DNA of 64,000 nt from a virus. A program made the position numbers and the translations under genes. Shown one piece after another: positions 1 to 64,000 of this stretch. Below the pieces are notes generated by a model, which saw nothing but the letters and a program-made list of their open reading frames with translations, made no database searches and was not told where the DNA came from. Position 1 is the stretch's first letter. Each line of letters starts with the position of its first letter. The stretch covers positions 1 to 64,000 of the IMG/VR virus record IMGVR_UViG_3300026488_000246, one strand, 5' to 3'.

Positions 1-678
1 TCATAAACTTTGATTTTTCAGTGCATTAAGCACATAATCAGGAGCTTCTGTAATAGGCTTAAGTCCTTTCAGAAACAGATAGTTCTTTACTTGCAAACTA
101 AAGAAGTCAAAACTTATTTTTGTTAATCTATCTTGTAATCTTCTTAAATCTTTCAGATTCTTCCTTTCATATTGATAAACTTCTATGGCAAACATCCTTT
201 TTCCTTTCAAGAATGAAGGAGTTCTACTTATAGCCATGAATCTAATGGATGATATAACGTCAAGATGTGGAAACTTTGATTCAAAATGTTTCCGTGCATA
301 ATTCCTGATAAGTTTCACATCATCTACATCGATAGGGCCGAATGCATACTTACAACCAACATGGATACCATGAGGAGAGAGTTCAATGAAGAAGTCTCTT
401 TTATGATTTCCATTAGTTAGTAAAACAGACTCAAGAAATGATAAGGGTTCATATTTTGAATTGCATTTATCAAAATCAAAGATAGGTTGATAATAGATAC
501 CTGTGCTATGGAAGTAGAATGGAACAACATGAATTTCTGCTTTACCACGAAGAAAGTTTATAGCTTTTTCCATAATAGATTGCTTAAAATGTGAGTAACT
601 ACGTTTGACAAATGTCATAGTAGCTGTATATTTATACCAGATAGTTAACTCATCAATGTTTGGAAGAGAGTTTGCCAT
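1..678 (-). CDS. Primase-polymerase (AEP)-fold-like protein
   Basis: 225 aa. The sequence has the motif order of archaeo-eukaryotic primase-fold enzymes: IFDFD at residues 66-70 (motif I, hDhD, metal ligands), SPHGIHV at 101-107 (motif II, sxH-like), then SSIRFMAISRTPSFLKGK, which resembles the motif III region with its R-P-S/G-x-x-x-K pattern. If correct, it would bind nucleotides and metal and could prime DNA synthesis or repair. The start has AGGAGA upstream and the ATG lies 12 bp beyond the stop of the 290-aa gene, so the two are probably co-transcribed. The family call rests on motifs read by eye; the catalytic carboxylate of motif III is not obvious, so it may be an inactive relative. 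A second protein with the same motif order lies at 28478-29236. Confidence 0.5.
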   Translation of the reverse strand: MANSLPNIDELTIWYKYTATMTFVKRSYSHFKQSIMEKAINFLRGKAEIHVVPFYFHSTGIYYQPIFDFDKCNSKYEPLSFLESVLLTNGNHKRDFFIELSPHGIHVGCKYAFGPIDVDDVKLIRNYARKHFESKFPHLDVISSIRFMAISRTPSFLKGKRMFAIEVYQYERKNLKDLRRLQDRLTKISFDFFSLQVKNYLFLKGLKPITEAPDYVLNALKNQSL

Positions 679-689
679 CTAACTATCTC

Positions 690-1562
690 CTATTCAACCA
701 TGGTTCCTGTAAGTATCATCAAACATTCAAACTTACAAAATTCACCAACACCCAAATTGAAAAGTTGTTTGTATAGAGCATTGATTGTATTATCATCTTC
801 TATTAGATATGGAAGAAGTATTTCAAAGTCATCTGGGTCAATTCCGAATAGTTCTAAAACTTCAGGTTCATTAGACAGTTTCTTCATATACGTTTCAAAA
901 TAATCCTTGAACTTATCATCCTTTACAACATCTATCAGATTTTCTACAGGTACATATCTGAATAGAGATAATAGAGCATTCAAAGACTTCTGATTATTGA
1001 GAGTTATAGAAGCAAAAGGTTGTAGATATAAGTTTCTATACTTATTATGCTGTATTACATAGAGCATAAGGATAGCTAAAGCCAATCTTGGTATATCATA
1101 TGTAGTAAAGAAATACTTGTATATGCTGAAGAATAGTTGGTATGGTCTTTCAATAACGTATATCTTATCAATAGAAAGATCTTCAAAAAATCTTTCCAAA
1201 GCTATGCCTACTAATTGCAAAGCTTTTTCTGTGGGTAAATCATCTTCATCTGTCAATATTTTGTATACTAAATCAAATACTTCTTGAGTTGAAATATTAG
1301 GATTTCTTAGATATCTTTCAACATCAGACATGGAACCAAAATCTTCAACAACATCTTCATCAACAGAGTCGTCTCCAGGATACCATTCATATTCTGGATA
1401 GTTTACATTGTTAGCTATGTCAACCTTAACATCTGGATTATAGAAATACATAGCTGGTTGAGCAGGCTTAGTTGTACTTACTTGAGGAATGGATGCTGAT
1501 GTATTAGTTTCATCAAATCTTTCCTTAGCCACTTGTTTCAACCATTCAAGATAGTATTCCAT
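690..1562 (-). CDS. Unknown acidic 290-aa protein
   Basis: Not recognised. 290 aa, start supported by AAGGAGG seven bases upstream. Residues 1-75 are low in hydrophobic residues, with a Ser/Thr/Pro-rich stretch (about 20-37) and an acidic run (DDSVDEDVVEDFG, about 64-76). The remainder is predicted mostly helical, Leu/Tyr-rich, with no membrane segment or catalytic motif I can see. It begins the cistron pair that ends with the primase-fold-like gene. A virion or assembly role is possible but unsupported. Confidence 0.75.
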   Translation of the reverse strand: MEYYLEWLKQVAKERFDETNTSASIPQVSTTKPAQPAMYFYNPDVKVDIANNVNYPEYEWYPGDDSVDEDVVEDFGSMSDVERYLRNPNISTQEVFDLVYKILTDEDDLPTEKALQLVGIALERFFEDLSIDKIYVIERPYQLFFSIYKYFFTTYDIPRLALAILMLYVIQHNKYRNLYLQPFASITLNNQKSLNALLSLFRYVPVENLIDVVKDDKFKDYFETYMKKLSNEPEVLELFGIDPDDFEILLPYLIEDDNTINALYKQLFNLGVGEFCKFECLMILTGTMVE

Positions 1563-1594
1563 TATCGTCCTCCTTGAAAAGAATTGTTTGAAAT

Positions 1595-1622
1595 AGGATG
1601 GATCCCATTAGGGACCCATCCT
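1595..1622 (-). terminator. Intrinsic terminator-like hairpin
   Basis: GGATGGATCCC and GGGACCCATCC form a stem with an ATTA loop, between the 347-aa gene stop and the 290-aa gene start on the minus strand. No long T-run follows; it matches the GC-rich hairpins that end most other units in the window. Confidence 0.7.
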
Positions 1623-2665
1623 TATTGTTGTTTTGGTTGTGGAAGTTTAGGTTGTTGATTCCTCATATTCTTTGCTACTTTGCTTAAACATTCAATAGTT
1701 TTTGGATCAACCAATACTTTACCAAATATCCTAACAGCAATTGAAGCAAGTAATGATGCAAGAACCATATCATGTTTCAAGAGTAACACCTGGAAGATTC
1801 TTGCAAAAACTTTACCTAATACATTAGATACTACAAGTTTAGCAAGCAGTCCTTTGCCTTCTGATTCTTTAATTCTTTTAAGAACCTTTTTAACTTCTTC
1901 ATACTTTGTTTTTGCAATCTTAACAGGACCGATTACAGTATTCCATATACTAGCAATGAGACCTGAATTTTCGTTTTCTTCCGTACTCGATGATGTATTT
2001 CTTGCTTGTCCAAATATTGCTTTATAAGCTTTGTTAAGTTCTATATCATTGATATCTGGAATCTTAAATTCTTTCATGTGTTTTGCAATATCATTGAGTA
2101 GTTTCTTATCGATATTAGGAAGAGTTTCAAGCTTCTTAATTACAGCATCATCAAGTAGTCCATGATAGAAGATGATTGAAAAATCAATAGCAGATGAGGC
2201 AATTACATACTCTTTTGCATAATTGAGTTTACTAGCTTTATATAAGCTTGATTGTCCAAATAAAGCTCCAAAAGATTCAAGAACTATTTCTGCTATTAAT
2301 TCAGGTTCTAAAGTTTTGAACCTCATTTTTACACAATCAATAACAGACTTTGGTTCACCTTCAATTTCAGCATCTTTTTTAAGTTTCTTTATCAGTTCAA
2401 CTAATCTTGGTTTTGTTGTCTTTTCAACAATAGCCATTACATAAGCCATAGTCTTTACTGTAGCTAGATAAGAAAGAGCTGCTACAGTATAGCGTAAAGA
2501 CCTATTATTCTTGAAAACATTAGCAGCTTCCTTAATTCCTACACCACGTATGAGCTTATTCAACCAGTAATCAGCATCTTTATTTGTAGCTACACCAAGA
2601 GCTATTGAAACTATGAAAATGTCCCATATTGAAAGTCTCCAAAACAAAAGCTTTATTCTATTCAT
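1622..2665 (-). CDS. Membrane-associated helical protein, unknown
   Basis: 347 aa, not recognised. A hydrophobic N-terminal segment (about 12-26), a second near 55-80 and a C-terminal hydrophobic region (about 285-320) suggest membrane association. The middle is Lys/Glu-rich helix. The tail is Pro/Gln/Lys-rich (PKLPQPKQQ). The start lies six bases past the stop of the beta C-half with no good Shine-Dalgarno of its own, so translational coupling to that gene is likely. Other Lys-rich helical proteins with hydrophobic patches occur in the window (53509-54582, 55343-56347), with no shared motif that I can see. Confidence 0.7.
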   Translation of the reverse strand: MNRIKLLFWRLSIWDIFIVSIALGVATNKDADYWLNKLIRGVGIKEAANVFKNNRSLRYTVAALSYLATVKTMAYVMAIVEKTTKPRLVELIKKLKKDAEIEGEPKSVIDCVKMRFKTLEPELIAEIVLESFGALFGQSSLYKASKLNYAKEYVIASSAIDFSIIFYHGLLDDAVIKKLETLPNIDKKLLNDIAKHMKEFKIPDINDIELNKAYKAIFGQARNTSSSTEENENSGLIASIWNTVIGPVKIAKTKYEEVKKVLKRIKESEGKGLLAKLVVSNVLGKVFARIFQVLLLKHDMVLASLLASIAVRIFGKVLVDPKTIECLSKVAKNMRNQQPKLPQPKQQ

Positions 2666-2670
2666 TATTG

Positions 2671-4719
2671 TTAGACCTCTAAATCTTCTGTTATCATCAT
2701 ACCAGCTATATAAGCCTTTAACATTCTATTTGATACAGGTTTGGAGAATTCAACATCTTTCATTGATGCTTCACCTTTAGAGGCAATCTCTCTTACAACC
2801 TGATATTTAGCTTTAATGTCATCAGAATGAATAGTCATGAATTCTTTGAGTATATTGTCAGCTCCCCAAGAAATAAGGGACCATGTATCAAGCTCACCTT
2901 CTCTTTGTGCTCTTTCTCCTTTATCACCAACAGGTTGCATTGTTTTGGACTTGTATCGTTTACCATAGGATCTTGCAGATGCTTTTGTATCTGCTAATTG
3001 CTCAAGTTTAAACCAGTAAACAAATCCAAACGCGACAGGATACTTTGATTTGACATTTCCAAATTCTGGAAGAGTTACGTAATCTTTAAGTTTCCAACCG
3101 TAATGATCATAGATTCTTAATACGTCATCTAAGTTTAATCCATTAACAGGTGAAGAATAAACAACCACACCATTGGCTATAAAGTCATCTATAAGTTTTT
3201 GTTTATCTTCCTTCGACATAGCATTCAACTGAGTAATCAGTTGTGATTTTATGTTGGGTTTTCTATCATATACAACAGAATAGAATTCCTTAAGAATGTT
3301 GATAGCTGTATCATATGAACCATTAGTTACAGCATCTTTAATCTTTTCTGTGATGTAGTAACAAGCTCTTGACAAGTACATTTCAATAAGCTGTCCTGGG
3401 TTCTTACGAGAGACAATACCTAGTTGGTTTGCAATCATATCGAAAGGCTTACCATCAGGATCTCTTGGCATAAGATCATCTGGTATAATTCTTGATACAA
3501 CTCCTTTATTTCCATGAAGGTTAGCAAATTTATCTCCAATTTCTGTCGGTTTTTCATATCTGTATACATATCTAATTATGACTGAATCTTTAAGCTTTTG
3601 TCCCTTATATGAAACTCCATAAGGTTCAGCTTTAAGTTTTGTTGCTGTATCTGGTTGTAATCCTAACGCTCTATATTCATTAATGGATTCTTCAGCTTCT
3701 TCTATTTGTTTTTGTATAAGAGGTAATAGCTCTGGGAAGTATTCTTTAACAAACTCTTCTGATGGAGCATAGATTTCTATAGAGAGTAAGTCGGCATCAT
3801 AATTCAATGGATAAAGTTTGTAACCACTAAAGTGTAATACATCTGGGTTAATTTCATAGTTTTCACCAGAAAGTAACTCTATCCTTGGTTTAGTCACAAC
3901 AAGAGGTTTCTTAGCTGGTACATGACCTAATTCACTTATGATAGAAACAATCTTCTCATCTTTCGTAATCTCTATATCTCTTTGATTTATATGAACAGAG
4001 ATACCCATCTCTTTAGCAGCTGATTCAGAAAGTATAATACCATCCTCGAAGTTAAATCCTCTATAAGGCATGAAAACTGTGTAAAATCTCAATCCAGCCT
4101 TATAAGCACCTTGTTCATCAAAGAAGAATTTATGTTTAGCTAATAACTGGTTTGGTTGAACTTTATCACCTTCTTCAACCAAGATATCATATTCAATAGC
4201 TACTTTTACAGTTCCTGATCCAGTTGGTCTAATATCAAATACTTCTTGTGTTCCATCTTTGTACTGTACAACAATAAAATCTTTTGTTATTCTCTTAACT
4301 ACACCCTCTTTTTTAGCTTTGATAGCAAATGTTGATGAAGACAATAATGCTGGTAATGTTTCATATCCAGATAGGATATAAGGCCTTTGTGAATGTTTTA
4401 CAGCAATCACGTGTCTTTGTTGAGAAGCTGCCATAAGAATCCTTGCAGGGTCATTAGTAGAGGCTAAAGGATTTATAGATACAGCTACGGAGTAGATATT
4501 AGTATCTTCATCCTGAGTTTTGATTACTAATTTTCCAGCTAAATTAACAGTTACAGCACCAGTTGCAAAATGTTGTACAGCTCCAATATTTTGTGAATTA
4601 TGAGAAAGTACTTTTGAATTCTGTATAGCAAAAAGATGATCAGCACTGTCTACTTCAATGTCAACCATGGTTACTTTTTGATTCAAAGGTTTAATACGTC
4701 TAACTTTAATCTTTCTCAT
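2671..4719 (-). CDS. rpoB-C: RNA polymerase beta subunit, C-terminal half, with split-intein C-part
   Basis: 682 aa. Residues 1-41 are an intein C-part: block F (VTMVDIEVDSADHLFAI, 16-32) and block G ending VLSHN, with Ser42 as the +1 nucleophile. The C-extein starts SQNIGAVQHFA, which continues the beta motif CPxDSPE found at the end of the N-half. Further on are beta signatures: GDKFANLHGNKGVVSRIIP, DMIANQLGIVSRKNPGQ (active-site region), and the C-terminal REGELDTWSLISWGA. After trans-splicing with the 5405-7936 product the mature subunit would be 742 + 641 = 1383 aa. The start is ATG with a weak AGAGGTTAG site. A terminator hairpin precedes it on the minus strand, so it may depend on readthrough or on a promoter I cannot identify. 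Confidence 0.95.
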   Translation of the reverse strand: MRKIKVRRIKPLNQKVTMVDIEVDSADHLFAIQNSKVLSHNSQNIGAVQHFATGAVTVNLAGKLVIKTQDEDTNIYSVAVSINPLASTNDPARILMAASQQRHVIAVKHSQRPYILSGYETLPALLSSSTFAIKAKKEGVVKRITKDFIVVQYKDGTQEVFDIRPTGSGTVKVAIEYDILVEEGDKVQPNQLLAKHKFFFDEQGAYKAGLRFYTVFMPYRGFNFEDGIILSESAAKEMGISVHINQRDIEITKDEKIVSIISELGHVPAKKPLVVTKPRIELLSGENYEINPDVLHFSGYKLYPLNYDADLLSIEIYAPSEEFVKEYFPELLPLIQKQIEEAEESINEYRALGLQPDTATKLKAEPYGVSYKGQKLKDSVIIRYVYRYEKPTEIGDKFANLHGNKGVVSRIIPDDLMPRDPDGKPFDMIANQLGIVSRKNPGQLIEMYLSRACYYITEKIKDAVTNGSYDTAINILKEFYSVVYDRKPNIKSQLITQLNAMSKEDKQKLIDDFIANGVVVYSSPVNGLNLDDVLRIYDHYGWKLKDYVTLPEFGNVKSKYPVAFGFVYWFKLEQLADTKASARSYGKRYKSKTMQPVGDKGERAQREGELDTWSLISWGADNILKEFMTIHSDDIKAKYQVVREIASKGEASMKDVEFSKPVSNRMLKAYIAGMMITEDLEV

Positions 4720-4767
4720 CTTTTCTCTAACCTCTCTTCTTTTCTCAAAGAAAAGTTCTAGGAAAAT

Positions 4768-4799
4768 GGGTATGGGATCGAAAAGATGATCCCATACCC
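4768..4799 (-). terminator. Terminator hairpin between zincin and beta C-half
   Basis: Perfect 12-bp stem: GGGTATGGGATC (4768-4779) with GATCCCATACCC (4788-4799), loop of 8. It ends the zincin transcript and lies about 50 nt upstream of the beta C-half start on the minus strand. Confidence 0.8.
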
Positions 4800-4805
4800 T
4801 ATCAT

Positions 4806-5291
4806 CTAAGTTTCAGGATCAATCGACAAATTCTGCAGAAATCTCAAATAATGAGATCTTATAGCTAGTAGTGCATCTTGCTTACTATAACCTTCTATAT
4901 TGTATTTGGTCACGACCCAAGTTGCAAATTTTTCTAGCAATTCTGTAGTCTCATTAGTATTGATGAATTTATGTTTCACATAGAAAGCTAACTGAAATCC
5001 GTATGCTTCTGTTTCAAACTCAAATGTTTTCTTGTATGACCAACTAATCCATTTTTCTGGAAGAAACTTGAAATACTTCAACCACCTTCCTAAACAATAC
5101 TTTACAGGATTCTTCCAAAATTGCTTAGAGTGGAAAATTTCATGATATATCAAACCTAAGTCATTTCTATATTGTGGTTTAATGAAGTTAACTGGTCCTA
5201 CATTGTAACCACCAAAACGTTTAGGAATACAACAATCTGTAAAAAAGACAACAATGGGAAGTATCTTCTTATAAGTTTTGAATATCATCAT
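4806..5291 (-). CDS. Small zincin-like (HExxH) protein between the beta halves
   Basis: 161 aa from the start chosen here. It contains YHEIFHSKQF, an HExxH zinc-site motif (His50, Glu51, His54), followed by FEFETEAYGFQ near residues 90-100, where a third zinc ligand (Glu) would sit in gluzincin-like folds. The longest frame would begin at 5333, but that ATG belongs to the conserved 50-bp repeat (AAAATGAAACG). The ATGATG at 5291 has GTGAGGATT seven bases upstream and is the better start. It is probably not a homing endonuclease, although its position between fractured gene halves is where such genes are often found. Role unknown; peptidase activity is inferred from the motif only. Confidence 0.7.
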   Translation of the reverse strand: MMIFKTYKKILPIVVFFTDCCIPKRFGGYNVGPVNFIKPQYRNDLGLIYHEIFHSKQFWKNPVKYCLGRWLKYFKFLPEKWISWSYKKTFEFETEAYGFQLAFYVKHKFINTNETTELLEKFATWVVTKYNIEGYSKQDALLAIRSHYLRFLQNLSIDPET

Positions 5292-5320
5292 AGAATCCTC
5301 ACAATTGTATCCAAAATCGA

Positions 5321-5371
5321 GGAAACGTTTCATTTTGTAATAAAGTTGTATATGGTTATAAGGTTAGGTTA
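5321..5371 (-). promoter_or_regulatory. 50-bp conserved element (minus strand), upstream of zincin
   Basis: Read on the minus strand: AACCTAACCTTATAACCATA, then TACAACTTTATTACA, AAATG, AAACGTTTCC. One of seven near-identical copies. It lies directly in front of the zincin gene, and its internal ATG creates a false longer start for that gene. Probably a phage-specific promoter or transcript leader. Confidence 0.65.
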
Positions 5372-5386
5372 CTAGGAAACAAAGGA

Positions 5387-5411
5387 AGGATAGACCAAAG
5401 AGGCCTATCCT
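5387..5411 (-). terminator. Terminator hairpin after the beta N-half
   Basis: AGGATAGACC and GGCCTATCCT form a stem overlapping the last codons of the beta N-half gene on the minus strand. It separates that gene from the zincin promoter element. Confidence 0.65.
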
Positions 5412-7936
5412 ATTGCTTCAAATTCATATCTATCAGGATCTTGCATAATGACTTCTAATGGGAGTACTACATACATCTTTTGCACAGTATCATAAACAGG
5501 AAATCTATGATCCTTACTACATACGATTACTGTACCATCTTCAAGTTCAATTTCATAAGTTTCTTTGAATGAAAGTTGTTTATTCTTAACTTCCACAAGA
5601 CCCACAGAACCTTCAATCTTATCACCAGGTTGAATGTCCATTATGCGTGTTGGAATGGGATCATAATAGTTTGAATCATATTTGTAAACTATAGTATCTG
5701 GATGTAGACATTCTGGAGAGTCAACTGGACATATGGTTCCAAAATAAGTTGGATCTACATTCCTCATAGTAATTGGAACGTTTTCAGATTTTATACCACC
5801 ATAACCAGCATAAGTAACCCTTGTTACATAAGAAGATTCTATTACTGGATTAATGGCATCTACTTGTTGATATTGTGAAACAGCATCAGTCATTGTAAGA
5901 TCTTTAAGCAATGCATCCTTTGGTATCTTAATCTTCTCTTTTGTTCTTTTTTCTCCAACAGCCATAGCTTCTTTCATTCTATACTTGTATAACTCAAGGT
6001 AAAGTCTCTTATAAAGCAATACAGCAAATACTTCAACAGATCTGATTCTACGATACCTTAAATCAGTTTGTGAAGTAACTACACCACTATAAGCTAGTTG
6101 ACAAGCATACCAGAATAGTCCATGTACTGTTTCTGGAAGGTTTTCTGTTTTCAATATGTAGAATGTGAGTGGATCTATAAACCTATCAAAGTAGGATTCA
6201 ATTTGTCTAGCAAATCTATGTGAAACAAGATTACTAATGATTTCCATCCAATACTCAAAATCATCCTTTTCTGGAAATCTCTTAAGAAGTTTTAGACCAT
6301 TGATAAGAATCTTTTGTTCAGGTGATGCTTTAACAAGCTTTAGATACTTACCATCAGGAAGTTTAATATCTTCTTTTGGATCACCATCTTCTGTTAGTTC
6401 ATATTTGATTCCAAGTTGTTCTAAAGTATTTCCAAGTGACTTGAAGTAAAGAATGAAAAGTAGAATCATAGGAAGCTTTTTACCAAGCACTAAACCGTAG
6501 AATGACTTTATCTTATTCTTTGTTTCAAGAGTAACTGTAGCATTTGCAAAGTTTGTCCTGATAACAACTTCACCAGGTCTATAAGAAACAACAGGAAGTG
6601 GAAATAGTTGATGTATCAGTACTCTTTTGACACCATTAACTATAAAGTAGTTATCGTCAATTATCTTTGGAATTAACAGCTCAATCGTGTGATATTTGCC
6701 TGTATTAAGGTCTTCTATGACAATTTCAAGCATTTCTTGCTCAGTTTTGGCAATATCTCTAAGTTCAACAGGTTTCCTATCAACAGAGACTATCCTAAAC
6801 TGAAGTTTATTAAAGTACGTATTGAATACCTTGATAAAGTTTTCTAGATTTTGGAAAGCAACTTTCCTAGCTTCAATTACGTTTCCAGTTTGTGGAGGAG
6901 ATGCTACTTTCCTGACATTAGATATAACATCCTCTTTTGTAGTCTTTTCTGGAATCTGAGGCGGCTTAATCTGTATCTTTGTAAGCTCTCTTATAATAGA
7001 TTCTACTTCTTTATCAGAAACCTCTGAATCTTGTGTTATTACAGCCTTAATGGCTTTAGCTGCAATTTTCTTGATGTTTTTCTTATCTGATAGTTTAACA
7101 TTAGCAACTTCATCAGGATATGTATTTGCATATTGTCTTATGTCTAAAGATACAATCTCTCTTGTATCTTTATCAGGTATAACTTCTTTAAGCTTTGATA
7201 TAATCTTTGTTGTCTTAGAATCAATTTCATCATCTGTTGATTTATCTCTGTTAAGATATTTGATAACAGATACAAAACGACTAAGCAAAGATTCTGGTTT
7301 GCTAAAAGATTCATGTCCAGAATCATAGACAAGCATATTGATTGTATTACCAACCTTTGTTTTGAATGTAACAAAGATTTTTCCATAAGTTTCATCAAAC
7401 CAATCTTTAAATGCTTCATCATCTTTGAGCATTTTGATGATAGGATAGATCCTAAGCTTTCTTAATTCTGTTTGTGTAAAAGTTTGTGGTAAATTACTTA
7501 GATCTATGAAGTCATATACAAATCTATAATCGTATTTTTCAATGTTATCAGTTAGATTCTTCAAACAAGTTTCTACAAATTTGATGTACTTATCAGCATA
7601 TGGATATTTGTAACCCTTCTGTTCAATCCTAAATAGAGCAGGTGATATATCAATGATTACTGAACGTTTAGTCTTAAGAATGGTAGGATTCGTGTAAATT
7701 GGTTTCTTACCTTTCTTTCTTGCTTCTTTGATGATAGATGGATTAATTCTTACACCACATTGCTGTATAGGTACATATCCTATGAATGATCCTTGTATTG
7801 GACTTTCAGGACTCCATATTTGATCTATTACAAGTTTATCACCTTCTGATAAAGAAATAAGAGCTACTCCTTTAGATGGAAGTTTAACATCCTTGGATCT
7901 TGTTGTAAATGGTTTGAATTGCTGTATAAGTTTCAT
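5405..7936 (-). CDS. rpoB-N: RNA polymerase beta subunit, N-terminal half, with split-intein N-part
   Basis: 843 aa. Residues 1-742 are the N-extein, ending GTICPVDSPE, the conserved beta motif that in bacteria continues with GxNIG. Residues 743-843 are a 101-aa intein N-part: Cys743 starts block A (CLHPDTIVYKY), and block B is GTVIVCSKDHRFPVY with the conserved His. The protein stops where canonical inteins carry their endonuclease insertion, the standard split position. The partner is the 2671-4719 gene, which supplies blocks F and G. Earlier beta features include VKRVLIHQLFPLPVVSYRPG and the TYAGYGGIKSENVPITMRN region before the splice point. The start has AAGGGGAG eight bases upstream. 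It is preceded by a copy of the 50-bp element on the same strand. Confidence 0.95.
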   Translation of the reverse strand: MKLIQQFKPFTTRSKDVKLPSKGVALISLSEGDKLVIDQIWSPESPIQGSFIGYVPIQQCGVRINPSIIKEARKKGKKPIYTNPTILKTKRSVIIDISPALFRIEQKGYKYPYADKYIKFVETCLKNLTDNIEKYDYRFVYDFIDLSNLPQTFTQTELRKLRIYPIIKMLKDDEAFKDWFDETYGKIFVTFKTKVGNTINMLVYDSGHESFSKPESLLSRFVSVIKYLNRDKSTDDEIDSKTTKIISKLKEVIPDKDTREIVSLDIRQYANTYPDEVANVKLSDKKNIKKIAAKAIKAVITQDSEVSDKEVESIIRELTKIQIKPPQIPEKTTKEDVISNVRKVASPPQTGNVIEARKVAFQNLENFIKVFNTYFNKLQFRIVSVDRKPVELRDIAKTEQEMLEIVIEDLNTGKYHTIELLIPKIIDDNYFIVNGVKRVLIHQLFPLPVVSYRPGEVVIRTNFANATVTLETKNKIKSFYGLVLGKKLPMILLFILYFKSLGNTLEQLGIKYELTEDGDPKEDIKLPDGKYLKLVKASPEQKILINGLKLLKRFPEKDDFEYWMEIISNLVSHRFARQIESYFDRFIDPLTFYILKTENLPETVHGLFWYACQLAYSGVVTSQTDLRYRRIRSVEVFAVLLYKRLYLELYKYRMKEAMAVGEKRTKEKIKIPKDALLKDLTMTDAVSQYQQVDAINPVIESSYVTRVTYAGYGGIKSENVPITMRNVDPTYFGTICPVDSPECLHPDTIVYKYDSNYYDPIPTRIMDIQPGDKIEGSVGLVEVKNKQLSFKETYEIELEDGTVIVCSKDHRFPVYDTVQKMYVVLPLEVIMQDPDRYEFEAIG

Positions 7937-8009
7937 GTGAATCTCCCCTTGTTGAAGTTTTCTATAGACTATTAATCAGTTCTATAATCAACTTTGTATA
8001 TCAAATGGT

Positions 8010-8059
8010 GGAAACGTTTCTAAATGTAATAAAGTTGTATAAGGTTATTAGGTTAGGTT
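8010..8059 (-). promoter_or_regulatory. 50-bp conserved element (minus strand), upstream of beta N-half
   Basis: Minus-strand copy of the seven-fold element; this one has the TTTAG variant in place of AAATG before AAACGTTTCC. It lies about 74 nt upstream of the beta N-half ATG, so the polymerase gene carries the same element as the baseplate/tail operons. Confidence 0.65.
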
Positions 8060-8118
8060 CTTCTATGATGAAACGTGAACAAAAGAATGTACAACATAAA
8101 CTAGAGAGGTAGCTATTG

Positions 8119-8674
8119 ATGAAAGGTCCACTTAGAAAAGCAATAGAGAAAGGAAGGTCTATATGGAACACAAAAGCTTTTGGACAAATCGAAATCTATG
8201 ATATCACACCATCGTTTGAAAAGAAATTTCGAGTTCTTATGTATTCCTAAGAATCAACCAGAAAATTCTTGTGTCATAAGAATTGAGACTAAAAATGGTT
8301 TCGTCAACAAAGTTTACATAGCTCTTGCTCAAGAATGGTTTTCAAGTAAGAAATCCAATATCATAGAGATATCAGGTGCTAGAAAGAAAATACCATTTGC
8401 GTCACTCGATAAAATCCTCTATAAAATTAGTAAGATTCCTAAAGAAGAAATCATGAACATCTTGAATAATCAAGTGTCTAAATCTTGGGTTTCAGAAGCA
8501 ACACCTGATTTTACAGATGAAAAGAAACCTAAGTGGCTTGTAACTCTTTCTTTAGTTCTTGAAATTGTAAGGAACATCCTCTATATAACGTTTACAATAT
8601 TATTCTTAAAGGCTGTATTCAAGCATCTAACTGTCAAAAGAGAGGTTCAATCTACAGAAAACAACTTGATGTGA
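8119..8674 (+). CDS. Small membrane protein, frameshifted
   Basis: Reading starts at ATG 8119 behind GAGAGGTAG and gives MKGPLRKAIEKGRSIWNTK...FEKKFRVLMYS, then stops at 8250. A second frame, open from before 8180 and running to 8674, continues naturally as CIPKNQPENSCVIRIETKNG and ends with a C-terminal membrane segment (WLVTLSLVLEIVRNILYITF). Joining needs a +1 shift near 8238-8250. The longer frame alone could start only at TTG 8180, which has no ribosome site. Either a real frameshift mutation, a sequencing error or programmed +1 shifting. Function unknown; it overlaps the next gene by ATGTGA. Confidence 0.55.
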
Positions 8675-9398
8675 AACTTTTCAGCAAAATTCAACGTCCT
8701 CTTGATGAATACTTAACGCTTTACTATGCAATAAAGAATCTTGCAACTAATAAGCATATGAATGGATTGCTTATTTATGGACCACCAGGAACAGGAAAAA
8801 CTTTTACTGTCAAATATACGTTATATAAACTTGATGTACCGTATGTACACTACAAAGGTGGAGCAAAGAATCTTGAAGATCTAGTTTCAATTCTTTATAA
8901 ACATAGAAAAGGAAAAGTAATCATTCTCGATGATTTTGATTCTGCATTAAACAATCCTGATGCTATAAATATACTTAAAGCTGCTACCGATACATATGAA
9001 ACAAGAATCATTTCATTACCAATGTACAGAGATACAGGATTTTCTGATATAGATTACCATCCATACCAGAACAATTTGTGTTTACCTCAAAGATTATCAT
9101 TATTACAAACAAACCTGAAAGTCAATTGGACAAAGCATTACTGTCGAGAATGGTTGGTATAAAAATAGCTTTTACTAATGAACAAATGTTGAAGATAATT
9201 AAGAAGGTGCTTCATACAATCCATCCTGATGTTAAGGATGAGGTCAAACTAGAGGCTCTAAACTTCATAGAAAATGAATTACTAAAGAGGTGTCCAAACG
9301 TTAGAGTTGATTTTAGACTTTTCAAGATGGTTGTTGATTTGATGCTTGTGTATCCTACAACCTGGAAGCAAATGATTTTTGATATAGTTTGCAAATAA
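8671..9398 (+). CDS. AAA+ ATPase, frameshifted
   Basis: The first frame (GTG at 8671, to 9162) carries Walker A GPPGTGKT (residues 37-44) and Walker B KVIILDDFD (81-89). The rest of the AAA+ domain continues in another frame that is open from 9048 to 9398: FVFTSKIIIITNKPE (sensor 1, polar Asn) and LDKALLSRM (arginine-finger region), then a helical lid. Joining requires a net -1 shift within about 9048-9100; there is no obvious slippery heptamer there. As the preceding gene is also shifted, this could be local sequence error or a decaying pair. An intact version would be a small P-loop ATPase of about 242 aa. Confidence 0.65.
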
Positions 9399-9474
9399 TA
9401 TGACCCCAAATCTTTACAGAAACGTCAACCACAACTAATCCGGAAAAATACTTCCAAAATTGGCCATTAAAGTG

Positions 9475-9503
9475 GCCTGGGCAACCAACAAGGTCACCCA
9501 GGC
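9475..9503 (+). terminator. Hairpin upstream of the 599-aa gene
   Basis: GCCTGGG and CCCAGGC pair with an inner ACC/GGT extension. It lies between the ATPase gene and the next ribosome site, just 28 nt from the ATG. It is either a terminator without a T-run or the first in a chain of leader hairpins. Confidence 0.55.
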
Positions 9504-9531
9504 TAAATCTCAAAAAAAGGAGGAAAGAAAA

Positions 9532-11331
9532 ATGAAACACTTAGAAAAAATCTACAACTACTGGAGCGTTAGCTCCTACAAAGTTTTCATAAACAAAATC
9601 CTGCTGGACATCGATCAGGATGCTGGCAGGATAATGAGGGAGAGCCAACTCCTCCCTCACCTCATGAAATATGTTACACTAAAGGTACGCGATAACCAAA
9701 AAGCGCACCTTTACATCCATGTCAAACCTTTTGTGACATGGAGCATAATCAAAGAAAACTTCGAGAAAATGCTCACTGAAAAGAAAACTTATGTCATGCA
9801 AAAACTTTTCAATCTCATTTCTACTTCAATGTTCTCTCTTTCTCATATTGCAGCCCTCAATGAAGCAATCTTTACTGTCATTAAAACTAAGTTAGTTAAA
9901 GCTTTCAGTAGCGATCCTATGATGATTCATGACTCACAAGGTATTTCTCAAGTGCATGAAGGTTTATTCTATGAAACTGTTAAAAGAGCAGAAGACGAAA
10001 TTTCTCTTTATGATTTAGCTAAAATTGTACTTGAACCTAAGGATTTAGCTAAAGTTATGTTTCTCTTTCTCACTTTTCTTGATGATATAACACTCGATAA
10101 AAGAATCATTCCATTCTACAGGAAAAGAGCTGAAGCATCAATTTACAAAAAGATTACTGTGACAAAAGAAGACCTTAAGCTTATCCTTGAAAAGCTTGTT
10201 AAATATGGTGTTTACCAGAAAGGAAATCGTTACTTAATTTGGTTATGCTTGAATGGTATAGCTTACAGATACATTACAAGCAATTCTGACAAAAGATATC
10301 AGCTATTCCAAGAACTTGTTGAAATTGTCAAAGATATTGATGAAGAGTGGAAACAAAGACCAACTGTTGCTAAATATGACGACGATAAACCTACAAGAAA
10401 TAGGTATGGATTTCCAAAGCTGATAGAAATCATTTCTTTTGCAAGGATTGATGAATCTAAGATTCTTGGTCATCTAGGTTATGAGCAAGTTGAAAGTGAA
10501 ACACCTATGTCTATTCGAAAAGTGTCTTATGAAAACAAGAAAAGGCTTTCCAAAAGGGAAGTAATCGGATTTGTTGCATATTATATTCTTGAAATGTTTA
10601 GCCAGAAAAATTACATTGATTTACCTAATGGAGACTATAAACTTTGCATCAAACCTAAAGATCTCAAACAAGCTTATATGGATTTCAGATCTGTGACAGC
10701 TACCTCATTTAACACTCATGTTTACCTTAAGGAGCTTAAGAAGTTTGGACTCATTAAAGAAATCAAAAGGAAAGGGTTTTCAAGAAACATAGTTTATGAG
10801 GTTATTCTTACATTTGATCAAATTGACAACATGAGAAAATTGCTCGTTATTGACATAGAAACTCAACTTCCATTTGTTTTCTGCAAGGATAATGTAAAGA
10901 AAACGTTTGATTCATTCGGTAACGTTTTCAACAACAAATATAGAAATGCATTAACAAAACTCATAATGCTTTATTTCAGAGCTCTACAAGGTCAAGTAGA
11001 TGTTGACATGTTTCTTAAAACTGTTAAAGCAATTGCTAAAGTAGATCACTATGAATCAAAGCTTGGTAAATACTTTGAAACTTTCACACAAAGAGTAGAT
11101 ATGCTAAGATTCAGATTACGCATCGAAAAACAGGATAACGGACAATACAAGACACTTACATCATTGAAGAAAGAAAGCAAACTACTAGGTTTCAAAACTC
11201 CTAATGCATTAATGAACTCCAAAAAGCAAATTGAAACTTTCTTTAAATTCATAAGGCTAACCAATATTGATTACTGTTATTCTTTGTGTGAATCTCTTTG
11301 GTTTGAATCAAATAAGCTTAAGATAGCATAA
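9532..11331 (+). CDS. Unknown 599-aa protein with winged-helix-like segment
   Basis: Not recognised. The start is ATG 9532 behind AAAAAAAGGAGG; an in-frame upstream extension from 9460 would run through a hairpin and the ribosome site and is rejected. Mostly helical and rich in Lys/Leu/Phe. Around residues 380-425 a helix-rich stretch followed by LKKFGLIKEIKRKGFSRN and a strand resembles a winged-helix DNA-binding unit, but this is weak. It lies immediately before the beta-prime C-half; it is not the missing beta-prime N-half, as it has no NADFDGD motif. The first 70 codons contain a chain of hairpins and are visibly more GC-rich than the rest. Confidence 0.7.
   Translation: MKHLEKIYNYWSVSSYKVFINKILLDIDQDAGRIMRESQLLPHLMKYVTLKVRDNQKAHLYIHVKPFVTWSIIKENFEKMLTEKKTYVMQKLFNLISTSMFSLSHIAALNEAIFTVIKTKLVKAFSSDPMMIHDSQGISQVHEGLFYETVKRAEDEISLYDLAKIVLEPKDLAKVMFLFLTFLDDITLDKRIIPFYRKRAEASIYKKITVTKEDLKLILEKLVKYGVYQKGNRYLIWLCLNGIAYRYITSNSDKRYQLFQELVEIVKDIDEEWKQRPTVAKYDDDKPTRNRYGFPKLIEIISFARIDESKILGHLGYEQVESETPMSIRKVSYENKKRLSKREVIGFVAYYILEMFSQKNYIDLPNGDYKLCIKPKDLKQAYMDFRSVTATSFNTHVYLKELKKFGLIKEIKRKGFSRNIVYEVILTFDQIDNMRKLLVIDIETQLPFVFCKDNVKKTFDSFGNVFNNKYRNALTKLIMLYFRALQGQVDVDMFLKTVKAIAKVDHYESKLGKYFETFTQRVDMLRFRLRIEKQDNGQYKTLTSLKKESKLLGFKTPNALMNSKKQIETFFKFIRLTNIDYCYSLCESLWFESNKLKIA
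9563..9741 (+). other. Chain of five hairpins within the 5' end of the 599-aa gene
   Basis: In order: GGAGC/GCTCC (9563-9576), ATCCTGC/GCAGGAT (9598-9632), TGAGGGAG/CTCCCTCA (9635-9659), AAAGGTaCGC/GCGcACCTTT (9681-9712, one mismatch) and CCATGTCA/TGACATGG (9717-9741). Together with the hairpin at 9475 they make the leader and first codons a highly structured RNA. Confidence 0.6.
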
Positions 11332-11578
11332 TAATTATCGTTTGGGGATTCGCAGCTATAAACAAATTTACTAGCATGTGGAACAACAAATTGAAATATT
11401 GTTTTTGTGGGCAAATCAACAACCACTAATATTGACTGCTAATACAAACGAGATGCATAATTCATTGTTGATTATTAGTCTATTATAATATTGCTCTTTT
11501 CCAATATAAGGAATTCAATTGAATAAACTGTTAAAGTATCAAAATGAAACAATTACTTCAATAGGAGGCTTTCAATAG
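11332..11578 (+). promoter_or_regulatory. 247-bp AT-rich leader of the beta-prime C-half
   Basis: No gene visible. It holds TATAAT at about 11482 with a poor -35 (TTCATT, spacing 17), and near the end ATCAAAATGAAACAATTAC, faintly like the tail of the 50-bp element, followed by the ribosome site AATAGGAGG. No terminator hairpin as clear as elsewhere. Confidence 0.3.
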
Positions 11579-13963
11579 ATGAATAGAATCTTTAGGTTGA
11601 CAAGAGTAGAACCAGATAAGCTATTCTATGAACCAATATGTGATGTCTATACAATGGCTATTGGTCCTGATGGTAGAATGGAACTTAAGAGAATTGAAAG
11701 TTTCTCAGTTCATAAGATGACTCAAACATACAGAATAGAGCATAAGTTGTTTGGAAGTTTTCTTGCTACAGAAGATCATAGCCTTATAGTTTATGATGCT
11801 AAGCAAAACAAAACTTTCAAAATGTCTCCTAAAGAAATTTTGGAGAAAGAAAGTTTAGATGATCTTTACTTTGTGTATCTTCCTCTTGACTCAATAGATA
11901 TTAACGAGTCATATAACATAGATGATGCAATACTAATACCTCTTTCTGAAGTTAACATTAAGAAAGATGACATACGAGATACATATGACTTTACAATACA
12001 AGATTATCAAACTTTTGCTATTAATAATGGTCTGTTTGTACAAGATACGGTAGCTGTATATATGCCTTTGACTGTTGAAGCTCAAAAGGAAGCTAAACAG
12101 AAGATGTTTAGAAAGACTAAATCTGTTGCCACAGGTGGTTCTCTTTTTGAGTTATCACAAGGAATGATTCTTGGTCTATATCTGCTTACAAAGGATGATA
12201 GACCTTCAAAACAAATAAGCTTCAGACCAAAATCATTTGACTTTGAATACCTTTTCAATCTGATTAAAGAAGTTCCAGATTATGCTTACATTGATGTAGT
12301 TTACAATGGTCCTAAGACTGATCGTCCAATTAAAACTACATTAGGACGAGTTTTGGTAAACCAAGCTATACCAAACCAAGTACCATTCTTTGATTTTGTT
12401 TGGAGAAAGAAAAACATTAAGAAAGTTTTTGATACATTAGTTAAGTATCTTGACGATAATGAAATGATCGTTACATATGACAAACTTAGAACTCTTGGGT
12501 TTGAAGCTGCATCTCGATTTGCTATATCATTTCCAATTGATGAAATGAAAATTCCTCTTGACCTAAAGAAAGAAGCAGAAAAACTTAAAGAAATGGACCC
12601 TGACTCAGGTATGAAGTATATCAATAATGTATTGCTTCCTAAACTTAAAGAGTATGTTAAGAAGCATTATCCACAAGTTTATGCAATATTTGATTCAGGT
12701 GCTAGAGGTTCTTGGTCAGACTTGATGCAAATGGTTCTTGTTAAAGGTTATGTTGAAGATGCAGAAGGAAAAGTTGTTAAAGTGCCAGTTGCTAAAGGAT
12801 TTGTTGATAATCTAAATGCTATTGAAGCATTCATCATATCACCTACAGCTAGAGCAGGAATAGCTAACAGGTCTATTAGGACTGCTGAAGGTGGTTATCT
12901 TACAAGAAGATTAGTTAAAGCAGCAGCTAATATAAAAATCAACTTTAACTTGAAAGACTGTAAAACTGATAGATTCCTTGAAATCAAAATCAAAGATGAA
13001 GATTGGGCTAAAGCAGTTATTGGAAGATATCTGGCAGATGGTACTCTAATTACTGACGAGAATTACAAAGATTTGATAGGACAAACAATACAACTTAGAT
13101 CTCCAATCTTTTGTAAATCAGAAAGGATATGTCTTACTTGTTATGGTGAACTACATAAACTTCTTACATCAGATAATATAGGAACACAATCTGCTCAAAT
13201 TGTTGGTGAGCGTGGAACTCAGCTTATTATGAAAACTTTCCATACGGGTGGTCTTGCAGAAACCAAAGGTATTCCACAAATCATTGAAAAAGATAACCCA
13301 AACATCAAACAAGAAAAAATGTCCATCATTGTTGAGAGACCATGTAAAGTAGTTATATCTAAAGAAACAGCAGATTATAAGCTATTTGAAGATAGAGTTG
13401 TTTTACAATCTGGTTTAGCTGTTATCTACTTCAAAGATGGAACCTATTACGAAATAGATCTTCAAGAAGGTGATTACGCAATTGAATTCAAAAACTTCTT
13501 AGATATGAAATCAGATGAACATGGTGTCAAACTTCTATATGATGCTGGTCAAGAAATAGGTGAATTAGAGCTTATGTCAGAAACATTTGGATTGGTATTA
13601 CAAAGAGCCAACAGACTATTTGAAAGAAGAGCATGCAAAGACTGTGATATATCAAAAACACTTGAAGAAATTTTTGAGCTTTATAAGTCAACAGGAAGAA
13701 AACTTATTCATTTTGAAGTTGTATTATCAAATATGGTTAGAGCAAAATCTAATCTTTATGTACCATTTAGGCTTTCCAATGATAAAGAGTATACAATCAT
13801 TGGAATCTCTCAAGTTCCATTCTACACTTCCCCACTATTGGCATTAGCATTCCAGAATGTCGGTAAAGCTATTGAAACTGGATTATTAGCACCTGACGAT
13901 ATCAAAGTAGGTGAAACTGAATTTGAGAAAATTTTACTTGGTGAATTTACAAAGGAAAAATAG
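11579..13963 (+). CDS. rpoC-C: RNA polymerase beta-prime subunit, C-terminal half, with atypical split-intein C-part
   Basis: 794 aa. Residues 1-156 are an unusually long intein C-part that contains block B (FLATEDHSLIVYD, 61-73), block F (DTYDFTIQDYQTFAI, 134-148) and block G (NNGLFVQD, 149-156); only block A is missing, so its partner must be very short. The intein ends Gln-Asp instead of the usual His-Asn, and the +1 residue is Thr157. The C-extein TVAVYMPLTVEAQKEA aligns to the sequence right after the catalytic NADFDGD loop. Further beta-prime signatures: bridge-helix region (GARGSWSDLMQMV), ARAGIANRSIRTAEGGYLTR, zinc-site RSPIFCKSERICLTCYG, and trigger loop GERGTQLIMKTFHTGG. The N-half is not in this window. 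Start ATG behind AATAGGAGG. Confidence 0.95.
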   Translation: MNRIFRLTRVEPDKLFYEPICDVYTMAIGPDGRMELKRIESFSVHKMTQTYRIEHKLFGSFLATEDHSLIVYDAKQNKTFKMSPKEILEKESLDDLYFVYLPLDSIDINESYNIDDAILIPLSEVNIKKDDIRDTYDFTIQDYQTFAINNGLFVQDTVAVYMPLTVEAQKEAKQKMFRKTKSVATGGSLFELSQGMILGLYLLTKDDRPSKQISFRPKSFDFEYLFNLIKEVPDYAYIDVVYNGPKTDRPIKTTLGRVLVNQAIPNQVPFFDFVWRKKNIKKVFDTLVKYLDDNEMIVTYDKLRTLGFEAASRFAISFPIDEMKIPLDLKKEAEKLKEMDPDSGMKYINNVLLPKLKEYVKKHYPQVYAIFDSGARGSWSDLMQMVLVKGYVEDAEGKVVKVPVAKGFVDNLNAIEAFIISPTARAGIANRSIRTAEGGYLTRRLVKAAANIKINFNLKDCKTDRFLEIKIKDEDWAKAVIGRYLADGTLITDENYKDLIGQTIQLRSPIFCKSERICLTCYGELHKLLTSDNIGTQSAQIVGERGTQLIMKTFHTGGLAETKGIPQIIEKDNPNIKQEKMSIIVERPCKVVISKETADYKLFEDRVVLQSGLAVIYFKDGTYYEIDLQEGDYAIEFKNFLDMKSDEHGVKLLYDAGQEIGELELMSETFGLVLQRANRLFERRACKDCDISKTLEEIFELYKSTGRKLIHFEVVLSNMVRAKSNLYVPFRLSNDKEYTIIGISQVPFYTSPLLALAFQNVGKAIETGLLAPDDIKVGETEFEKILLGEFTKEK

Positions 13964-13970
13964 ATTATTA

Positions 13971-14000
13971 GGCCCTGGGACCTAAACTGATCCCAGGGCC
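13971..14000. terminator. Bidirectional terminator between convergent genes
   Basis: Perfect stem GGCCCTGGGA (13971-13980) with TCCCAGGGCC (13991-14000), followed by ATTTTT on the plus strand. It serves the beta-prime gene (plus) and the 243-aa gene (minus), whose stop codon lies in the loop. Confidence 0.85.
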
Positions 14001-14713
14001 ATTTTTACAGCATCAATTTTTTGCTTAACCTTTCTGTACTTGGATTTTGGAACCATAGATGGTAACTTTTCAATTTCTTCTTGAAGTTCTTTAACAACTT
14101 TAACAAGCACTCTCAAATATTGCTTCTGTTTTCGTATGCGATATAAAAGGTATGCAATCATAAATCCACTCACTATAGCAACAGATGTAAGTCCAACTTT
14201 AACAATCTGTTTCCATTTAGTATCTGCATGAATCAATCTGTTAATAGCCTTTTTAACATTTTTAGTTTTAAGAATCTGAATACCAAACAAACTTATCAAA
14301 GTTGCTAAAGCTGCAAAACATGCAATAGCAAGAATATATAGTAGCTTTGTTAGAGCATCAATTTTCTGTTTCTCAATATCAACTTTCTCAACAATCTGTC
14401 TAATATCTTTCAACAATCTTTCTTTAGGTAATAGTTGTTTAACGGTAATGATGGCTTTGTTTCTCAGTTTCTTATACCATTTAGGTATGTCCATGAGCAT
14501 TATTTGCATAGAGCTTTTATTTGTAAATGCATATAAAACAGAATCAAATACCATCTGTACAATAAAAGCAGGTGGATGTGTATAAGATATAAGATTCGCT
14601 ATATGAGTAAGAATTTGATTAAACATATTCATTGGTATAGCTTTGATTCCAATAGCTTTTGCAATTCCTTTATAGGCATCTTTTAGAGTACCAGGTTCAG
14701 TCGATTTCTTCAT
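13982..14713 (-). CDS. Two-TM membrane protein with C-terminal coiled coil
   Basis: 243 aa, not recognised. Start supported by AAAAGGAGTTC upstream. Two clear membrane segments at about 122-147 (LLYILAIACFAALATLISLF) and 171-191 (VGLTSVAIVSGFMIAYLLY), then a basic, heptad-like Lys/Glu helix to the C-terminus. Divergently arranged with the 350-aa membrane protein at 14766; the 52 bp between them must hold any promoters for both. Possibly an inner-membrane or virion membrane-interaction protein; no family evidence. Confidence 0.7.
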   Translation of the reverse strand: MKKSTEPGTLKDAYKGIAKAIGIKAIPMNMFNQILTHIANLISYTHPPAFIVQMVFDSVLYAFTNKSSMQIMLMDIPKWYKKLRNKAIITVKQLLPKERLLKDIRQIVEKVDIEKQKIDALTKLLYILAIACFAALATLISLFGIQILKTKNVKKAINRLIHADTKWKQIVKVGLTSVAIVSGFMIAYLLYRIRKQKQYLRVLVKVVKELQEEIEKLPSMVPKSKYRKVKQKIDAVKMALGSV

Positions 14714-14765
14714 AATAAGAACTCCTTTTATGGAATTTTCAATATGTTGTTAAGAGGATAGGATA

Positions 14766-15818
14766 ATGACAAAACCAGCAAAGCTTATTGCAAAACTACT
14801 ATCTTATCTGTTGTCACCAATCATAATGAAATCACCTAGAGAAGTCTATGATGCAATTGTAAACAAAGATAAACAGAAACTGTACAAATGGTTTGTTGAA
14901 AACAAACTTAATAAGGCCATAGCAACATTTTTCTTGACAATCATAGGAATAATGCTTACTCATATCGTATATATGGCTACTTTCTATATCATCGTAAGAA
15001 AATTTGGCATTGAAAAGTTTACTCGTGAAATTCTTAAACCATTTTCTGTTGATGATCCAGATAATCTTGATTGTTTTGTACATTATGTAACGGATAGTAG
15101 ACTTCTAGGAAAAGCTTATGCTTATATTAGCCTTCTATTTACGTCTCCTGTATTAGAGGTAGCAAATATTCTTGGATGTGAAGTACTAGTTACAAGAGTT
15201 GTTAAGTCATACAAGACACTTGCCTATGCAACAATAGTAGTTTCTCTAATTACACAAAAGAAATGGTCAAAAGACGAAATTGTCAAGTATGTAGTTAGTG
15301 TACTTTCTCAAATAGGAATCGATAATCCAAAACAGGCTTTAGAAACTGTTATAGGTGTGCTAGAAGATCTTGAAAAACGTTTACCTAACCTTGTTAAGGT
15401 ATATAGAAAGCTTGGTAAAGAACTAAAAGAACTTACACATCCAAAAGGAAACTTCATACAGAAAATGCTTTCATATCCTACGAAGTCTTTGAAAGTTGGA
15501 TTTAACTACATTCATGCAACTATACTCACATCCCATAATGCTCTAGTTATTGCAGATGAAATTCAAGCTATTGAAAATGCAGTCAAGATACTTACTAAAT
15601 GGTCTCATAAACTAGAAAGTAAAGATGGGATTAGAATTATAGCAATGCTTATTGGTAACTACTTAATAAAGAAACTACTAAGAGGAACAAGTGAATATGT
15701 GCTTACTAAACGCTATGGATTGATACTATTCACAATTTCTGCATTGGTATTTGTAGTATTAGAGATTTTTGTTGATTGCAAAACTCATAAACATATTTTG
15801 AAGGTACTAAAGAGATAA
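14766..15818 (+). CDS. Multi-segment membrane protein, unknown
   Basis: 350 aa, not recognised. Hydrophobic segments at about 50-78 (AIATFFLTIIGIMLTHIVYM), 115-145, and 322-342 (YGLILFTISALVFVVLEIF), separated by Lys-rich helical regions. ATG behind GAGGATAGGATA. It ends 88 bp before the capsid 3' exon and therefore sits where the first half of the capsid gene would normally be expected. No signal peptidase site evident. Function unknown. Confidence 0.7.
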   Translation: MTKPAKLIAKLLSYLLSPIIMKSPREVYDAIVNKDKQKLYKWFVENKLNKAIATFFLTIIGIMLTHIVYMATFYIIVRKFGIEKFTREILKPFSVDDPDNLDCFVHYVTDSRLLGKAYAYISLLFTSPVLEVANILGCEVLVTRVVKSYKTLAYATIVVSLITQKKWSKDEIVKYVVSVLSQIGIDNPKQALETVIGVLEDLEKRLPNLVKVYRKLGKELKELTHPKGNFIQKMLSYPTKSLKVGFNYIHATILTSHNALVIADEIQAIENAVKILTKWSHKLESKDGIRIIAMLIGNYLIKKLLRGTSEYVLTKRYGLILFTISALVFVVLEIFVDCKTHKHILKVLKR

Positions 15819-15840
15819 ATATGATCTTAAAAGATCAGCT

Positions 15841-15906
15841 ATATAGAACTATATTTCAGAGCCCGACATCACTAAGAGATAGTCCAGTACCTGTGACCCA
15901 GGTACG
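15841..15906 (+). ncRNA. 3' half of a split group I intron
   Basis: AAGAGATAGTCC (15874-15885) matches the conserved S element (P7 3' strand) of group I introns, consensus AAGATATAGTCC, with one difference. It is followed by a P9-like hairpin GTACCTG/CAGGTAC (15887-15905) and a terminal G at 15906, the expected omega-G. Upstream, GCCCGACAT (15861-15869) would be the 3' strand of P8, but no complementary GATGTCGGGC is nearby. P1, P3-P6 and the P7 5' strand are absent locally. The break therefore lies in loop L8, a usual site for intron ORFs. The 5' boundary of this half is not defined; the nearest gene stops at 15818. Confidence 0.75.
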
Positions 15907-16338
15907 CCAAAAGTATGGTATCAAAACATCATACCTAAGATTGAAAAACTTTCTGCACAAATCTATGCATCAACAAACATTGGACAAGCTAACGTAATTC
16001 TTGTCCATCCAAACGATGCATCAATCCTTTCGTCTCTTGATGACTATCAGCTTGTTGGAGATGTTGCTGGTGGAACTCTCCAGCGTGGTTACAATGTGGG
16101 TACAGTAATTGGTGGACAGTACAAGGTTCTCAGCTCTCCAGTTGTACCTGAAGGTAAGATGATTTTGGTTCTCAAACCAGACGATGAGAGAGCGGCCGTG
16201 TATTACTATTGTCCGTATCAACCCATAACTGTGTACCCATGGCCAATGCAGAATACTCCATCTATGACATTCATGACACGTTACGGAAAAGCTCTTGTAA
16301 GACCTCAAGGAATTGCTATCCTAAACATCACAACCTAA
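15907..16338 (+). CDS. Major capsid protein, C-terminal exon (partial)
   Basis: 143 codons starting directly after the intron-like 3' end at CCAAAAGTATGG (Pro-Lys-Val-Trp). The reading frame is open across the junction and has no start codon or ribosome site; the first ATG is at 16096, too far inside. The C-terminus is typical of HK97-fold capsid proteins of large myoviruses: GKMILVLKPDDERAAVYYY, CPYQPITVYPWPM, TPSMTFMTRYGKALVRPQG. The first half of the gene is not in the window. Expression must depend on splicing to a remote 5' exon, or this is a dead fragment; strong conservation of the motif-rich end and the clean intron junction favour the former. Confidence 0.85.
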   Translation, partial: PKVWYQNIIPKIEKLSAQIYASTNIGQANVILVHPNDASILSSLDDYQLVGDVAGGTLQRGYNVGTVIGGQYKVLSSPVVPEGKMILVLKPDDERAAVYYYCPYQPITVYPWPMQNTPSMTFMTRYGKALVRPQGIAILNITT

Positions 16339-16348
16339 CTTATTCTTT

Positions 16349-16379
16349 GGCCCATGGATCATATTTTGGTCCATGGGCC
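16349..16379 (+). terminator. Terminator after the capsid exon
   Basis: Perfect 10-bp stem GGCCCATGGA (16349-16358) with TCCATGGGCC (16370-16379), followed by TTCAATTTTGT. Confidence 0.8.
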
Positions 16380-16386
16380 TTCAATT

Positions 16387-16414
16387 TTGTCCTGTACAAA
16401 ATCATTTATATAAT
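16387..16414 (+). promoter_or_regulatory. Sigma70-like promoter for the endonuclease gene
   Basis: TTGTCC, 16-bp spacer, TATAAT, just after the capsid terminator and about 40 nt upstream of the endonuclease ATG. It looks like a host-type promoter and differs from the 50-bp phage element. Confidence 0.5.
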
Positions 16415-16452
16415 ACTGAAGCAAGAAAGAATTATTCGAAAAAGGAGGTGTT

Positions 16453-17712
16453 ATGGACAGAAACAAGTTAGCAGAGCTAGCAAAAGCTTACATTACAACA
16501 TCAGGAAAGAAAAGGTTCTACATCTTCAAAGAGATTGAGCCATTTCTTTCATCTCTCCAAATTAGAAATCTTTTCAAAGATGACGGAACGTATAACACGT
16601 ATGATGGATCTTTGTCTGCTGAGCAAAAACTTTTCATTTGCCAGCAACTCGCAGAAGGTCATTTTACTTTCGAAATGCCTCTTTGTCCAGCATGTAAAAA
16701 GCTACTTAGACGTGATCCTTTCAAGGAAGATTCTATCTGTTCTTCTAAATCCCAAACATGTAATACATGGCTTATGAGGCATAAGAATCAACAACTGAAA
16801 ACAAAACAAGATAGCTATTCTAGAGTAAGAGTTGCAGCATCTAGAATATTAGATACGGAAGACATTGAGACCATTGCAAAAAAGCGTTTGTCTGATGATA
16901 AAGGTGGATACTATTCTGCAGCTATTGCTCTTGCAATAGAGAATGGAACTCTTCATATTGAGAATCTACCAGAAAATTGGAAGAGTATGAAACGTTTAGT
17001 TACTGAATGGGTTGCAAAAAGAATCGTTGAGAATCAACCATTAACATGGCCAACATGCAAGAATTGTGGTAAGTTACTTAAAAATCCACTTGGAACATTC
17101 TGCAGTGCTTATTGTAGCAATACATACAAAGCTAAAGTAAGAAAACAGTTGAAAGATAAGCAATTGGCAAGTTATACGACGGAGACTCACTTTGAAAACA
17201 TACTTAAACACAATAACATCCGTTATCAGAGACAAGTAAAGATTGGCCAATATATCGTTGATTTCCTTCTACCAGACTTCAATATGATTGTAGAAATTGA
17301 TGGTATTCAGCATTATATGTATCATTCGGGTTTCAAAGATTTGAGTAAAACTGAATTTCTCAATAAGCAAGGATTCAAAGTTGTAAGAATACCATTCTAC
17401 ATTCCATTAGAGCAGAGATTTTTGGATGCTTATTTTGATCAACCAAAACTTAAAGCTATTATGGATAACATTGATTGGTTAGGATTCAAGTACATTACAC
17501 AGGATGTTTGGTTATGTGGAAGCAATGCAATAAACTTTGTTAAGACACTTCAGTTTCTGACTTCAAAAGGATTAACAAGGGATGTAAATACGATACTTCA
17601 AACAGCATTTCAACATAAACATGTTATCCTAGATAGCATATTTTATGAAGTAGATTCTCCTTTAAAGAATCTTAGTGTTATTGAATCCAAGCTCTCTAAG
17701 ATCTTTGGATAA
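16453..17712 (+). CDS. Vsr/EDxHD-type homing endonuclease
   Basis: 419 aa. The catalytic domain is at about residues 241-320: ETHFENILKHNNIRYQRQVK, then YIVDFLLPDF (Asp270/Asp275), IVEIDGIQHY (Asp283, His287) and KVVRIPFY, the layout of very-short-patch-repair-like EDxHD nucleases. Two zinc-ribbon-like Cys4 modules precede it: CPACKK with downstream C96/C103, and CKNCGK with FCSAYC (202-221). The family is known from fractured phage genes and group I introns (for example the intron enzyme I-Bth0305I). It is free-standing, with its own promoter and an AAAAAGGAGG site, directly downstream of the fractured capsid gene. Inference: it mobilises the capsid intron/fracture. The C-terminal 100 aa probably bind DNA. 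Confidence 0.8.
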   Translation: MDRNKLAELAKAYITTSGKKRFYIFKEIEPFLSSLQIRNLFKDDGTYNTYDGSLSAEQKLFICQQLAEGHFTFEMPLCPACKKLLRRDPFKEDSICSSKSQTCNTWLMRHKNQQLKTKQDSYSRVRVAASRILDTEDIETIAKKRLSDDKGGYYSAAIALAIENGTLHIENLPENWKSMKRLVTEWVAKRIVENQPLTWPTCKNCGKLLKNPLGTFCSAYCSNTYKAKVRKQLKDKQLASYTTETHFENILKHNNIRYQRQVKIGQYIVDFLLPDFNMIVEIDGIQHYMYHSGFKDLSKTEFLNKQGFKVVRIPFYIPLEQRFLDAYFDQPKLKAIMDNIDWLGFKYITQDVWLCGSNAINFVKTLQFLTSKGLTRDVNTILQTAFQHKHVILDSIFYEVDSPLKNLSVIESKLSKIFG

Positions 17713-17721
17713 GTCATTCAC

Positions 17722-17752
17722 GGAGTGGATACCATTTTTCGGTATCCACTCC
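17722..17752 (+). terminator. Terminator after the endonuclease
   Basis: Perfect 12-bp stem GGAGTGGATACC (17722-17733) with GGTATCCACTCC (17741-17752), loop ATTTTTC. Confidence 0.8.
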
Positions 17753-17777
17753 AACAAAATTCAAATGGAGGTGTGAT

Positions 17778-18227
17778 ATGCTTCTTCTAATTTCACTACT
17801 GAAAAATGATAGTGAGAAACTAGAACCAGAATACAACTCAACCAGAGCACTTATCTTTGTTTCAATTCTTGGAATTCTAAGCAGTATCGTACCAATCTCT
17901 ATCTTAACTTGGTTAGCTTTTCAGAATGTTGTATTTGTGATGTTGGATATGTTTCTGTTTGTTTTGGGTACGATAATTGGTATCGTAGGTGGTAATGATG
18001 CAACAAATAATGCGGAAGATGAATACAGTAATGTAACTCTTCGAGGTCTTATAGGAGATGCAATGTTAATAGGTGTATTCTTTGGAGTCTTTCTTTACTT
18101 CTTTGATTTAGGATATGCTATTGTAAAGATTGTAGACATAATTGGTGATAAAGTAGATCAATGGTGTAGGAGAAAACCAAGTAACAAACAAAAGCTTTCT
18201 CAACTTTCTAATAGGGGTGAGACATGA
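17778..18227 (+). CDS. Membrane protein, paralogue family A (copy 1)
   Basis: 149 aa with about three membrane segments (24-46, 52-70, 97-120), the last ending in FDLGYAIVKIVDIIGDKVDQW and a basic Ser/Asn/Lys tail. The tail motif recurs in the next gene (FDVGLVLGRIIHLVSNKIDQW) and at 23698 (FEIGWFICRLCTKLYRG), so the three are paralogues. Strong ATGGAGGTG site; first gene of the accessory island, which lacks the 50-bp element. Function unknown; superinfection exclusion or lysis control are possibilities without direct support. Confidence 0.7.
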   Translation: MLLLISLLKNDSEKLEPEYNSTRALIFVSILGILSSIVPISILTWLAFQNVVFVMLDMFLFVLGTIIGIVGGNDATNNAEDEYSNVTLRGLIGDAMLIGVFFGVFLYFFDLGYAIVKIVDIIGDKVDQWCRRKPSNKQKLSQLSNRGET

Positions 18228-18673
18228 TTTTTATGCTATATGAGCTTAAGGAGAAATCAAAACTAGTTACAGGATGTAACTATAAGAAAGCTTATCTTTT
18301 GTCATCTATGATATTCATACTCTCAATGACTCCACTCGCTTTATTCATGATATGGCTTGCAACATTACATTTCATTCTAGCGATACTTGTAGGTATTTTG
18401 TTCCTCATTGGCGTACATATTGGTGCTAGTTATTATCTTAAAACAGTTAACAAAAATGTACAAGAAGATCAGGATTACATCACGTTACAAGCATTGTTAG
18501 AAGATTCATTTGTTGCGGGAATTCTTTATGGAATCTTTCTTTGTTCATTCGATGTTGGTCTTGTTTTAGGAAGAATCATACACCTGGTTTCTAATAAGAT
18601 AGACCAATGGTTGAGAAATGATTCATCAACCAAGAGAAAGGTGAAATGTAATGGAGGGTGGAATGCTGTTTAA
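18224..18673 (+). CDS. Membrane protein, paralogue family A (copy 2)
   Basis: 149 aa, starts in the ATGA overlap with copy 1, so translationally coupled. Three or four membrane segments (YLLSSMIFILSMTPLALFMI, ILAILVGILFLIGVHIGASY, GILYGIFLCSFDVGLVLG), then KIDQWLRNDSS and a basic tail. Same length and layout as copy 1 but low identity, so the duplication is old. The end overlaps the start of the next gene. Confidence 0.7.
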   Translation: MIFMLYELKEKSKLVTGCNYKKAYLLSSMIFILSMTPLALFMIWLATLHFILAILVGILFLIGVHIGASYYLKTVNKNVQEDQDYITLQALLEDSFVAGILYGIFLCSFDVGLVLGRIIHLVSNKIDQWLRNDSSTKRKVKCNGGWNAV

Positions 18674-19172
18674 AAGGTTTCTTGATCACCCAGAAAGAAA
18701 CAATAGAGAGAAATTAGAACAACTCACTCATAACCCAGAAGAGGAAGTAGACAATGAAGAGAAATCAGAATCATACACTGACTCTTCAGAGCTAGTTGCG
18801 AATCTTCAACAATACCAACAGAAGATTCAACCGTTATGTGACATCGTGAAAGAATTAATACGTTGTTTTCCATTTGAGATGTATCGTATTCTCATAAATC
18901 AGAAATTTACAACTTTTGCTATCAAAGGTGTTAATTGGCGTTTTCCAGAAAGTCTAAGAGAATGTAGAGATAAGTTTCAAGTAACCCTTGTTGATGATGC
19001 TTTATGTGTTTATTGCAGAAGCAGGGTTGCTGGTGAATGGTTTGAATCTTATGTTACCAGATGGAAAATGAATGATTTTATCTATGCTTTAATTCAAATA
19101 AGTCGATCATTTGGACTAAACAACCTGATTGAAAAGCTTCACATGATACACGATAGTTTACTTGAAGAATGA
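18663..19172 (+). CDS. Soluble acidic protein, island family B (copy 1)
   Basis: 169 aa from ATG 18663, which has GGAGGG at ideal spacing; an alternative ATG at 18651 adds four residues and cannot be excluded. Acidic, disordered-looking N-terminus (NPEEEVDNEEKSESYTDSSE) followed by a helical/strand region. Similar in design to 22860-23411: acidic low-complexity start, then PLxxIVxELxxxF near residue 60. Lies after the paired membrane genes, as that gene lies after the other membrane gene. Unknown function. Confidence 0.6.
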   Translation: MLFKRFLDHPERNNREKLEQLTHNPEEEVDNEEKSESYTDSSELVANLQQYQQKIQPLCDIVKELIRCFPFEMYRILINQKFTTFAIKGVNWRFPESLRECRDKFQVTLVDDALCVYCRSRVAGEWFESYVTRWKMNDFIYALIQISRSFGLNNLIEKLHMIHDSLLEE

Positions 19173-19188
19173 TGATTGAGAGGTTGAA

Positions 19189-19446
19189 ATGGAAGCTCCT
19201 TCCTTCATTGCAATATTCGTTAAAGTTAGTCTTGTTGTTCTTCTGTTCAATGTTTTGCTGCTACTTATCAGGGCATCTTTCTTTTATGATATTAGAAGCT
19301 ATATTTTCTCATCCAGACGTCTCTTGTATATTCTACTAATATTTCTATTCTCAATAATGATTTACAGTATTCCTTATATGTATCGATACAAACCCCCGCC
19401 ACCAGTATCTATTAATACAACTACTAAGAACTACTTAATGAACTGA
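19189..19446 (+). pseudogene. 5' part of family C membrane protein, cut by the IS607 element
   Basis: 85 codons beginning MEAPSFIAIFVKVSLVVLLF, closely parallel to the start of the intact paralogue at 22075 (MESPSFISILIKTGIVILLL), including RRLLYILLIFLFSIMIY matching NRLLYALLAVMLSPVIY. The frame runs into the transposable element and stops at 19444-19446. The missing C-terminal part lies at 21496-22051 on the far side of the element. Ribosome site GAGAGGTTGAA is intact, so a truncated two-TM peptide may still be made. Confidence 0.8.
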
Positions 19447-19461
19447 ATTCAAGGAGGGTTC

Positions 19462-20112
19462 ATGAAACTTACACAAGAATTCTACACACCAAGAGAAGTA
19501 GCTGAATTGATTGGTGTTTCACCAGATACAATTAGAATCTGGATTAACAATGGAACTATTTCGAGTGAGCATGTTATTCGGTTAAAAACTGGGAGAATCA
19601 AGATTACACGACAAGGGGTAATGAATCTTCTATCACAAAAAGGTATTGATGTTGAAAAGAAAACTGTAGTTTATGCAAGAGAAAGGTCCTCTCATCAGAA
19701 AGAAAGTTTAAAGAAGCAAGTAGATGCTTTAATAGATTGGGCAAATCATAACGGATATCGAGTTGATGAAGTCATAACAGATTTAGCATCAGGCATGAAT
19801 TTCAATAGACCTGGATTGCATAAACTTATTGATATGGCAGAAAAAGGTGAATTGCGTTATGTAATCATAGCTTATAAAGACAGACTAGCTAGATTTGGAT
19901 TTGAATTCATACAATGGTTGCTCAACAAACATGGATGTGAAGTTATAATTGTCAATCAGTTAGAAGACAAACCAAATTCTCAATCTGAGATCGTAGAAGA
20001 TATGATTGCTATCATTCATTATTTTGCAATGAAATTATATGGAGCAAGAAGTTATAAAAGAAAAGCAAAAACCATTGAGGAGTGTATACTCAATGAAGCT
20101 AAGAAGAGTTGA
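19462..20112 (+). CDS. tnpA: IS607-family serine recombinase TnpA
   Basis: 216 aa. N-terminal MerR-like helix-turn-helix: FYTPREVAELIGVSPDTIRI (residues 7-26), which directs DNA binding. The catalytic serine-recombinase domain follows: VVYARERSSHQKESLKKQVD with the nucleophilic Ser, ITDLASGMNFNRPGLHKLID, and IIAYKDRLARFGFE (the conserved Arg pair). It cuts and rejoins DNA through a Ser-DNA intermediate to move the element. ATG behind AAGGAGGG. Full-length with all key residues visible, so probably active. The tnpB start overlaps its last 20 nt. Confidence 0.92.
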   Translation: MKLTQEFYTPREVAELIGVSPDTIRIWINNGTISSEHVIRLKTGRIKITRQGVMNLLSQKGIDVEKKTVVYARERSSHQKESLKKQVDALIDWANHNGYRVDEVITDLASGMNFNRPGLHKLIDMAEKGELRYVIIAYKDRLARFGFEFIQWLLNKHGCEVIIVNQLEDKPNSQSEIVEDMIAIIHYFAMKLYGARSYKRKAKTIEECILNEAKKS

Positions 20113-21472
20113 TAAATTCAGGATTAAGTACAATGAGTTACAACATGCATATTTTACTACAGTTGCTAAACGTTATACATTTTGCTTAAACCTTTTATCC
20201 GAATGGTTGTACTTCTACATCAATAAGAGGAATCAAGAATGGTTTGATTTGCTTGAATATAAAATATTTAGAAACGATTATTCAATGATGAAAGGTTTTC
20301 CTTACAAGCTTTATATGCATTTCAAGAATCAGCTACCTACTTCAATGAATCAGAATCTGTTTCGAGAAGCATTACAGATTGCTAGATCCAGGAGATCAAT
20401 GGACAAAATCTATCATTCTAGAATTTCCTATTTTGGCTTTACCTATACGAATATAAGTAAATCTAACTCTAATGTGTTTCTACTTCCAAGATCCAAATAT
20501 CTTCGTAAATGCTTTCCAAAGGTTTATCTAACAATACCTCAATCCGTTATAAACCATCTTAAATCCGAAACGAATAGATACCATTTTCAGTTTCGTTTCA
20601 TCAATGGCCAATGGTGGTGTTATATTAACAAGCAAATCAATGTGCAACATGATAATACCACAAAAGAACGAATATTTGCTGCTATAGATCTGAATATGAA
20701 TGATATTGCATTTATTGATGAAGTTACAAAACAACCAGTTCTTCTGTCTTTAAAGCATATCATATGGAAATCGATAAAACTTTTCAAGAAGTATCAAAAG
20801 GCTCAATCATGCAATAACAACAAACTTTCAAAGGTTTACAGATACAAAATTAAACGTCTCTTTGAGGAGACATTCAAACTTTATGCAATACGCATCATTC
20901 AACATTGTAAATCTGTTGGTGTAAACAGATTGGCTATCGGAAGTGTAAAACCTACATTATCAAAGAAGGAACTTTCCAGAATGTTAAGACGTCTTTGGAA
21001 TATGATTCCATGGACATACTTTATTGACTATCTGAAACATTATGGAGAGAAATTTGGGATCTTTGTTTACAAAATTAATGAGGCTTATACATCCAAAGCA
21101 TCAGCTCTTGATAATGATCCTCTTCCAGAAAGAAAGTCTTCAATAAGTTTTTCAGGTAGAAGAATTTCTCGTGGTTTGTACCAGACATCTGATGGTACTG
21201 TCATTCATGCAGATGTCAATGCATCCGCAAATATTCTCAGAAGGGCTGCACAAAGATTCAATAAAGCTATTACTTTTACAAAGAACCAACTCTCTGCAGT
21301 CAGGAGAGTTGGTTGTCAGTTGTTGAATCAAATGAAACTTTCAGAAGCAATTGAATTTAAGAAACTCAAAGATTACATAGCCAACCCAGGCAAGTTCTAT
21401 ACAGAACTTGTCAGGTTGGTAAAGAGCAGTCACCGCGTACCTGCATTCCAGAACTTCATGCTTTCTAATTGA
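20093..21472 (+). CDS. tnpB: TnpB RNA-guided nuclease, IS607 type
   Basis: 459 aa from ATG 20093 (GAGGAG ten bases upstream; a longer frame from 20039 lies inside tnpA). RuvC motif I is AAIDLNMNDIAFID; the final Asp motif is GTVIHADVNASANILRR. The usual motif II Glu is replaced (LAIGSVKP), and Glu in NEAYTSKAS is a candidate substitute. The zinc-ribbon cysteines are absent: the region reads ALDNDPLPE...FSGRRISRGLYQTSDG, a Cys-less variant seen in a known subset of OrfB/TnpB proteins. It would use the RNA encoded at its 3' end to cut DNA at the donor site and favour element retention. Confidence 0.9.
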   Translation: MKLRRVDKFRIKYNELQHAYFTTVAKRYTFCLNLLSEWLYFYINKRNQEWFDLLEYKIFRNDYSMMKGFPYKLYMHFKNQLPTSMNQNLFREALQIARSRRSMDKIYHSRISYFGFTYTNISKSNSNVFLLPRSKYLRKCFPKVYLTIPQSVINHLKSETNRYHFQFRFINGQWWCYINKQINVQHDNTTKERIFAAIDLNMNDIAFIDEVTKQPVLLSLKHIIWKSIKLFKKYQKAQSCNNNKLSKVYRYKIKRLFEETFKLYAIRIIQHCKSVGVNRLAIGSVKPTLSKKELSRMLRRLWNMIPWTYFIDYLKHYGEKFGIFVYKINEAYTSKASALDNDPLPERKSSISFSGRRISRGLYQTSDGTVIHADVNASANILRRAAQRFNKAITFTKNQLSAVRRVGCQLLNQMKLSEAIEFKKLKDYIANPGKFYTELVRLVKSSHRVPAFQNFMLSN

Positions 21473-21494
21473 AATTCTGGTTTAAGGTACGCAT
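21286..21494 (+). ncRNA. Putative omega-RNA (reRNA) scaffold overlapping the tnpB 3' end
   Basis: Three strong stem-loops in a row: CCAACTCTC/GAGAGTTGG (21286-21312); CCAACC/GGTTGG with inner CAAGTTCT/AGAACTTG (21381-21419); and GCGTACCT/AGGTACGC with inner CCAGAA/TTCTGG (21435-21492). The last stem closes exactly at the inferred right end of the element, so the guide would begin at about ATATCTAGGTCAACC, the disrupted gene. This fits the known position of TnpB guide RNAs. Confidence 0.7.
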
Positions 21495-21495
21495 A

Positions 21496-22051
21496 TCTAG
21501 GTCAACCTGTGAATGCAGATCTTCAAGAGACTATTGTAGGAATTTTCTTTGTAGCTCTTTTTTCATCTCCATTGTTAATGGGTATAATATTTTACGATGA
21601 AGGGATAAGTCATTTACGACGTGATAGGCTGAAACTTTTCAAAGGTATATTTCAACATAAAGATATTATTGATGTTATTGTCAGACTTGCAAAACTTTCT
21701 GATGAAATTAGAGTAAACATAGATGACGATATCATATCAATTGTTGAGACACCTGAATTCATAGATCCATTCCTTGCTAAATTCGATAAACTGCTCCCAT
21801 ACATTTTGAGAGATATGGATCTGCAGGATGATTGTCCAGTGATGTTAAATGACAAAGAAAAGAAGTCAGTTTTAGTAAATTGGATTTTGTATTGGATCAT
21901 GCCTATGAATCATCCTAATCTTCCTGAATTTAGGGAGAAGATACACAGCATAATTGAGCAGGCTCATAGAAGATACATAAAAAGCATATGCAGAAACTCT
22001 TGGAAAGTTCGGGAAAATCATAGAGATAAGTTAAAGAAACTAGCACAGTAA
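21496..22051 (+). pseudogene. 3' part of family C protein, cut by the IS607 element
   Basis: The frame is open from the element edge (LGQPVNADLQETIVGIFF); a GTG at 21509 could start a 180-aa product but has no ribosome site. It parallels residues ~80-251 of the intact paralogue at 22075: FIDPFLAKFDKLLPYILRDM versus FIGPFLTNFDRLLPYILVDM, and VLVNWILYWIM versus ILINWILYWIS. Joined with 19189-19446 it would restore one protein of about 265 aa. A copy of its last 70 bp is found at 23613-23684. Confidence 0.8.
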
Positions 22052-22074
22052 GTTTTTCGCAGAAGGAGGTTGAA

Positions 22075-22830
22075 ATGGAATCTCCGTCTTTCATTTCTAT
22101 ATTGATTAAGACAGGGATTGTTATTCTTCTACTCGATATTTTTCATCTGTATGTGTTAAAATCTAGACTATCATCTATAAAAAGCTTCATTTTTCATCCA
22201 AATCGCCTTTTGTATGCTTTACTTGCAGTTATGTTGTCACCGGTAATTTATCTTAGCTGGTGTTTCATACAGAATAAACAAGAAAAATCTGTTATGTTTC
22301 TAGGTTATCCTATGAATGTAAGTATGGCTGAGATGATGATAGTGATAAGCTTTACTATGACTACAATACTGTTATGCATATTGATGTATGTAGAAGAATT
22401 AGAAGAAACTTATCTACATCTTGATAGATTGAATCTTCTTAGAAAACTATCGCATTCAAGTCAGATCATTGATAAACTCGTAGAACTCGCCGAAATGGAT
22501 GCGGATATTAAAGATATTACGCATATTGTTGAGAAACCGTTGTTTATAGGTCCATTTCTTACAAATTTTGACAGATTACTTCCATACATCCTTGTCGATA
22601 TGGGATTTAGTAAGGATTATCCTGTCTTATTAGAAGATGAAGAAAAGAGACCAATTCTGATAAACTGGATCTTGTATTGGATCTCATACCCTCGGTCAGA
22701 ATGTTCCAAATTCTCTGAGAAAATTCAATCCTTAATCAAGAGAGCTAATGAAAGATATAAGAAGAAATACGTACATGAAATAACAAATCAACTGGAATCT
22801 CAAAGAGATAATCTGAAGAGATTGACGTAG
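22075..22830 (+). CDS. Membrane protein, family C (intact copy)
   Basis: 251 aa. Three membrane segments (about 7-26, 42-60, 85-105: MAEMMIVISFTMTTILLCIL), then a cytosolic-looking domain with FIGPFLTNFDRLLPYILVDM and ILINWILYWISYP. Strong GAAGGAGG site. It is the intact version of the gene broken by the IS607 element just upstream, so one full copy remains. No catalytic motif seen; unknown function. Confidence 0.7.
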   Translation: MESPSFISILIKTGIVILLLDIFHLYVLKSRLSSIKSFIFHPNRLLYALLAVMLSPVIYLSWCFIQNKQEKSVMFLGYPMNVSMAEMMIVISFTMTTILLCILMYVEELEETYLHLDRLNLLRKLSHSSQIIDKLVELAEMDADIKDITHIVEKPLFIGPFLTNFDRLLPYILVDMGFSKDYPVLLEDEEKRPILINWILYWISYPRSECSKFSEKIQSLIKRANERYKKKYVHEITNQLESQRDNLKRLT

Positions 22831-22859
22831 AGAACCACAAACTTTAGCAGGAGGTCAAT

Positions 22860-23411
22860 ATGGTTGAATTAGAGAGTACTAAATGGTACAAACAGAAACT
22901 TGAAGAGCTTACTAACAATGAAAATGATGAGAATAACGATGATACACGTAACGTACCCATAAATGATACATCCATTTATAACATCAGAGAGTCTTATGAA
23001 CTCTATAGAAAACATGTACTTGAACCTTTAGTTGAAATATGTAATGAATTGCTCGAAACATTCAAAGTTGAATTAATTGAAACGTTTAGGCGTGATATTG
23101 ATAAGTTTGCATGTAGAGATATGAGTTTATCGTCCAATGATGCAAGACTTCTCGAGATGTACTACCAATGTAAACCTAAGATACAAGCTATAAATGATTC
23201 GCTTATGTTCATTTGGAAACACGATGTCTTTACTGATCTTATTGATTTCGTTATAATTAGACCGAAATTCATACCAGATTTCATTAGAGTTTTGAGAAAC
23301 AATTTCATGGGCCTTATTCCAGGAATTGAGAAACGACTTGATGAAATAGCCGATTACGCCAGAAGTTTACGCAAGGTTAAAGATGGTAAACGGAATCAGC
23401 AAGGTAAGTAG
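22860..23411 (+). CDS. Soluble acidic protein, island family B (copy 2)
   Basis: 183 aa. Starts MVELESTKWYKQKLEELTNN with an Asn/Asp-rich disordered run (NENDENNDD), then a helical domain with PLVEICNELLETFKVELIE, parallel to PLCDIVKELIRCFPFEMYR in 18663-19172. AGGAGGT site. Basic C-terminal tail. Unknown function; it repeats the order membrane gene - soluble gene seen earlier in the island. Confidence 0.65.
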   Translation: MVELESTKWYKQKLEELTNNENDENNDDTRNVPINDTSIYNIRESYELYRKHVLEPLVEICNELLETFKVELIETFRRDIDKFACRDMSLSSNDARLLEMYYQCKPKIQAINDSLMFIWKHDVFTDLIDFVIIRPKFIPDFIRVLRNNFMGLIPGIEKRLDEIADYARSLRKVKDGKRNQQGK

Positions 23412-23478
23412 ACAGCGTCATCTTACGTGAATGATAGATTTCAATCTCTAGCAAAATCTCAATACAAGGAGATGTAGT

Positions 23479-23604
23479 ATGTGTGGAATAGTTGGTTGTT
23501 TCACAAGAGAAGGTGCAGTTGATAAGGATGTTATCAGAATCTTATTCAAACACAATGAAAAAAGAGGAAGAGATGGTTGGGGTTACGTAGTTTGTGATAC
23601 ATAA
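23479..23604 (+). pseudogene. Truncated copy of the amidotransferase 5' end
   Basis: 41 codons beginning MCGIVGCFTREG and ending VVCDT then TAA, nearly identical to the first 41 codons of the gene at 24293, including the ribosome site context (AAGGAGATGTAGT). The Cys2 nucleophile is present but the rest of the domain is missing, so it cannot be active. Confidence 0.85.
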
Positions 23605-23612
23605 AAAAGTAT

Positions 23613-23684
23613 ATGCAGAAACTCTTGGAAAATTCGGGGAACCATAAAGATAAGTTAAAGAAACTAGCACAGTAAGTTTTCGTA
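23613..23684 (+). repeat. Duplicated 3' end of the broken family C gene
   Basis: About 70 bp (ATGCAGAAACTCTTGGAAAA to the AGCACAGTAAGTTTTCG region) repeats 21985-22063 with few changes and is joined directly to the amidotransferase fragment. This marks a recombination junction. Confidence 0.8.
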
Positions 23685-23697
23685 AGAGAGGTATGAA

Positions 23698-24135
23698 ATG
23701 CTGGTTGCGATAGATTTGATTCGTATTATGGTCGATAAACTACGCGAAGATTATAAAGAGCGCGAATTGACTATGTTGTTAGGTCTATCCTACATAGTAG
23801 GCTGTTTAATCGGATTGGCAATCCTCGTTTTAGTTAGCATACTCTCAAACTATAGTCCTATGATGGGTATTATGGAAGTTTTCCTGTTTGGGTTTTGCGT
23901 ATCCATAATTACCTTCCCTCATATATTGGACGATATGGAATTGATGCCCAACAGCCTTTTGGAACCACTATTGGTTTCAGGTATTATCGGGACTTTCGCT
24001 GGAATAACAGCTTTCGGTTTTGAGATAGGTTGGTTTATTTGTAGACTATGTACAAAACTGTATCGTGGATTAGAAATGAGTCTTCGTAGAGAAGAATCTA
24101 ATAAGGAAAAGTTAAGTAATCTCTCCGATAAATGA
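23698..24135 (+). CDS. Membrane protein, paralogue family A (copy 3)
   Basis: 145 aa with about four membrane segments (MLLGLSYIVGCLIGLAILVL, MEVFLFGFCVSIITFP, VSGIIGTFAGITAFGFEIGW), then a basic tail RREESNKEKLSNLSDK that parallels RRKPSNKQKLSQLSN in copy 1 at 17778. GAGAGGT site. Located after the duplicated fragments, so the island seems to have grown by repeated segment duplication. Unknown function. Confidence 0.7.
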   Translation: MLVAIDLIRIMVDKLREDYKERELTMLLGLSYIVGCLIGLAILVLVSILSNYSPMMGIMEVFLFGFCVSIITFPHILDDMELMPNSLLEPLLVSGIIGTFAGITAFGFEIGWFICRLCTKLYRGLEMSLRREESNKEKLSNLSDK

Positions 24136-24292
24136 GGGATGGTTAAACTTGAAGGATGTTTCAGCAGGATTTGTCACTAATTCATCACGGGCTGCTATAT
24201 ACACTTTCTTGAAGAGGCTGAGCTTTACTTAAGACAGCTTTAAGAATGCTAAATTTATAAACCAATGAATTCTTCTGACCGAGGTGATGTAC

Positions 24293-25051
24293 ATGTGTGG
24301 AATAGTTGGTTGTTTCACAAGAGAAGGTGTAGTTGACAAGGATGTCATTAAAATCCTATTCAAGCATAACGAAAAAAGAGGCAGAGATGGTTGGGGATAT
24401 GCTGTTTGTGATACTGTTACAGGAAATATTATGCAATGGTACAAGACTGCTAAAGCATTTTCTGAAGATAGAGTGGAAGATGCCTTACCAGACACCTTAT
24501 ATCATAGACAATTATTGATCGGTATATGCAGGGCTAAACCGGAAACAGAAGTTGAAACAAGAGAAGAAGATCTTGATAGAACTATGCAACCAATAATCAG
24601 AGATGATTGCATACTAGTTCACAATGGTTCAATTAACACTTACTATGATAATTGCGAATCTTGGAAAGAAACAGATATAGATTCTGAATGTATCATCTAT
24701 CAATACAGAAAGAGAGGATTTCCAAAGTTTGTAGAGCATATACCAGGTGGATTTGCATTCATTCTATTTGACCAGATATCAAGGCAATTAGTAGTAGGCG
24801 TTAATCACATGCCTCTATATCACATGTATATCAAAGGAATTGGTTACTTTATTTCATCAGTCAAAGAAGCTTTGGATGAAATACTTGATTACTATTACCA
24901 TGTAAAACATGATGGTTTGAATCTTTGGGAAGCTTGGTATCACACAGAAGTTACAGCATTTACGGTAAGGCAGATTGATTTAGATTCTGGAATGGATAAG
25001 TGGCATACATTCAAACCACTGTATCTTCTACCTAATGAAAAGATTAGCTAA
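24293..25051 (+). CDS. Class II glutamine amidotransferase domain protein
   Basis: 252 aa from ATG 24293, chosen because it leaves Cys2 as N-terminal nucleophile after Met removal (MCGIVGCF) and has GAGGTGAT at the right distance; an upstream GTG would bury it. Ntn-hydrolase features: RGRDGWGYAV, GICRAKPETE (substrate Arg), VHNGSINTYYDN (oxyanion/Asn-Gly), DSECIIYQYRKRG, GGFAFILFD. It would release ammonia from glutamine. No synthetase domain is fused, so the acceptor is unknown; roles in nucleotide or DNA modification are possible. It is the parent of the fragment at 23479. Confidence 0.85.
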   Translation: MCGIVGCFTREGVVDKDVIKILFKHNEKRGRDGWGYAVCDTVTGNIMQWYKTAKAFSEDRVEDALPDTLYHRQLLIGICRAKPETEVETREEDLDRTMQPIIRDDCILVHNGSINTYYDNCESWKETDIDSECIIYQYRKRGFPKFVEHIPGGFAFILFDQISRQLVVGVNHMPLYHMYIKGIGYFISSVKEALDEILDYYYHVKHDGLNLWEAWYHTEVTAFTVRQIDLDSGMDKWHTFKPLYLLPNEKIS

Positions 25052-25079
25052 TGAAAACAACTTCAAAAGGAGGTATGAG

Positions 25080-25826
25080 ATGTCAAAGGTCTATACGGTT
25101 AAAGGATTCAAAGAAAACGATTTCGTAACACTTACTTTTGTACCAGATTTAGGGCTTTCACTTTTAGCTAGTATCGGAAACTTTTCAGCAACTAAAACTA
25201 TGGTTAGTCAACCACAACCATTGGAAAGCTTAATTATCGAAGCTGATGAAAATCGTTATGAGCTTGTAAAGAATGCTTCACCTCATGGTGTTTCGCGAAA
25301 TGTGATTAGGAAAGTTGTAGAAGCAATAGGCAATCTTGATGGATTGCTTAATCCAGATTTCAAAAGGTTATCCGGATTAAGGGAGTTAGTAAAGAACGAT
25401 TTAGAACCTTCAGATATTACAACACATCAACTACTGAAAGTAGCATATTTTGATGAGCGTAGCAAAAAGTATGCTACTGTTACATTTCGAGTTCCAACTT
25501 TTCCGAAATGTTATGAAATCATAGAGAAAGTTGCAAATGATGTCTATGAATTCCAACTACCAAATGGAGAAATAAACATACCTCATCCAGTTGTGTATGC
25601 ATTAGCTACAAACAGTCTATTTAATGCAGAAACTTCAAATACAGAAAAATTATCGGTGACGTTTACAAACGAACAAACAGTCATGCTTCATTCAGACTCA
25701 GAGCAAACATTCCCAAGGCGAATTCAAGATATAGTTATCACTGGAAATGCAATACTTTATGCAAACTATGAGTTTGTTACTAGTTGGAGAGTTTCACCAA
25801 CAGATCGGTGGGTATATATCAAGTAA
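25080..25826 (+). CDS. Unknown 248-aa protein
   Basis: Not recognised. ATG 25080 follows AAAAGGAGG; an earlier frame start at 25035 overlaps the amidotransferase and lacks a site. Mixed alpha/beta composition, no membrane segment, no Cys cluster. Ends in WRVSPTDRWVYIK. Lies in a tight run with the amidotransferase and the next small gene, so probably co-transcribed. Confidence 0.7.
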   Translation: MSKVYTVKGFKENDFVTLTFVPDLGLSLLASIGNFSATKTMVSQPQPLESLIIEADENRYELVKNASPHGVSRNVIRKVVEAIGNLDGLLNPDFKRLSGLRELVKNDLEPSDITTHQLLKVAYFDERSKKYATVTFRVPTFPKCYEIIEKVANDVYEFQLPNGEINIPHPVVYALATNSLFNAETSNTEKLSVTFTNEQTVMLHSDSEQTFPRRIQDIVITGNAILYANYEFVTSWRVSPTDRWVYIK

Positions 25827-25842
25827 GTTAAAGAGGTCATGA

Positions 25843-26061
25843 ATGAAATTCGTTTTGGTTTATGATGAGTATGGGAACGACAGTCTTGAGACATGGACTC
25901 TTTATGCTACCAAGATTCCACAATTACCAGATGAAATAGACGATAACTTTATCGATGAGCATTTTGTTAGAATAGTAGAATCTCAATGCTCTATGGACGG
26001 AAATATTGATGCTTGTTATGAACGATTTAGTGATGATTCTAAATACCATAGAGTATACTAG
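25843..26061 (+). CDS. Unknown small acidic protein
   Basis: 72 aa, acidic (many Asp/Glu), beginning MKFVLVYDEYGNDSLETW. AAAGAGGTC site, 16 bp after the previous stop and before a terminator, so last gene of the amidotransferase unit. Size and charge are typical of small phage regulatory or inhibitor proteins, but nothing specific is visible. Confidence 0.65.
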   Translation: MKFVLVYDEYGNDSLETWTLYATKIPQLPDEIDDNFIDEHFVRIVESQCSMDGNIDACYERFSDDSKYHRVY

Positions 26062-26067
26062 TATCAT

Positions 26068-26098
26068 GGGGACTAGGTCGTTCTTAGGCCTAGTCCCC
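26068..26098 (+). terminator. Terminator after the 72-aa gene
   Basis: GGGGACTAGG (26068-26077) pairs with CCTAGTCCCC (26089-26098), perfect 10 bp. Confidence 0.8.
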
Positions 26099-26130
26099 AA
26101 TAAACTAATTCAATTCCCTAAGGAGTTGCG

Positions 26131-26574
26131 ATGAGTGCACAACCTGAAAAACACGAAATCTTTGATTGGGAGCTACCTTTCAAATTTGGTGAGAATGAAT
26201 TTGAAACTGAAAGATGGTGTGTCTTAGAAGAGTTTCATATGCCGTTACTTTTCATATCTGAGAGTGGAAACTTGCTATTGCTTCTAGAAGAAGGAGATGA
26301 CTACGAAGATGAATGGTTGTTAATTAAGTGTCCTATAGCTTTAGCTATTCAATATTTAGCTGGTTCAAAAAGCTTACATGATTTGATTTTCAATTCAGCA
26401 ACAGATGTTTATCGTGTGCTTTGGAACGTTAACAAAGATCACCTTGATGTTGTAGAGAAAATTTCTTCAGACAAACGTTTGGAGTATCTTATAGCAGGGC
26501 TTGACTTAACCTCAAAAATTTATAGGACCAACAAAACAGAATCTCTTTTGAAGTTTTTCACTCAAGAGGTTTAG
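26131..26574 (+). CDS. Unknown 147-aa acidic protein
   Basis: Not recognised. ATG behind AAGGAGTT. Rich in Glu/Asp/Trp, with LLLLEEGDDYEDEWLL in the middle; no membrane segment. It stands alone between two terminator hairpins, so it is its own transcription unit. Confidence 0.65.
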   Translation: MSAQPEKHEIFDWELPFKFGENEFETERWCVLEEFHMPLLFISESGNLLLLLEEGDDYEDEWLLIKCPIALAIQYLAGSKSLHDLIFNSATDVYRVLWNVNKDHLDVVEKISSDKRLEYLIAGLDLTSKIYRTNKTESLLKFFTQEV

Positions 26575-26609
26575 TTTCGAGTAAAGATTCATTTATATTT
26601 TATCAGAAA

Positions 26610-26646
26610 GAGGATCAGACAGTTTCTCTTGCTTAGCCTGATCCTC
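26610..26646 (+). terminator. Terminator after the 147-aa gene
   Basis: GAGGATCAG (26610-26618) with CTGATCCTC (26638-26646), 9 bp, loop about 19. Confidence 0.65.
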
Positions 26647-26672
26647 GAAGAAACTTTAAAAGGAGGTACAGC

Positions 26673-27242
26673 ATGATGAAAATCAAAGAGAAAATGGAGA
26701 GGATCTGGGAGAATCGTCTTAAACTTGCTCTCTCCCTATTTGGAGTAAAGGAGCTAGAGGGTGAAAGACCTTTCCAACCTCATTCTGAAGAGGAGAGAAA
26801 GGTAATAGAATTTGTCAAGAAACAAGATCCAGATGTTAAGATTGTTGAAGTTCCAGGTCTATCAGCTTTAGGTATTGTAGGTTTCTATGATGCACGCCAT
26901 CACAAAGTCTTCATTGAATCTGAACTTTGTGGTTCAGCTCGCATCGGAGCATTACTACACGAACTGGGTCACGCCTTAGACAGAGACTACTTCCTAACTA
27001 AAGCTGCTGATTATCCTGTAGATGTTGCTCGTCAGATTGGTGAACTAAGGGTTATCAAGAAGGCTTTCGAACTTGCTGAGGAAGCAGGTGTAAAGTTAAC
27101 AAGACCAGTAGCAGCTGTCATTATAACAGACCCTGCTTACAAGCTTGGAGTAGCTCGTTATCTACTACCAATTGCAATCAAAGAAGGATTGAAAACTGTT
27201 TGGGGCTTATACAAATGGTTCTTCAATCCTTCTAAAGACTGA
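26673..27242 (+). CDS. Zinc metallopeptidase-like (zincin) protein
   Basis: 189 aa. GALLHELGHALDRDY carries HExxH (His96, Glu97, His100) and reads like a minimal zincin active site; DPAYKLGVARYLLPIA follows. The N-terminus has an amphipathic helix (MKIKEKMERIWENRLKLALS). No signal peptide. A possible third ligand is not certain. ATG behind AAAAGGAGG; unit flanked by terminators. Could process phage or host proteins or be a structural zincin fold; unrelated in sequence to the other HExxH gene at 4806. Confidence 0.7.
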   Translation: MMKIKEKMERIWENRLKLALSLFGVKELEGERPFQPHSEEERKVIEFVKKQDPDVKIVEVPGLSALGIVGFYDARHHKVFIESELCGSARIGALLHELGHALDRDYFLTKAADYPVDVARQIGELRVIKKAFELAEEAGVKLTRPVAAVIITDPAYKLGVARYLLPIAIKEGLKTVWGLYKWFFNPSKD

Positions 27243-27256
27243 GGCCTTATGGCCTC
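27241..27256 (+). terminator. Short terminator after the zincin
   Basis: GAGGCC/GGCCTC stem with TTAT loop, followed by ATTTTTC; it overlaps the stop codon of the zincin gene. Confidence 0.8.
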
Positions 27257-27314
27257 ATTTTTCTTATTAACAATGTATTTTATTCAACTTTGCAAACTAG
27301 AAAAGGAGGTAGAC

Positions 27315-28427
27315 ATGGAAAGAAAGACACAACCTGTAACAACCACATCAAATCAAACGGTAGCATCAACTGCAGTTGATCAGAAAACATTACAGAATCT
27401 TACAACTTTGAATGCTGATGACAAAATCAAAGTAGGAGAAGATGAGATTCAAAGGATTCTCAAGGATCCAGAAACATATGCTAAAGATCTACAAGAAACT
27501 ATAGCTGCTGATGTTGCAATTATGAGATCCAAAACAATTCAGATTGCTGGCAAAGAATCTGAAGCTTTACAAAGAAATCTTGATGAATTACTTACAACAT
27601 TAGACAACATTAAGCATAGCAATGATCCATGGTTTAAACAAGCTTTCAGGAAATGGTTTGGAATTTTTAAGAAGACTGTTGAAGGTCCTGCAAGTCCTCA
27701 AGAAATTGTTGAGAAAATCAAAGAGGATCTTCTTCTACATAGAAAAAATGTGGAAGAAGTAACAATTGACCTTATTCAGTTTGTGGAGAATGCTAAAATA
27801 GCAGATCAGAAACTAGAAAAAGCTATTCATGCTCTTTCAATAGCTGAGCAAAGAGCCACTCATGCCTTAGATAACATTCCAAAAGATTCACCTCAAAGGA
27901 TGATAGCAGAATCTAAACTTCATGCTATTCGTACTAGATTGCAAGATTTACATACTACTAAAGGAGTTGTTAATCAAGCAGAACTCACAGCATTACAAAT
28001 CATTGAAACCAATAGGAAACTTATTGATGCTGTTGATAGGACTTTACATGTTGGAATGATTGCATTACAAGTATCATTAGCTATCACAGCTTCTCTGGAT
28101 CAACAACAAAAAGCAATTGAAGCTGTAGCTGCAACAAGAGAATTCACTAATAGGTTGATTGAAAACAATGCTAGATTACTCAAGGAACAAACAAGAAGAA
28201 CAGGAGAGCTTTACAAACAAGCACCTGTTGATCCTAAGAGACTTGAAAAGGCACTCAAGGATATTGTTAGCGCACAAGAGCAACTCAAGAAGATTAAGAA
28301 GGAAGCTTTACAGTTATCTAAGCAAAACATAGAGATTCTTGAGACTCTTGGGAAGAAGATAGATCATTATAAAGGACCAATGAGAGAATCTGTGCTTGGG
28401 AACAATGATGAAATTACAATGGAGTAG
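27315..28427 (+). CDS. Coiled-coil protein, unknown
   Basis: 370 aa from ATG 27315 (AAAAGGAGGT); an in-frame earlier start at 27249 passes through the ribosome site and is rejected. Nearly all helix, with heptad-like Leu/Ile spacing and many Gln/Lys/Glu; N-terminal 30 residues are Thr/Gln-rich and probably disordered. No Cys. Resembles scaffold or tape-like structural proteins in composition only. Own unit with terminators on both sides. Confidence 0.7.
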   Translation: MERKTQPVTTTSNQTVASTAVDQKTLQNLTTLNADDKIKVGEDEIQRILKDPETYAKDLQETIAADVAIMRSKTIQIAGKESEALQRNLDELLTTLDNIKHSNDPWFKQAFRKWFGIFKKTVEGPASPQEIVEKIKEDLLLHRKNVEEVTIDLIQFVENAKIADQKLEKAIHALSIAEQRATHALDNIPKDSPQRMIAESKLHAIRTRLQDLHTTKGVVNQAELTALQIIETNRKLIDAVDRTLHVGMIALQVSLAITASLDQQQKAIEAVAATREFTNRLIENNARLLKEQTRRTGELYKQAPVDPKRLEKALKDIVSAQEQLKKIKKEALQLSKQNIEILETLGKKIDHYKGPMRESVLGNNDEITME

Positions 28428-28433
28428 ATTGTT

Positions 28434-28452
28434 AGGGGCCTTTTTGGTCCCT
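28434..28452 (+). terminator. Terminator after the coiled-coil gene
   Basis: AGGGGCC, TTTTT loop, GGTCCCT, then GTTTTTC. Confidence 0.75.
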
Positions 28453-28477
28453 GTTTTTCAACAAAGGGAGGTTCCAA

Positions 28478-29236
28478 ATGAAGACTTTAGTATATGACGA
28501 AAAGCAAGTTGAACGATTCTTGGATGAAATTCTTTACAATCCTAACTTTGGTTCAGCAGATAAGAAACAAATTGAGCTAGAAAATCAGGTTTTCTGTATG
28601 TGTTTCACAGCACGCACAAAATACCTTGATGGCAGAGAATCATACAACCTCAAAAACAATGAGCAATTCTATAAAGCTTTTATTAGACATAAAGACAGGT
28701 TCCTTAGAAAACTTTATGAACGAAACCTTGACACAGTATTTGATAGAGATGGAAAACAACTACCTATAGAGTGTATGGCTGTCTACATAACTATTAATCC
28801 AAGAGATACTTATCAGGCTTTATTCAAGCTGCAAAAGTACTGTCTAGATATAGCTTATAGAAATGATACTGCAACAATGAAAAGATTAGATTCTTTAGCA
28901 TTCAAAAGCTATCATACATCACCGTTAAAACTTGATAGAGTTGTTATTGATTTTGATATAACAGAGAAGAATCCGAAATCAGAATCTCGTATGCTGGATC
29001 TCTTGAATCCTATTGCTAATTGTCTTTCATGTATTGTTGAAACAAGAGGTGGTTTCCATGTTTATTTGGACATAAGCAAAGCTGAACCACATGACAAGAA
29101 GTATATCTTTCAAGATCTTAGAAAAATTCAATCAGAAGACTTCAAAGAAATTCAAGTTCAAACAGACGCAATGGTTGTGATTCCAGGTACTTTACAAGGT
29201 GGATTTAAAGTACGGTTCAGAGATGATTTGATTTAA
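28478..29236 (+). CDS. Primase-polymerase (AEP)-fold-like protein
   Basis: 252 aa. Motif I RVVIDFDI (residues 154-161, metal-binding Asp pair), motif II RGGFHVYL (189-196, sxH nucleotide-binding His) and VIPGTLQGG (234-242, resembling the R/VPGT segment near motif III). The order and spacing fit archaeo-eukaryotic-type primase-polymerases, which make primers or extend DNA. Helical N-terminal 120 residues have a Cys pair (FCMCF). First gene of a four-gene run ending at 30662. No helicase is fused. Motifs read by eye, so activity is inferred. Confidence 0.55.
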   Translation: MKTLVYDEKQVERFLDEILYNPNFGSADKKQIELENQVFCMCFTARTKYLDGRESYNLKNNEQFYKAFIRHKDRFLRKLYERNLDTVFDRDGKQLPIECMAVYITINPRDTYQALFKLQKYCLDIAYRNDTATMKRLDSLAFKSYHTSPLKLDRVVIDFDITEKNPKSESRMLDLLNPIANCLSCIVETRGGFHVYLDISKAEPHDKKYIFQDLRKIQSEDFKEIQVQTDAMVVIPGTLQGGFKVRFRDDLI

Positions 29237-29248
29237 CGGGGGTTCCAA

Positions 29249-29770
29249 ATGATTTTCAAAGATATACAATACTTGCTAAAAAATCCAACAGGAAAGATTT
29301 CTGATTTACCTGAAAGAATTCGTCAAGAAATCAACAAGTTCAAACATCTTAGTGTGCTTAAGATTCGTGGTGAATACTACGAAGCTAACACAGAATATCT
29401 TAAGACAATTCAACAGATTAGACAGCAAATGGATAAAATGGAAGTTGTAGCAGAAGGTGTGGCTTTTGAAGTTTTTGATGAATTCTATGGAGATATGTAT
29501 AATCAACTTAAGAATGTATTTGAGAAAAACGTCAATGGTATAAAGAATGCTGGTGGTGGGGAGCTACTTAAAACTTGGATCAGGCTATCTGAATTTGTAG
29601 TGCAAGCTGAATCTATTATTCCTTTGAAAGTTTTTGGACGTTTCTGGGCCTTATCTGTTAACGACTTCACAATCTATTTGAAACAAGTTAGACTTGATAA
29701 AGCTTCAGAGGTTCTACAGGAACTATATCGTCTTGTGGAATCTTACATTCCGAAGTTGGAGGAGGTATGA
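29249..29770 (+). CDS. Unknown 173-aa helical protein
   Basis: Not recognised. Helical, Lys/Glu/Leu-rich, no membrane segment or Cys. ATG behind GGGGGTTCC. Its stop overlaps the start of the next gene, so coupled. Possibly a partner of the primase-like protein just upstream (inference from position only). Confidence 0.65.
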   Translation: MIFKDIQYLLKNPTGKISDLPERIRQEINKFKHLSVLKIRGEYYEANTEYLKTIQQIRQQMDKMEVVAEGVAFEVFDEFYGDMYNQLKNVFEKNVNGIKNAGGGELLKTWIRLSEFVVQAESIIPLKVFGRFWALSVNDFTIYLKQVRLDKASEVLQELYRLVESYIPKLEEV

Positions 29771-30294
29771 TTTATGAAAAACTTGAAACTATTAGTGTGG
29801 ATCTCCAAAGCATCGAGAATCACATAAATGAGTTTAAGAGGATTACTGATGATACTTTGTTTGAAAAGATACTGAAGAGACTTTCACCTTCTAAATATCT
29901 TAAAAGAAAAGCTGAACGGTTGAAATCCATCAGATTGAAACTTAAATACATGTTTGTTCGATTGATGATTTATGATAGACAACTAGATTGGTTGATTAAG
30001 TATCTTGAGCATGATATGACTCAAACTAAAGATATTGATGTACAAAGCATATCATCAGAAAGAGATCAGTTGATTGTCAAAGCTGTTAAAGATCAGGCAG
30101 ATCAATCTATTCAGATTATGTATGAAAATGCAAAACTTATCAAAGAATCTATAAACGTTACATTACAAGTATCCTACAGAGTTCTTAAAGAATTCGTATT
30201 TACAGAAGAAGAGATTGAGCATTTAGCACATTTTGATCCACCTAAAATTCCAGAACAGGAATTAGAAAACTTAACTTACAAGGAGGTATCATGA
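29767..30294 (+). CDS. Unknown 175-aa helical protein
   Basis: Not recognised. Starts within the previous stop (GGAGGTATGA) and ends overlapping the next start (ATGA). Basic in the middle (KYLKRKAERLKSIRLKLKYM), acidic at the end, helical throughout. Tight overlaps suggest that the three small genes act together or need fixed stoichiometry. Confidence 0.65.
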   Translation: MIYEKLETISVDLQSIENHINEFKRITDDTLFEKILKRLSPSKYLKRKAERLKSIRLKLKYMFVRLMIYDRQLDWLIKYLEHDMTQTKDIDVQSISSERDQLIVKAVKDQADQSIQIMYENAKLIKESINVTLQVSYRVLKEFVFTEEEIEHLAHFDPPKIPEQELENLTYKEVS

Positions 30295-30662
30295 GCAACA
30301 GAAAGAAACTTGAAGAACTGGCTAATCAACTAAAAAGATTAAACAAGGAAAGAGAGTTTGATCCAACACCAAACATTGATTTATTCAAGACTAGTACACA
30401 AAGATTTCTTGAATTACTTAAGGAGGCTACTTTTGTGCTAAAAGAAACATTTGAAGAACTTAAGGAGAAAGCTACGATCAAAAGGAAGTATTACGAAATT
30501 GAACTTGGGGATGATCTTATACCTGATGATGCAGGTGTTATTGCTATTAAGAATTCAAAAGGGCAAACAGTAGGTTACATTGTACCGTCTGAACTTGATG
30601 ATCTTTATGGTGAAGCTTTGGTAACAGCAATCAAAACTTATGTTGACCAACTTAAGAAATAA
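30291..30662 (+). CDS. Unknown 123-aa protein
   Basis: Not recognised. Helical N-terminal half (RKKLEELANQLKRLNKE), then a strand-rich C-terminal part (YYEIELGDDLIPDDAG, VGYIVPSELDDLYG). AAGGAGGT site. Last gene before a strong terminator and the beginning of the tail block. Confidence 0.65.
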   Translation: MSNRKKLEELANQLKRLNKEREFDPTPNIDLFKTSTQRFLELLKEATFVLKETFEELKEKATIKRKYYEIELGDDLIPDDAGVIAIKNSKGQTVGYIVPSELDDLYGEALVTAIKTYVDQLKK

Positions 30663-30668
30663 GATGTA

Positions 30669-30697
30669 GGTCCTGGAGCCTCGAAGGCTCTGGGGCC
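30669..30697 (+). terminator. Terminator before the tail block
   Basis: GGTCCTGGAGCC pairs with GGCTCTGGGGCC around TCGAA, followed by TTTTCTG and a T9 run. It separates the helical-protein run from the first baseplate operon. Confidence 0.85.
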
Positions 30698-30733
30698 TTT
30701 TCTGATATTCATTTTTTTTTTGCTCTTTCTTGA

Positions 30734-30783
30734 AACCTAACCTAATAACCTTATACAACTTTATTACAAAATGAAACGTTTCC
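30734..30783 (+). promoter_or_regulatory. 50-bp conserved element, tail operon 1
   Basis: AACCTAACCTAATAACC then TTATACAACTTTATTACA, AAATG, AAACGTTTCC. Placed after a terminator and 16 nt before the first tail gene's ATG, with the ribosome site in between: the best single case for promoter function. Confidence 0.7.
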
Positions 30784-30799
30784 AAAGGAGGGTCGTTCA

Positions 30800-31675
30800 A
30801 TGATACAACTAGCATTACCACAATCAGAAATCATTCTTCCTGTAACTGGTAAAGCTCTGAGAGTATTACCTCTGACAGTTAAGCATAAACTTCAAATTGC
30901 TGAATCTGAATTGCTTACTATGTCATCCAGACTTAAATTCATATCTGAATTAGCATTTGACAGAATTGTTGATAAAGATGTTTTTCAAGAAAACTATGAA
31001 ACATTTCTAAGAAACGTATATGAGCCAGATATAGAAGCAATATACTATGGAGTTATGCAAGCTACATATAGGAAACCAATACCATTCATCATAACTTGTC
31101 CAAAATGTGGTCATGTCAATGAGGTTGAAGTACCTGTTGAGCAACTAATCAAAACTTTGAGAATTAATCAAGGTGGACAAGATAAATACTATCTAGAACA
31201 GCATAAAGTTGAAATTTCAGAATATGGACTAACATTTGTACTTAAACTTCCATCATTGTACGACATCATCAAAGTCTTCAAGTTTGCTGAGCAAAACAAT
31301 TTCAACTTCCTTAAAGAATCTGTTAAAGCAGAATCATTTGAGGATTTGATGCTTAAACTATCACCTTATGCTATACTATCTGGTTTGATTATGATTCAAA
31401 CCTCAGATGGACAAGTAGTAAAGAATGATACATCAAGTATTGCTCTAATGAATGAATGTCTTGAAGTTTTGCTCAGTCTAACGGAAGATATTCTATCGGA
31501 AGTGCATGAATTTCTAGTTAAACTCAAAGGTAAGTATGCTTATGAGTTTGGATTCCAATATATCTGTCAAAATCCAAATTGTGAATCATTTAACAATAGA
31601 GAATATCAAGAAGCTACTGTCGACATCCTGAACCAGTTTTTTCCTATCCCCATTGAAAAGTTATTACAAGAGTAA
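30800..31675 (+). CDS. Baseplate hub-like protein (T4 gp26-type)
   Basis: 291 aa. N-terminal strand region with LPLTVKHKLQIAESELL, then EPDIEAIYYGVMQATY followed by the Cys pair FIITCPKCGHVNEVEVP and a second C-terminal Cys pair (YICQNPNCESF), which may hold zinc. The layout resembles gp26-like baseplate hub proteins of T4-type phages, a family-level guess. First gene of tail operon 1, followed by gp25-like and other baseplate genes. Its 3' end overlaps the next frame, which has no start of its own (see findings). Confidence 0.5.
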   Translation: MIQLALPQSEIILPVTGKALRVLPLTVKHKLQIAESELLTMSSRLKFISELAFDRIVDKDVFQENYETFLRNVYEPDIEAIYYGVMQATYRKPIPFIITCPKCGHVNEVEVPVEQLIKTLRINQGGQDKYYLEQHKVEISEYGLTFVLKLPSLYDIIKVFKFAEQNNFNFLKESVKAESFEDLMLKLSPYAILSGLIMIQTSDGQVVKNDTSSIALMNECLEVLLSLTEDILSEVHEFLVKLKGKYAYEFGFQYICQNPNCESFNNREYQEATVDILNQFFPIPIEKLLQE

Positions 31676-31952
31676 TGAATTAAGAACCACCATTCTTCAG
31701 CTTGTATACTTCTTATCTGTTGAACCTAAATTCATCTATGAATTAACAATGGACCAACTAACAGATCTTATGGAAGGTATAAAGGATTTAGAAGAACAGT
31801 ATGGTATCATTGCTAAAAAAGTAGATGAGCATAAGATTAAGGAAAAATCAAGCAAACTTACTATAGATCATAGAAACGCTGAGCATATGATTGATGCTGT
31901 TAAAGGTATAGCTGAAACATATGAGCATGCAAAGAAAACGAGGAAACTATAA
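31653..31952 (+). CDS. Small protein, possibly made by +1 frameshift or coupling
   Basis: 99 aa if started at TTG 31653. There is no ribosome site and the first in-frame ATG is at 31750. The frame is open through the end of the 291-aa gene in the +1 phase, with TTT TTT C at 31637-31643 as a possible slip site. It resembles the small second product of tail or hub chaperone pairs in position. Helical, Glu/Lys-rich. The next gene overlaps its stop. Confidence 0.55.
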   Translation: MKSYYKSNELRTTILQLVYFLSVEPKFIYELTMDQLTDLMEGIKDLEEQYGIIAKKVDEHKIKEKSSKLTIDHRNAEHMIDAVKGIAETYEHAKKTRKL

Positions 31953-32368
31953 TGAGTGAAATATTTGATTACGGTTTTTCTCCTCAGGAGGATGTGAGAG
32001 GATTATCGCCTACCACCTCTCCTCCTCCACTTTGTATTTTCACTCAAGGTTTAGATCTGCTCTATGACAAGATAATGAATGTACTCATGCAAAGGTCAAC
32101 AGGTATATTCTATGATAGAAACTTCAAATCAGAATTAGAATCTGTTCCATTTGAGCAAGATTCTGATGAAACTAAAGAGCAGATCAAAAACATTATCTAT
32201 ACATCATTGACAACTAACATTGAAAATCTTACAATCGATAATATCAACATCATAGCAGAAAAACGAGATTTTGGTGTTGTTTATACAATTGAGATAAGAA
32301 TAAGATACAATCAAAAACTACAAACTTTGAAGCTTAAGCTTGATAAATATGGTCTTACGGTAGGTTAG
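31952..32368 (+). CDS. gp25-like baseplate wedge protein
   Basis: 138 aa. The order of features fits the gp25 family of contractile tails: a helix (GLDLLYDKIMNVLMQRSTGI) , an RNFKSELESVPFE segment (equivalent to the G-S-x-L-x-x-L-x-F motif), a helix pair with IIYTSLTTNIENLTI, and a terminal beta hairpin (VVYTIEIRIRYNQKLQTLKL). gp25 links wedges to the sheath. N-terminal 30 residues are Pro/Ser-rich and hold a hairpin-forming DNA stretch. Starts overlapping the preceding stop. Confidence 0.65.
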   Translation: MSEIFDYGFSPQEDVRGLSPTTSPPPLCIFTQGLDLLYDKIMNVLMQRSTGIFYDRNFKSELESVPFEQDSDETKEQIKNIIYTSLTTNIENLTIDNINIIAEKRDFGVVYTIEIRIRYNQKLQTLKLKLDKYGLTVG

Positions 32369-32373
32369 AAGTT

Positions 32374-33324
32374 ATGATATATCGAACAATCTACGGAAGT
32401 AACCTTATATCCGAATATCTTGATTTAGTTTACAATAGATACATACTCACTCAGCCAGGAATCTTAACAAACTATTACAATTTTGATCCAGATAATTCTA
32501 TCTATGATGAAACCAATCAGGTTACTTATGGAACACCTGGTGGAGAATTGAGTGGTATCAAATATACATTAATTCATAATCTTTATCTCCCATTTGGTAT
32601 GAGGACTCAAAAACAAGAAATTGACAATCAAGAGAAAGGTGTCAATGCATATGATACTAACTTTCAAATATTTCTACCATCAGTTTATCATATAAGACCA
32701 TTCAGGTATGATTTAGTAGCTTTTAGACCAGACCCACAAGGTGATACTCAGGTATTTCAAGTTGCTGGTATTGAAGAATCAACTCTTTCCAATAATCCGA
32801 GAAACTTTGGGTGGTATCTAAATCTTAAACCAACCTACCTTAAAGAAGACCAAATTCATATAAGCAAAGAAAAAGCTTTCGATATTACAACCAATACGAT
32901 TCAAGATATCGATGTATACAACAAAAGGTTGAAACTTTTCATATTAGCAGACAAACTAAACAAGAAATTAAGGTCATATTACAATGAAATAGTTAATAGC
33001 TTCATTGATGAAATGAATCAAATCTACAAAGGTTTTGAAAATCTGATTATAGACGTCAGACCTTACATACAGAAATATTTTGTGGATCAAAACTGGCTTT
33101 ATTTTTCTAAGAAAGATTCAAACTTTGATAAGAATTGGCAAACATTTTTGCTCACTAAGAATCCAGAGGTTCTTGGATTGGATAAAAGTACACCTTTTGA
33201 TCCAACAAACATTGAAACTAAAACACCTCCAGAACCAGAAATGGTTGATACTTTATCATTGCTAGATACATTCATTTTCGTATACAAACTAAAACATTGG
33301 TTAGAGGGAGAATATGATGAATAA
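32374..33324 (+). CDS. Probable virion structural protein
   Basis: 316 aa, not assigned. Tyr/Asn-rich N-terminal half with strand content (YNFDPDNSIYDETNQVTYGT, FLPSVYHIRPFRYDLVAFRP), then a helical region and a Pro-rich linker (DPTNIETKTPPEPEM). Located between gp25-like and other tail genes in operon 1, and the next gene starts inside its end, so a baseplate or neck role is inferred from place and composition. Confidence 0.55.
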   Translation: MIYRTIYGSNLISEYLDLVYNRYILTQPGILTNYYNFDPDNSIYDETNQVTYGTPGGELSGIKYTLIHNLYLPFGMRTQKQEIDNQEKGVNAYDTNFQIFLPSVYHIRPFRYDLVAFRPDPQGDTQVFQVAGIEESTLSNNPRNFGWYLNLKPTYLKEDQIHISKEKAFDITTNTIQDIDVYNKRLKLFILADKLNKKLRSYYNEIVNSFIDEMNQIYKGFENLIIDVRPYIQKYFVDQNWLYFSKKDSNFDKNWQTFLLTKNPEVLGLDKSTPFDPTNIETKTPPEPEMVDTLSLLDTFIFVYKLKHWLEGEYDE

Positions 33325-33958
33325 GGAAGTTAGAAAGGTGAAAATTTTTGATAGACAACTAAACAAAGATAAAATGAAATCTTTAGCTGGTGAAGTTCAT
33401 ATTAAGGTTATCGATAAAGATGGTAACATTATTGATACTAAGAAACAAAACACTGTTGTAATAGCTGGTAGAAATGCTATGATGCAAAAAATGACCGGTA
33501 TTACTTACACTATTCAAGATGATGCTGGAAATAACATAACCGATGCAAAAGACTATGTATTGAATTTCTTTGCAGTTGGTTCAGGTGGTGCTCCAACTTC
33601 TGATCCATTTAATCCTACATCCCCTAATCAGAATGATTACAAGCTTGCAAACTATGTATATATTTCTGACCCAAATGAACATGTAGCTAATGATAAGATT
33701 CATAAGCTTATTGATAGCAAGACATTCAAGAATTCTACAACATTACTTGTTGCTTTTACACTAGATTTCAATGAAGCAAATCCAAAACAAGCTGGAAATG
33801 GTGACAGAGTTTTCATAAATGAAGCTGGATTATTTCTAACTACAACAACAGATACAACTTCTGTAGATTCGTTCATTATGCTTACAAGAGCTACTTTTTC
33901 AACGGTGGAGAAAACACCTGATAGGAAGTTGGAGTTTGAATGGTTCATCTATTTCTAA
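33314..33958 (+). CDS. Probable virion structural protein (baseplate/fibre-like)
   Basis: 214 aa. Starts with ATGATG behind GAGGGAGAAT. GEVHIKVIDKDGNIIDTKKQ, then a strand-rich body and a C-terminal NEAGLFL...RATFS...LEFEWFIYF pattern that is common in strand-rich tail/fibre-associated proteins of large phages. No enzymatic motif. Part of operon 1. Confidence 0.55.
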   Translation: MMNKEVRKVKIFDRQLNKDKMKSLAGEVHIKVIDKDGNIIDTKKQNTVVIAGRNAMMQKMTGITYTIQDDAGNNITDAKDYVLNFFAVGSGGAPTSDPFNPTSPNQNDYKLANYVYISDPNEHVANDKIHKLIDSKTFKNSTTLLVAFTLDFNEANPKQAGNGDRVFINEAGLFLTTTTDTTSVDSFIMLTRATFSTVEKTPDRKLEFEWFIYF

Positions 33959-33970
33959 GAGGGTTTACAA

Positions 33971-36727
33971 ATGAAATTCGATAAGGATATACTGCATCTC
34001 TATGAGAAACTAATACGGGATCCTAGTTTGGATCCCGTATTCGAATCACTTTATCTTTCTGCAAAAGGTAAGTTTCAAGATCTTTTTGATAAAGTGTTTA
34101 CTATAGATCATTACGAAGATGTTTCAGAGTCTTATAGAAAACTCAAAGAATTTTTCATAGATAGGTATGCTAAACTCTATGCTCTTGCTTCTTATACAAA
34201 TAGAAAGCATACACCTTTAATGCAACTTCCAGAATTTGCAGTTGACTCAATCTTTGAAACATTAGGGTTCTCTTTTCATAAGCAATTGAAATACGATGAT
34301 AAGAAGTTAATTGTTCAGAGTATTGTTGAATTAATTCAAACCAAAGGAAGTAAGAGTCTTGAATATGTATTGCAAATACTTCTTAGATATACGGACATAG
34401 AGCTCATAGATCTTGATTTAGTATTAGATTCAAATGGTAACTGGAACTTAATCAATCCGAAAACAGGTTTTAGATATAGAATTCATCAAATACAAGATAA
34501 CCATTGGTTAACGGATCTGGAGTTACTAAAGAAAAGAGTTAAATCTCAATCTCTTCCCTCTCAGTTTAGAACACCATTCTTTACATTAACAGCAAACAAA
34601 GTTAACCCTGATGATGTGACTACCATAATCTTATTCATCAATATACTTGTAAGAAATGAACTGCGAGAGTATTTGAAAACTGGAACATTCAGAAGCCAAA
34701 TCTTTCTAGATGCATTTGACATAGCCATATCTTTAACTGAATTATGGTTGTTTGTTGTCAGTATGTATTCAACATACATTAAGCTTACAGTTGGTGAAGA
34801 TTATCTAGCTTCCCATCCTGACAGTTTAGTCGTTTTTGATGAAGATATAGAAACTAAAACTGATGTATTTAATGCAGTCTCACAGATATCAAATCAACAG
34901 CTAAAAGAACTGACTTATGAATTTTTCATGAAAAACTATGATAGACTTGAAGATGTAACTTATGAAGAATTTGATTCTTATCTAGCTTCCACATGGGATG
35001 ATTATTATGCTCTTGAAGAAGGAGTTAGAAAATCTTACATAGGTTCAGCATTTTTCTATCTGAAACTTAGTAAACACAAAATGGCTCAGTTTTACATAGA
35101 GCATCTTTGGAAACAATTGACACGTCTTCCTAAAGACTACATCGAGAAATATGTTTCATGTTTGGAAGACCCGTCAAAAGGTCTACTATACGTATTTTAT
35201 GACCATTTTACAAAGAATTGGAACGATAAATCTTCAGAAATTGTGCAAAAAATCATCAAAAATGCTGAAGGTCAACTAAGCTTAATCAATCCTAAGCTTG
35301 TTAAGTTCAAAGATAAGATTGTTGAAAAGTATAATGATGGTGAAATAACAGCCGATGATATACAGAAACTCATAGCTTATTTTTTGCTAAAGCTTGCTGA
35401 ATATCTTTTCAAACAATATGTCATAAAGTTTCCAATTGACATATATTTTGGTATTGCTTTAAACTTCTATACTAAGGACATATTAGAAAGGACAATAGAC
35501 GAGTTAAAGCCAGCATATGCAAGACCTGTCTTTGGTACTAATGTAACAAAGTTTGAGTACGATAATCCTCTTCTAGAATCGATTAGATATCTTTTAGAAG
35601 ACTTAATGGTTCTACTTCAGAAGTTATATGATGCACAAAAGTTTTCAGAATCAACCAAAATAACACTTAAGTTTGTATTTGCTGATTTGCTAAACAACTT
35701 TAGTCATGTTTATAAGTTTTTTGACCCAAATTTTGCTACAAATATATTGAATCAAGGAAAGGTTATTAAAGTTAACTGTTGTAATACTCTAGATCCATAT
35801 TGTTTATCAACTTACAAAGATTTACGAGATAAATGGTTATGCTGTAATGATGAAAGAGTTACATCCTGTAATTGGTGTCTGTCAGAAGAAGAGGAAAAAC
35901 GTCTTGCATTTTACAACCAATCTGTTTATGAAGAAGCTATCTGCAATATGCTTCCTGAATCAGATATACAGTTTAAGAAAGTAATAGCTGAAAACCCAAG
36001 ATGCATACAAAACTGTATGTATGATGGAGTTTACAATAAGAGTACTTATAACGAATCTGTTTACGATACATCTTCAAGTTCATCTGAAGATTGCAATCAA
36101 AACTACATACATGACGGTTCTCTCATACAAACAATGAGATATTGGACACAGAAGAATCTTCCAATACATGACACATACAATGAAGCTATCTTTGATTACT
36201 CACTTTATAACAATGATAAAACAAAAGAAAACAAAATCAAGATCTATGGTTACGTAGAACTATCAACCTTAGAATATACAGATTTCGTTTATGACTATTC
36301 TGATGATAAATATCATCCATTCAATACAACATACTTTGATAAGTATGAAATCCTTCTGAATGATGAAATCGAAAATTGGTTATTGGATGCAATACAAGAT
36401 AGACCATCCTATTCAGTCCTTAACATAATAGATGATCTTAAGAATCACCCAATCCTATCATATCTTATGGTTCATGGAGAAATCCTTAATCAAATAGTAA
36501 AACAGAAGTTTCAAGAAACACTTACATACAACGATAAGTGCACTATCGTTAACCAGTTAATAAGATTCAAAAGTATCTTTGCATATACAGAGAAGCAGCA
36601 AATTCTATTAAATGGTTTACTTTCCGATAAAGTCCAAACTAACGACTATCTTTGGATATATGGCGTAGGACAAGGACTCTATGACGACTTAGCATCACGC
36701 TATGATATCGCGACTGTATATTCGTAG
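33971..36727 (+). CDS. Large baseplate-like structural protein with Cys-rich insert
   Basis: 918 aa, not matched to one family. N-terminal helical region includes IVELIQTKGSKSLEYVLQIL, reminiscent of baseplate/tail proteins of large myoviruses. Residues ~600-682 hold about ten Cys (NCCNTLDPYC, LCCNDERVTSCNWC, CIQNC), rare in this proteome and suggestive of metal binding or disulfides. They are followed by tandem Tyr-rich motifs (YNKSTYNESVYDTS, HDTYNEAIFDYSLYNND). A perfect 11-bp hairpin lies 42 nt into the gene. Last gene before the sheath. Confidence 0.6.
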   Translation: MKFDKDILHLYEKLIRDPSLDPVFESLYLSAKGKFQDLFDKVFTIDHYEDVSESYRKLKEFFIDRYAKLYALASYTNRKHTPLMQLPEFAVDSIFETLGFSFHKQLKYDDKKLIVQSIVELIQTKGSKSLEYVLQILLRYTDIELIDLDLVLDSNGNWNLINPKTGFRYRIHQIQDNHWLTDLELLKKRVKSQSLPSQFRTPFFTLTANKVNPDDVTTIILFINILVRNELREYLKTGTFRSQIFLDAFDIAISLTELWLFVVSMYSTYIKLTVGEDYLASHPDSLVVFDEDIETKTDVFNAVSQISNQQLKELTYEFFMKNYDRLEDVTYEEFDSYLASTWDDYYALEEGVRKSYIGSAFFYLKLSKHKMAQFYIEHLWKQLTRLPKDYIEKYVSCLEDPSKGLLYVFYDHFTKNWNDKSSEIVQKIIKNAEGQLSLINPKLVKFKDKIVEKYNDGEITADDIQKLIAYFLLKLAEYLFKQYVIKFPIDIYFGIALNFYTKDILERTIDELKPAYARPVFGTNVTKFEYDNPLLESIRYLLEDLMVLLQKLYDAQKFSESTKITLKFVFADLLNNFSHVYKFFDPNFATNILNQGKVIKVNCCNTLDPYCLSTYKDLRDKWLCCNDERVTSCNWCLSEEEEKRLAFYNQSVYEEAICNMLPESDIQFKKVIAENPRCIQNCMYDGVYNKSTYNESVYDTSSSSSEDCNQNYIHDGSLIQTMRYWTQKNLPIHDTYNEAIFDYSLYNNDKTKENKIKIYGYVELSTLEYTDFVYDYSDDKYHPFNTTYFDKYEILLNDEIENWLLDAIQDRPSYSVLNIIDDLKNHPILSYLMVHGEILNQIVKQKFQETLTYNDKCTIVNQLIRFKSIFAYTEKQQILLNGLLSDKVQTNDYLWIYGVGQGLYDDLASRYDIATVYS
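34013..34040 (+). other. Intragenic hairpin near 5' end of the 918-aa gene
   Basis: Perfect 11-bp stem ATACGGGATCC with GGATCCCGTAT, loop TAGTTT, 42 nt after the ATG; terminator-like but without a T-run. Confidence 0.75.
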
Positions 36728-36776
36728 AACAAGTTAATAGACTTTAATCGTTAACTCTGTGGAGGAACAGATCAAA

Positions 36777-38675
36777 ATGATAGTTGGAAATACGGCAGGA
36801 GTTTTCAGACAAATCATAGACCAATCTCAATATCCAGAATCTATAGGAGTTAGCACATCAGCTGCTATTGCATTTACATCAGAAAGAGGAATTGACAACA
36901 CATGGGTTCTGATTTCTGGTGGACCAAAAGAGTTGCTTGAGACATTTGGACAGTTAGATGTAGTAAAAGAAGGACAAGCTTACCTCAATGCATATAGATT
37001 CAGCTCTGTTTCTGGCGCTCTCTATGCTATGAGAGTACTTCCAAACGCTGATGATTCAGGCATTACAAACCCTGCAAAATTTGCTCATATAGTGCTAACA
37101 ATTGCAAAAGATGCAGATCATAGTGAAATTCAAACTGTGCTTCCAATCTACTATAACAAAGATAAAACAACATCCAATACCGTAAATGATGACAAAAGAA
37201 AAGATGCCCCTACAAGATTTACGTCTTTAAAATTCACATTGCCAGACGGTTCTACAACTAACACTAATATTTATGAGTATATTGCATCAAACTTCACATT
37301 AGATGATACTGAGAAGTCAGACATACAGAATGATACAAACCTGAAAGCTGCATTTCTTGACCCAAAAGGAATAAGCGAGTTAGACCCAACCTTGATTCCA
37401 TTCACCATATTCTATGCAATTGGTAGAGGTGATTGGTATAACAAGATAGGACTAAGAATAACAGCAGTTCCTAATGAACCTGAGGTATTCTTACTAGAAG
37501 TATATGTTAACACTGATAATGGACCTATGACTGTTGAATCATTTTACGTTTCTTGGAATCCATCCATTGTAGATGGAACAGGAGAAACTAAGTTTGTTGA
37601 TCATGTAGTTAACACATACTCAAGATATATTAGATGTATGACAAACAAAGATCTTCTTCCTATATTGAATGCTCCATCTTCCACAACTGTAGATGGTAGA
37701 ACTCTCACAGTAATAGAAGATATCCTAAGAAATACAGCTTTTGCTATCGATACGTACAATACATCTAGCCCATTGTATGATTTTCAACTCATGTATGGAA
37801 CTGATGGTGATCTTTATCAGAACGGAATTCTTAACAGGACTGTTTACACTCAATGTCTTCTTAATGCTTATAATGGATCATATGATGGTAGTATCTTGAA
37901 TAAAGAAGAAATCGTAATTGACTTACTTATAGATGCAAATCATGATATATCTGTAAAACAAGCAATGGTAAATCTTGCAAAGAAGCGTGGAGATTGTTTC
38001 GTCGTTCTTGATTTACTACCTGCAGGAGATGTTAATGGAATACTAGATACAATGAAGACTAAGTTTGGTTGGCTCAATACTTGGATGGCTGCTATTTATG
38101 CTCCATTTACAATCATTAAAGATCCTACAACTGGTCAAGAGATTAAAGCATCTCCATCTTATCATGCATGTTACATCTATCCATTAAATGATCAAGCTGG
38201 ATTCTGGAAAGCCCCTGCAGGTTTAAACAGAGGAACACTCACAGATGTTGTAAGACCTGTAGTTGACATACCAGCATTACCAGATGTGCTTGAAAAACTA
38301 TACAACAATAGGATTAACCCAATCGTTAAGAAACGTGGAGTCTATGTATTCTATGGTAATGAAACAACACAAAGAATTTCCTCTGCATTATCAGATATTA
38401 ATGTTGTAAGGACACTCTTAAAGTTAGACAGAGATATTAGCAAATTCTGTGATGAATTCATTTTCGAAGATAACACACCTGATACCTGGTTGAAAATCGA
38501 AGAAGGCATAAGAGAGATACTTGCTAGATATAAGAAAGAAGGAGCTCTTTACTGGTACGACTTAGAAGTAGGTGCTACAGAATACGAAATCAAACATCAT
38601 ATCGTTCATGTAAACGTTTATGTTAAGGTCGTAAAAACAATCAAAGCTGTAAACCTTGTTTACACAGTTAAGTAA
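36777..38675 (+). CDS. Contractile tail sheath protein
   Basis: 632 aa from ATG 36777 (GTGGAGG site; an earlier GTG at 36759 overlaps that site). N-terminal GVFRQIIDQSQYPESIGVST and SGGPKELLETFGQLD, SGALYAMRVLP are typical of gp18-type sheath proteins; the C-terminal part has PLNDQAGFWKAPAGLNRGTL, VDIPALPDVLEKLYNNRINP, RGVYVFYGNETTQ and LKLDRDISKFCDEFIFEDN, the conserved sheath domain and handshake region. It forms the contractile outer tube around the tail-tube proteins encoded next. Followed by its own terminator. Confidence 0.93.
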   Translation: MIVGNTAGVFRQIIDQSQYPESIGVSTSAAIAFTSERGIDNTWVLISGGPKELLETFGQLDVVKEGQAYLNAYRFSSVSGALYAMRVLPNADDSGITNPAKFAHIVLTIAKDADHSEIQTVLPIYYNKDKTTSNTVNDDKRKDAPTRFTSLKFTLPDGSTTNTNIYEYIASNFTLDDTEKSDIQNDTNLKAAFLDPKGISELDPTLIPFTIFYAIGRGDWYNKIGLRITAVPNEPEVFLLEVYVNTDNGPMTVESFYVSWNPSIVDGTGETKFVDHVVNTYSRYIRCMTNKDLLPILNAPSSTTVDGRTLTVIEDILRNTAFAIDTYNTSSPLYDFQLMYGTDGDLYQNGILNRTVYTQCLLNAYNGSYDGSILNKEEIVIDLLIDANHDISVKQAMVNLAKKRGDCFVVLDLLPAGDVNGILDTMKTKFGWLNTWMAAIYAPFTIIKDPTTGQEIKASPSYHACYIYPLNDQAGFWKAPAGLNRGTLTDVVRPVVDIPALPDVLEKLYNNRINPIVKKRGVYVFYGNETTQRISSALSDINVVRTLLKLDRDISKFCDEFIFEDNTPDTWLKIEEGIREILARYKKEGALYWYDLEVGATEYEIKHHIVHVNVYVKVVKTIKAVNLVYTVK

Positions 38676-38683
38676 ACAATGAT

Positions 38684-38715
38684 GGAGACCTAGGTGAATA
38701 GCTGCCTAGGTCTCC
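38684..38715 (+). terminator. Terminator after the sheath gene
   Basis: Perfect 11-bp stem GGAGACCTAGG (38684-38694) with CCTAGGTCTCC (38705-38715). Confidence 0.85.
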
Positions 38716-38741
38716 ATATCCTTTTATCGAGGGTGGTTAAA

Positions 38742-39473
38742 ATGTTTATCTCTTATCTCTCACATGGTGCACCCAAGATTGACCAAGATTCAGATAAACT
38801 TATATATGCTCATGATCCAGCAATACTTGGTTACTTTGGTGTTTACTTTGAAGGAATTAGAAACCTAGATTCAAGAATATTTGATAACACTGTAAATCAA
38901 TATGCAATTGAAACTAATTCTGATATACGAAATCCAAAATTAGTTGAAGATTCTCTAATGGCTTATTGTACATCTGTTGAAATACCAGAATTAAGTTTGA
39001 AAATTATCGACAAACAAACAGTACAATATTTTTCCATAAAGATACCATCAACCATTGACTATGGTTCTCAGAATGTGACATTCAGATTCTATGATACATC
39101 ATCTGGTATAGTTTCAAGATTCATAAGAAACTGGTTCTTTGCTTTGAGGAGACCAGACAAACATTTTCCAAAGAAGTATGTTACTAGACAGAAGATTCAA
39201 GGAAAAATGATGCTTAAATGCAACGCCATACTATTTGCTACTGATCCATCTTTATCTGAAGTAACCTTTGCCTGTGGTTTCTTAGGTTTAATGCCTACAA
39301 ACTTACCAATAGCACAGTATGCTTCTGATGTGCAAACAAGAACTTTTGCTATACTTTCACAAACATTTTCTTTTGACAAAATAGTTGTTGATGATCACAT
39401 ATACAATTTTGCTTACAATAAACTCCTTCCAACATTAGCTTCTCATGATGGAGTTGTACAATGGTCAACATAA
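38742..39473 (+). CDS. Tail-tube-fold protein (copy 1)
   Basis: 243 aa from ATG 38742 behind GAGGGTGG; an upstream start at 38694 lies in the terminator hairpin. Central SVEIPELSLKIIDKQTVQYF, then VTFRFYDTSSGIVSRFIRNW and FALRRPDK match the beta-strand plus helix pattern of gp19-type tube proteins (strand, FYD, helix with W). It follows the sheath, as tube genes usually do, but is one of four related proteins (38742, 39461, 40355, 41035), so whether this is the main tube or a variant ring cannot be told. Confidence 0.7.
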   Translation: MFISYLSHGAPKIDQDSDKLIYAHDPAILGYFGVYFEGIRNLDSRIFDNTVNQYAIETNSDIRNPKLVEDSLMAYCTSVEIPELSLKIIDKQTVQYFSIKIPSTIDYGSQNVTFRFYDTSSGIVSRFIRNWFFALRRPDKHFPKKYVTRQKIQGKMMLKCNAILFATDPSLSEVTFACGFLGLMPTNLPIAQYASDVQTRTFAILSQTFSFDKIVVDDHIYNFAYNKLLPTLASHDGVVQWST

Positions 39474-40279
39474 ATCAATCATTGAAGAATGCATTTAAAA
39501 GTGCAGAATCTTATGCCTCCAATTTCGTGTCAACAGCTAAAGATATGTTTTCAAATCTTGTTAACCCGGAAGTAAATGCAGAAATATTAGGTACATTTGC
39601 TGAAAACCTATTATCAACTAAACTTGAAGAAATTAAGAGTAAACTTGAAAATAAGATACAACGGATTGATAAGTCATTTTCAACATACATCAAAATGATA
39701 GAAAGTAATTTTGGAGTTTTTACAGTAGCCTTCAGTGGTAATGGAGAATGTGATTATCCACCTCATCTACTTCAAGATCCTTATATTACAGGCTATTATT
39801 ACGTAACCATAGATCCCCCATCTAGCATCGTAAAACAAGTTAAATTTGATACAGTAAAGTTTAGGCAGAAACTTGGTTTTCTTTGTAGAGAAACTCAACT
39901 ACCAACATTAACAATGAATCATGTTGAAAAGGTTGGTTATGGAGGTGTTAAGCAACAAGTTGTAGCTAATGTAGATTATGAAAGAACTGTAAGCTTAACA
40001 TTTTATGATACATATAACCTAGAAGTGTATAAGTTTTTCAAAGCATGGTTTCTGTCTATCTCTGATTTGAAAACAGGACTACATCTTTACAAAAATCAAT
40101 CAGATTTTAAAACTTCAATTGTTGTAGTACATGCTGATCCAAAAATGACAACTATTGATTTAGATGTATTTGTAGGTGCACATCCATCTCAGCTTCCTTT
40201 AGTGTCACAATCTAGAGATCTTGCAATTAGAGAGATTCAAGTAACTTTCCAGTTTGATATGTGGTTACCAACCAAGTAA
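39461..40279 (+). CDS. Tail-tube-fold protein (copy 2)
   Basis: 272 aa, overlaps the end of copy 1 by 13 nt. A helical N-terminal 90-residue extension (MVNINQSLKNAFKSAESYAS) precedes the tube-fold region: REAT-like QLPTLTMNHVEKVGYGGVKQ, VDYERTVSLTFYDTYNLEVY, KFFKAWFLSISDL. The extension suggests a tube initiator or hub/tube adaptor (gp48/gp54-type role) rather than the bulk tube; inference. Confidence 0.65.
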   Translation: MVNINQSLKNAFKSAESYASNFVSTAKDMFSNLVNPEVNAEILGTFAENLLSTKLEEIKSKLENKIQRIDKSFSTYIKMIESNFGVFTVAFSGNGECDYPPHLLQDPYITGYYYVTIDPPSSIVKQVKFDTVKFRQKLGFLCRETQLPTLTMNHVEKVGYGGVKQQVVANVDYERTVSLTFYDTYNLEVYKFFKAWFLSISDLKTGLHLYKNQSDFKTSIVVVHADPKMTTIDLDVFVGAHPSQLPLVSQSRDLAIREIQVTFQFDMWLPTK

Positions 40280-40327
40280 CCTAACCTAATAACCATATAC
40301 AACTTTATTACAAAATGAAACGCTTCC
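40278..40327 (+). promoter_or_regulatory. 50-bp conserved element, tail operon 2
   Basis: Copy with AAACGCTTCC at its end, overlapping the last bases of the tube-fold copy 2 gene and 28 nt before the next ATG. No terminator separates it from the upstream gene. Confidence 0.7.
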
Positions 40328-40354
40328 ACTCATTTAATAGGAGGAACTTCATTT

Positions 40355-40969
40355 ATGGCGAGCCTTAAGGATTTTCTAAGAAATGGACTTACAGGTACAT
40401 GTGAAAACACCTATCAATATGATCCATTTATCAAAGGTACATTCTTTGCATTTATCAGATTACCAGAAATACTTGATTTATCAGATTTTGAAGATCTATT
40501 TCCAAGAACAGTTTTAGCTGTGACTCTTCCAACACCTACTATTACAGAATTAGAAGCTATTGGTTTAGGTGGATTAAGAACACTTCATCCTGGACAACTT
40601 AGCTTAGGAAATGACCTTCCTATAAGATTAAGAGATACTTATGAGCTTAAAGTAATCAAAGCAATTGGAAAATGGCATGATAGCATTAGAAGCTATAGTA
40701 CAGGACTTGCACAAATTGAACCGAGGTCTTCTAATTACAAAGGAACACTTGATCTAATTATTACATCACCAAGTGGAAAATATGCACCATTTGGAGTCAC
40801 ATTCATAGGTGTTTGGCCTACAACGAATCCTCTTAATGCTCTTGGTGCAGATATCAATGATGTTGCAATTGCTGAAGTTGATGCAACATTTAAATTCGAT
40901 TTGATTTGCAAGATGGACCCTACAAAGGTTAAGAAGTATATTCAAGAAATAGATATTGTTGACTTCTAA
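40355..40969 (+). CDS. Tail-tube-fold protein (copy 3)
   Basis: 204 aa, the most compact of the four. GTFFAFIRLPEILDLSD, TLPTPTITELEAIGLGGLRT, PIRLRDTYELKVIKAIGKWH, then TFIGVWPTTNPLNALGADIN and a last strand (VDATFKFDLICKM) are the standard gp19-like order. Small size without extensions makes it the best candidate for the main tube protein. It is alone between a 50-bp element and a terminator, which would allow very high expression. Confidence 0.75.
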   Translation: MASLKDFLRNGLTGTCENTYQYDPFIKGTFFAFIRLPEILDLSDFEDLFPRTVLAVTLPTPTITELEAIGLGGLRTLHPGQLSLGNDLPIRLRDTYELKVIKAIGKWHDSIRSYSTGLAQIEPRSSNYKGTLDLIITSPSGKYAPFGVTFIGVWPTTNPLNALGADINDVAIAEVDATFKFDLICKMDPTKVKKYIQEIDIVDF

Positions 40970-40976
40970 GAAATAG

Positions 40977-41004
40977 GCAAGGGATCAAATTCTGGTCCCT
41001 TGCC
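40977..41004 (+). terminator. Terminator after tube-fold copy 3
   Basis: GGCAAGGGA (40977-40985) with TCCCTTGCC (40996-41004), perfect 9 bp. Confidence 0.8.
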
Positions 41005-41034
41005 TTTAACATTGTTTTAGAGAGGATGCATAAT

Positions 41035-41796
41035 ATGATAGATAAAGTAATCACAAGAAAAGCTGGATTTGATGTAAGTGAAACTGGAAGCATAACATAC
41101 GATAACACACCACTTGTTTCAGGTTATACTTTTATTCACATACGAGTTCCTGAGTGTGTAAAAAGAATAGTAACCAATTATGAAGAATTGGAGTATGTAT
41201 TAGCTGCAAATGCACAAGCCAGCGATTTACCTTCTAATACGATTACATATGAACCAAGAGAGCATGGACGTGGTTTAAGAACTATGGTTCCAATGGGAGA
41301 AGACGCTGGACATGAATTTTCTATCAGATTTTATGAGAATGTCCAGTTTGATGTATTCAACATCTTAAGCATTTGGTATTCATGTATTCTAAATCCAGCT
41401 ACATATAGACCTCTACTAAAGAAAAACTTTGGTGAATCTTGGTTAGAGTTAATTAAAACAACTGTTACTGTCTACATTCTTCCTCAAGATTTCTTAAACA
41501 ACCCAGATTCATTACTGATTTATAAAGCTTATGGTGCATCAATTGCTTCTTTGAATAACTCTGATTTTCAACCTGATGTTTCTCAGAATAATATAGTTGT
41601 CCTTAATGCTACATTCCAATCTGATAGGTTCATACCGTTAACAAAATCCTTAGCTGATTTGTATGGTCTAAGTAAAGTTTATGCTAAATCAGTAAGAGAT
41701 TTACATGTAGGACTTAAAGAACTAACAGATTATGCATATGATACACTCATTAAAGCTTTGTTAGATCTTGAAACCAGTATCAATAAGCAAACCTAA
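41035..41796 (+). CDS. Tail-tube-fold protein (copy 4)
   Basis: 253 aa from ATG 41035; the ATG at 41026 lies inside the AGAGGATG ribosome site. SDLPSNTITYEPREHGRGLR, TMVPMGEDAGHEFSIRFYEN, VFNILSIWYSCILNP follow the tube-fold pattern, with an extra C-terminal helical tail (SVRDLHVGLKELTDYAYDTL). Possibly a tube-end or hub-connected variant. The following 50-bp element begins inside its last codons. Confidence 0.65.
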   Translation: MIDKVITRKAGFDVSETGSITYDNTPLVSGYTFIHIRVPECVKRIVTNYEELEYVLAANAQASDLPSNTITYEPREHGRGLRTMVPMGEDAGHEFSIRFYENVQFDVFNILSIWYSCILNPATYRPLLKKNFGESWLELIKTTVTVYILPQDFLNNPDSLLIYKAYGASIASLNNSDFQPDVSQNNIVVLNATFQSDRFIPLTKSLADLYGLSKVYAKSVRDLHVGLKELTDYAYDTLIKALLDLETSINKQT

Positions 41797-41839
41797 CCTA
41801 ATAACCTTATACAACTTTATTACAAAATGAAACGCTTCC
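41790..41839 (+). promoter_or_regulatory. 50-bp conserved element, tail operon 3
   Basis: AACCTAACCTAATAACC, TTATACAACTTTATTACA, AAATG, AAACGCTTCC; overlaps the stop of tube-fold copy 4 and lies 21 nt before the TTG start of the gp6-like gene. Confidence 0.7.
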
Positions 41840-41860
41840 GCGATATGGAGGTTTAGAGAT

Positions 41861-44173
41861 TTGATTTCAAGAGATCAAATACTACAAACATTGCTAAATG
41901 AATTCAAATCAAAGTTTGGATTTCAGATTGACTTTGATAATCCCAACCTTGAAACTTGGTTGGTTCAGACATTAAGCATTCTTGATGAAAATCAACTTAT
42001 GTACCTTTCATTGCTTATGAATGAATCCTTTTTATCGACAGCTGTATTACCGAGCACAATCAAGAAATTTGCAATAGATTATGGTTACAGATACAAGACA
42101 GTTCAACCAGCTACAGGTTATGTGGACTTGTATATAGCTTACAATAATTCAACTAACATTGATGCTATAATCGATTATGATACAGAATTTCAAACAGATG
42201 ATGGAATTACTTATATTCCACAATACAAAGTTTACATTACATATTCAAAACATACAAACATAGCCAATATAATAGCTTATGATGTTGCTGGTAATAAGTT
42301 TGTGCTTCCTTATACTTATGAAGTCATAAGCAAAGATGACACATACTATAACGTTATACATTTCCAACTTCCAGTAATACAAGCAAAAAGAGAAATCTTA
42401 TCTTTCATCGTAAGTCCCTCTGATGTAGTAAACTACAAGTTTCCAACCTATACAATTCCATTTCCAACAGAAGGGCAATTAAGTAATCTTAATGTTTATG
42501 TTTCTGGAGTTCCTGCAGAAAGAAAATCCTTCTTATTTGAATTGGACCCGGACAAATATTCCTTTGTGCTTCTTGAAGCTGCAGATGGATATCAACTCAT
42601 TTTTGGTAATGGTTTGATTGGAAAAAACCCAAATCCTGGGGATACGATTACAGTTGAATTACTTACTTCTCTTGGTTCTAAAGGAAATGTTTATGCAAAC
42701 ACATTAAGCCTTACACAATCCATAATAAACAAAGCTACTGGGAATCCATTAAACATTATAGTACATCATCCAGATATCCTTAATGGACAAGATGCAGAGA
42801 ACCCAAATGATATAAGGCTTAATACAATCAAACAGCTTCATAAGAATGACAGATTGGTTACTCATAAAGATTTTGAATTCTTAGCAAAGGATAAGCTTCC
42901 TTTTCAAGATGTAAAAACTATATTCACAGTTTCTGATTTATTTGTGAATGAAATATGCATGTTTGGATTCTTCACATATAAAGGTAAACTTGTTAAAAGT
43001 TTAACAGGTAAGCTTACAACTGAGAGTGTTAAAGTCAAACAGTTTACACCTGTTTATCAAAACAACCTTGAAAGTGTTGATTTATCAGAAACTAAAGAGA
43101 ATGAAGATGCACTAGAGTTTGTAGTACCATTTGAAATAGATATCAATACAGACACTATGGTAGGTATTGTTTACTATTATCCACATATGTCAAACATAAA
43201 CTTCAAAGTTGTCCAGGAAAGTTATTACTCTGTAGATCATCAATCATATGCAAAACTAAACCAAGCTTTATTTGTATATGACAAAAAGGATAGACAACCA
43301 AAACTGAGACTTAACTATCTCTTAAACGTTAACGAATTTATGAGCCCTGAGGATAACATTCAACTTGAAGTAAATCTTACACAATCAGGTAAGACTTATA
43401 ATCTTTCGTATAACAAAGCTTCATTTGATACAGTTAGCAACATATTAACAATTGATGTCGATTTACCTGACACTCTAACAGAAGATTTCATTACAGGTAC
43501 AATTGCCCTTAAGTATAAGTATGCAACGCAAACAGAATATGAAATGATAAACTATGTAGAATTGTCACCATTCTATGCAAAATACAACATTTCAGCTTAT
43601 ACACCAATCAAAGTGAAATTTGAAGATAAGAAATACATAGTTTATGGTGTTCCTGCTATAGAATACATTGAGGATATTATCGAGCATCTTAATCAACTTT
43701 ACATATCAGGAGTATCTTACATAGAAGAAAGAAAAATGTTAACCAATAAAGTTGCAATAGCTTTTGGCAAAACCGTTGGATTGCTTATGAATAGCAATCT
43801 ATCAAGATCTCCTCTCAATTCTGCAAAACCTGGACAATTTGAGATTCCTGTTAAGTTGCATATCAAAGCATATGTGCATACAATGGAAACATCTAGTGCT
43901 ATACAACAGAGAATCAAGAAACTTGTAATGTCATTCATACAACCAAGTTTTGATATAGATATCATCAGAAGTACAATTGTTAAGATGCTCTATGATAATC
44001 TTGATTATCTAAAGGATGTGGAAGTTTACATTGTAGACAAGAATGGAAATCTTACAGAAGAAGATATAAGCATTCATATAGATTCTTACGATATTCCAAA
44101 AGATCAGGTTCTAACTTTTGTACCAGAAATTATTGGTCTACAAGAACCAGAAGTTGAAGTTATCTATGTTTAA
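41861..44173 (+). CDS. gp6/baseplate-J-like wedge protein
   Basis: 770 aa, TTG start behind ATGGAGG. N-terminal SKFGFQIDFDNPNLETWLVQ with ENQLMYLSLLMNESFLSTAV and LPSTIKKFAIDYGYR, then GYQLIFGNGLIGKNPNPGDT and LLTSLGSKGNV are hallmarks of gp6/gpJ-type wedge proteins. The C-terminal part (AKPGQFEIPVKLHIKAYVHT, QRIKKLVMSFIQPSFD) matches the conserved baseplate-J end. It builds the wedge ring that triggers sheath contraction. First gene of operon 3. Confidence 0.8.
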   Translation: MISRDQILQTLLNEFKSKFGFQIDFDNPNLETWLVQTLSILDENQLMYLSLLMNESFLSTAVLPSTIKKFAIDYGYRYKTVQPATGYVDLYIAYNNSTNIDAIIDYDTEFQTDDGITYIPQYKVYITYSKHTNIANIIAYDVAGNKFVLPYTYEVISKDDTYYNVIHFQLPVIQAKREILSFIVSPSDVVNYKFPTYTIPFPTEGQLSNLNVYVSGVPAERKSFLFELDPDKYSFVLLEAADGYQLIFGNGLIGKNPNPGDTITVELLTSLGSKGNVYANTLSLTQSIINKATGNPLNIIVHHPDILNGQDAENPNDIRLNTIKQLHKNDRLVTHKDFEFLAKDKLPFQDVKTIFTVSDLFVNEICMFGFFTYKGKLVKSLTGKLTTESVKVKQFTPVYQNNLESVDLSETKENEDALEFVVPFEIDINTDTMVGIVYYYPHMSNINFKVVQESYYSVDHQSYAKLNQALFVYDKKDRQPKLRLNYLLNVNEFMSPEDNIQLEVNLTQSGKTYNLSYNKASFDTVSNILTIDVDLPDTLTEDFITGTIALKYKYATQTEYEMINYVELSPFYAKYNISAYTPIKVKFEDKKYIVYGVPAIEYIEDIIEHLNQLYISGVSYIEERKMLTNKVAIAFGKTVGLLMNSNLSRSPLNSAKPGQFEIPVKLHIKAYVHTMETSSAIQQRIKKLVMSFIQPSFDIDIIRSTIVKMLYDNLDYLKDVEVYIVDKNGNLTEEDISIHIDSYDIPKDQVLTFVPEIIGLQEPEVEVIYV

Positions 44174-44184
44174 GGAGATATGAG

Positions 44185-46299
44185 ATGAAAGAAAGACTTT
44201 CATTTAGATTCATAAGCAATGTTTATGTATCAAATCCAACCAACTTCAAGGATAGATTTTTCTTCACGTTTAATGAAGAAAAACACAAAACATACTTAGA
44301 GTTATACAGACAACAAATAGTATCAGAAACTATGAAAACATTGATGACAAACTTCAATCAGAAGGTGCCTGCTTTATTGGCACCTTCTGTAGTTTACCTT
44401 CGTGAATTCGAATATCAGTTTACAGAAATGTTTTGGAGAAATGTACTAGAGAAAGATCTTCTATTGCATAATGTAACTATATCATGTGGTGGTTGTATTG
44501 ATTGTATCATTGACCAACTTTTTACGAATGTATGGAATCAGCAAACATTAGAGACTATAGGATCTCTTGTTAATGAGTGTGTTTCTAATGGTTCTCCATT
44601 AGATCGTGATAAGGCTGGACTGTTTGCAATAATGTACAATATGGGATACAGACCAATAGATTTTGCAGTCACAAACTTCCATGACTATCAAGCAAGTTGG
44701 ATTTCTTTATCATCTTATGTAGCAAATGCAGTATTCTATAGTTTGCTTGTATTTCTAGATTCATACATCACATTAGATAAGCTTAACTTACAAGTTCCTG
44801 ATGCTTGGTATGATATTATCAAGAAAATGATTGCTTCAAAATTTGAAAGCAACATATATGATGAGGATTCGTTAAAGAAGTTTCTTATAGCTAAAAAGAT
44901 TGTTGCAAGTATACAACCTTACATCCGTTACCTGTTTGATGTCTTGAATCCTGATGATTCATGGGAATACTCATATTTTGCAAAAATAGCTTTGCATAAG
45001 ACTTTGATTGACTTAGTAAATCAAGTAGTTAACTCCTCTGATATAAAATCTGCTATTGAGTCGTTTGATTTTAATACTTCATTCACAAATCATTATGCTA
45101 AGATTAAGGATGAAGTAGAATGGCAACTCAAGAGATTTGATAAGACGAAAATACAAGATTACTTCAATCAAGTTATCAATGAATCTACAGAAGATAAACA
45201 TATTCATCCTGCATTATACCCTGTTTTTCAAGTAATCTGTGAAGGACAAGATATTCATTCTAAAGATGATTTTAGCTATAGTTACAATAGTTTAAGAGCT
45301 ATACAAGAACTTTCTAACTTTGATAATGTTAACATCGATGACTATGTATTAGATAGTATTACACATAGCTATGATACGCCAAACAAAGATGCATGGTTGT
45401 CATTCATAAGAAACGATTTGTTGAATTATGTCAACAACCAGTTATCCAAGGATATTGAAAAACATCAAGCTGAAGATTGGTTCTTTGAAATCTATAATAA
45501 CGTATACAAGATAGTTGTAGATACACTTGCAACAAGTTTTACAATTCTTACTCAACCACTAATATCTGAATTAAGAAACAAATATAATCTATCAGCTATT
45601 GAAGAATTAGAGCAAACGATTAACAGTGCAGTTTACGTTGTTTTATACCAACATGCACAATCAAGCATTCCTAAAATCACTCAAGCATTTCTTAAGGCAA
45701 GAGAAGGTGTTGACATATCTCATGAATTAGATAATCTTGCAAATGGTGATAGCCTTCATTTAACAAAAATACTCCAAGAAACATTCTCAAAAGCTATTGA
45801 TGGATATAGACGTTACATTGACCTCAATGAACCAAAATATGAAATTAAGCAATCTATAGCGAATGTGCTCTATAACTTTGCAGGAAATACTCAATTGTTA
45901 TTCGATACTCTTGCTGGTAATCTAGATTTTCTTCAAAGGTTTGATCATTATTATGGCCAATTTGAAAATGCATTTTTCAATAAGCTTAAGTATGATCTGA
46001 AAAAGTTTTATCATCAGTTAGAGCATGCATATATAGGTCATTTCTACCTTAAGCTTGTTGAACTAGATTCAATATCGTATGTAATGTTTCCTGTAATTGA
46101 TCTGTACAAAGAATACAAACTGATGGAATACATACTTATAGGTACAATTAATCTTGATACTTTAAGATATCACGCTATCAATACAACAGAATTTCCAATA
46201 CATCTTAAGACAAATTACATAATGCATAATAAGCTTAATGAAGATATGTTGCATAAAGAAGACTATAGAAGAATGATGTTGTCAATGATTCACACCTAG
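44185..46299 (+). CDS. Large baseplate-like protein, unknown
   Basis: 704 aa, not assigned. ATG behind AAGGAGAT, 11 bp after the gp6-like stop, so same transcript. Predicted mostly helical, Tyr/Asn/Asp-rich, with a Cys cluster at about 98-105 (SCGGCIDC). A wedge partner such as the gp7 role would fit position, but there is no direct motif. A perfect 11-bp hairpin lies 174 nt into the gene. Confidence 0.6.
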   Translation: MKERLSFRFISNVYVSNPTNFKDRFFFTFNEEKHKTYLELYRQQIVSETMKTLMTNFNQKVPALLAPSVVYLREFEYQFTEMFWRNVLEKDLLLHNVTISCGGCIDCIIDQLFTNVWNQQTLETIGSLVNECVSNGSPLDRDKAGLFAIMYNMGYRPIDFAVTNFHDYQASWISLSSYVANAVFYSLLVFLDSYITLDKLNLQVPDAWYDIIKKMIASKFESNIYDEDSLKKFLIAKKIVASIQPYIRYLFDVLNPDDSWEYSYFAKIALHKTLIDLVNQVVNSSDIKSAIESFDFNTSFTNHYAKIKDEVEWQLKRFDKTKIQDYFNQVINESTEDKHIHPALYPVFQVICEGQDIHSKDDFSYSYNSLRAIQELSNFDNVNIDDYVLDSITHSYDTPNKDAWLSFIRNDLLNYVNNQLSKDIEKHQAEDWFFEIYNNVYKIVVDTLATSFTILTQPLISELRNKYNLSAIEELEQTINSAVYVVLYQHAQSSIPKITQAFLKAREGVDISHELDNLANGDSLHLTKILQETFSKAIDGYRRYIDLNEPKYEIKQSIANVLYNFAGNTQLLFDTLAGNLDFLQRFDHYYGQFENAFFNKLKYDLKKFYHQLEHAYIGHFYLKLVELDSISYVMFPVIDLYKEYKLMEYILIGTINLDTLRYHAINTTEFPIHLKTNYIMHNKLNEDMLHKEDYRRMMLSMIHT
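44359..44389 (+). other. Intragenic hairpin near 5' end of the 704-aa gene
   Basis: CAGAAGGTGCC (44359-44369) with GGCACCTTCTG (44379-44389), perfect 11 bp, loop TGCTTTATT. Confidence 0.75.
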
Positions 46300-46309
46300 T
46301 TCAATTGGT

Positions 46310-46359
46310 AACCTAACCTTATAACCATATACAACTTTATTACATTTAGAAACGCTTCC
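46310..46359 (+). promoter_or_regulatory. 50-bp conserved element, tail operon 4
   Basis: Variant with TTATAACCA and TTTAG instead of AAATG, ending AAACGCTTCC; 13 nt before the ATG at 46373. Confidence 0.7.
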
Positions 46360-46372
46360 GAGGATTTTCACT

Positions 46373-46855
46373 ATGAAGTATTTTGTACAGAGCTTGATAC
46401 ATCCTTATGCATACCTTAATAATCTGGAAATTGAATTATTCAAAGGTTTGAATCTAGACTATGATACCAAACAACAAGCTTTAAACTTTCTAGTGTTGAA
46501 TGTCTGGTTCGATAATTTTGAAAAACAGATTGTTGACTTAGGTTTAGCATATTATACAGTTAAACAATATTTTGAAAACAATGATGATTTTATCATTGTT
46601 GTTGATCCAGAATTTACACTTAGAGAAGAAGCTTTAGCGCACATAACAAGATTCTTTCCATCTCTAGAACTCAAGATACCATTTTATACGAAATCACCTC
46701 CCAAAGATCGAATAATTCAATCATTTGAAGATTTCAAAGATGGTTCAAAGATACTCAATACAGCTTTGTATCTAACCTTGAAGTACTGCAAACCTAACCT
46801 ACAAACAATAGCATATAATTTCGAGCAAGTTAAACAAGTAGGGAGAGTGCTATAA
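46373..46855 (+). CDS. Unknown 160-aa protein of tail operon 4
   Basis: Not recognised. ATG behind CCGAGGATTTT. Helical/strand mix, Phe/Tyr-rich, no Cys cluster. Coupled to the next gene (TAATG overlap). A 9-bp hairpin (AACAATGAT/ATCATTGTT, 46577-46600) lies 204 nt into the gene. Context: between wedge genes and a tube-initiator-like gene. Confidence 0.65.
   Translation: MKYFVQSLIHPYAYLNNLEIELFKGLNLDYDTKQQALNFLVLNVWFDNFEKQIVDLGLAYYTVKQYFENNDDFIIVVDPEFTLREEALAHITRFFPSLELKIPFYTKSPPKDRIIQSFEDFKDGSKILNTALYLTLKYCKPNLQTIAYNFEQVKQVGRVL
46577..46600 (+). other. Intragenic hairpin in the 160-aa gene
   Basis: AACAATGAT with ATCATTGTT, perfect 9 bp, loop of 6; AT-rich, so weaker than the other intragenic examples. 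Confidence 0.5.
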
Positions 46856-47208
46856 TGTTTGACTATGTAGAAGCTGTTAAGCAAACTTACAACAACTTTC
46901 TTACTAAACAACAGGATTATATGGCTATCACATTGATTAACGATACAACCATTGATACATATATGACATCAATCAATAACCTGTATCTACTGAAGTTTGA
47001 TCCTCAGTATCAACTAAGGACTATTGAATTCATTCCTCCTGATTTCCCTGAGGAGATTTCTGTATTTCAAGGAAACCTTTTAGCTCTGTTTGATAAGCAA
47101 GAAGATATTCCATATGTTAAACGATTCCTTGTTGAGTTAGACAATATGAGTAGATTATATCCAGCATTACAATCGTTGTTTAACATTGCTTTATTTAGGA
47201 AGGAGTAA
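46855..47208 (+). CDS. Unknown 117-aa protein of tail operon 4
   Basis: Not recognised. Starts at the stop of the 160-aa gene (ATAATG), site GGGAGAG. Soluble, with IEFIPPDFPEEISVFQGNLL in the middle. Probably a small structural or assembly factor by position. Confidence 0.6.
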   Translation: MFDYVEAVKQTYNNFLTKQQDYMAITLINDTTIDTYMTSINNLYLLKFDPQYQLRTIEFIPPDFPEEISVFQGNLLALFDKQEDIPYVKRFLVELDNMSRLYPALQSLFNIALFRKE

Positions 47209-47214
47209 GAAGTT

Positions 47215-48552
47215 ATGGAACTGATAAAATCTGTGAAAAGTTTTCTGAGAAACTCTCCTTATGTTGCTAAAGGAAAAGAGATATTACACAGGACAACCAA
47301 GAGTGTTTTAGCTCCTATAATGAGAACGACAACATACAAATACTTCAAGAAGATATTAACGGGTTCATTACCAAACTTTCCACCTTCTTTTATTCCAGGA
47401 GCTTCTATTCCACCTACAGTTTGGAATTCACAAGTAAGAAAGATACTTAAACCTGTTGGTGGGATTTTAAGAAGGCCTACGTTTCAAATCTATAATCCAC
47501 CTCAAGCAGCTATTGTGGGTGATCTAGTTTTTGGTGTACCACCTGAATATCTATATCCAACAACATTAGCAGGAAAAGAATACATAGACAATCCAGAAGA
47601 GCTATTCAGATTCTTTATTATTAAAGATGTTGGTCAGATTCAGCTACCAGAAGAATTGAAAGGTGGTAAATCATTCTGGCAATTTGAATTTGAATCAAAA
47701 TGGGATGATTTTGCAGAATTAGTAAACTTTATACTTGCAAGTGGTCAAGTATATGATAGAGTATACCAGCTTGGTGATAAGAAACCAATCAAATTTGCTA
47801 TTGATAACAATGAATTCCAATTTAGTTTTAGCAATAGCTATACAGACACATTTCTTGAAAGAATGAATAATGTGTTATCTCAACCAGCAAGACAAATAGC
47901 CTATATGTATGGTGGTACATTACAATCGGCTATTAAGCAATTTGGTGATTGGGTGAAACAACTAGGTAATAGCTCTGTACTATTAGCTCCTTTAACTGGA
48001 ATGTGGAATGCTGCAGAAAAAATTGCTAGTTCAATGTCAAATGCAAACGTCCCAGAAGGTGTAAGACAATTCTTCACAGCGTTGAATACAGGTTCTAGAA
48101 TTGTCTTTCCTAAAATTTGGCAAGGTTCAAACTTTAGTAATCAATTTACAATAAGGACAACATTGTTTGCTTTATCTGATGATCAAGATGAGATAAGCAA
48201 AAGAATTCTTGTACCATTAGCAATAATTCTTGTATTATCAACACCTTTAGAACCTGAAAAAGATGGTAGTGGTGGATACTTTTATAGGTTTCCGTTTGTA
48301 ATCAGATGTGAAATCGAAGGTGTTAGAGAAATAGAAGCTGCTGTAATTACTAACTTAAGAATTGGTTTAGGAGGAGAAAGATCATTTTATGATGTTGAAA
48401 AACGATATTTAGCAGTAGATGTTGAATTCGAAGTGATGGACGTATATGATACAATGATTACGACAAGAACTGGACAACATCCTTCTATTGTACCTACAAC
48501 ATCTAAATGGTTCCAATATTTATCAAACTTCATTAGAGGAACAAAAACTTAA
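47215..48552 (+). CDS. Baseplate/tail-tube junction-like protein
   Basis: 445 aa. Basic, Pro-rich N-terminus, then a C-terminal domain with GSRIVFPKIWQGSNFSNQFT, IRTTLFALSDDQDEISKRIL, VPLAIILVLSTPLE, YRFPFVIRCEIEGVREIEAA and VEFEVMDVYDTM. This series is typical of tube-initiator/baseplate proteins of large myoviruses (strand-rich domain with P-x-I-W, then L-x-x-x-x-x-P). AAGGAGTAAG site. Exact equivalence (gp48 or gp54) cannot be decided. Confidence 0.6.
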   Translation: MELIKSVKSFLRNSPYVAKGKEILHRTTKSVLAPIMRTTTYKYFKKILTGSLPNFPPSFIPGASIPPTVWNSQVRKILKPVGGILRRPTFQIYNPPQAAIVGDLVFGVPPEYLYPTTLAGKEYIDNPEELFRFFIIKDVGQIQLPEELKGGKSFWQFEFESKWDDFAELVNFILASGQVYDRVYQLGDKKPIKFAIDNNEFQFSFSNSYTDTFLERMNNVLSQPARQIAYMYGGTLQSAIKQFGDWVKQLGNSSVLLAPLTGMWNAAEKIASSMSNANVPEGVRQFFTALNTGSRIVFPKIWQGSNFSNQFTIRTTLFALSDDQDEISKRILVPLAIILVLSTPLEPEKDGSGGYFYRFPFVIRCEIEGVREIEAAVITNLRIGLGGERSFYDVEKRYLAVDVEFEVMDVYDTMITTRTGQHPSIVPTTSKWFQYLSNFIRGTKT

Positions 48553-48604
48553 GTTTGGTTCTTTTAATCCTTACATACCAATAATGGTATAAGGGAGGTA
48601 GACT

Positions 48605-49735
48605 ATGGCTGATGTACAATTCCACTATGTTGATGGTCCAATGATTTTTGTAACAACACCTTTATATCAGCTTGAAAAGAATCCAAGACAAACTTGGATG
48701 GGATTACAACACACTTTAAGAATCTGTTATTGGAATGATATTGAAGATTACGAATTACTATTACATTTCATTGTGACAGATCAAATCGATATTAGATCAA
48801 GAAGAGATTCATTTAGATCTGAATTCAAGTTTCTTCTAAACTATGAAGAAGTTGTCACATTTGCAAGTGATATAAGGGAGGTTGTGCCTCAAATTATGCA
48901 ACCTTTAAGCGCTGGACAAACCACTTCAGTATTCATGATACCTGTTAAGAATAGAAACTTTAAAATACAGGGTTTTATCGACCCTGCAGGACGAGTTAGA
49001 GTTGGTATAGAGCTTGAAAAGCCTCATGATAATCTAAAAGCAAGATTTTCAATGAGTCTTAACAAATTCAGAGAATTTATAGCTGCTGTTAATGCTTGTG
49101 TTAATAACTGGCATAATACTCTAACTTTGTCCTATTATCAGTTTTCAAGATTAGGGAAAGGTATTGTCCACATTGAGAAAACCTTATCACAAAGAATTGC
49201 TCAATTGGAATCTAAACTGGAATCTTTAACCACAAGCAATAACATCATAACAAACATAGATGTTAAAGCAACTGATTCATCGACAGTTAATACTCAAGAA
49301 ATAACAACGGAAAATACCAAAGAACATGAAGAAATCTTTGAAATAGATGTATCACAACAAATGATGAATATTAATACAGATAAAGTTAAAGAGAACGAGC
49401 AAAAAGTTATAGACAAAATTGATGAAATATTTAGCAATAAGATTCAGAAGAAACTACAAGAAACTAAACTACCTTTGAGTCTGATAGATCACATTTCACA
49501 ACTTAAACCATATATACTTGAAACAGATAATCTTTTTGGATTTGTTGCATCTAATCAAGAAAAGCTTAAGGAAGTATTACTTAAGTGTGGTGTATCTGAA
49601 ACCTACATTGACTCACAGAGTAAACTAATAGCTTTTATGTATTCTCTTCGTGATCTTCTAAAAGGAAAGGAACCAAAGAGTCCTCTTGAATTCTTCATTC
49701 AAGAATTACTTCATAACAAGGAGGTAAGTGCATAA
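48605..49735 (+). CDS. Unknown 376-aa protein, strand-rich N-domain plus coiled coil
   Basis: N-terminal 165 residues are strand-rich (FHYVDGPMIFVTTPLYQLEK, LRICYWNDIEDYELLLHFIV) and end in a helix (MSLNKFREFIAAVNACVNNW), a layout like whirly/PC4-type single-strand DNA-binding folds, but this is weak. Residues ~195-290 are coiled coil and Thr/Asn-rich. Own leader with ACCAATAATGGT inverted repeat and GGGAGGT. Coupled to the next gene. Confidence 0.6.
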   Translation: MADVQFHYVDGPMIFVTTPLYQLEKNPRQTWMGLQHTLRICYWNDIEDYELLLHFIVTDQIDIRSRRDSFRSEFKFLLNYEEVVTFASDIREVVPQIMQPLSAGQTTSVFMIPVKNRNFKIQGFIDPAGRVRVGIELEKPHDNLKARFSMSLNKFREFIAAVNACVNNWHNTLTLSYYQFSRLGKGIVHIEKTLSQRIAQLESKLESLTTSNNIITNIDVKATDSSTVNTQEITTENTKEHEEIFEIDVSQQMMNINTDKVKENEQKVIDKIDEIFSNKIQKKLQETKLPLSLIDHISQLKPYILETDNLFGFVASNQEKLKEVLLKCGVSETYIDSQSKLIAFMYSLRDLLKGKEPKSPLEFFIQELLHNKEVSA

Positions 49736-50253
49736 TGTCAAGAGTACAATCTCCAAACTTTAAGTATATTCCATCAAGATGCTATACATTGAAACTTAAA
49801 CTATGGAATACTCCTACTAAAATTGTTGTATGTGCTAACAAAGTTGAACCAGAAATAGAATATGTGATCATCAAGACAAAACATCCAGAAATTGATATGT
49901 TTCAGATACATGATGAAGAAACATTAAAAGCTTTCTATAAACTCTTTGGTATCAAGTATAACAATTATCGTTCATCAAAACTTGATATAAGAATGCAATT
50001 TCTAGGACATATAACGAATCCCAAGAGTAAACTTGTCTTCAATGAATCTATCATATACAATTGCTATAAACCAAGTAAGAATGTTATAATCCGGAACAAA
50101 ACAACTCATTATGGAATATGGAACGAAGAATATGAAACACTTTTCTTGATAATTGAAAGACAGATGTTTAAGGATAATAGAAAGGTAGCCAGAAGTATTG
50201 GATGTCTAATTTCAAAACGAGATACAATCGTAACTCTTTGGAATGTTATTTAG
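49735..50253 (+). CDS. Unknown 172-aa basic protein
   Basis: Not recognised. Starts in TAATG overlap with the 376-aa gene, AAGGAGGT site. Basic, strand-rich (YTLKLKLWNTPTKIVVCANK), ends LISKRDTIVTLWNVI. Might pair with its upstream neighbour because of the coupling. Confidence 0.6.
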   Translation: MSRVQSPNFKYIPSRCYTLKLKLWNTPTKIVVCANKVEPEIEYVIIKTKHPEIDMFQIHDEETLKAFYKLFGIKYNNYRSSKLDIRMQFLGHITNPKSKLVFNESIIYNCYKPSKNVIIRNKTTHYGIWNEEYETLFLIIERQMFKDNRKVARSIGCLISKRDTIVTLWNVI

Positions 50254-50265
50254 AGGAGGCAAGTA

Positions 50266-51168
50266 ATGTATCTATTTGCTAATGAACTACCATCTCTGAT
50301 AGTTATGGATATCTTAACGTCTATTGCTGTTAAAGTTAAAGATCACCTATATCATAAACCAAAACATGTGATACTTGGTCATTCAACAGCCGTACTTAGA
50401 CAATGGCAACAAATGAAACTTTATGAGAATGACGAAGAGAGGGAGAGAGAACTTACGTCTCCCTCTCTTCCTATTCTTTCCATTGTACCTAACGATTTAC
50501 AACCAGATCAAGCACCATTTGCATGGCATAGAGATTTAGCATCCATAAATAGAAGAATGGGATTTTGCATTATTAGGACGGATGATTTCATGATTAAATA
50601 CGTTCCTTATTTGTATACTATCAGGTTCAGCATGATATTCACAGGAAGAAGTTTCCCTGATGTAACTGATGCCAAGATAGCTGTAGAAGAATTATTCTCT
50701 ACAAGGCAGATGAATGAGTATGAAATCACAAGCCTTATAGCTCTACCAGTTTCATCTATTGAAAGTGTTGTAGATCCATCTATATTAACTTCAATTCAGG
50801 CCTACATACCGAAATCAATGATTAAACTCATTGGAGAAGAAAGATACACTATTCCATTTCAACTTAGGTATTTCTTAAGATGTATGGGGCAATCTGAGAA
50901 TTCACAACTGTTTGGTGAGCAAGGTTTACCAAACTATTCTGTTAGTTTTGATTTTGAATTGATAGTAAACCTTCCAACAAAAGTCTATATGGAGTATGCA
51001 GGAAAAATTTTGCAGATTGATTGTAAGTTACATACAAATACAGATTATGAAAGTGAATCTGAGAAAGAAGGACTAAGCAAGGATGATATTACTATAGTTG
51101 AACAAAAGGATTTAAAAGTAGATAGTGAAACAGGAAGTTTTATCATATATACGATACTATTCTGTTAG
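50266..51168 (+). CDS. Unknown 300-aa protein with rearranged C-terminus
   Basis: Not recognised; probably structural by position. GAGGAGG site. The body has PFAWHRDLASINRRMGFCII and a strand-rich C-half (YSVSFDFELIVNLPTKVYM). The end is abnormal: an 88-bp segment of the gene (50933-51020) recurs at 51156-51243, and the stop falls just inside the second copy, giving ...GSFIIYTILFC. A diverged alternative 3' end lies beyond. So the reading frame terminates at a duplication junction. A 12-bp hairpin lies 169 nt into the gene. Confidence 0.65.
   Translation: MYLFANELPSLIVMDILTSIAVKVKDHLYHKPKHVILGHSTAVLRQWQQMKLYENDEERERELTSPSLPILSIVPNDLQPDQAPFAWHRDLASINRRMGFCIIRTDDFMIKYVPYLYTIRFSMIFTGRSFPDVTDAKIAVEELFSTRQMNEYEITSLIALPVSSIESVVDPSILTSIQAYIPKSMIKLIGEERYTIPFQLRYFLRCMGQSENSQLFGEQGLPNYSVSFDFELIVNLPTKVYMEYAGKILQIDCKLHTNTDYESESEKEGLSKDDITIVEQKDLKVDSETGSFIIYTILFC
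50435..50469 (+). other. Intragenic hairpin near 5' end of the 300-aa gene
   Basis: AAGAGAGGGAGA (50435-50446) with TCTCCCTCTCTT (50458-50469), perfect 12 bp; loop of 11. Confidence 0.75.
50933..51020 (+). repeat. 88-bp direct repeat, copy 1
   Basis: Begins ACTATTCTGTTAG, ends TTTTGCAGATTGA. Identical to 51156-51243, offset 223 bp. Encodes part of the strand-rich C-half of the 300-aa protein. Confidence 0.9.
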
Positions 51169-51243
51169 TTTTGATTTTGAATTGATAGTAAACCTTCCAA
51201 CAAAAGTCTATATGGAGTATGCAGGAAAAATTTTGCAGATTGA
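51156..51243 (+). repeat. 88-bp direct repeat, copy 2
   Basis: Identical to copy 1 but in another phase; its first bases supply the TAG stop of the 300-aa gene. Confidence 0.9.
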
Positions 51244-51353
51244 AAGAAGACAATAAGGATGATGCTGTCATAATTGAGCAAAGAGATCCAGAAATAGATG
51301 ATAAAACTGGAAGCTTTATCATTCATACGATTCTTAAAGCGGAAGAACAATAA
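51244..51353 (+). pseudogene. Orphan alternative 3' end of the 300-aa gene
   Basis: In one frame it reads DNKDDAVIIEQRDPEIDDKT then GSFIIHTILKAEEQ and a stop, clearly related to the true end of the 300-aa protein (KDDITIVEQKDLKVDSETGS, FIIYTI). It has no start and is out of phase with the repeat before it, so it is a leftover from recombination between two diverged versions. Confidence 0.75.
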
Positions 51354-51386
51354 TTAGCTAATTTCATCAATGGAGGTTTAGAATCA

Positions 51387-52028
51387 ATGTCTTTAGAAGC
51401 TCTTACAGAACTGCTTGAATCTTCCAAACAGCAACTAGAAAGCGATGAAAAGGATCTAACAGTTAAAGATACTAAAACTGGTATATATCTTGCTTTAAGA
51501 AGGAAAAACTTCAATGATGAGAATGAAGAAAAGAGATTCTTCAAAGCTGCTGAAAGAATTATCAGAGGTTCTTTAGAATACAGAGAGTGGGTATCTTTTG
51601 TAAAAGATACATTACAACTTGATGTTTGTGCATTCACAGGTGAAACAGATGAAGAAACTAACGATATAGAGATACATCATCATCCGTTTACATTATATGA
51701 TATAGTGCAAATGGTTACAGATACATATATCATGAATGATAAAGAATTCTGTTCTTTCGATATAGCACAAGAAGTGTTAGATTTGCATTACAAACTTAAG
51801 GTTGGCTTTGTTCCCCTAATCAGATCACTGCATAAGAAATTTCACAATGGCTATCTTGATATACCTATTGAGCTTGTGCACGGAGATTACGAATATCTCA
51901 AGAAAACGTACTTTATCAGACCAGAAACTCTTGAGAAGGTTGAAAAATACGAGAAAATAAAGCTTGAGCATGTTGGTCTTTACAAATGGGCTAAAGATAG
52001 ATACAACATTCAAGAAGGTGAGAAGTAA
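51387..52028 (+). CDS. HNH-like motif protein
   Basis: 213 aa. LDVCAFTGETDEETNDIEIH followed by HHPFTLYDIVQMV gives a C-x-x-x-G...E-I-H-H-H pattern close to HNH/His-Me finger folds; a matching late motif is RSLHKKFHNGYLDIP. Only one Cys is present (C at the first position), so the zinc-type is not complete. It could be a nuclease or a structural derivative; related short proteins occur in late blocks of large phages. Site ATGGAGG; the next gene overlaps its stop. Confidence 0.5.
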   Translation: MSLEALTELLESSKQQLESDEKDLTVKDTKTGIYLALRRKNFNDENEEKRFFKAAERIIRGSLEYREWVSFVKDTLQLDVCAFTGETDEETNDIEIHHHPFTLYDIVQMVTDTYIMNDKEFCSFDIAQEVLDLHYKLKVGFVPLIRSLHKKFHNGYLDIPIELVHGDYEYLKKTYFIRPETLEKVEKYEKIKLEHVGLYKWAKDRYNIQEGEK

Positions 52029-52504
52029 TGTATACAACCAAGTTGGACTATCTTGTTCATGAAATAGATAATGACTTGTATAATCATAAGCATTATAGAC
52101 CCATAGTTGTTATTGATGGTGTAGAACTCCATCATTTGATTATCCCTGATGTAAGCTTATATATCTTTAACTTTTTCTTTGATTCATCTAAACAACCGAT
52201 TAATGATGAGTCTGTTGATATTGATATACAATCCAAATCTAAGTATGGTTCACCTTATGCATATCCTTTGCTATTGTTTATCAATGGTCAAACTGGACTG
52301 CAAGATATACCTGGGAAAACAATGTATTTCCCAAATGCTTTGAATGAATTTGCAAACAAGTTTAAGGATAAGTACTCCAATCATAAAGAAATAGCTATTG
52401 AGCATGATTATGTTGAATTTGTAAAGGAACTGCAGATTGATACTGTAGGTTCTACATATGAAGATGTAAAAAGCAAATTTGGACCAATCTTTGCGGAGGC
52501 ATAA
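52028..52504 (+). CDS. Unknown 158-aa protein
   Basis: Not recognised. Starts in the TAATG overlap of the HNH-like gene. Acidic, strand-rich (HYRPIVVIDGVELHHLIIPD), no membrane segment. Probably structural or an assembly factor by position. Confidence 0.6.
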   Translation: MYTTKLDYLVHEIDNDLYNHKHYRPIVVIDGVELHHLIIPDVSLYIFNFFFDSSKQPINDESVDIDIQSKSKYGSPYAYPLLLFINGQTGLQDIPGKTMYFPNALNEFANKFKDKYSNHKEIAIEHDYVEFVKELQIDTVGSTYEDVKSKFGPIFAEA

Positions 52505-52510
52505 GAAATC

Positions 52511-53437
52511 ATGGAGATACATAACATTGACAAACTTCATCTAAAAGCAATGATTAGTTCATACAACATAGATGTACCAGACAAAGTGCAATGTATTCTT
52601 GATACATACAATCTTAAGCTTGTAGTTTTACATGAACCACAATTAGAAGATGAGTTAAAGTCTTTAATTGAAGAAACTAGGAACAGAAAAGATACATTTA
52701 TGATCTTCGTAATCGATAGTGAACCAATGTTAAAACACGCTTTACAATTTACAGAAGAAAAGGGAGTTTCAGCAACAGCTACACAAACAATGGTTTATCT
52801 GATAGCTAGATCATATTACTTTTATGCTTTTTATTTCAACAAAGGTATGAGAGCTTATGCTTTAAACAATACAGAATTCATTAGAGCTATTGTATCTACA
52901 TTGATTACATTAGTTGCAGTAAGTGCTAGAAAATCTTATATTGCATTAAGACCAGAAGATATGTCTGATATCAAGATCATATGCACTATATTTGCTTTAT
53001 ATTGCATACTTGGTTTGCATAAGAAATCCGAAGTATTGAAAGCTTTAAATCATCTTGATATAGGTGTATTCAACAAATTCAGAGTGCTTATATTCTACAA
53101 TCATTTCATAAAACATTCCAAGAGCTCCAAATCTTTAGCTCATATTTTAGGTGAAATTCAAGGTTGGAATAAAGTAGCTCAAGATACTCTGATAATCAAC
53201 ATAACTAGAATCTTAGGCCCTACACTTACTCGTATTCTTGTAACATGTGATGCATTTGAAGATGAACTCATTACTTATGCGTGGAAGCTTTCAAATCTTT
53301 ACTTCTATTACAAGATTGGTATGATTCATAAGGAAGCTAATGTTGGTTCTCTTAATAAGCTAACACAATTTGAATTTGCTAAGATTCTTAAGAACCTTGA
53401 TAAGTTTACTAAGATGATTCACTATGGTAGGTGTTGA
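52511..53437 (+). CDS. Unknown 308-aa protein
   Basis: Not recognised. Hydrophobic stretches at about 110-150 (FIRAIVSTLITLVAVSAR) and 158-172 (IICTIFALYCILGL) may be buried helices or membrane contacts. N-terminal part alpha/beta (LKLVVLHEPQLEDELKSLIE). GAGGCATAAG site, six bp after the preceding stop. Last gene before a 50-bp element. Confidence 0.6.
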   Translation: MEIHNIDKLHLKAMISSYNIDVPDKVQCILDTYNLKLVVLHEPQLEDELKSLIEETRNRKDTFMIFVIDSEPMLKHALQFTEEKGVSATATQTMVYLIARSYYFYAFYFNKGMRAYALNNTEFIRAIVSTLITLVAVSARKSYIALRPEDMSDIKIICTIFALYCILGLHKKSEVLKALNHLDIGVFNKFRVLIFYNHFIKHSKSSKSLAHILGEIQGWNKVAQDTLIINITRILGPTLTRILVTCDAFEDELITYAWKLSNLYFYYKIGMIHKEANVGSLNKLTQFEFAKILKNLDKFTKMIHYGRC

Positions 53438-53445
53438 TACTAGAA

Positions 53446-53495
53446 AACCTAACCTAATAACCTTATACAACTTTATTACAAAATGAAACGTTTCC
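53446..53495 (+). promoter_or_regulatory. 50-bp conserved element, tail operon 5
   Basis: AACCTAACCTAATAACC, TTATACAACTTTATTACA, AAATG, AAACGTTTCC, 13 nt before the ATG at 53509; identical in sequence to the copy at 30734. Confidence 0.7.
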
Positions 53496-53508
53496 GAGGT
53501 TTTCCAAT

Positions 53509-54582
53509 ATGGCTATCACATTTAAGGATGTCATACAAGATTTGGTAACCAAAAACAACTTTGCTTTGTTTTCAAATCTCAATGAGCGATACAAAGACTT
53601 GGTTAATGCAATACGAGAAAATGCAGATAATGAAATTCGTCTTTCAGATATTTCGAGTGGTTCATTTGCTTCTAGATTAAAGGCTCTTATATCTTTAGCA
53701 AGAGGAGCTAAACTTCTTGATAATTCTAGCAACGAAGTTAAACTTGGAATTCTGGATAGAATAGGTCTGACATTCATGTTTATTGGTTCAGTACATATTC
53801 TTGCTGGATCAAGAGTGATACATTTCTTAAGAAATAAAGGTTGTGAGAACGCATCAACAGAGCAATTTCTCAAAGAAGGTGTTATTGCTACTGTACTAGG
53901 ACGTGTAACTTTAATGATTGGTGAAAGAGCAGCACGTTTAATCTGTACTAAACCAAATCTTGGTGGATTTGGAATACTCGTAATGATTTCTGCTGGTATA
54001 GCATTTATGGATATTGGTTTTGCTCTCATAAGAAATGAAGAGTTACATAAAGCAATTCAGAGTTTCTATTTACCGTTTAAACAACAAGCAAAAGACTTTA
54101 TAAATAGAGTAATACAACAAGCTGAAAAGCATAATGAATTATCAAGAGCCACAAGATTCTTCCTTTCAATGTATAAAGGACTAAAATTTACATATGCAAA
54201 GATAAGAGCAATAGTTACAGCTATTTCAGGATTACTTAGCAAAAATGAAAGCTATACAGCAAAAGATTATGTATTACTTCAAGAACAACTAGGTGCAGCA
54301 ATATCAAGAATAGTCTCTGCTATCTTTAAAATAGCTGGTGTTGCAACTCTTCTTGCAGTTGGTATAAAGGTTCTTGATGAGTTATCAGGTGGACAATTAC
54401 TTAAGAAACTTTCTAATGAAAACACTCCTTATAGTCCATTGTTTAGAAAACTAAAAGAATATTATGATACAAAAGTTGATCCAGTAATCAATAAACTATT
54501 TGGGAAAGAGACTAACGCAGAGCAACAACCTAAAGAAAATCCACAATCCTCTGGTGAAGAAAGTAAAGAAGCTACAGCTTAA
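53509..54582 (+). CDS. Membrane-interacting helical protein, unknown
   Basis: 357 aa. Two clear hydrophobic segments (IGLTFMFIGSVHILAGSRVI about 84-103; FGILVMISAGIAFMDIGFAL about 155-175) and a third near 275-295 (ISAIFKIAGVATLLAVGIKV), separated by basic helices; tail Gln/Glu/Ser-rich and disordered. First gene of operon 5, before the gp5-like spike. A tape-measure or membrane-channel role is possible but not shown. Confidence 0.6.
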   Translation: MAITFKDVIQDLVTKNNFALFSNLNERYKDLVNAIRENADNEIRLSDISSGSFASRLKALISLARGAKLLDNSSNEVKLGILDRIGLTFMFIGSVHILAGSRVIHFLRNKGCENASTEQFLKEGVIATVLGRVTLMIGERAARLICTKPNLGGFGILVMISAGIAFMDIGFALIRNEELHKAIQSFYLPFKQQAKDFINRVIQQAEKHNELSRATRFFLSMYKGLKFTYAKIRAIVTAISGLLSKNESYTAKDYVLLQEQLGAAISRIVSAIFKIAGVATLLAVGIKVLDELSGGQLLKKLSNENTPYSPLFRKLKEYYDTKVDPVINKLFGKETNAEQQPKENPQSSGEESKEATA

Positions 54583-54594
54583 AGGAGCTAGATC

Positions 54595-55326
54595 ATGAAT
54601 TTCCTTAATGTATTATGTGATATGTGGTTCATCAGAAATGGTGAGCAAAGATCATCTAAAGTATATAGAGCTAAGGTTGTAGACAATAAAGATCCATTAT
54701 CTCAAAACAGAGTTAAAGTTTACATACCAGAATTGATGAAGAGGGTATCTGGTGTTTGGGCCAGACCCTCTTATCATTTTCGTAAACAAGCCATTACTCC
54801 GCAAATAGGTGATGTAGTTCTTGTAGTTTTTGAAAATGGAAATTTTCAGTTGCCTGTTTATGTTGGTCATGTAAGGCTTACCTGTCCACAAGGTGATAAA
54901 CATAATCATTGTGGTTATATTGAAGAAAAGATTAAGGACTATCAACATGCACCAGAAGATTACTGGCTACTTGAAACGCCAGATAATAGAAGATTTAGAG
55001 CAAACGATTATAATAAGCAAATACAGATTGAATCATTTAACACTAAACGTATAATAGAAATAGATGACCAACATGACTACATTGAGATAAGATCTGAAAA
55101 CACATCAAGAAGAATTAAGATTGATGATGATGCTAAAAAGATTGTAATAGAAACTCCGAAAAGTGTAATTGAAATTGATGATAATGAACCTCACATTGAT
55201 GCAAGAATAGGTAATACGAAAGCTCACTTAACTCCAAAATCAGCTGATGTTTCATGTGGATCATCTAACATCCATATAGATAATCATCAGATAAGAGCTA
55301 AAGCTTCTGTTATTATGCTCAACTAG
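54595..55326 (+). CDS. gp5/VgrG-like baseplate spike protein
   Basis: 243 aa. Residues ~20-105 form an OB-fold-like unit: KVYRAKVVDNKDPLSQNRVK, VYIPELMKRVSGVWARPSYH, ITPQIGDVVLVVFENGNFQL, PVYVGHV. From ~125 on, short alternating repeats (IQIESFN, IIEIDDQHDYIEIRSEN, IKIDDDAKKIVIETP, IEIDDNEPHIDARIG) are typical of the triple beta-helix of central spikes. No lysozyme domain, unlike T4 gp5. The PAAR protein at 62745 is the likely tip partner. AAGGAGC site. Confidence 0.8.
   Translation: MNFLNVLCDMWFIRNGEQRSSKVYRAKVVDNKDPLSQNRVKVYIPELMKRVSGVWARPSYHFRKQAITPQIGDVVLVVFENGNFQLPVYVGHVRLTCPQGDKHNHCGYIEEKIKDYQHAPEDYWLLETPDNRRFRANDYNKQIQIESFNTKRIIEIDDQHDYIEIRSENTSRRIKIDDDAKKIVIETPKSVIEIDDNEPHIDARIGNTKAHLTPKSADVSCGSSNIHIDNHQIRAKASVIMLN
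54739..54772 (+). other. Intragenic hairpin near 5' end of the spike gene
   Basis: AAGAGGG (TA bulge) TCTGG with CCAGA CCCTCTT, 12 pairs, loop TGTTTGGG; 144 nt after the ATG. Confidence 0.7.
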
Positions 55327-55342
55327 GTGAGAGGATAGTTTA

Positions 55343-56347
55343 ATGAAAACAAGTAATACTTTAGATAAAGCATTTGCTGCTTTAGCTTACAGGATTAACA
55401 TCTACCTTCAAAGAGACCCAAGACAACTTGAAAGATTTTTTGAAAGGCAAAAAGAATTGCTCAATGAGAGACCTTTACTTAGAAAACTTTACAAAATGAT
55501 GGTTCTACAGTACAAACTCTTACTAGAAACTGCATCTATACTTACATCATTGTTTCAAACTGCTAAAGCTGACCTTCCTGATGAATTGATGCCTATCTTT
55601 ACTTCAGCTTTGAAAATTGAAAAACTCAAAGCAAACGCTATATCAGTTGTAAAACGTTACAAAGCCTTTGGTATTTCAACCAAAGTTATTGATGATAATG
55701 ATACATTAGCTCAAGCTCTTGCTCATCAAGATGTAGCAAAACATGCTGCTTTAGGAGATAAGGATCTTCAAAAAGTCATCAAGAAATACTACGAGATAAT
55801 TAAGAAACAGAGACAAGAAATGGAAGAAGTTAGGAAAGCTGTTAACATTGTAAGGAAAGAATATGAACAAAGATTGCAGCAACTTAAAACTAAGAAAGAA
55901 TCTATTCAAGTAGAAGCATTTGAGAGCTTCAAAAAATTAATACGTAAACTAGTTGATAAAGTTATGTCTTTCCTTTACAAACTTTACAAACAGATTTCTA
56001 TAGTAATTGGAACCGTTGATGCTTACATTCAAAAGCTTTTAGAAAAATATCAAGAAAAACTTATATCTAAGGTAGCAGGAAATAACATAGCCGCTAGGAT
56101 GGTATATTCTGTAATATTTGCTACATTAGTAGGAACTGTTGGCCAAAAAGCATGGACAAAGTTTATTTCAGCTTTACCTCTTGTTGGTCCAGTAGCTACA
56201 GTTGCAATCATTATTAAATTTGTGAAGTCTTTTTCTAGTATTGAAACTACCACCTACCAAACAGCTAGTGCAGTTGTATCTATGGCAAGAGGTTTTGAAT
56301 CTGTTATCGAGCAATTTGATCAAGAATTTCAAAGCTTGGACCTATAG
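55343..56347 (+). CDS. Helical protein with C-terminal hydrophobic region, unknown
   Basis: 334 aa. Long Lys/Glu/Gln helices (residues 140-205 strongly coiled-coil-like), then hydrophobic GLY/ALA segments (MVYSVIFATLVGTVGQKAW, ALPLVGPVATVAIIIKFVKS) near 250-295. GAGAGGAT site. Resembles the 53509 and 1622 proteins in make-up. Unit ends at a terminator. Could be a tape-measure-like or injected protein; inference. Confidence 0.6.
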   Translation: MKTSNTLDKAFAALAYRINIYLQRDPRQLERFFERQKELLNERPLLRKLYKMMVLQYKLLLETASILTSLFQTAKADLPDELMPIFTSALKIEKLKANAISVVKRYKAFGISTKVIDDNDTLAQALAHQDVAKHAALGDKDLQKVIKKYYEIIKKQRQEMEEVRKAVNIVRKEYEQRLQQLKTKKESIQVEAFESFKKLIRKLVDKVMSFLYKLYKQISIVIGTVDAYIQKLLEKYQEKLISKVAGNNIAARMVYSVIFATLVGTVGQKAWTKFISALPLVGPVATVAIIIKFVKSFSSIETTTYQTASAVVSMARGFESVIEQFDQEFQSLDL

Positions 56348-56376
56348 GGTTATGGGTCAATTATGGCCCATAACCC
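56347..56376 (+). terminator. Terminator of tail operon 5
   Basis: GGGTTATGGG (56347-56356) with CCCATAACCC (56367-56376), perfect 10 bp. Confidence 0.8.
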
Positions 56377-56421
56377 AGATCTTTTGTCCTTCCAAAACAA
56401 CATCAAAAGGAGGAGATAGTA

Positions 56422-57855
56422 ATGGGACAGTTCATCAAAACATGCAAAAGGACTGATGTAAGGCTAATGTTTGGGAATAATGAAGTTAGGTGGAAACCAA
56501 CAGCTACCATTAGAAACAAGTTTTGCCAAGTGGTAGCTCCTGCAATTGAAAGAGTATTGAATATGGTATCTTCCAAACTTGCTCAAAGATACAAAGATCT
56601 TCTGTTTGCAATTTTAGTCAATAAAGATAAATCAAAGATTGATGAATGGATTGACACCATAATTCAGATAACTGATCAAACATATGCTAAAATTGAGGAA
56701 GAAGATAAGATTGAATATCCTGATTTATCAAAGGACTTTGATGATCCTGTAACAGTAGAAGAATTTAGACAGTTCCACAAACTTTCAATTGCATTAAGAT
56801 TGGCAAGTTTCGTTGTGCATTATTATTGGGTGGACGAACTATCAATCAATACAAACTACATTGTCGATAGAATCGTAAGACATTACATTTCTAAACAAAC
56901 GATGAAAAAGATTCTTGATTTTATTATTACTACTGTTAACAATTCTCTTTATGCTAGAGAAGCTATGTGGAAATATCTTACAGAAACAATTGGTATTACA
57001 CCAGAAAGAAGAATTCAGATGGATCTCAACTACTTCTTTAAAGCTATGATGATATACTTTGATGCATCTAAACAACCTAATGTGATGTCTTATTTAGCAG
57101 CATTTATCAATCAATCTTTATACTATTTGTATACTGATACTTATGAAAGAAGTATGCAATACGTCAACATAATGAAGGTTAGATTCACAAAACATTATAA
57201 CTTGATTAAACAACAAGCTGTGTTTTTAACTTTTGATCTCATTTCAAACCTTATGAAGAAAATCTTTCCTACACCTGCTTTTATAGAAAGTGATTTGCTT
57301 TCCAAAACATACAACATTACACCTTATGATGTAGTGCAAAAAGGTAAGTTTGTCAATCCTGTAACAAAGTATGTAACCTATCCATTGCTTCAATTCATTT
57401 ATGAAATTGATGCAAACTACTACTCAGAGTACAGAGATATCAGATATGTTGAACTTTATCTATCATTGATTACTGAAAATGTATTGAAGCTCCCTTATCT
57501 TGCTAAGCTTATGAGATCTGTTGCAGTTGACAAACATAAGAGAAAAATCAAGATAGCTAGACAAAAATACGAATTATTTGAAAAACTTAAGTTTTCTGAG
57601 AAGAGAATATTCGATAAAAAGAAGTTTTTCATCAACGTAATTCAAGAAACTAAAAATTACCTCTATTATGATCCAGTACTACATGATATATACATTGTTG
57701 ACCCAGATCAGATGTCTGACGAATACTTACAATTCTATAGAATGCTTTTGATTGAAAAGGATAGATTAAGTAAACTTGTTGACCCAATTAGAAAATGGTA
57801 TAATGTACCAGAAGCATTGAAATCAAGAACTCTAGAGCTTGAAGCTATCTTCTAA
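56422..57855 (+). CDS. Unknown 477-aa helical protein
   Basis: Not recognised. AAAAGGAGG site. Helical, Tyr/Lys/Ile-rich, no membrane segment; C-terminal KKFFINVIQETKNYLYYDPV. An 8-bp hairpin (AGCTACCA/TGGTAGCT, 56502-56538) lies 80 nt into the gene. Followed 16 nt later by a small coiled-coil gene and RecA, so it may belong to a DNA-handling unit. Confidence 0.65.
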   Translation: MGQFIKTCKRTDVRLMFGNNEVRWKPTATIRNKFCQVVAPAIERVLNMVSSKLAQRYKDLLFAILVNKDKSKIDEWIDTIIQITDQTYAKIEEEDKIEYPDLSKDFDDPVTVEEFRQFHKLSIALRLASFVVHYYWVDELSINTNYIVDRIVRHYISKQTMKKILDFIITTVNNSLYAREAMWKYLTETIGITPERRIQMDLNYFFKAMMIYFDASKQPNVMSYLAAFINQSLYYLYTDTYERSMQYVNIMKVRFTKHYNLIKQQAVFLTFDLISNLMKKIFPTPAFIESDLLSKTYNITPYDVVQKGKFVNPVTKYVTYPLLQFIYEIDANYYSEYRDIRYVELYLSLITENVLKLPYLAKLMRSVAVDKHKRKIKIARQKYELFEKLKFSEKRIFDKKKFFINVIQETKNYLYYDPVLHDIYIVDPDQMSDEYLQFYRMLLIEKDRLSKLVDPIRKWYNVPEALKSRTLELEAIF

Positions 57856-57871
57856 TAAAGGAGGAACAGTT

Positions 57872-58246
57872 ATGGGTGTTAAGATTTCAATGGATGACAT
57901 TATTAACCAAATTGTAGAAGAGCAACAAAAACTTAAAGACAAAAAGGAACATGTTAAGAAACTTATAGAGACTCTTGCAAGTAAGCTTGAAGATAACAAT
58001 GATAAATCTTACAGAAAAATTTCTCAACACTTACAAGGTGAAATTATCAAATCACTTGTATCTGCTCATGATCTAGATATCAAGATAAGTAATACGTTAC
58101 TGAAATCATATGAGCAACTAGCAAGACTACTTAGGGAGATGGAGACTCAATCAGAAGTATCTGGTGATGAAATTGCCATGATTCTTCAAGCACTTACAGG
58201 AAATATACCAGAAGATTCAAAAACTAAAATCAATGTTAAGGAGTAG
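57872..58246 (+). CDS. Small coiled-coil protein upstream of RecA
   Basis: 124 aa from ATG 57872 (AAAGGAGG); an earlier frame start overlaps the previous gene. Helical, charged (IVEEQQKLKDKKEHVKKLIE), no Cys. Lies five bp before the recombinase gene. A recombination mediator is a possibility from position only. Confidence 0.65.
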   Translation: MGVKISMDDIINQIVEEQQKLKDKKEHVKKLIETLASKLEDNNDKSYRKISQHLQGEIIKSLVSAHDLDIKISNTLLKSYEQLARLLREMETQSEVSGDEIAMILQALTGNIPEDSKTKINVKE

Positions 58247-58250
58247 GTAG

Positions 58251-59357
58251 ATGAGTGATAAAAAGATAACTGGCATTAACATTGCTGAGAATCTTAAGGA
58301 TATAGCAAAAGATATATTTGGTGAAAATGCATTACAAGCGATTACAGAAATCATTCCAACCGGTATTGATGTTTTAGACCTTTATGCTGGTGGTGGATTT
58401 GCTTTAGGTACATTTGATACGTTTGCTGGAATGCCACATTCAGGTAAATCAACATTGTCTATTCAAGTAGCAGCTAATATTCAGAGGCAGAATGAAGATG
58501 CTGTTGTTATATATTTTGATACAGAGAATGCTGTAACTGAGCAACGTTTAGCTGAATTAGGTATCGATAAAAACAGACTCGTATATATTTCTGGTGATGT
58601 AACAATAGAATCTATTTTCAGAACCATTGATAAATTTATTGCATACAAAGAGCAAAATGATTTAATAGAAACACCATTCATCATCATTTGGGATTCATTA
58701 GCCTTTACTCCTTCAGAAAGAGCTTTAGCTGGACAAGAAGTGCAAAATACAGATGGAATGATAAGAGCAAAAGTAATTGCAGAATTGCTTCCCAGATATG
58801 AAGGTAAACTCAAGAAGTATAATATGGTTGTGCTAACCGTTAATCAACTTAGAGAAAAGATGCAACTGAATCCATATGCTGGTGGTGGAATAGCTATCAA
58901 GGGTATGGGTAACTTTACAATGCCTGGTGGAGCAATTGTGTACTATGCTTCATTTCATCTATTGCTTATGAAATCTAAAGAAATACTTGATCCAAACCAG
59001 TATGGTTTTCAAGGATCAGTTGTAGAATGTACTTTTGTAAAGAATAAACTACAAAGACCTCTGAAACCATTCTTCTTAGTACTTGATGTTGATAAAGGTT
59101 TCAGCAACTTCTGGACATTCTACTACTATATGAAACAACTTAAAATACTGAAAACAGGAGCTTGGAATAGTTTACCAGGTTATGAAAAGAAATTCAGAAC
59201 CAAAGAAGCTTATGAATTATATCAAACAGATGAATCTTTCAGAAATGCATTTCTAGATGCATCAAAACTTGTGCTAGAAGAACTCAAGAAAGATTTGAAA
59301 AGTTCTGTTAGCAAGTTTGAATCTGTTGAAGTAATTGAAGAGGGACAAAGCTCTTAG
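58251..59357 (+). CDS. recA: RecA/UvsX-family recombinase
   Basis: 368 aa. Walker A GMPHSGKST (residues 60-68), Walker B FIIIWDSLAF, DTENAVTEQRLAELGI and the L2-adjacent GGGIAIKGMGNFTMPGG identify a RecA-family strand-exchange ATPase. NQLREKM follows the switch region (VVLTVNQLRE). Length and lack of a long C-terminal domain fit phage UvsX/RecA types. It would act in recombination-dependent replication with the Cas4-like nuclease at 61015. AAGGAGT site. No intron or intein disturbs it, although recA is a frequent target in such phages. Confidence 0.92.
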   Translation: MSDKKITGINIAENLKDIAKDIFGENALQAITEIIPTGIDVLDLYAGGGFALGTFDTFAGMPHSGKSTLSIQVAANIQRQNEDAVVIYFDTENAVTEQRLAELGIDKNRLVYISGDVTIESIFRTIDKFIAYKEQNDLIETPFIIIWDSLAFTPSERALAGQEVQNTDGMIRAKVIAELLPRYEGKLKKYNMVVLTVNQLREKMQLNPYAGGGIAIKGMGNFTMPGGAIVYYASFHLLLMKSKEILDPNQYGFQGSVVECTFVKNKLQRPLKPFFLVLDVDKGFSNFWTFYYYMKQLKILKTGAWNSLPGYEKKFRTKEAYELYQTDESFRNAFLDASKLVLEELKKDLKSSVSKFESVEVIEEGQSS

Positions 59358-59371
59358 ATGGGCTTTGTCCC
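59342..59371 (+). terminator. Terminator overlapping the recA end
   Basis: GGGACAAAGC (59342-59351) with GCTTTGTCCC (59362-59371); the first arm encodes the last residues of RecA. Confidence 0.8.
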
Positions 59372-59429
59372 ATTCTCTGTTTTCCGAACTGGAAGAAAAC
59401 GAACATACATCAGTACTTAATATGAAGAG

Positions 59430-59702
59430 GTGCGTGATGTGGGTGAAATCGAAATTCTCAAGCTATTGCAGGATTTTCCAGCCGTAATATTGTTTATTAT
59501 TGGTCTCTATACTGGAAAGAAATTCTCAGAAAGCAGCGTTCAAATATTTGAGCAGAGGGTGGAGAAAATCGAGACCAAAGTTGATATGATACATAATGAT
59601 ATTTGTAAGGTCAACGATCAAGTTAGAGAGTTAACCAAAGTAGTACATCAAGTATATGGACAACTTGGTGTAAACAAAGATTTTAAAGGAGGAGCCATAT
59701 AA
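59430..59702 (+). CDS. Small TM + coiled-coil protein (holin/spanin-like size)
   Basis: 90 aa from GTG 59430, or 87 aa from GTG 59439 which has AAGAGGTG at better spacing; undecided. One membrane segment near 15-30 (LLQDFPAVILFIIGLYTG), then a coiled coil (IFEQRVEKIETKVDMIHNDI). The layout, one N-terminal TM followed by a helical tail, is seen in small holin-like phage proteins, but function is inferred. Overlaps into the AGGAGG site of the next gene. Confidence 0.6.
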   Translation: MRDVGEIEILKLLQDFPAVILFIIGLYTGKKFSESSVQIFEQRVEKIETKVDMIHNDICKVNDQVRELTKVVHQVYGQLGVNKDFKGGAI

Positions 59703-59704
59703 CA

Positions 59705-60496
59705 ATGGTAGAATACATAAAAACTAATCTACAAAAAGCATTGAAGTCACAACTTACATTTGCTATTGGAAATCTTGAACAATTACAAGAAAAGATTCCT
59801 AATGTTGATGTATATCGTTTAGCATCTACAAGTTATCGATTTCTTACAACATTATTACATGTTTACAGTGATCTTGTGGTTGAAATGATTGCATCACCTT
59901 ATACTTACAAAGCTGTTACATTTTTCGTACTTGATACTAAATTTCTCGTTTGGAAAGCTTGGTTAGAAACTTTATCTGCTTTATATAGATTCTACTTACT
60001 AGATAAAAGCATCAACGGAAATTTCCCAAATATTGTTTTGGATCTTACAAAGTGTGCTAAACTACTTTATGAAGATATGCTTAGAAAGAAACAACATGAG
60101 TTCGGTGAATATGGTGAATTGATTGACTACTTCCTAAAGTTGCATGATAAAACCTACAATACTTTCTATGAAAGGTTATCGTCAATCGTATCTACTCCTA
60201 TCAACAGTGAGATTGATGCATTCAATCAAATTCAGAAGATTGCTCAAGAAATTACTCTATGGATGCAATATACTACACTTGAAATCATATCATTAGATCG
60301 TTGTTTGTATGGCGATAAATCTATTGTAGTAGGAGCAAGTACAATCACAGTTATATTCAAAACTGGTCTTAATATGGTGAAAGAAATCAAAGAATTGCTT
60401 GGTATCGAGAACCCTATTATTAGATTTTCATCACCAGATCTTGCTAAATATGAGTATCTCTTTGCCGAGGAGGCTGTTGCTAATGAAATTGCATAA
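59705..60496 (+). CDS. Unknown 263-aa protein
   Basis: Not recognised. Helical, Tyr/Leu-rich; hydrophobic patch near 220-235 (IVVGASTITVIFKTGLNMV). AAAGGAGGAG site. Its stop overlaps the start of the next gene by 14 nt, so coupled. Confidence 0.6.
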   Translation: MVEYIKTNLQKALKSQLTFAIGNLEQLQEKIPNVDVYRLASTSYRFLTTLLHVYSDLVVEMIASPYTYKAVTFFVLDTKFLVWKAWLETLSALYRFYLLDKSINGNFPNIVLDLTKCAKLLYEDMLRKKQHEFGEYGELIDYFLKLHDKTYNTFYERLSSIVSTPINSEIDAFNQIQKIAQEITLWMQYTTLEIISLDRCLYGDKSIVVGASTITVIFKTGLNMVKEIKELLGIENPIIRFSSPDLAKYEYLFAEEAVANEIA

Positions 60497-60935
60497 TATT
60501 GTTGAGAGCTACCAATCTCTTATTGATGAACTTTCTAAACATCTTAAAGTTGTAAACAAATCAACATTCAAGTATATGCTTAAAGATGACCACAAAGCTG
60601 TGTTAGAATCCATCATCAAAGATCAAGAAACAGTAAATCTACTCACAGAAAGCACAAGCATGTTTAATAAAGATATCATATCAAACTTCATTGATATAGC
60701 AAAAACATCACTCAAGATTAAATCAGAAAATCTTAAGAAAGTTATTGCTGGAAAAGTTGGTAATGGAACCAATATTGAGGAGAAAGTAGATCTTTATATT
60801 GATATAGCATTAATATATGAAGCAACAAGAATAGCTTTCAATGAGGAGGCAGCTAAAAAACTTGTAGAAGGTGTTGTCAGTGCTTACAAAAGAAGGCAGG
60901 CATCACTTAAGCATATTAAAGGTTATGTTGCATAA
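60483..60935 (+). CDS. Unknown 150-aa protein
   Basis: Not recognised. ATG 60483 has CCGAGGAGG at 11 nt; the longer frame from 60399 lies inside the previous gene and is rejected. Helical, Lys-rich, ending with basic KRRQASLKHIKGYV. Last gene before a terminator. Confidence 0.65.
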   Translation: MKLHNIVESYQSLIDELSKHLKVVNKSTFKYMLKDDHKAVLESIIKDQETVNLLTESTSMFNKDIISNFIDIAKTSLKIKSENLKKVIAGKVGNGTNIEEKVDLYIDIALIYEATRIAFNEEAAKKLVEGVVSAYKRRQASLKHIKGYVA

Positions 60936-60946
60936 TTATGGATGAA

Positions 60947-60982
60947 GGGTCTAGTCCTATTCATTTATATCGGACTAGACCC
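60947..60982 (+). terminator. Terminator before the Cas4-like gene
   Basis: GGGTCTAGTCC (60947-60957) with GGACTAGACCC (60972-60982), perfect 11 bp. Confidence 0.8.
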
Positions 60983-61014
60983 CGAACTACTTTTCACTCA
61001 AAAGGAGGTATGAT

Positions 61015-61965
61015 ATGGATTTCGCAGATCTTCTTGTAAAAGCTAAACTACCACAAGATGCCCCTCAACCAACAACTTCCAAGAAAAAGATTGTTAAATC
61101 TGAAACTATTACATCTTCTCAAAAAGACAATGTTACTAGGAAACAATCTGGTAGAATTTCTACAGGGGATCTTGATGTTGAGCTAAACTCTGATGTATTT
61201 CTAAGCCTACTTAAAGAAGAATACAAGAAGAATCAGAAGGCGTCTATGTCTTACCAGAAGAAATGGATTTCTCCTACCGATATATGCAACCTTTGTCCAA
61301 GAAAAGTTTATTATAGATTCACAAATGCTGATTATGAATTACAACTATTCTATCCTTATAGTGAAATCATTACTCATGTTGGTAATGCTGTACATGAATG
61401 GGTTCAATCATTGCTTGCAAAAGTATATAAAGATGTGCAATCAGAAGTAAAATTTGAAATTCCAGAAAAGAAACTTAAAGGTTACATTGACTTAGTATAT
61501 AAAACAAACGAAGATAAAACTATTATTCTGGAAATCAAAACCATAGGTGATGAAATACATGACAAACAATTCTATGGTAAGATTCCCCATTGGAAACAGT
61601 TAGCTACTTATTACTGGGTTTGGACAGAATTGCTAGGTAAACAATGTGATAGTGTGCAGTTAATGTATCTAAAGAGGGATTTCAAACCCCTCAAATTACC
61701 AGATGGTACAAGAGACTTACCATTCAAGATTTTCACAGCTGATCCTGTTAAGTTATGGGAAACTTACAAAAACGATATACTTTGGATGTATGAAACTATC
61801 CTTAATGCAATTGAAAAGAAACAAGTACCAGATATTCCACCTAATAGATTGCAAATCATTAAGAGGGATGAATGTGGATTCTGTCCATATCAAAAGATAT
61901 GCTCAAAAGATGGTTTTGCTCATCAACAACAAAGAATTCAGAACTCTATTGAATGGATATTCTAA
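61015..61965 (+). CDS. Cas4/RecB-type PD-(D/E)XK nuclease with Fe-S cysteines
   Basis: 316 aa. Nuclease core: GNAVHEW (123-129), GYIDLVY (Asp159), ILEIKTI (Glu173-x-Lys175) and WKQLATYY (Gln195, motif QxxxY). Cysteines for an Fe-S cluster: CNLCPRK (91-97) and a C-terminal CGFCPYQKIC, the Cas4/AddB pattern. The first 60 residues are Lys/Ser-rich and probably disordered. It would resect DNA ends for the RecA-like protein nearby. There is no CRISPR locus in the window, so it is a phage recombination nuclease rather than part of an immune system. AAAAGGAGGT site. Confidence 0.85.
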   Translation: MDFADLLVKAKLPQDAPQPTTSKKKIVKSETITSSQKDNVTRKQSGRISTGDLDVELNSDVFLSLLKEEYKKNQKASMSYQKKWISPTDICNLCPRKVYYRFTNADYELQLFYPYSEIITHVGNAVHEWVQSLLAKVYKDVQSEVKFEIPEKKLKGYIDLVYKTNEDKTIILEIKTIGDEIHDKQFYGKIPHWKQLATYYWVWTELLGKQCDSVQLMYLKRDFKPLKLPDGTRDLPFKIFTADPVKLWETYKNDILWMYETILNAIEKKQVPDIPPNRLQIIKRDECGFCPYQKICSKDGFAHQQQRIQNSIEWIF

Positions 61966-61987
61966 ACAATAACAGAGGTCATAACCC

Positions 61988-62470
61988 ATGAAGAATGTAT
62001 CTCATGTAATCTATATAGAGACCAAAGGTTCTTCAACAACATCTAAACCAGTAACTCCTACTTATGTACAATCCACACCTCCTACAGATGCTAGTGTTGG
62101 TGACTTATGGATTGATACATCCAAACAACCTCCAAAAGTATTAAGGTATGATGGAGCGACTTGGAAAGAAGTTGTAGCACTTGATCCCAATGTTTACATT
62201 GGGATAACAGAACCATCTGATCCTTATGATGGTTTAATCTGGTTGAAAAGTGATACGTTGAAACTTTATGCTTACATCTCAGGTTCATGGCAAGAAATAT
62301 CTGGTGGTTCATCAACAGTTTCAATCACAGGTGATGGTAAAACGATTAAGGTAGATGGAAATAAAGTGTCTGTATTATTTAACAATAGTGAGAAGGATAA
62401 TCCAGGCTACGTTTGGGATAATAAGAGAATACAGAAAGAAGCTCTAATCAAAGCATTAATACTTGGCTAA
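61988..62470 (+). CDS. Tail fibre/collar-like repeat protein
   Basis: 160 aa. Two related repeats: GDLWIDTSKQPPKVLRYDGA-TWKEV and DGLIWLKSDTLKLYAYISGS-WQEI, a W-containing pattern common in fibre- or capsid-associated display proteins. Ser/Thr-rich N-terminus, then a short strand-rich C-terminus (GDGKTIKVDGNKVSVLF). AGAGGTC site. A 10-bp hairpin (ATCCCAATGT/ACATTGGGAT, 62184-62205) lies 196 nt into the gene. Confidence 0.6.
   Translation: MKNVSHVIYIETKGSSTTSKPVTPTYVQSTPPTDASVGDLWIDTSKQPPKVLRYDGATWKEVVALDPNVYIGITEPSDPYDGLIWLKSDTLKLYAYISGSWQEISGGSSTVSITGDGKTIKVDGNKVSVLFNNSEKDNPGYVWDNKRIQKEALIKALILG
62184..62205 (+). other. Intragenic hairpin in the fibre-like gene
   Basis: ATCCCAATGT with ACATTGGGAT, 10 complementary bases with a TT centre (about 8 effective pairs, loop GTTTAC). 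Confidence 0.65.
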
Positions 62471-62482
62471 GAAGGAGGTAAC

Positions 62483-62674
62483 ATGGCGAAATTTCTTTCA
62501 ATTGAAGATGAGAATACAGAAACTTTCATTAACTTAGATAATGTGTTATCCATCAAATTCTATGAAGTTTACAACAGAATAGATTTTCTTTATGCTAATG
62601 GTCAGACATACACTCTCACTGCATCTGAAGAGCAATTCAAAGCTATTAGAGACTGCGTGAAGTCTTGCATGTAA
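62483..62674 (+). CDS. Small unknown protein, strand-rich
   Basis: 63 aa, starting MAKFLSIEDENTETFINLDN, followed by VLSIKFYEVYNRIDFLYANG. The strand pattern resembles short beta-barrel or LytTR-like segments. GAAGGAGGT site. Between the fibre-like gene and the PAAR gene, ending at a terminator; likely a small virion or chaperone protein. Confidence 0.6.
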   Translation: MAKFLSIEDENTETFINLDNVLSIKFYEVYNRIDFLYANGQTYTLTASEEQFKAIRDCVKSCM

Positions 62675-62684
62675 TAACATTGTT

Positions 62685-62716
62685 GGTGGGTGGATCAGTT
62701 CTATGGTCCATCCACC
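62685..62716 (+). terminator. Terminator before the PAAR gene
   Basis: GGTGGGTGGA with TCCATCCACC (one G-T pair), then ATTCATTTTTTTT. Confidence 0.85.
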
Positions 62717-62744
62717 ATTCATTTTTTTTTCGGAGGATTATGAG

Positions 62745-63044
62745 ATGCCTGGTGTAGCAAGAATTGGTGATGTATTCAAAGCTGTTTGTTGTTGCCATAA
62801 AAGCTGTAAAAATGTGTCTGGTGTGATTGTATCAGGTTCTGCAAACGTATTAGCAAACAACATAAGTATATCATTTTGTAGTGCTGTTGGTAAAGCAACA
62901 TGTGGACATACTGCAATTATAGTCTCATGTAGTCCCAATGTACTAGTAAACGGAATTGGTTGTGCAAGATTAGGAGACACTGTTACAGGTTGTCCTAAAG
63001 GCGTGATTGTATCATCAAGTGCGAATGTTTTTGCTAATGGTTAA
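62745..63044 (+). CDS. PAAR-like spike-tip protein
   Basis: 99 aa from ATG 62745 (CGGAGGATTATGAG); a longer frame from 62703 passes through the terminator. MPGVARIGDVFKAVCCCHKS, GVIVSGSANVLANN, CGHTAIIVSCSPNVLVNGIG, CARLGDTVTGCPKGVIVSSS is the repeated PAAR pattern with Cys/His zinc ligands. It would cap the beta-helical spike (54595-55326) and pierce the cell envelope. Separated from the spike by 7 kb. Confidence 0.9.
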   Translation: MPGVARIGDVFKAVCCCHKSCKNVSGVIVSGSANVLANNISISFCSAVGKATCGHTAIIVSCSPNVLVNGIGCARLGDTVTGCPKGVIVSSSANVFANG

Positions 63045-63065
63045 CTCAACAAAGAAAAGGAGGTC

Positions 63066-63935
63066 ATGATGAAACCTAAGAAAGCTTTAGTACTTCTAGT
63101 TTGTGAAGCAGCAACTAAGAAATTCTATCATTCGTTCAAACAAGAAAATCCAGAAACTATTACAATTGACAGCTTCTATGAACCTACATGGAGGAAACTT
63201 ATTGGCAAAGATTGGAAGAAACAAGCATTTGATGTTGCTAAAAAAGCCAGCGGATTCTTTACAGTAAACGGTGAAAAGATTCAAATCAAAAGTGAAGATG
63301 TTGATCACCTTATCAGTTTAATTGAGCATAAAGGTAGAATGAAACCTTTCACATTGAAGCAGATCAATAAAATCCTATCAGGAGAAAAACCACAACCTGA
63401 TGAAATTATAGATGATCTAACAATACCAGAGCATCCTTTTTGGGAGGCAAGAGTAGCCACTTTAGCATTACACGTTTATCCATGCTATCATGATCCAGAA
63501 GAATTTACAAGATTAGTTTGGACTGTTAATGATATTCTATCATTTATGATTGGACAAAGACTTTGGGATGATCAAAGATTTGATGAGCAATTTGCATCTG
63601 CAATAACTGATTTGTATGAAGATAGTCCTAATGTTATAGAAAGTTTAGTTGTGCTTCTTATCCCAGAATTCCTCAATTACTATGAAGTTCAAAAAGGAAG
63701 TTGGACAAATAAGTATGAAGGTATGTATAATGAATTAGCATTTCTTCTGGAGCTATTAGATGGAGTAATCTTTAAGTTTGTATTGCTAGAACGTTGGTAT
63801 AAAGAATTCAAAGAGCTTAATAAAACTCTGTTTCCAATGAATAACATTGAAGATCCATTATCCGAAGCATTAAGTGATGATTTTCGTCCTATGTTTGACT
63901 TGTTTGGTTCAGATGAATTACCACCACTTTTCTAA
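63066..63935 (+). CDS. Unknown 289-aa protein
   Basis: Not recognised. ATGATG after AAAGGAGGTC, 22 bp past the PAAR stop. Alpha/beta then helical, Trp/Phe-rich (WKKQAFDVAKKASGFFTVNG; VWTVNDILSFMIGQRLWDDQ), acidic C-terminus (DELPPLF). Co-transcribed with the PAAR gene up to the terminator at 63946. Could be the tip-associated or assembly factor of the spike; position only. Confidence 0.65.
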   Translation: MMKPKKALVLLVCEAATKKFYHSFKQENPETITIDSFYEPTWRKLIGKDWKKQAFDVAKKASGFFTVNGEKIQIKSEDVDHLISLIEHKGRMKPFTLKQINKILSGEKPQPDEIIDDLTIPEHPFWEARVATLALHVYPCYHDPEEFTRLVWTVNDILSFMIGQRLWDDQRFDEQFASAITDLYEDSPNVIESLVVLLIPEFLNYYEVQKGSWTNKYEGMYNELAFLLELLDGVIFKFVLLERWYKEFKELNKTLFPMNNIEDPLSEALSDDFRPMFDLFGSDELPPLF

Positions 63936-63945
63936 CAAAAATGTT

Positions 63946-63975
63946 GGGTCTAGGATCTGAGTTGATCCTAGACCC
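63946..63975 (+). terminator. Terminator at the end of the window
   Basis: GGGTCTAGGATC (63946-63957) with GATCCTAGACCC (63964-63975), perfect 12 bp. Confidence 0.85.
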
Positions 63976-64000
63976 ATAAAACTACTAAGTTTTTCATGAA

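What the first reader, a model, noticed from the sequence alone, without database searches (positions are those of the whole stretch)
11579..12049. Beta-prime C-half starts with an atypically split intein ending Gln-Asp/Thr
The first 156 residues contain intein blocks B, F and G, but not A. This means the missing N-part must be only a few dozen residues, an arrangement known from a few TerL-type inteins and rare in RNA polymerase. The last intein residues are Gln-Asp and the +1 residue is Thr, while most inteins end His-Asn with Cys/Ser/Thr. The C-extein resumes just after the NADFDGD catalytic loop, so the break lies in the active site itself.
Basis: partly seen in the sequence, partly recalled or inferred. 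Interest (0 to 1): 0.9.

Follow-up and report, generated by a model that had tools for sequence, protein, structure and literature searches.

The report
RNA polymerase split by moved intein
A large bacterial virus makes half of its RNA polymerase with most of a self-splicing protein (an intein) on its front end, broken right next to the catalytic loop, so the enzyme's active site should only be completed when two separately made protein pieces are joined.

Summary
ORF 11579-13963 (+) is the C-half of a phage RNA polymerase beta' subunit. Residues 1-156 are an intein C-fragment with blocks B, F and G but not A, ending Gln-Asp before Thr157. In unsplit phage beta', TVAV follows NADFDGD directly, so the cut lies right behind the catalytic loop. 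A profile of 15 inteins found at this same site in other phages, window left out, hits residues 1-156 at E = 5.7e-26. The predicted fold matches solved inteins. The missing N-fragment should be about 26-45 aa. Two other phages show this architecture with both halves present: G002/L144 (44-aa Ser tail) and G001/L213 (26-aa Ser tail, halves on opposite strands about 25 kb apart). The window's own beta' N-half is not in its 147-kb linear, probably partial record, so trans-splicing here is inferred. Terminal Asp is no oddity of this phage: 22 of 24 other loci with an intein at this site end [QWYF]-D before T, S or C. Its nearest intein relatives are split at the usual place, between blocks B and F, so the split point differs within one family. 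New variant of a known kind.

The parts
11560..11578 (+). AGGAGG ribosome-binding motif and an in-frame TAG directly before the ATG; the C-half is a gene with its own start
   Evidence: Sequence read directly; the C-halves in G002 and G001 also have GGAGG motifs upstream of their ATG
11579..12046 (+). Intein C-fragment (IntC), 156 aa; blocks B (T64..H67), F (D137), G (V154-Q155-D156); no block A
   Evidence: Family profile E 5.7e-26; fold model pLDDT 82.8 matching inteins in PDB, best E 1.5e-06 to 9hth
11768..11779 (+). Block B Thr-x-x-His, T64-E65-D66-H67
   Evidence: D66, H67 and S68 nearly invariant in alignment A3; residues checked
12041..12049 (+). C-terminal splice junction Gln155-Asp156 | Thr157 (+1 nucleophile)
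   Evidence: same x-D|T/S/C junction in 22 of 24 other loci with an intein at this site
12047..13960 (+). C-extein: RNA polymerase beta' from directly after NADFDGD to the C-terminus, including GERGTQLIMKTFHTGG
   Evidence: Pfam RNA_pol_Rpb1_5 E 5.9e-21, Rpb1_3 E 6.2e-08; alignment with intact phage beta'
5405..7936 (-). Beta subunit N-half ending CPVDSPE followed by a 101-aa Cys1 IntN: a second split intein in the same polymerase
2671..4719 (-). Beta subunit C-half starting with a 41-aa IntC ending His-Asn|Ser: partner of the above, split at the usual place
16453..17712 (+). DUF559 (Vsr-like nuclease domain) ORF 2.5 kb downstream; candidate homing endonuclease, link to the intein not shown
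   Evidence: PF04480 E 1.1e-14; only DUF559 hit in the record

Best explanation
This is the C-fragment of a split class 1-type intein that interrupts the phage RNA polymerase beta' subunit between NADFDGD and TVAV. The beta' N-half, encoded outside this record, should end NADFDGD followed by a Ser- or Cys-starting IntN of about 26-45 residues carrying block A. IntN and the 156-aa IntC would associate, form an ester or thioester at the NADFDGD junction, transfer it to Thr157, then cyclise the terminal Asp156 to release the intein and join NADFDGD to TVAVYMPL, completing the catalytic loop. With the split beta subunit, two separate trans-splicing reactions would be needed to make this polymerase. 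Shown: sequence, junction, homology, fold match, absence of block A, and both halves in two other phages. Inferred: the N-half in this phage, its tail length, and the splicing chemistry.
For: A family profile built without the window hits residues 1-156 at E 5.7e-26 and lacks just the first 31 profile positions. The predicted fold matches solved inteins, best the Aes123 PolB1 split intein. G002/L144: beta'-N ends NADFDGD|S... with a 44-aa tail, then a 212-aa ORF, then a C-half starting MNNEIWFRQTKFVEHKDGRVVLHYTP, very like the window's MNRIFRLTRVEPDKLFYEP. G001/L213: 26-aa tail on the beta'-N ORF that stops at 26,143 (+) and a C-half with VYD|T at 1-1887 (-) of the same contig. Other phage beta' genes carry contiguous or B/F-split inteins at the identical site. 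The review PMC4031507 states that inteins with C-terminal Asp use the standard mechanism with Asp cyclisation. The C-half reads intact through GERGTQLIMKTFHTGG.
Against: The beta' N-half of this phage was not found: no PF00623 hit, no catalytic-loop motif and no tblastn match in the 147-kb record, and eight viral-contig scans did not recover it. There is no splicing evidence. The penultimate His and the usual block F His are missing, though this holds across the aligned relatives. Beta' can function as two chains in AR9-like phages, so ligation may not be obligatory.
Confidence: 0.85

Rival explanations
1. Unspliced two-chain beta': the intein domain is a leftover that no longer splices, and beta' works as two chains held together without a covalent bond, as in AR9-like phages.
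For: In AR9 the C-terminal beta' piece gp264 aligns only from about 86 profile positions past the loop, so a beta' broken in this area can assemble. The window's N-half is unseen.
Against: The splice residues T64, H67, D137, D156 and T157 are all kept and block B is nearly invariant; a dead remnant should decay. A 156-aa domain next to the Mg-binding loop would be expected to block it (inference).
Confidence: 0.07
2. Cleavage only: IntC cuts itself off at Asp156|Thr157 without ligation, leaving two free extein chains.
For: Side-cleavage is a common intein failure mode (general knowledge), and the missing penultimate His might loosen control.
Against: A +1 Ser, Thr or Cys is the nucleophile for ligation and is kept in all collected inteins, whereas intein-free beta' at this position also shows Gln or Ala.
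Confidence: 0.04
3. Assembly artefact: the true gene is contiguous and the N-part was lost in assembly.
For: A metagenome-derived contig; the N-half is not on it.
Against: The gene has its own AGGAGG and ATG with a stop directly before, a non-coding gap and an unrelated ORF upstream, and no beta' N sequence anywhere. G001 and G002 show the same architecture with both halves.
Confidence: 0.03

Closest known systems
Atypically split inteins (IntN about 15-25 aa as described in PMC12707363)
   Same: Break near the N-terminus, between blocks A and B; long IntC holding B, F and G in one chain
   Different: Host is RNA polymerase beta' at its catalytic loop; IntN in the two relatives is 26 and 44 aa; terminal Asp; nearest kin in the intein tree are B/F-split inteins at the same site
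NADFDGD-site beta' inteins of other phages collected here (contiguous: L011, L013, L014, L017, L147, L149, L210; B/F-split: L143, L154, L208, L211, L214, G011)
   Same: Identical insertion site, homologous splicing domain, [QWYF]-D|[TSC] terminus
   Different: Those are contiguous with an inserted domain (LAGLIDADG-like by eye in most), or split between B and F; the window is continuous there and cut near the N-terminus
Fractured genes with split inteins and Vsr-like nucleases (Dassa et al. 2009, cited via PMC6892783; paper not held)
   Same: Split inteins in large phages; a DUF559-type ORF lies between the halves in L154 and 2.5 kb from the C-half here
   Different: Different host gene and split site; no link between nuclease and intein shown here
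AR9/phiKZ-type phage polymerases with split beta and beta'
   Same: Phage multisubunit polymerase with large subunits in pieces
   Different: In AR9 gp264 the beta' piece starts about 86 profile positions past the loop and no intein sequence precedes it in the alignment
Inteins with C-terminal Gln or Asp (Amitai 2004, via PMC4031507)
   Same: Asp as last intein residue
   Different: Here Asp is shared by nearly all members of one allelic family, together with loss of the penultimate His

Membership tests
Intein (Hint splicing domain, class 1) | Hint fold | tested here: met
   AlphaFold2 model of residues 1-156, pLDDT 82.8; top PDB matches are inteins, best E 1.5e-06, prob 1.00
Intein (Hint splicing domain, class 1) | Block B Thr and His, block F Asp | tested here: met
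   T64, H67, D137
Intein (Hint splicing domain, class 1) | Block A with Cys1 or Ser1 | not testable with these tools
   Would lie on the N-half, absent from the 147-kb record
Intein (Hint splicing domain, class 1) | C-terminal Asn (or Gln/Asp) and +1 Cys/Ser/Thr | tested here: met
   D156|T157; Asp is an accepted variant (PMC4031507); penultimate His absent
NADFDGD-site beta' intein family | Insertion directly after NADFDGD | tested here: met
   Alignment with intact beta' and the other inteins at the site
NADFDGD-site beta' intein family | Sequence homology to the family | tested here: met
   E 5.7e-26 with the window left out of the profile
Atypically split intein | IntC includes block B and has its own start codon | tested here: met
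Atypically split intein | Short separate IntN on the partner protein | not testable with these tools
   Not on this record; present in G002 (44 aa) and G001 (26 aa)
Atypically split intein | Trans-splicing activity | not testable with these tools
   Needs bench work
Typically split intein (break between blocks B and F) | Break at the endonuclease site between B and F | tested here: not met
   Blocks B, F and G lie on one continuous chain in the window

The most novel reading that the evidence does not exclude
The split point of one allelic intein moved: the window's and G002's inteins descend from B/F-split ancestors that were rejoined at the endonuclease site and broken anew near the N-terminus, so that a phage polymerase is built from four chains by two different trans-splicing reactions, one of which makes the catalytic loop with an Asp-terminated intein. 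Descent of both from a contiguous ancestor is the plainer alternative and is not excluded.
Probability: 0.3. Interest if true: 0.75.

Novelty: new variant of a known kind. Interest (0 to 1): 0.64.

Why it matters
It would be an RNA polymerase whose catalytic loop exists only after two proteins are spliced together. One insertion site shows contiguous, B/F-split and N-proximally split inteins side by side, which makes the question of how split points arise and move directly testable. The family offers natural Asp-terminated, mostly Ser1 split inteins with short IntN pieces, of possible use in protein labelling. The literature searched here did not describe inteins at this beta' site, but that search covered open-access papers only.

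Tried and rejected
Full-length and alignment-based search for related loci on the C-half gave nothing or one distant locus, L020; NADxDGD and MKTFHTGG DNA patterns worked better. A pattern for NGLFVxDTV found only L144 plus two chance matches. The NADFDGD[CS] pattern in bacterial and archaeal genomes gave no atypically split case, mostly unrelated proteins and beta' genes with Ser at +1. A first alignment mixing separate N and C pieces, A2, was poor and not used. A single-sequence PDB search found nothing useful. The host-gene tree is the quick version. In the intein tree the window and G002 fall with the six B/F-split inteins (100/98) and G001 with the contiguous ones; one clade of all three is weakly rejected (AU p 0.03) with long branches, so two origins of the N-proximal split are likely but not proven.

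Full report
What is there. The window is bases 1-64000 of a 147,462-base linear virus record. ORF 11579-13963 (+) encodes 794 residues. Pfam finds beta' domains 3 and 5 from residue 184 onward, with a sub-threshold domain 4 match, and a weak Intein_splicing match over residues 34-154, profile positions 33-153 of 155. The gene has AGGAGG upstream of its ATG and a stop codon directly before it in frame, so it is a gene start and not the rest of a longer ORF.

The junction. Intact phage beta' proteins read NADFDGD-TVAIHLPL (Rhizobium phage Y65) or NADHDGD-TMAVHL (a Vibrio phage). The window reads ...NNGLFVQD-TVAVYMPL. The C-extein therefore starts directly after NADFDGD, the loop that holds the catalytic aspartates (general knowledge of multisubunit polymerases), and residues 1-156 are the insert. 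Block B is T64-E-D-H67, block F has D137, block G ends Q155-D156, and Thr157 is +1. No block A is present.

It is an intein. Fifteen other inteins found at this site were aligned with the window and made into a profile without it. The profile hits residues 1-156 at 86.6 bits, E 5.7e-26, from profile position 32 to the last position, 205; the next ORF in the record scores 7.7 bits, and the best of about 2,000 shuffles scores 10.7 against 91.9 for the real sequence. The AlphaFold2 model (13-row alignment, pLDDT 82.8) matches solved inteins at the top of the list, first the Aes123 PolB1 split intein, E 1.5e-06.

The missing N-part. The profile lacks its first 31 positions in the window, which include block A. 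Two other phages show what the partner looks like. In L144 (record G002, 159 kb) the beta' N-half ends NADFDGD-SVVGTVTLYNEEGKEVFKGHLSKLFEQHCQTLSHHLNKTTERRS-stop, a 44-aa tail; a 212-aa ORF follows, then the C-half, whose intein part starts MNNEIWFRQTKFVEHKDGRVVLHYTP, closely like the window's MNRIFRLTRVEPDKLFYEP, and ends FVFD-T. In L213 (record G001, 69.7 kb) the N-half ends NADFDGD-SVAGDTYVIVQDTDGTVRLVKIKDVE-stop (26 aa) at 26,143 on the + strand, and the C-half with NILVYD-T lies at 1-1887 on the - strand of the same contig, so the two splice junctions are about 25 kb apart. The C-halves in both also have GGAGG motifs before their ATG. A partner encoded far away, with a tail of some 26-45 aa, is therefore a concrete expectation.

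The window's own N-half was not found. There is no PF00623 match, no catalytic-loop motif in any six-frame translation apart from one stop-ridden YDGD frame, and no tblastn match to the N-regions of six beta' proteins or N-halves. The record is linear, and it lacks a Terminase_6N match although it has tail sheath, baseplate, DNA polymerase, ribonucleotide reductase and topoisomerase genes, so it is probably partial; a divergent terminase cannot be excluded.

The family. Pattern scans for NADFDGD followed by Cys or Ser, read out, show three architectures at this single site. Contiguous inteins: L011, L013, L014, L017, L147, L149, L150, L157, L204, L206, L209, L210 among others, most with an inserted domain that I read by eye as LAGLIDADG-like (not tested with a profile). 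Split between B and F: L143, L154, L208, L211, L214, G011. Split near the N-terminus: window, G002, G001. Of 24 loci besides the window whose intein end could be read (a few are near-copies of one another), 22 end with Q, W, Y or F and then Asp before Thr, Ser or Cys; L167 and L168 end Ser-Asn. The penultimate His and the usual block F His are missing across the aligned members. A review states that Asp-ended inteins splice with Asp cyclisation in step 3 (PMC4031507); known atypically split inteins have IntN of 15-25 aa (PMC12707363).

Evolution. In the host-gene tree (quick method) the three N-proximally split cases sit in three places. In the intein tree the window and G002 fall with the six B/F-split inteins, support 100/98, and G001 with the contiguous ones; holding all three together is weakly rejected, AU p 0.03. 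Branches are long, so I read this as at least two likely origins, not proof. Whether the window's intein was once B/F-split and rejoined, or comes from a contiguous ancestor, is open.

Function. The likely mechanism is trans-splicing: IntN on the beta' N-half and the 156-aa IntC associate, the NADFDGD end is passed to Thr157, and Asp156 cyclises to release the intein. The beta subunit of the same phage is also split by an intein, of the common type: a 101-aa Cys1 IntN after CPVDSPE and a 41-aa IntC ending His-Asn before Ser. Two joining reactions would be needed to make this polymerase. A non-splicing rival deserves some weight because AR9-like phages run with a beta' in two pieces, the break there about 86 profile positions further on, but the kept splice residues speak against a dead remnant. 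Homing endonucleases do target phage polymerase genes: an intron endonuclease of phiPA3 nicks the phiKZ polymerase gene gp178 (PMC11620839).

Verdict. Observation confirmed; interpretation supported, with the N-half of this phage and the splicing still inferred; a new variant of a known kind.

Noticed in passing
5405-7936 (-) and 2671-4719 (-): The beta subunit is split by a second intein of the common type: IntN 101 aa with Cys1 after CPVDSPE, IntC 41 aa ending HN|S, with an unrelated 175-aa ORF between the halves.
   Followed up: partly
16453-17712 (+): DUF559 (Vsr-like nuclease domain) ORF 2.5 kb downstream of the beta' C-half; candidate free-standing homing endonuclease. In L154 an ORF with DUF7487 and DUF559 lies between the two halves of the split beta' gene.
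   Followed up: partly
19462-21472 (+); also record 122220-124182 outside the window: Serine resolvase plus TnpB-like (Cas12f1-like TNB domain) gene pair, IS607-like in layout; a second similar-looking pair lies later in the record.
   Followed up: no
8671-9398 (+): An AAA ATPase ORF appears broken by a frame change near 9078-9162: two overlapping frames carry what look like its two halves.
   Followed up: no
L014:8800-12741: Beta' with two inteins, one at NADFDGD (VWD|T) and a second just before TFHTGG (HN|T).
   Followed up: no
L219, L221, L233: Beta' chains that stop after TFHTGG with the last 240 or so residues in a separate ORF and no intein seen at that break.
   Followed up: no
L167, L168: Inteins at the same beta' site that end Ser-Asn|Thr instead of x-Asp|Thr.
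   Followed up: no
L238, L242, L255, L257: Beta' genes in Zixiibacteriota, Cloacimonadota and gammaproteobacterial records have Ser directly after NADFDGD where Gln is usual.
   Followed up: no
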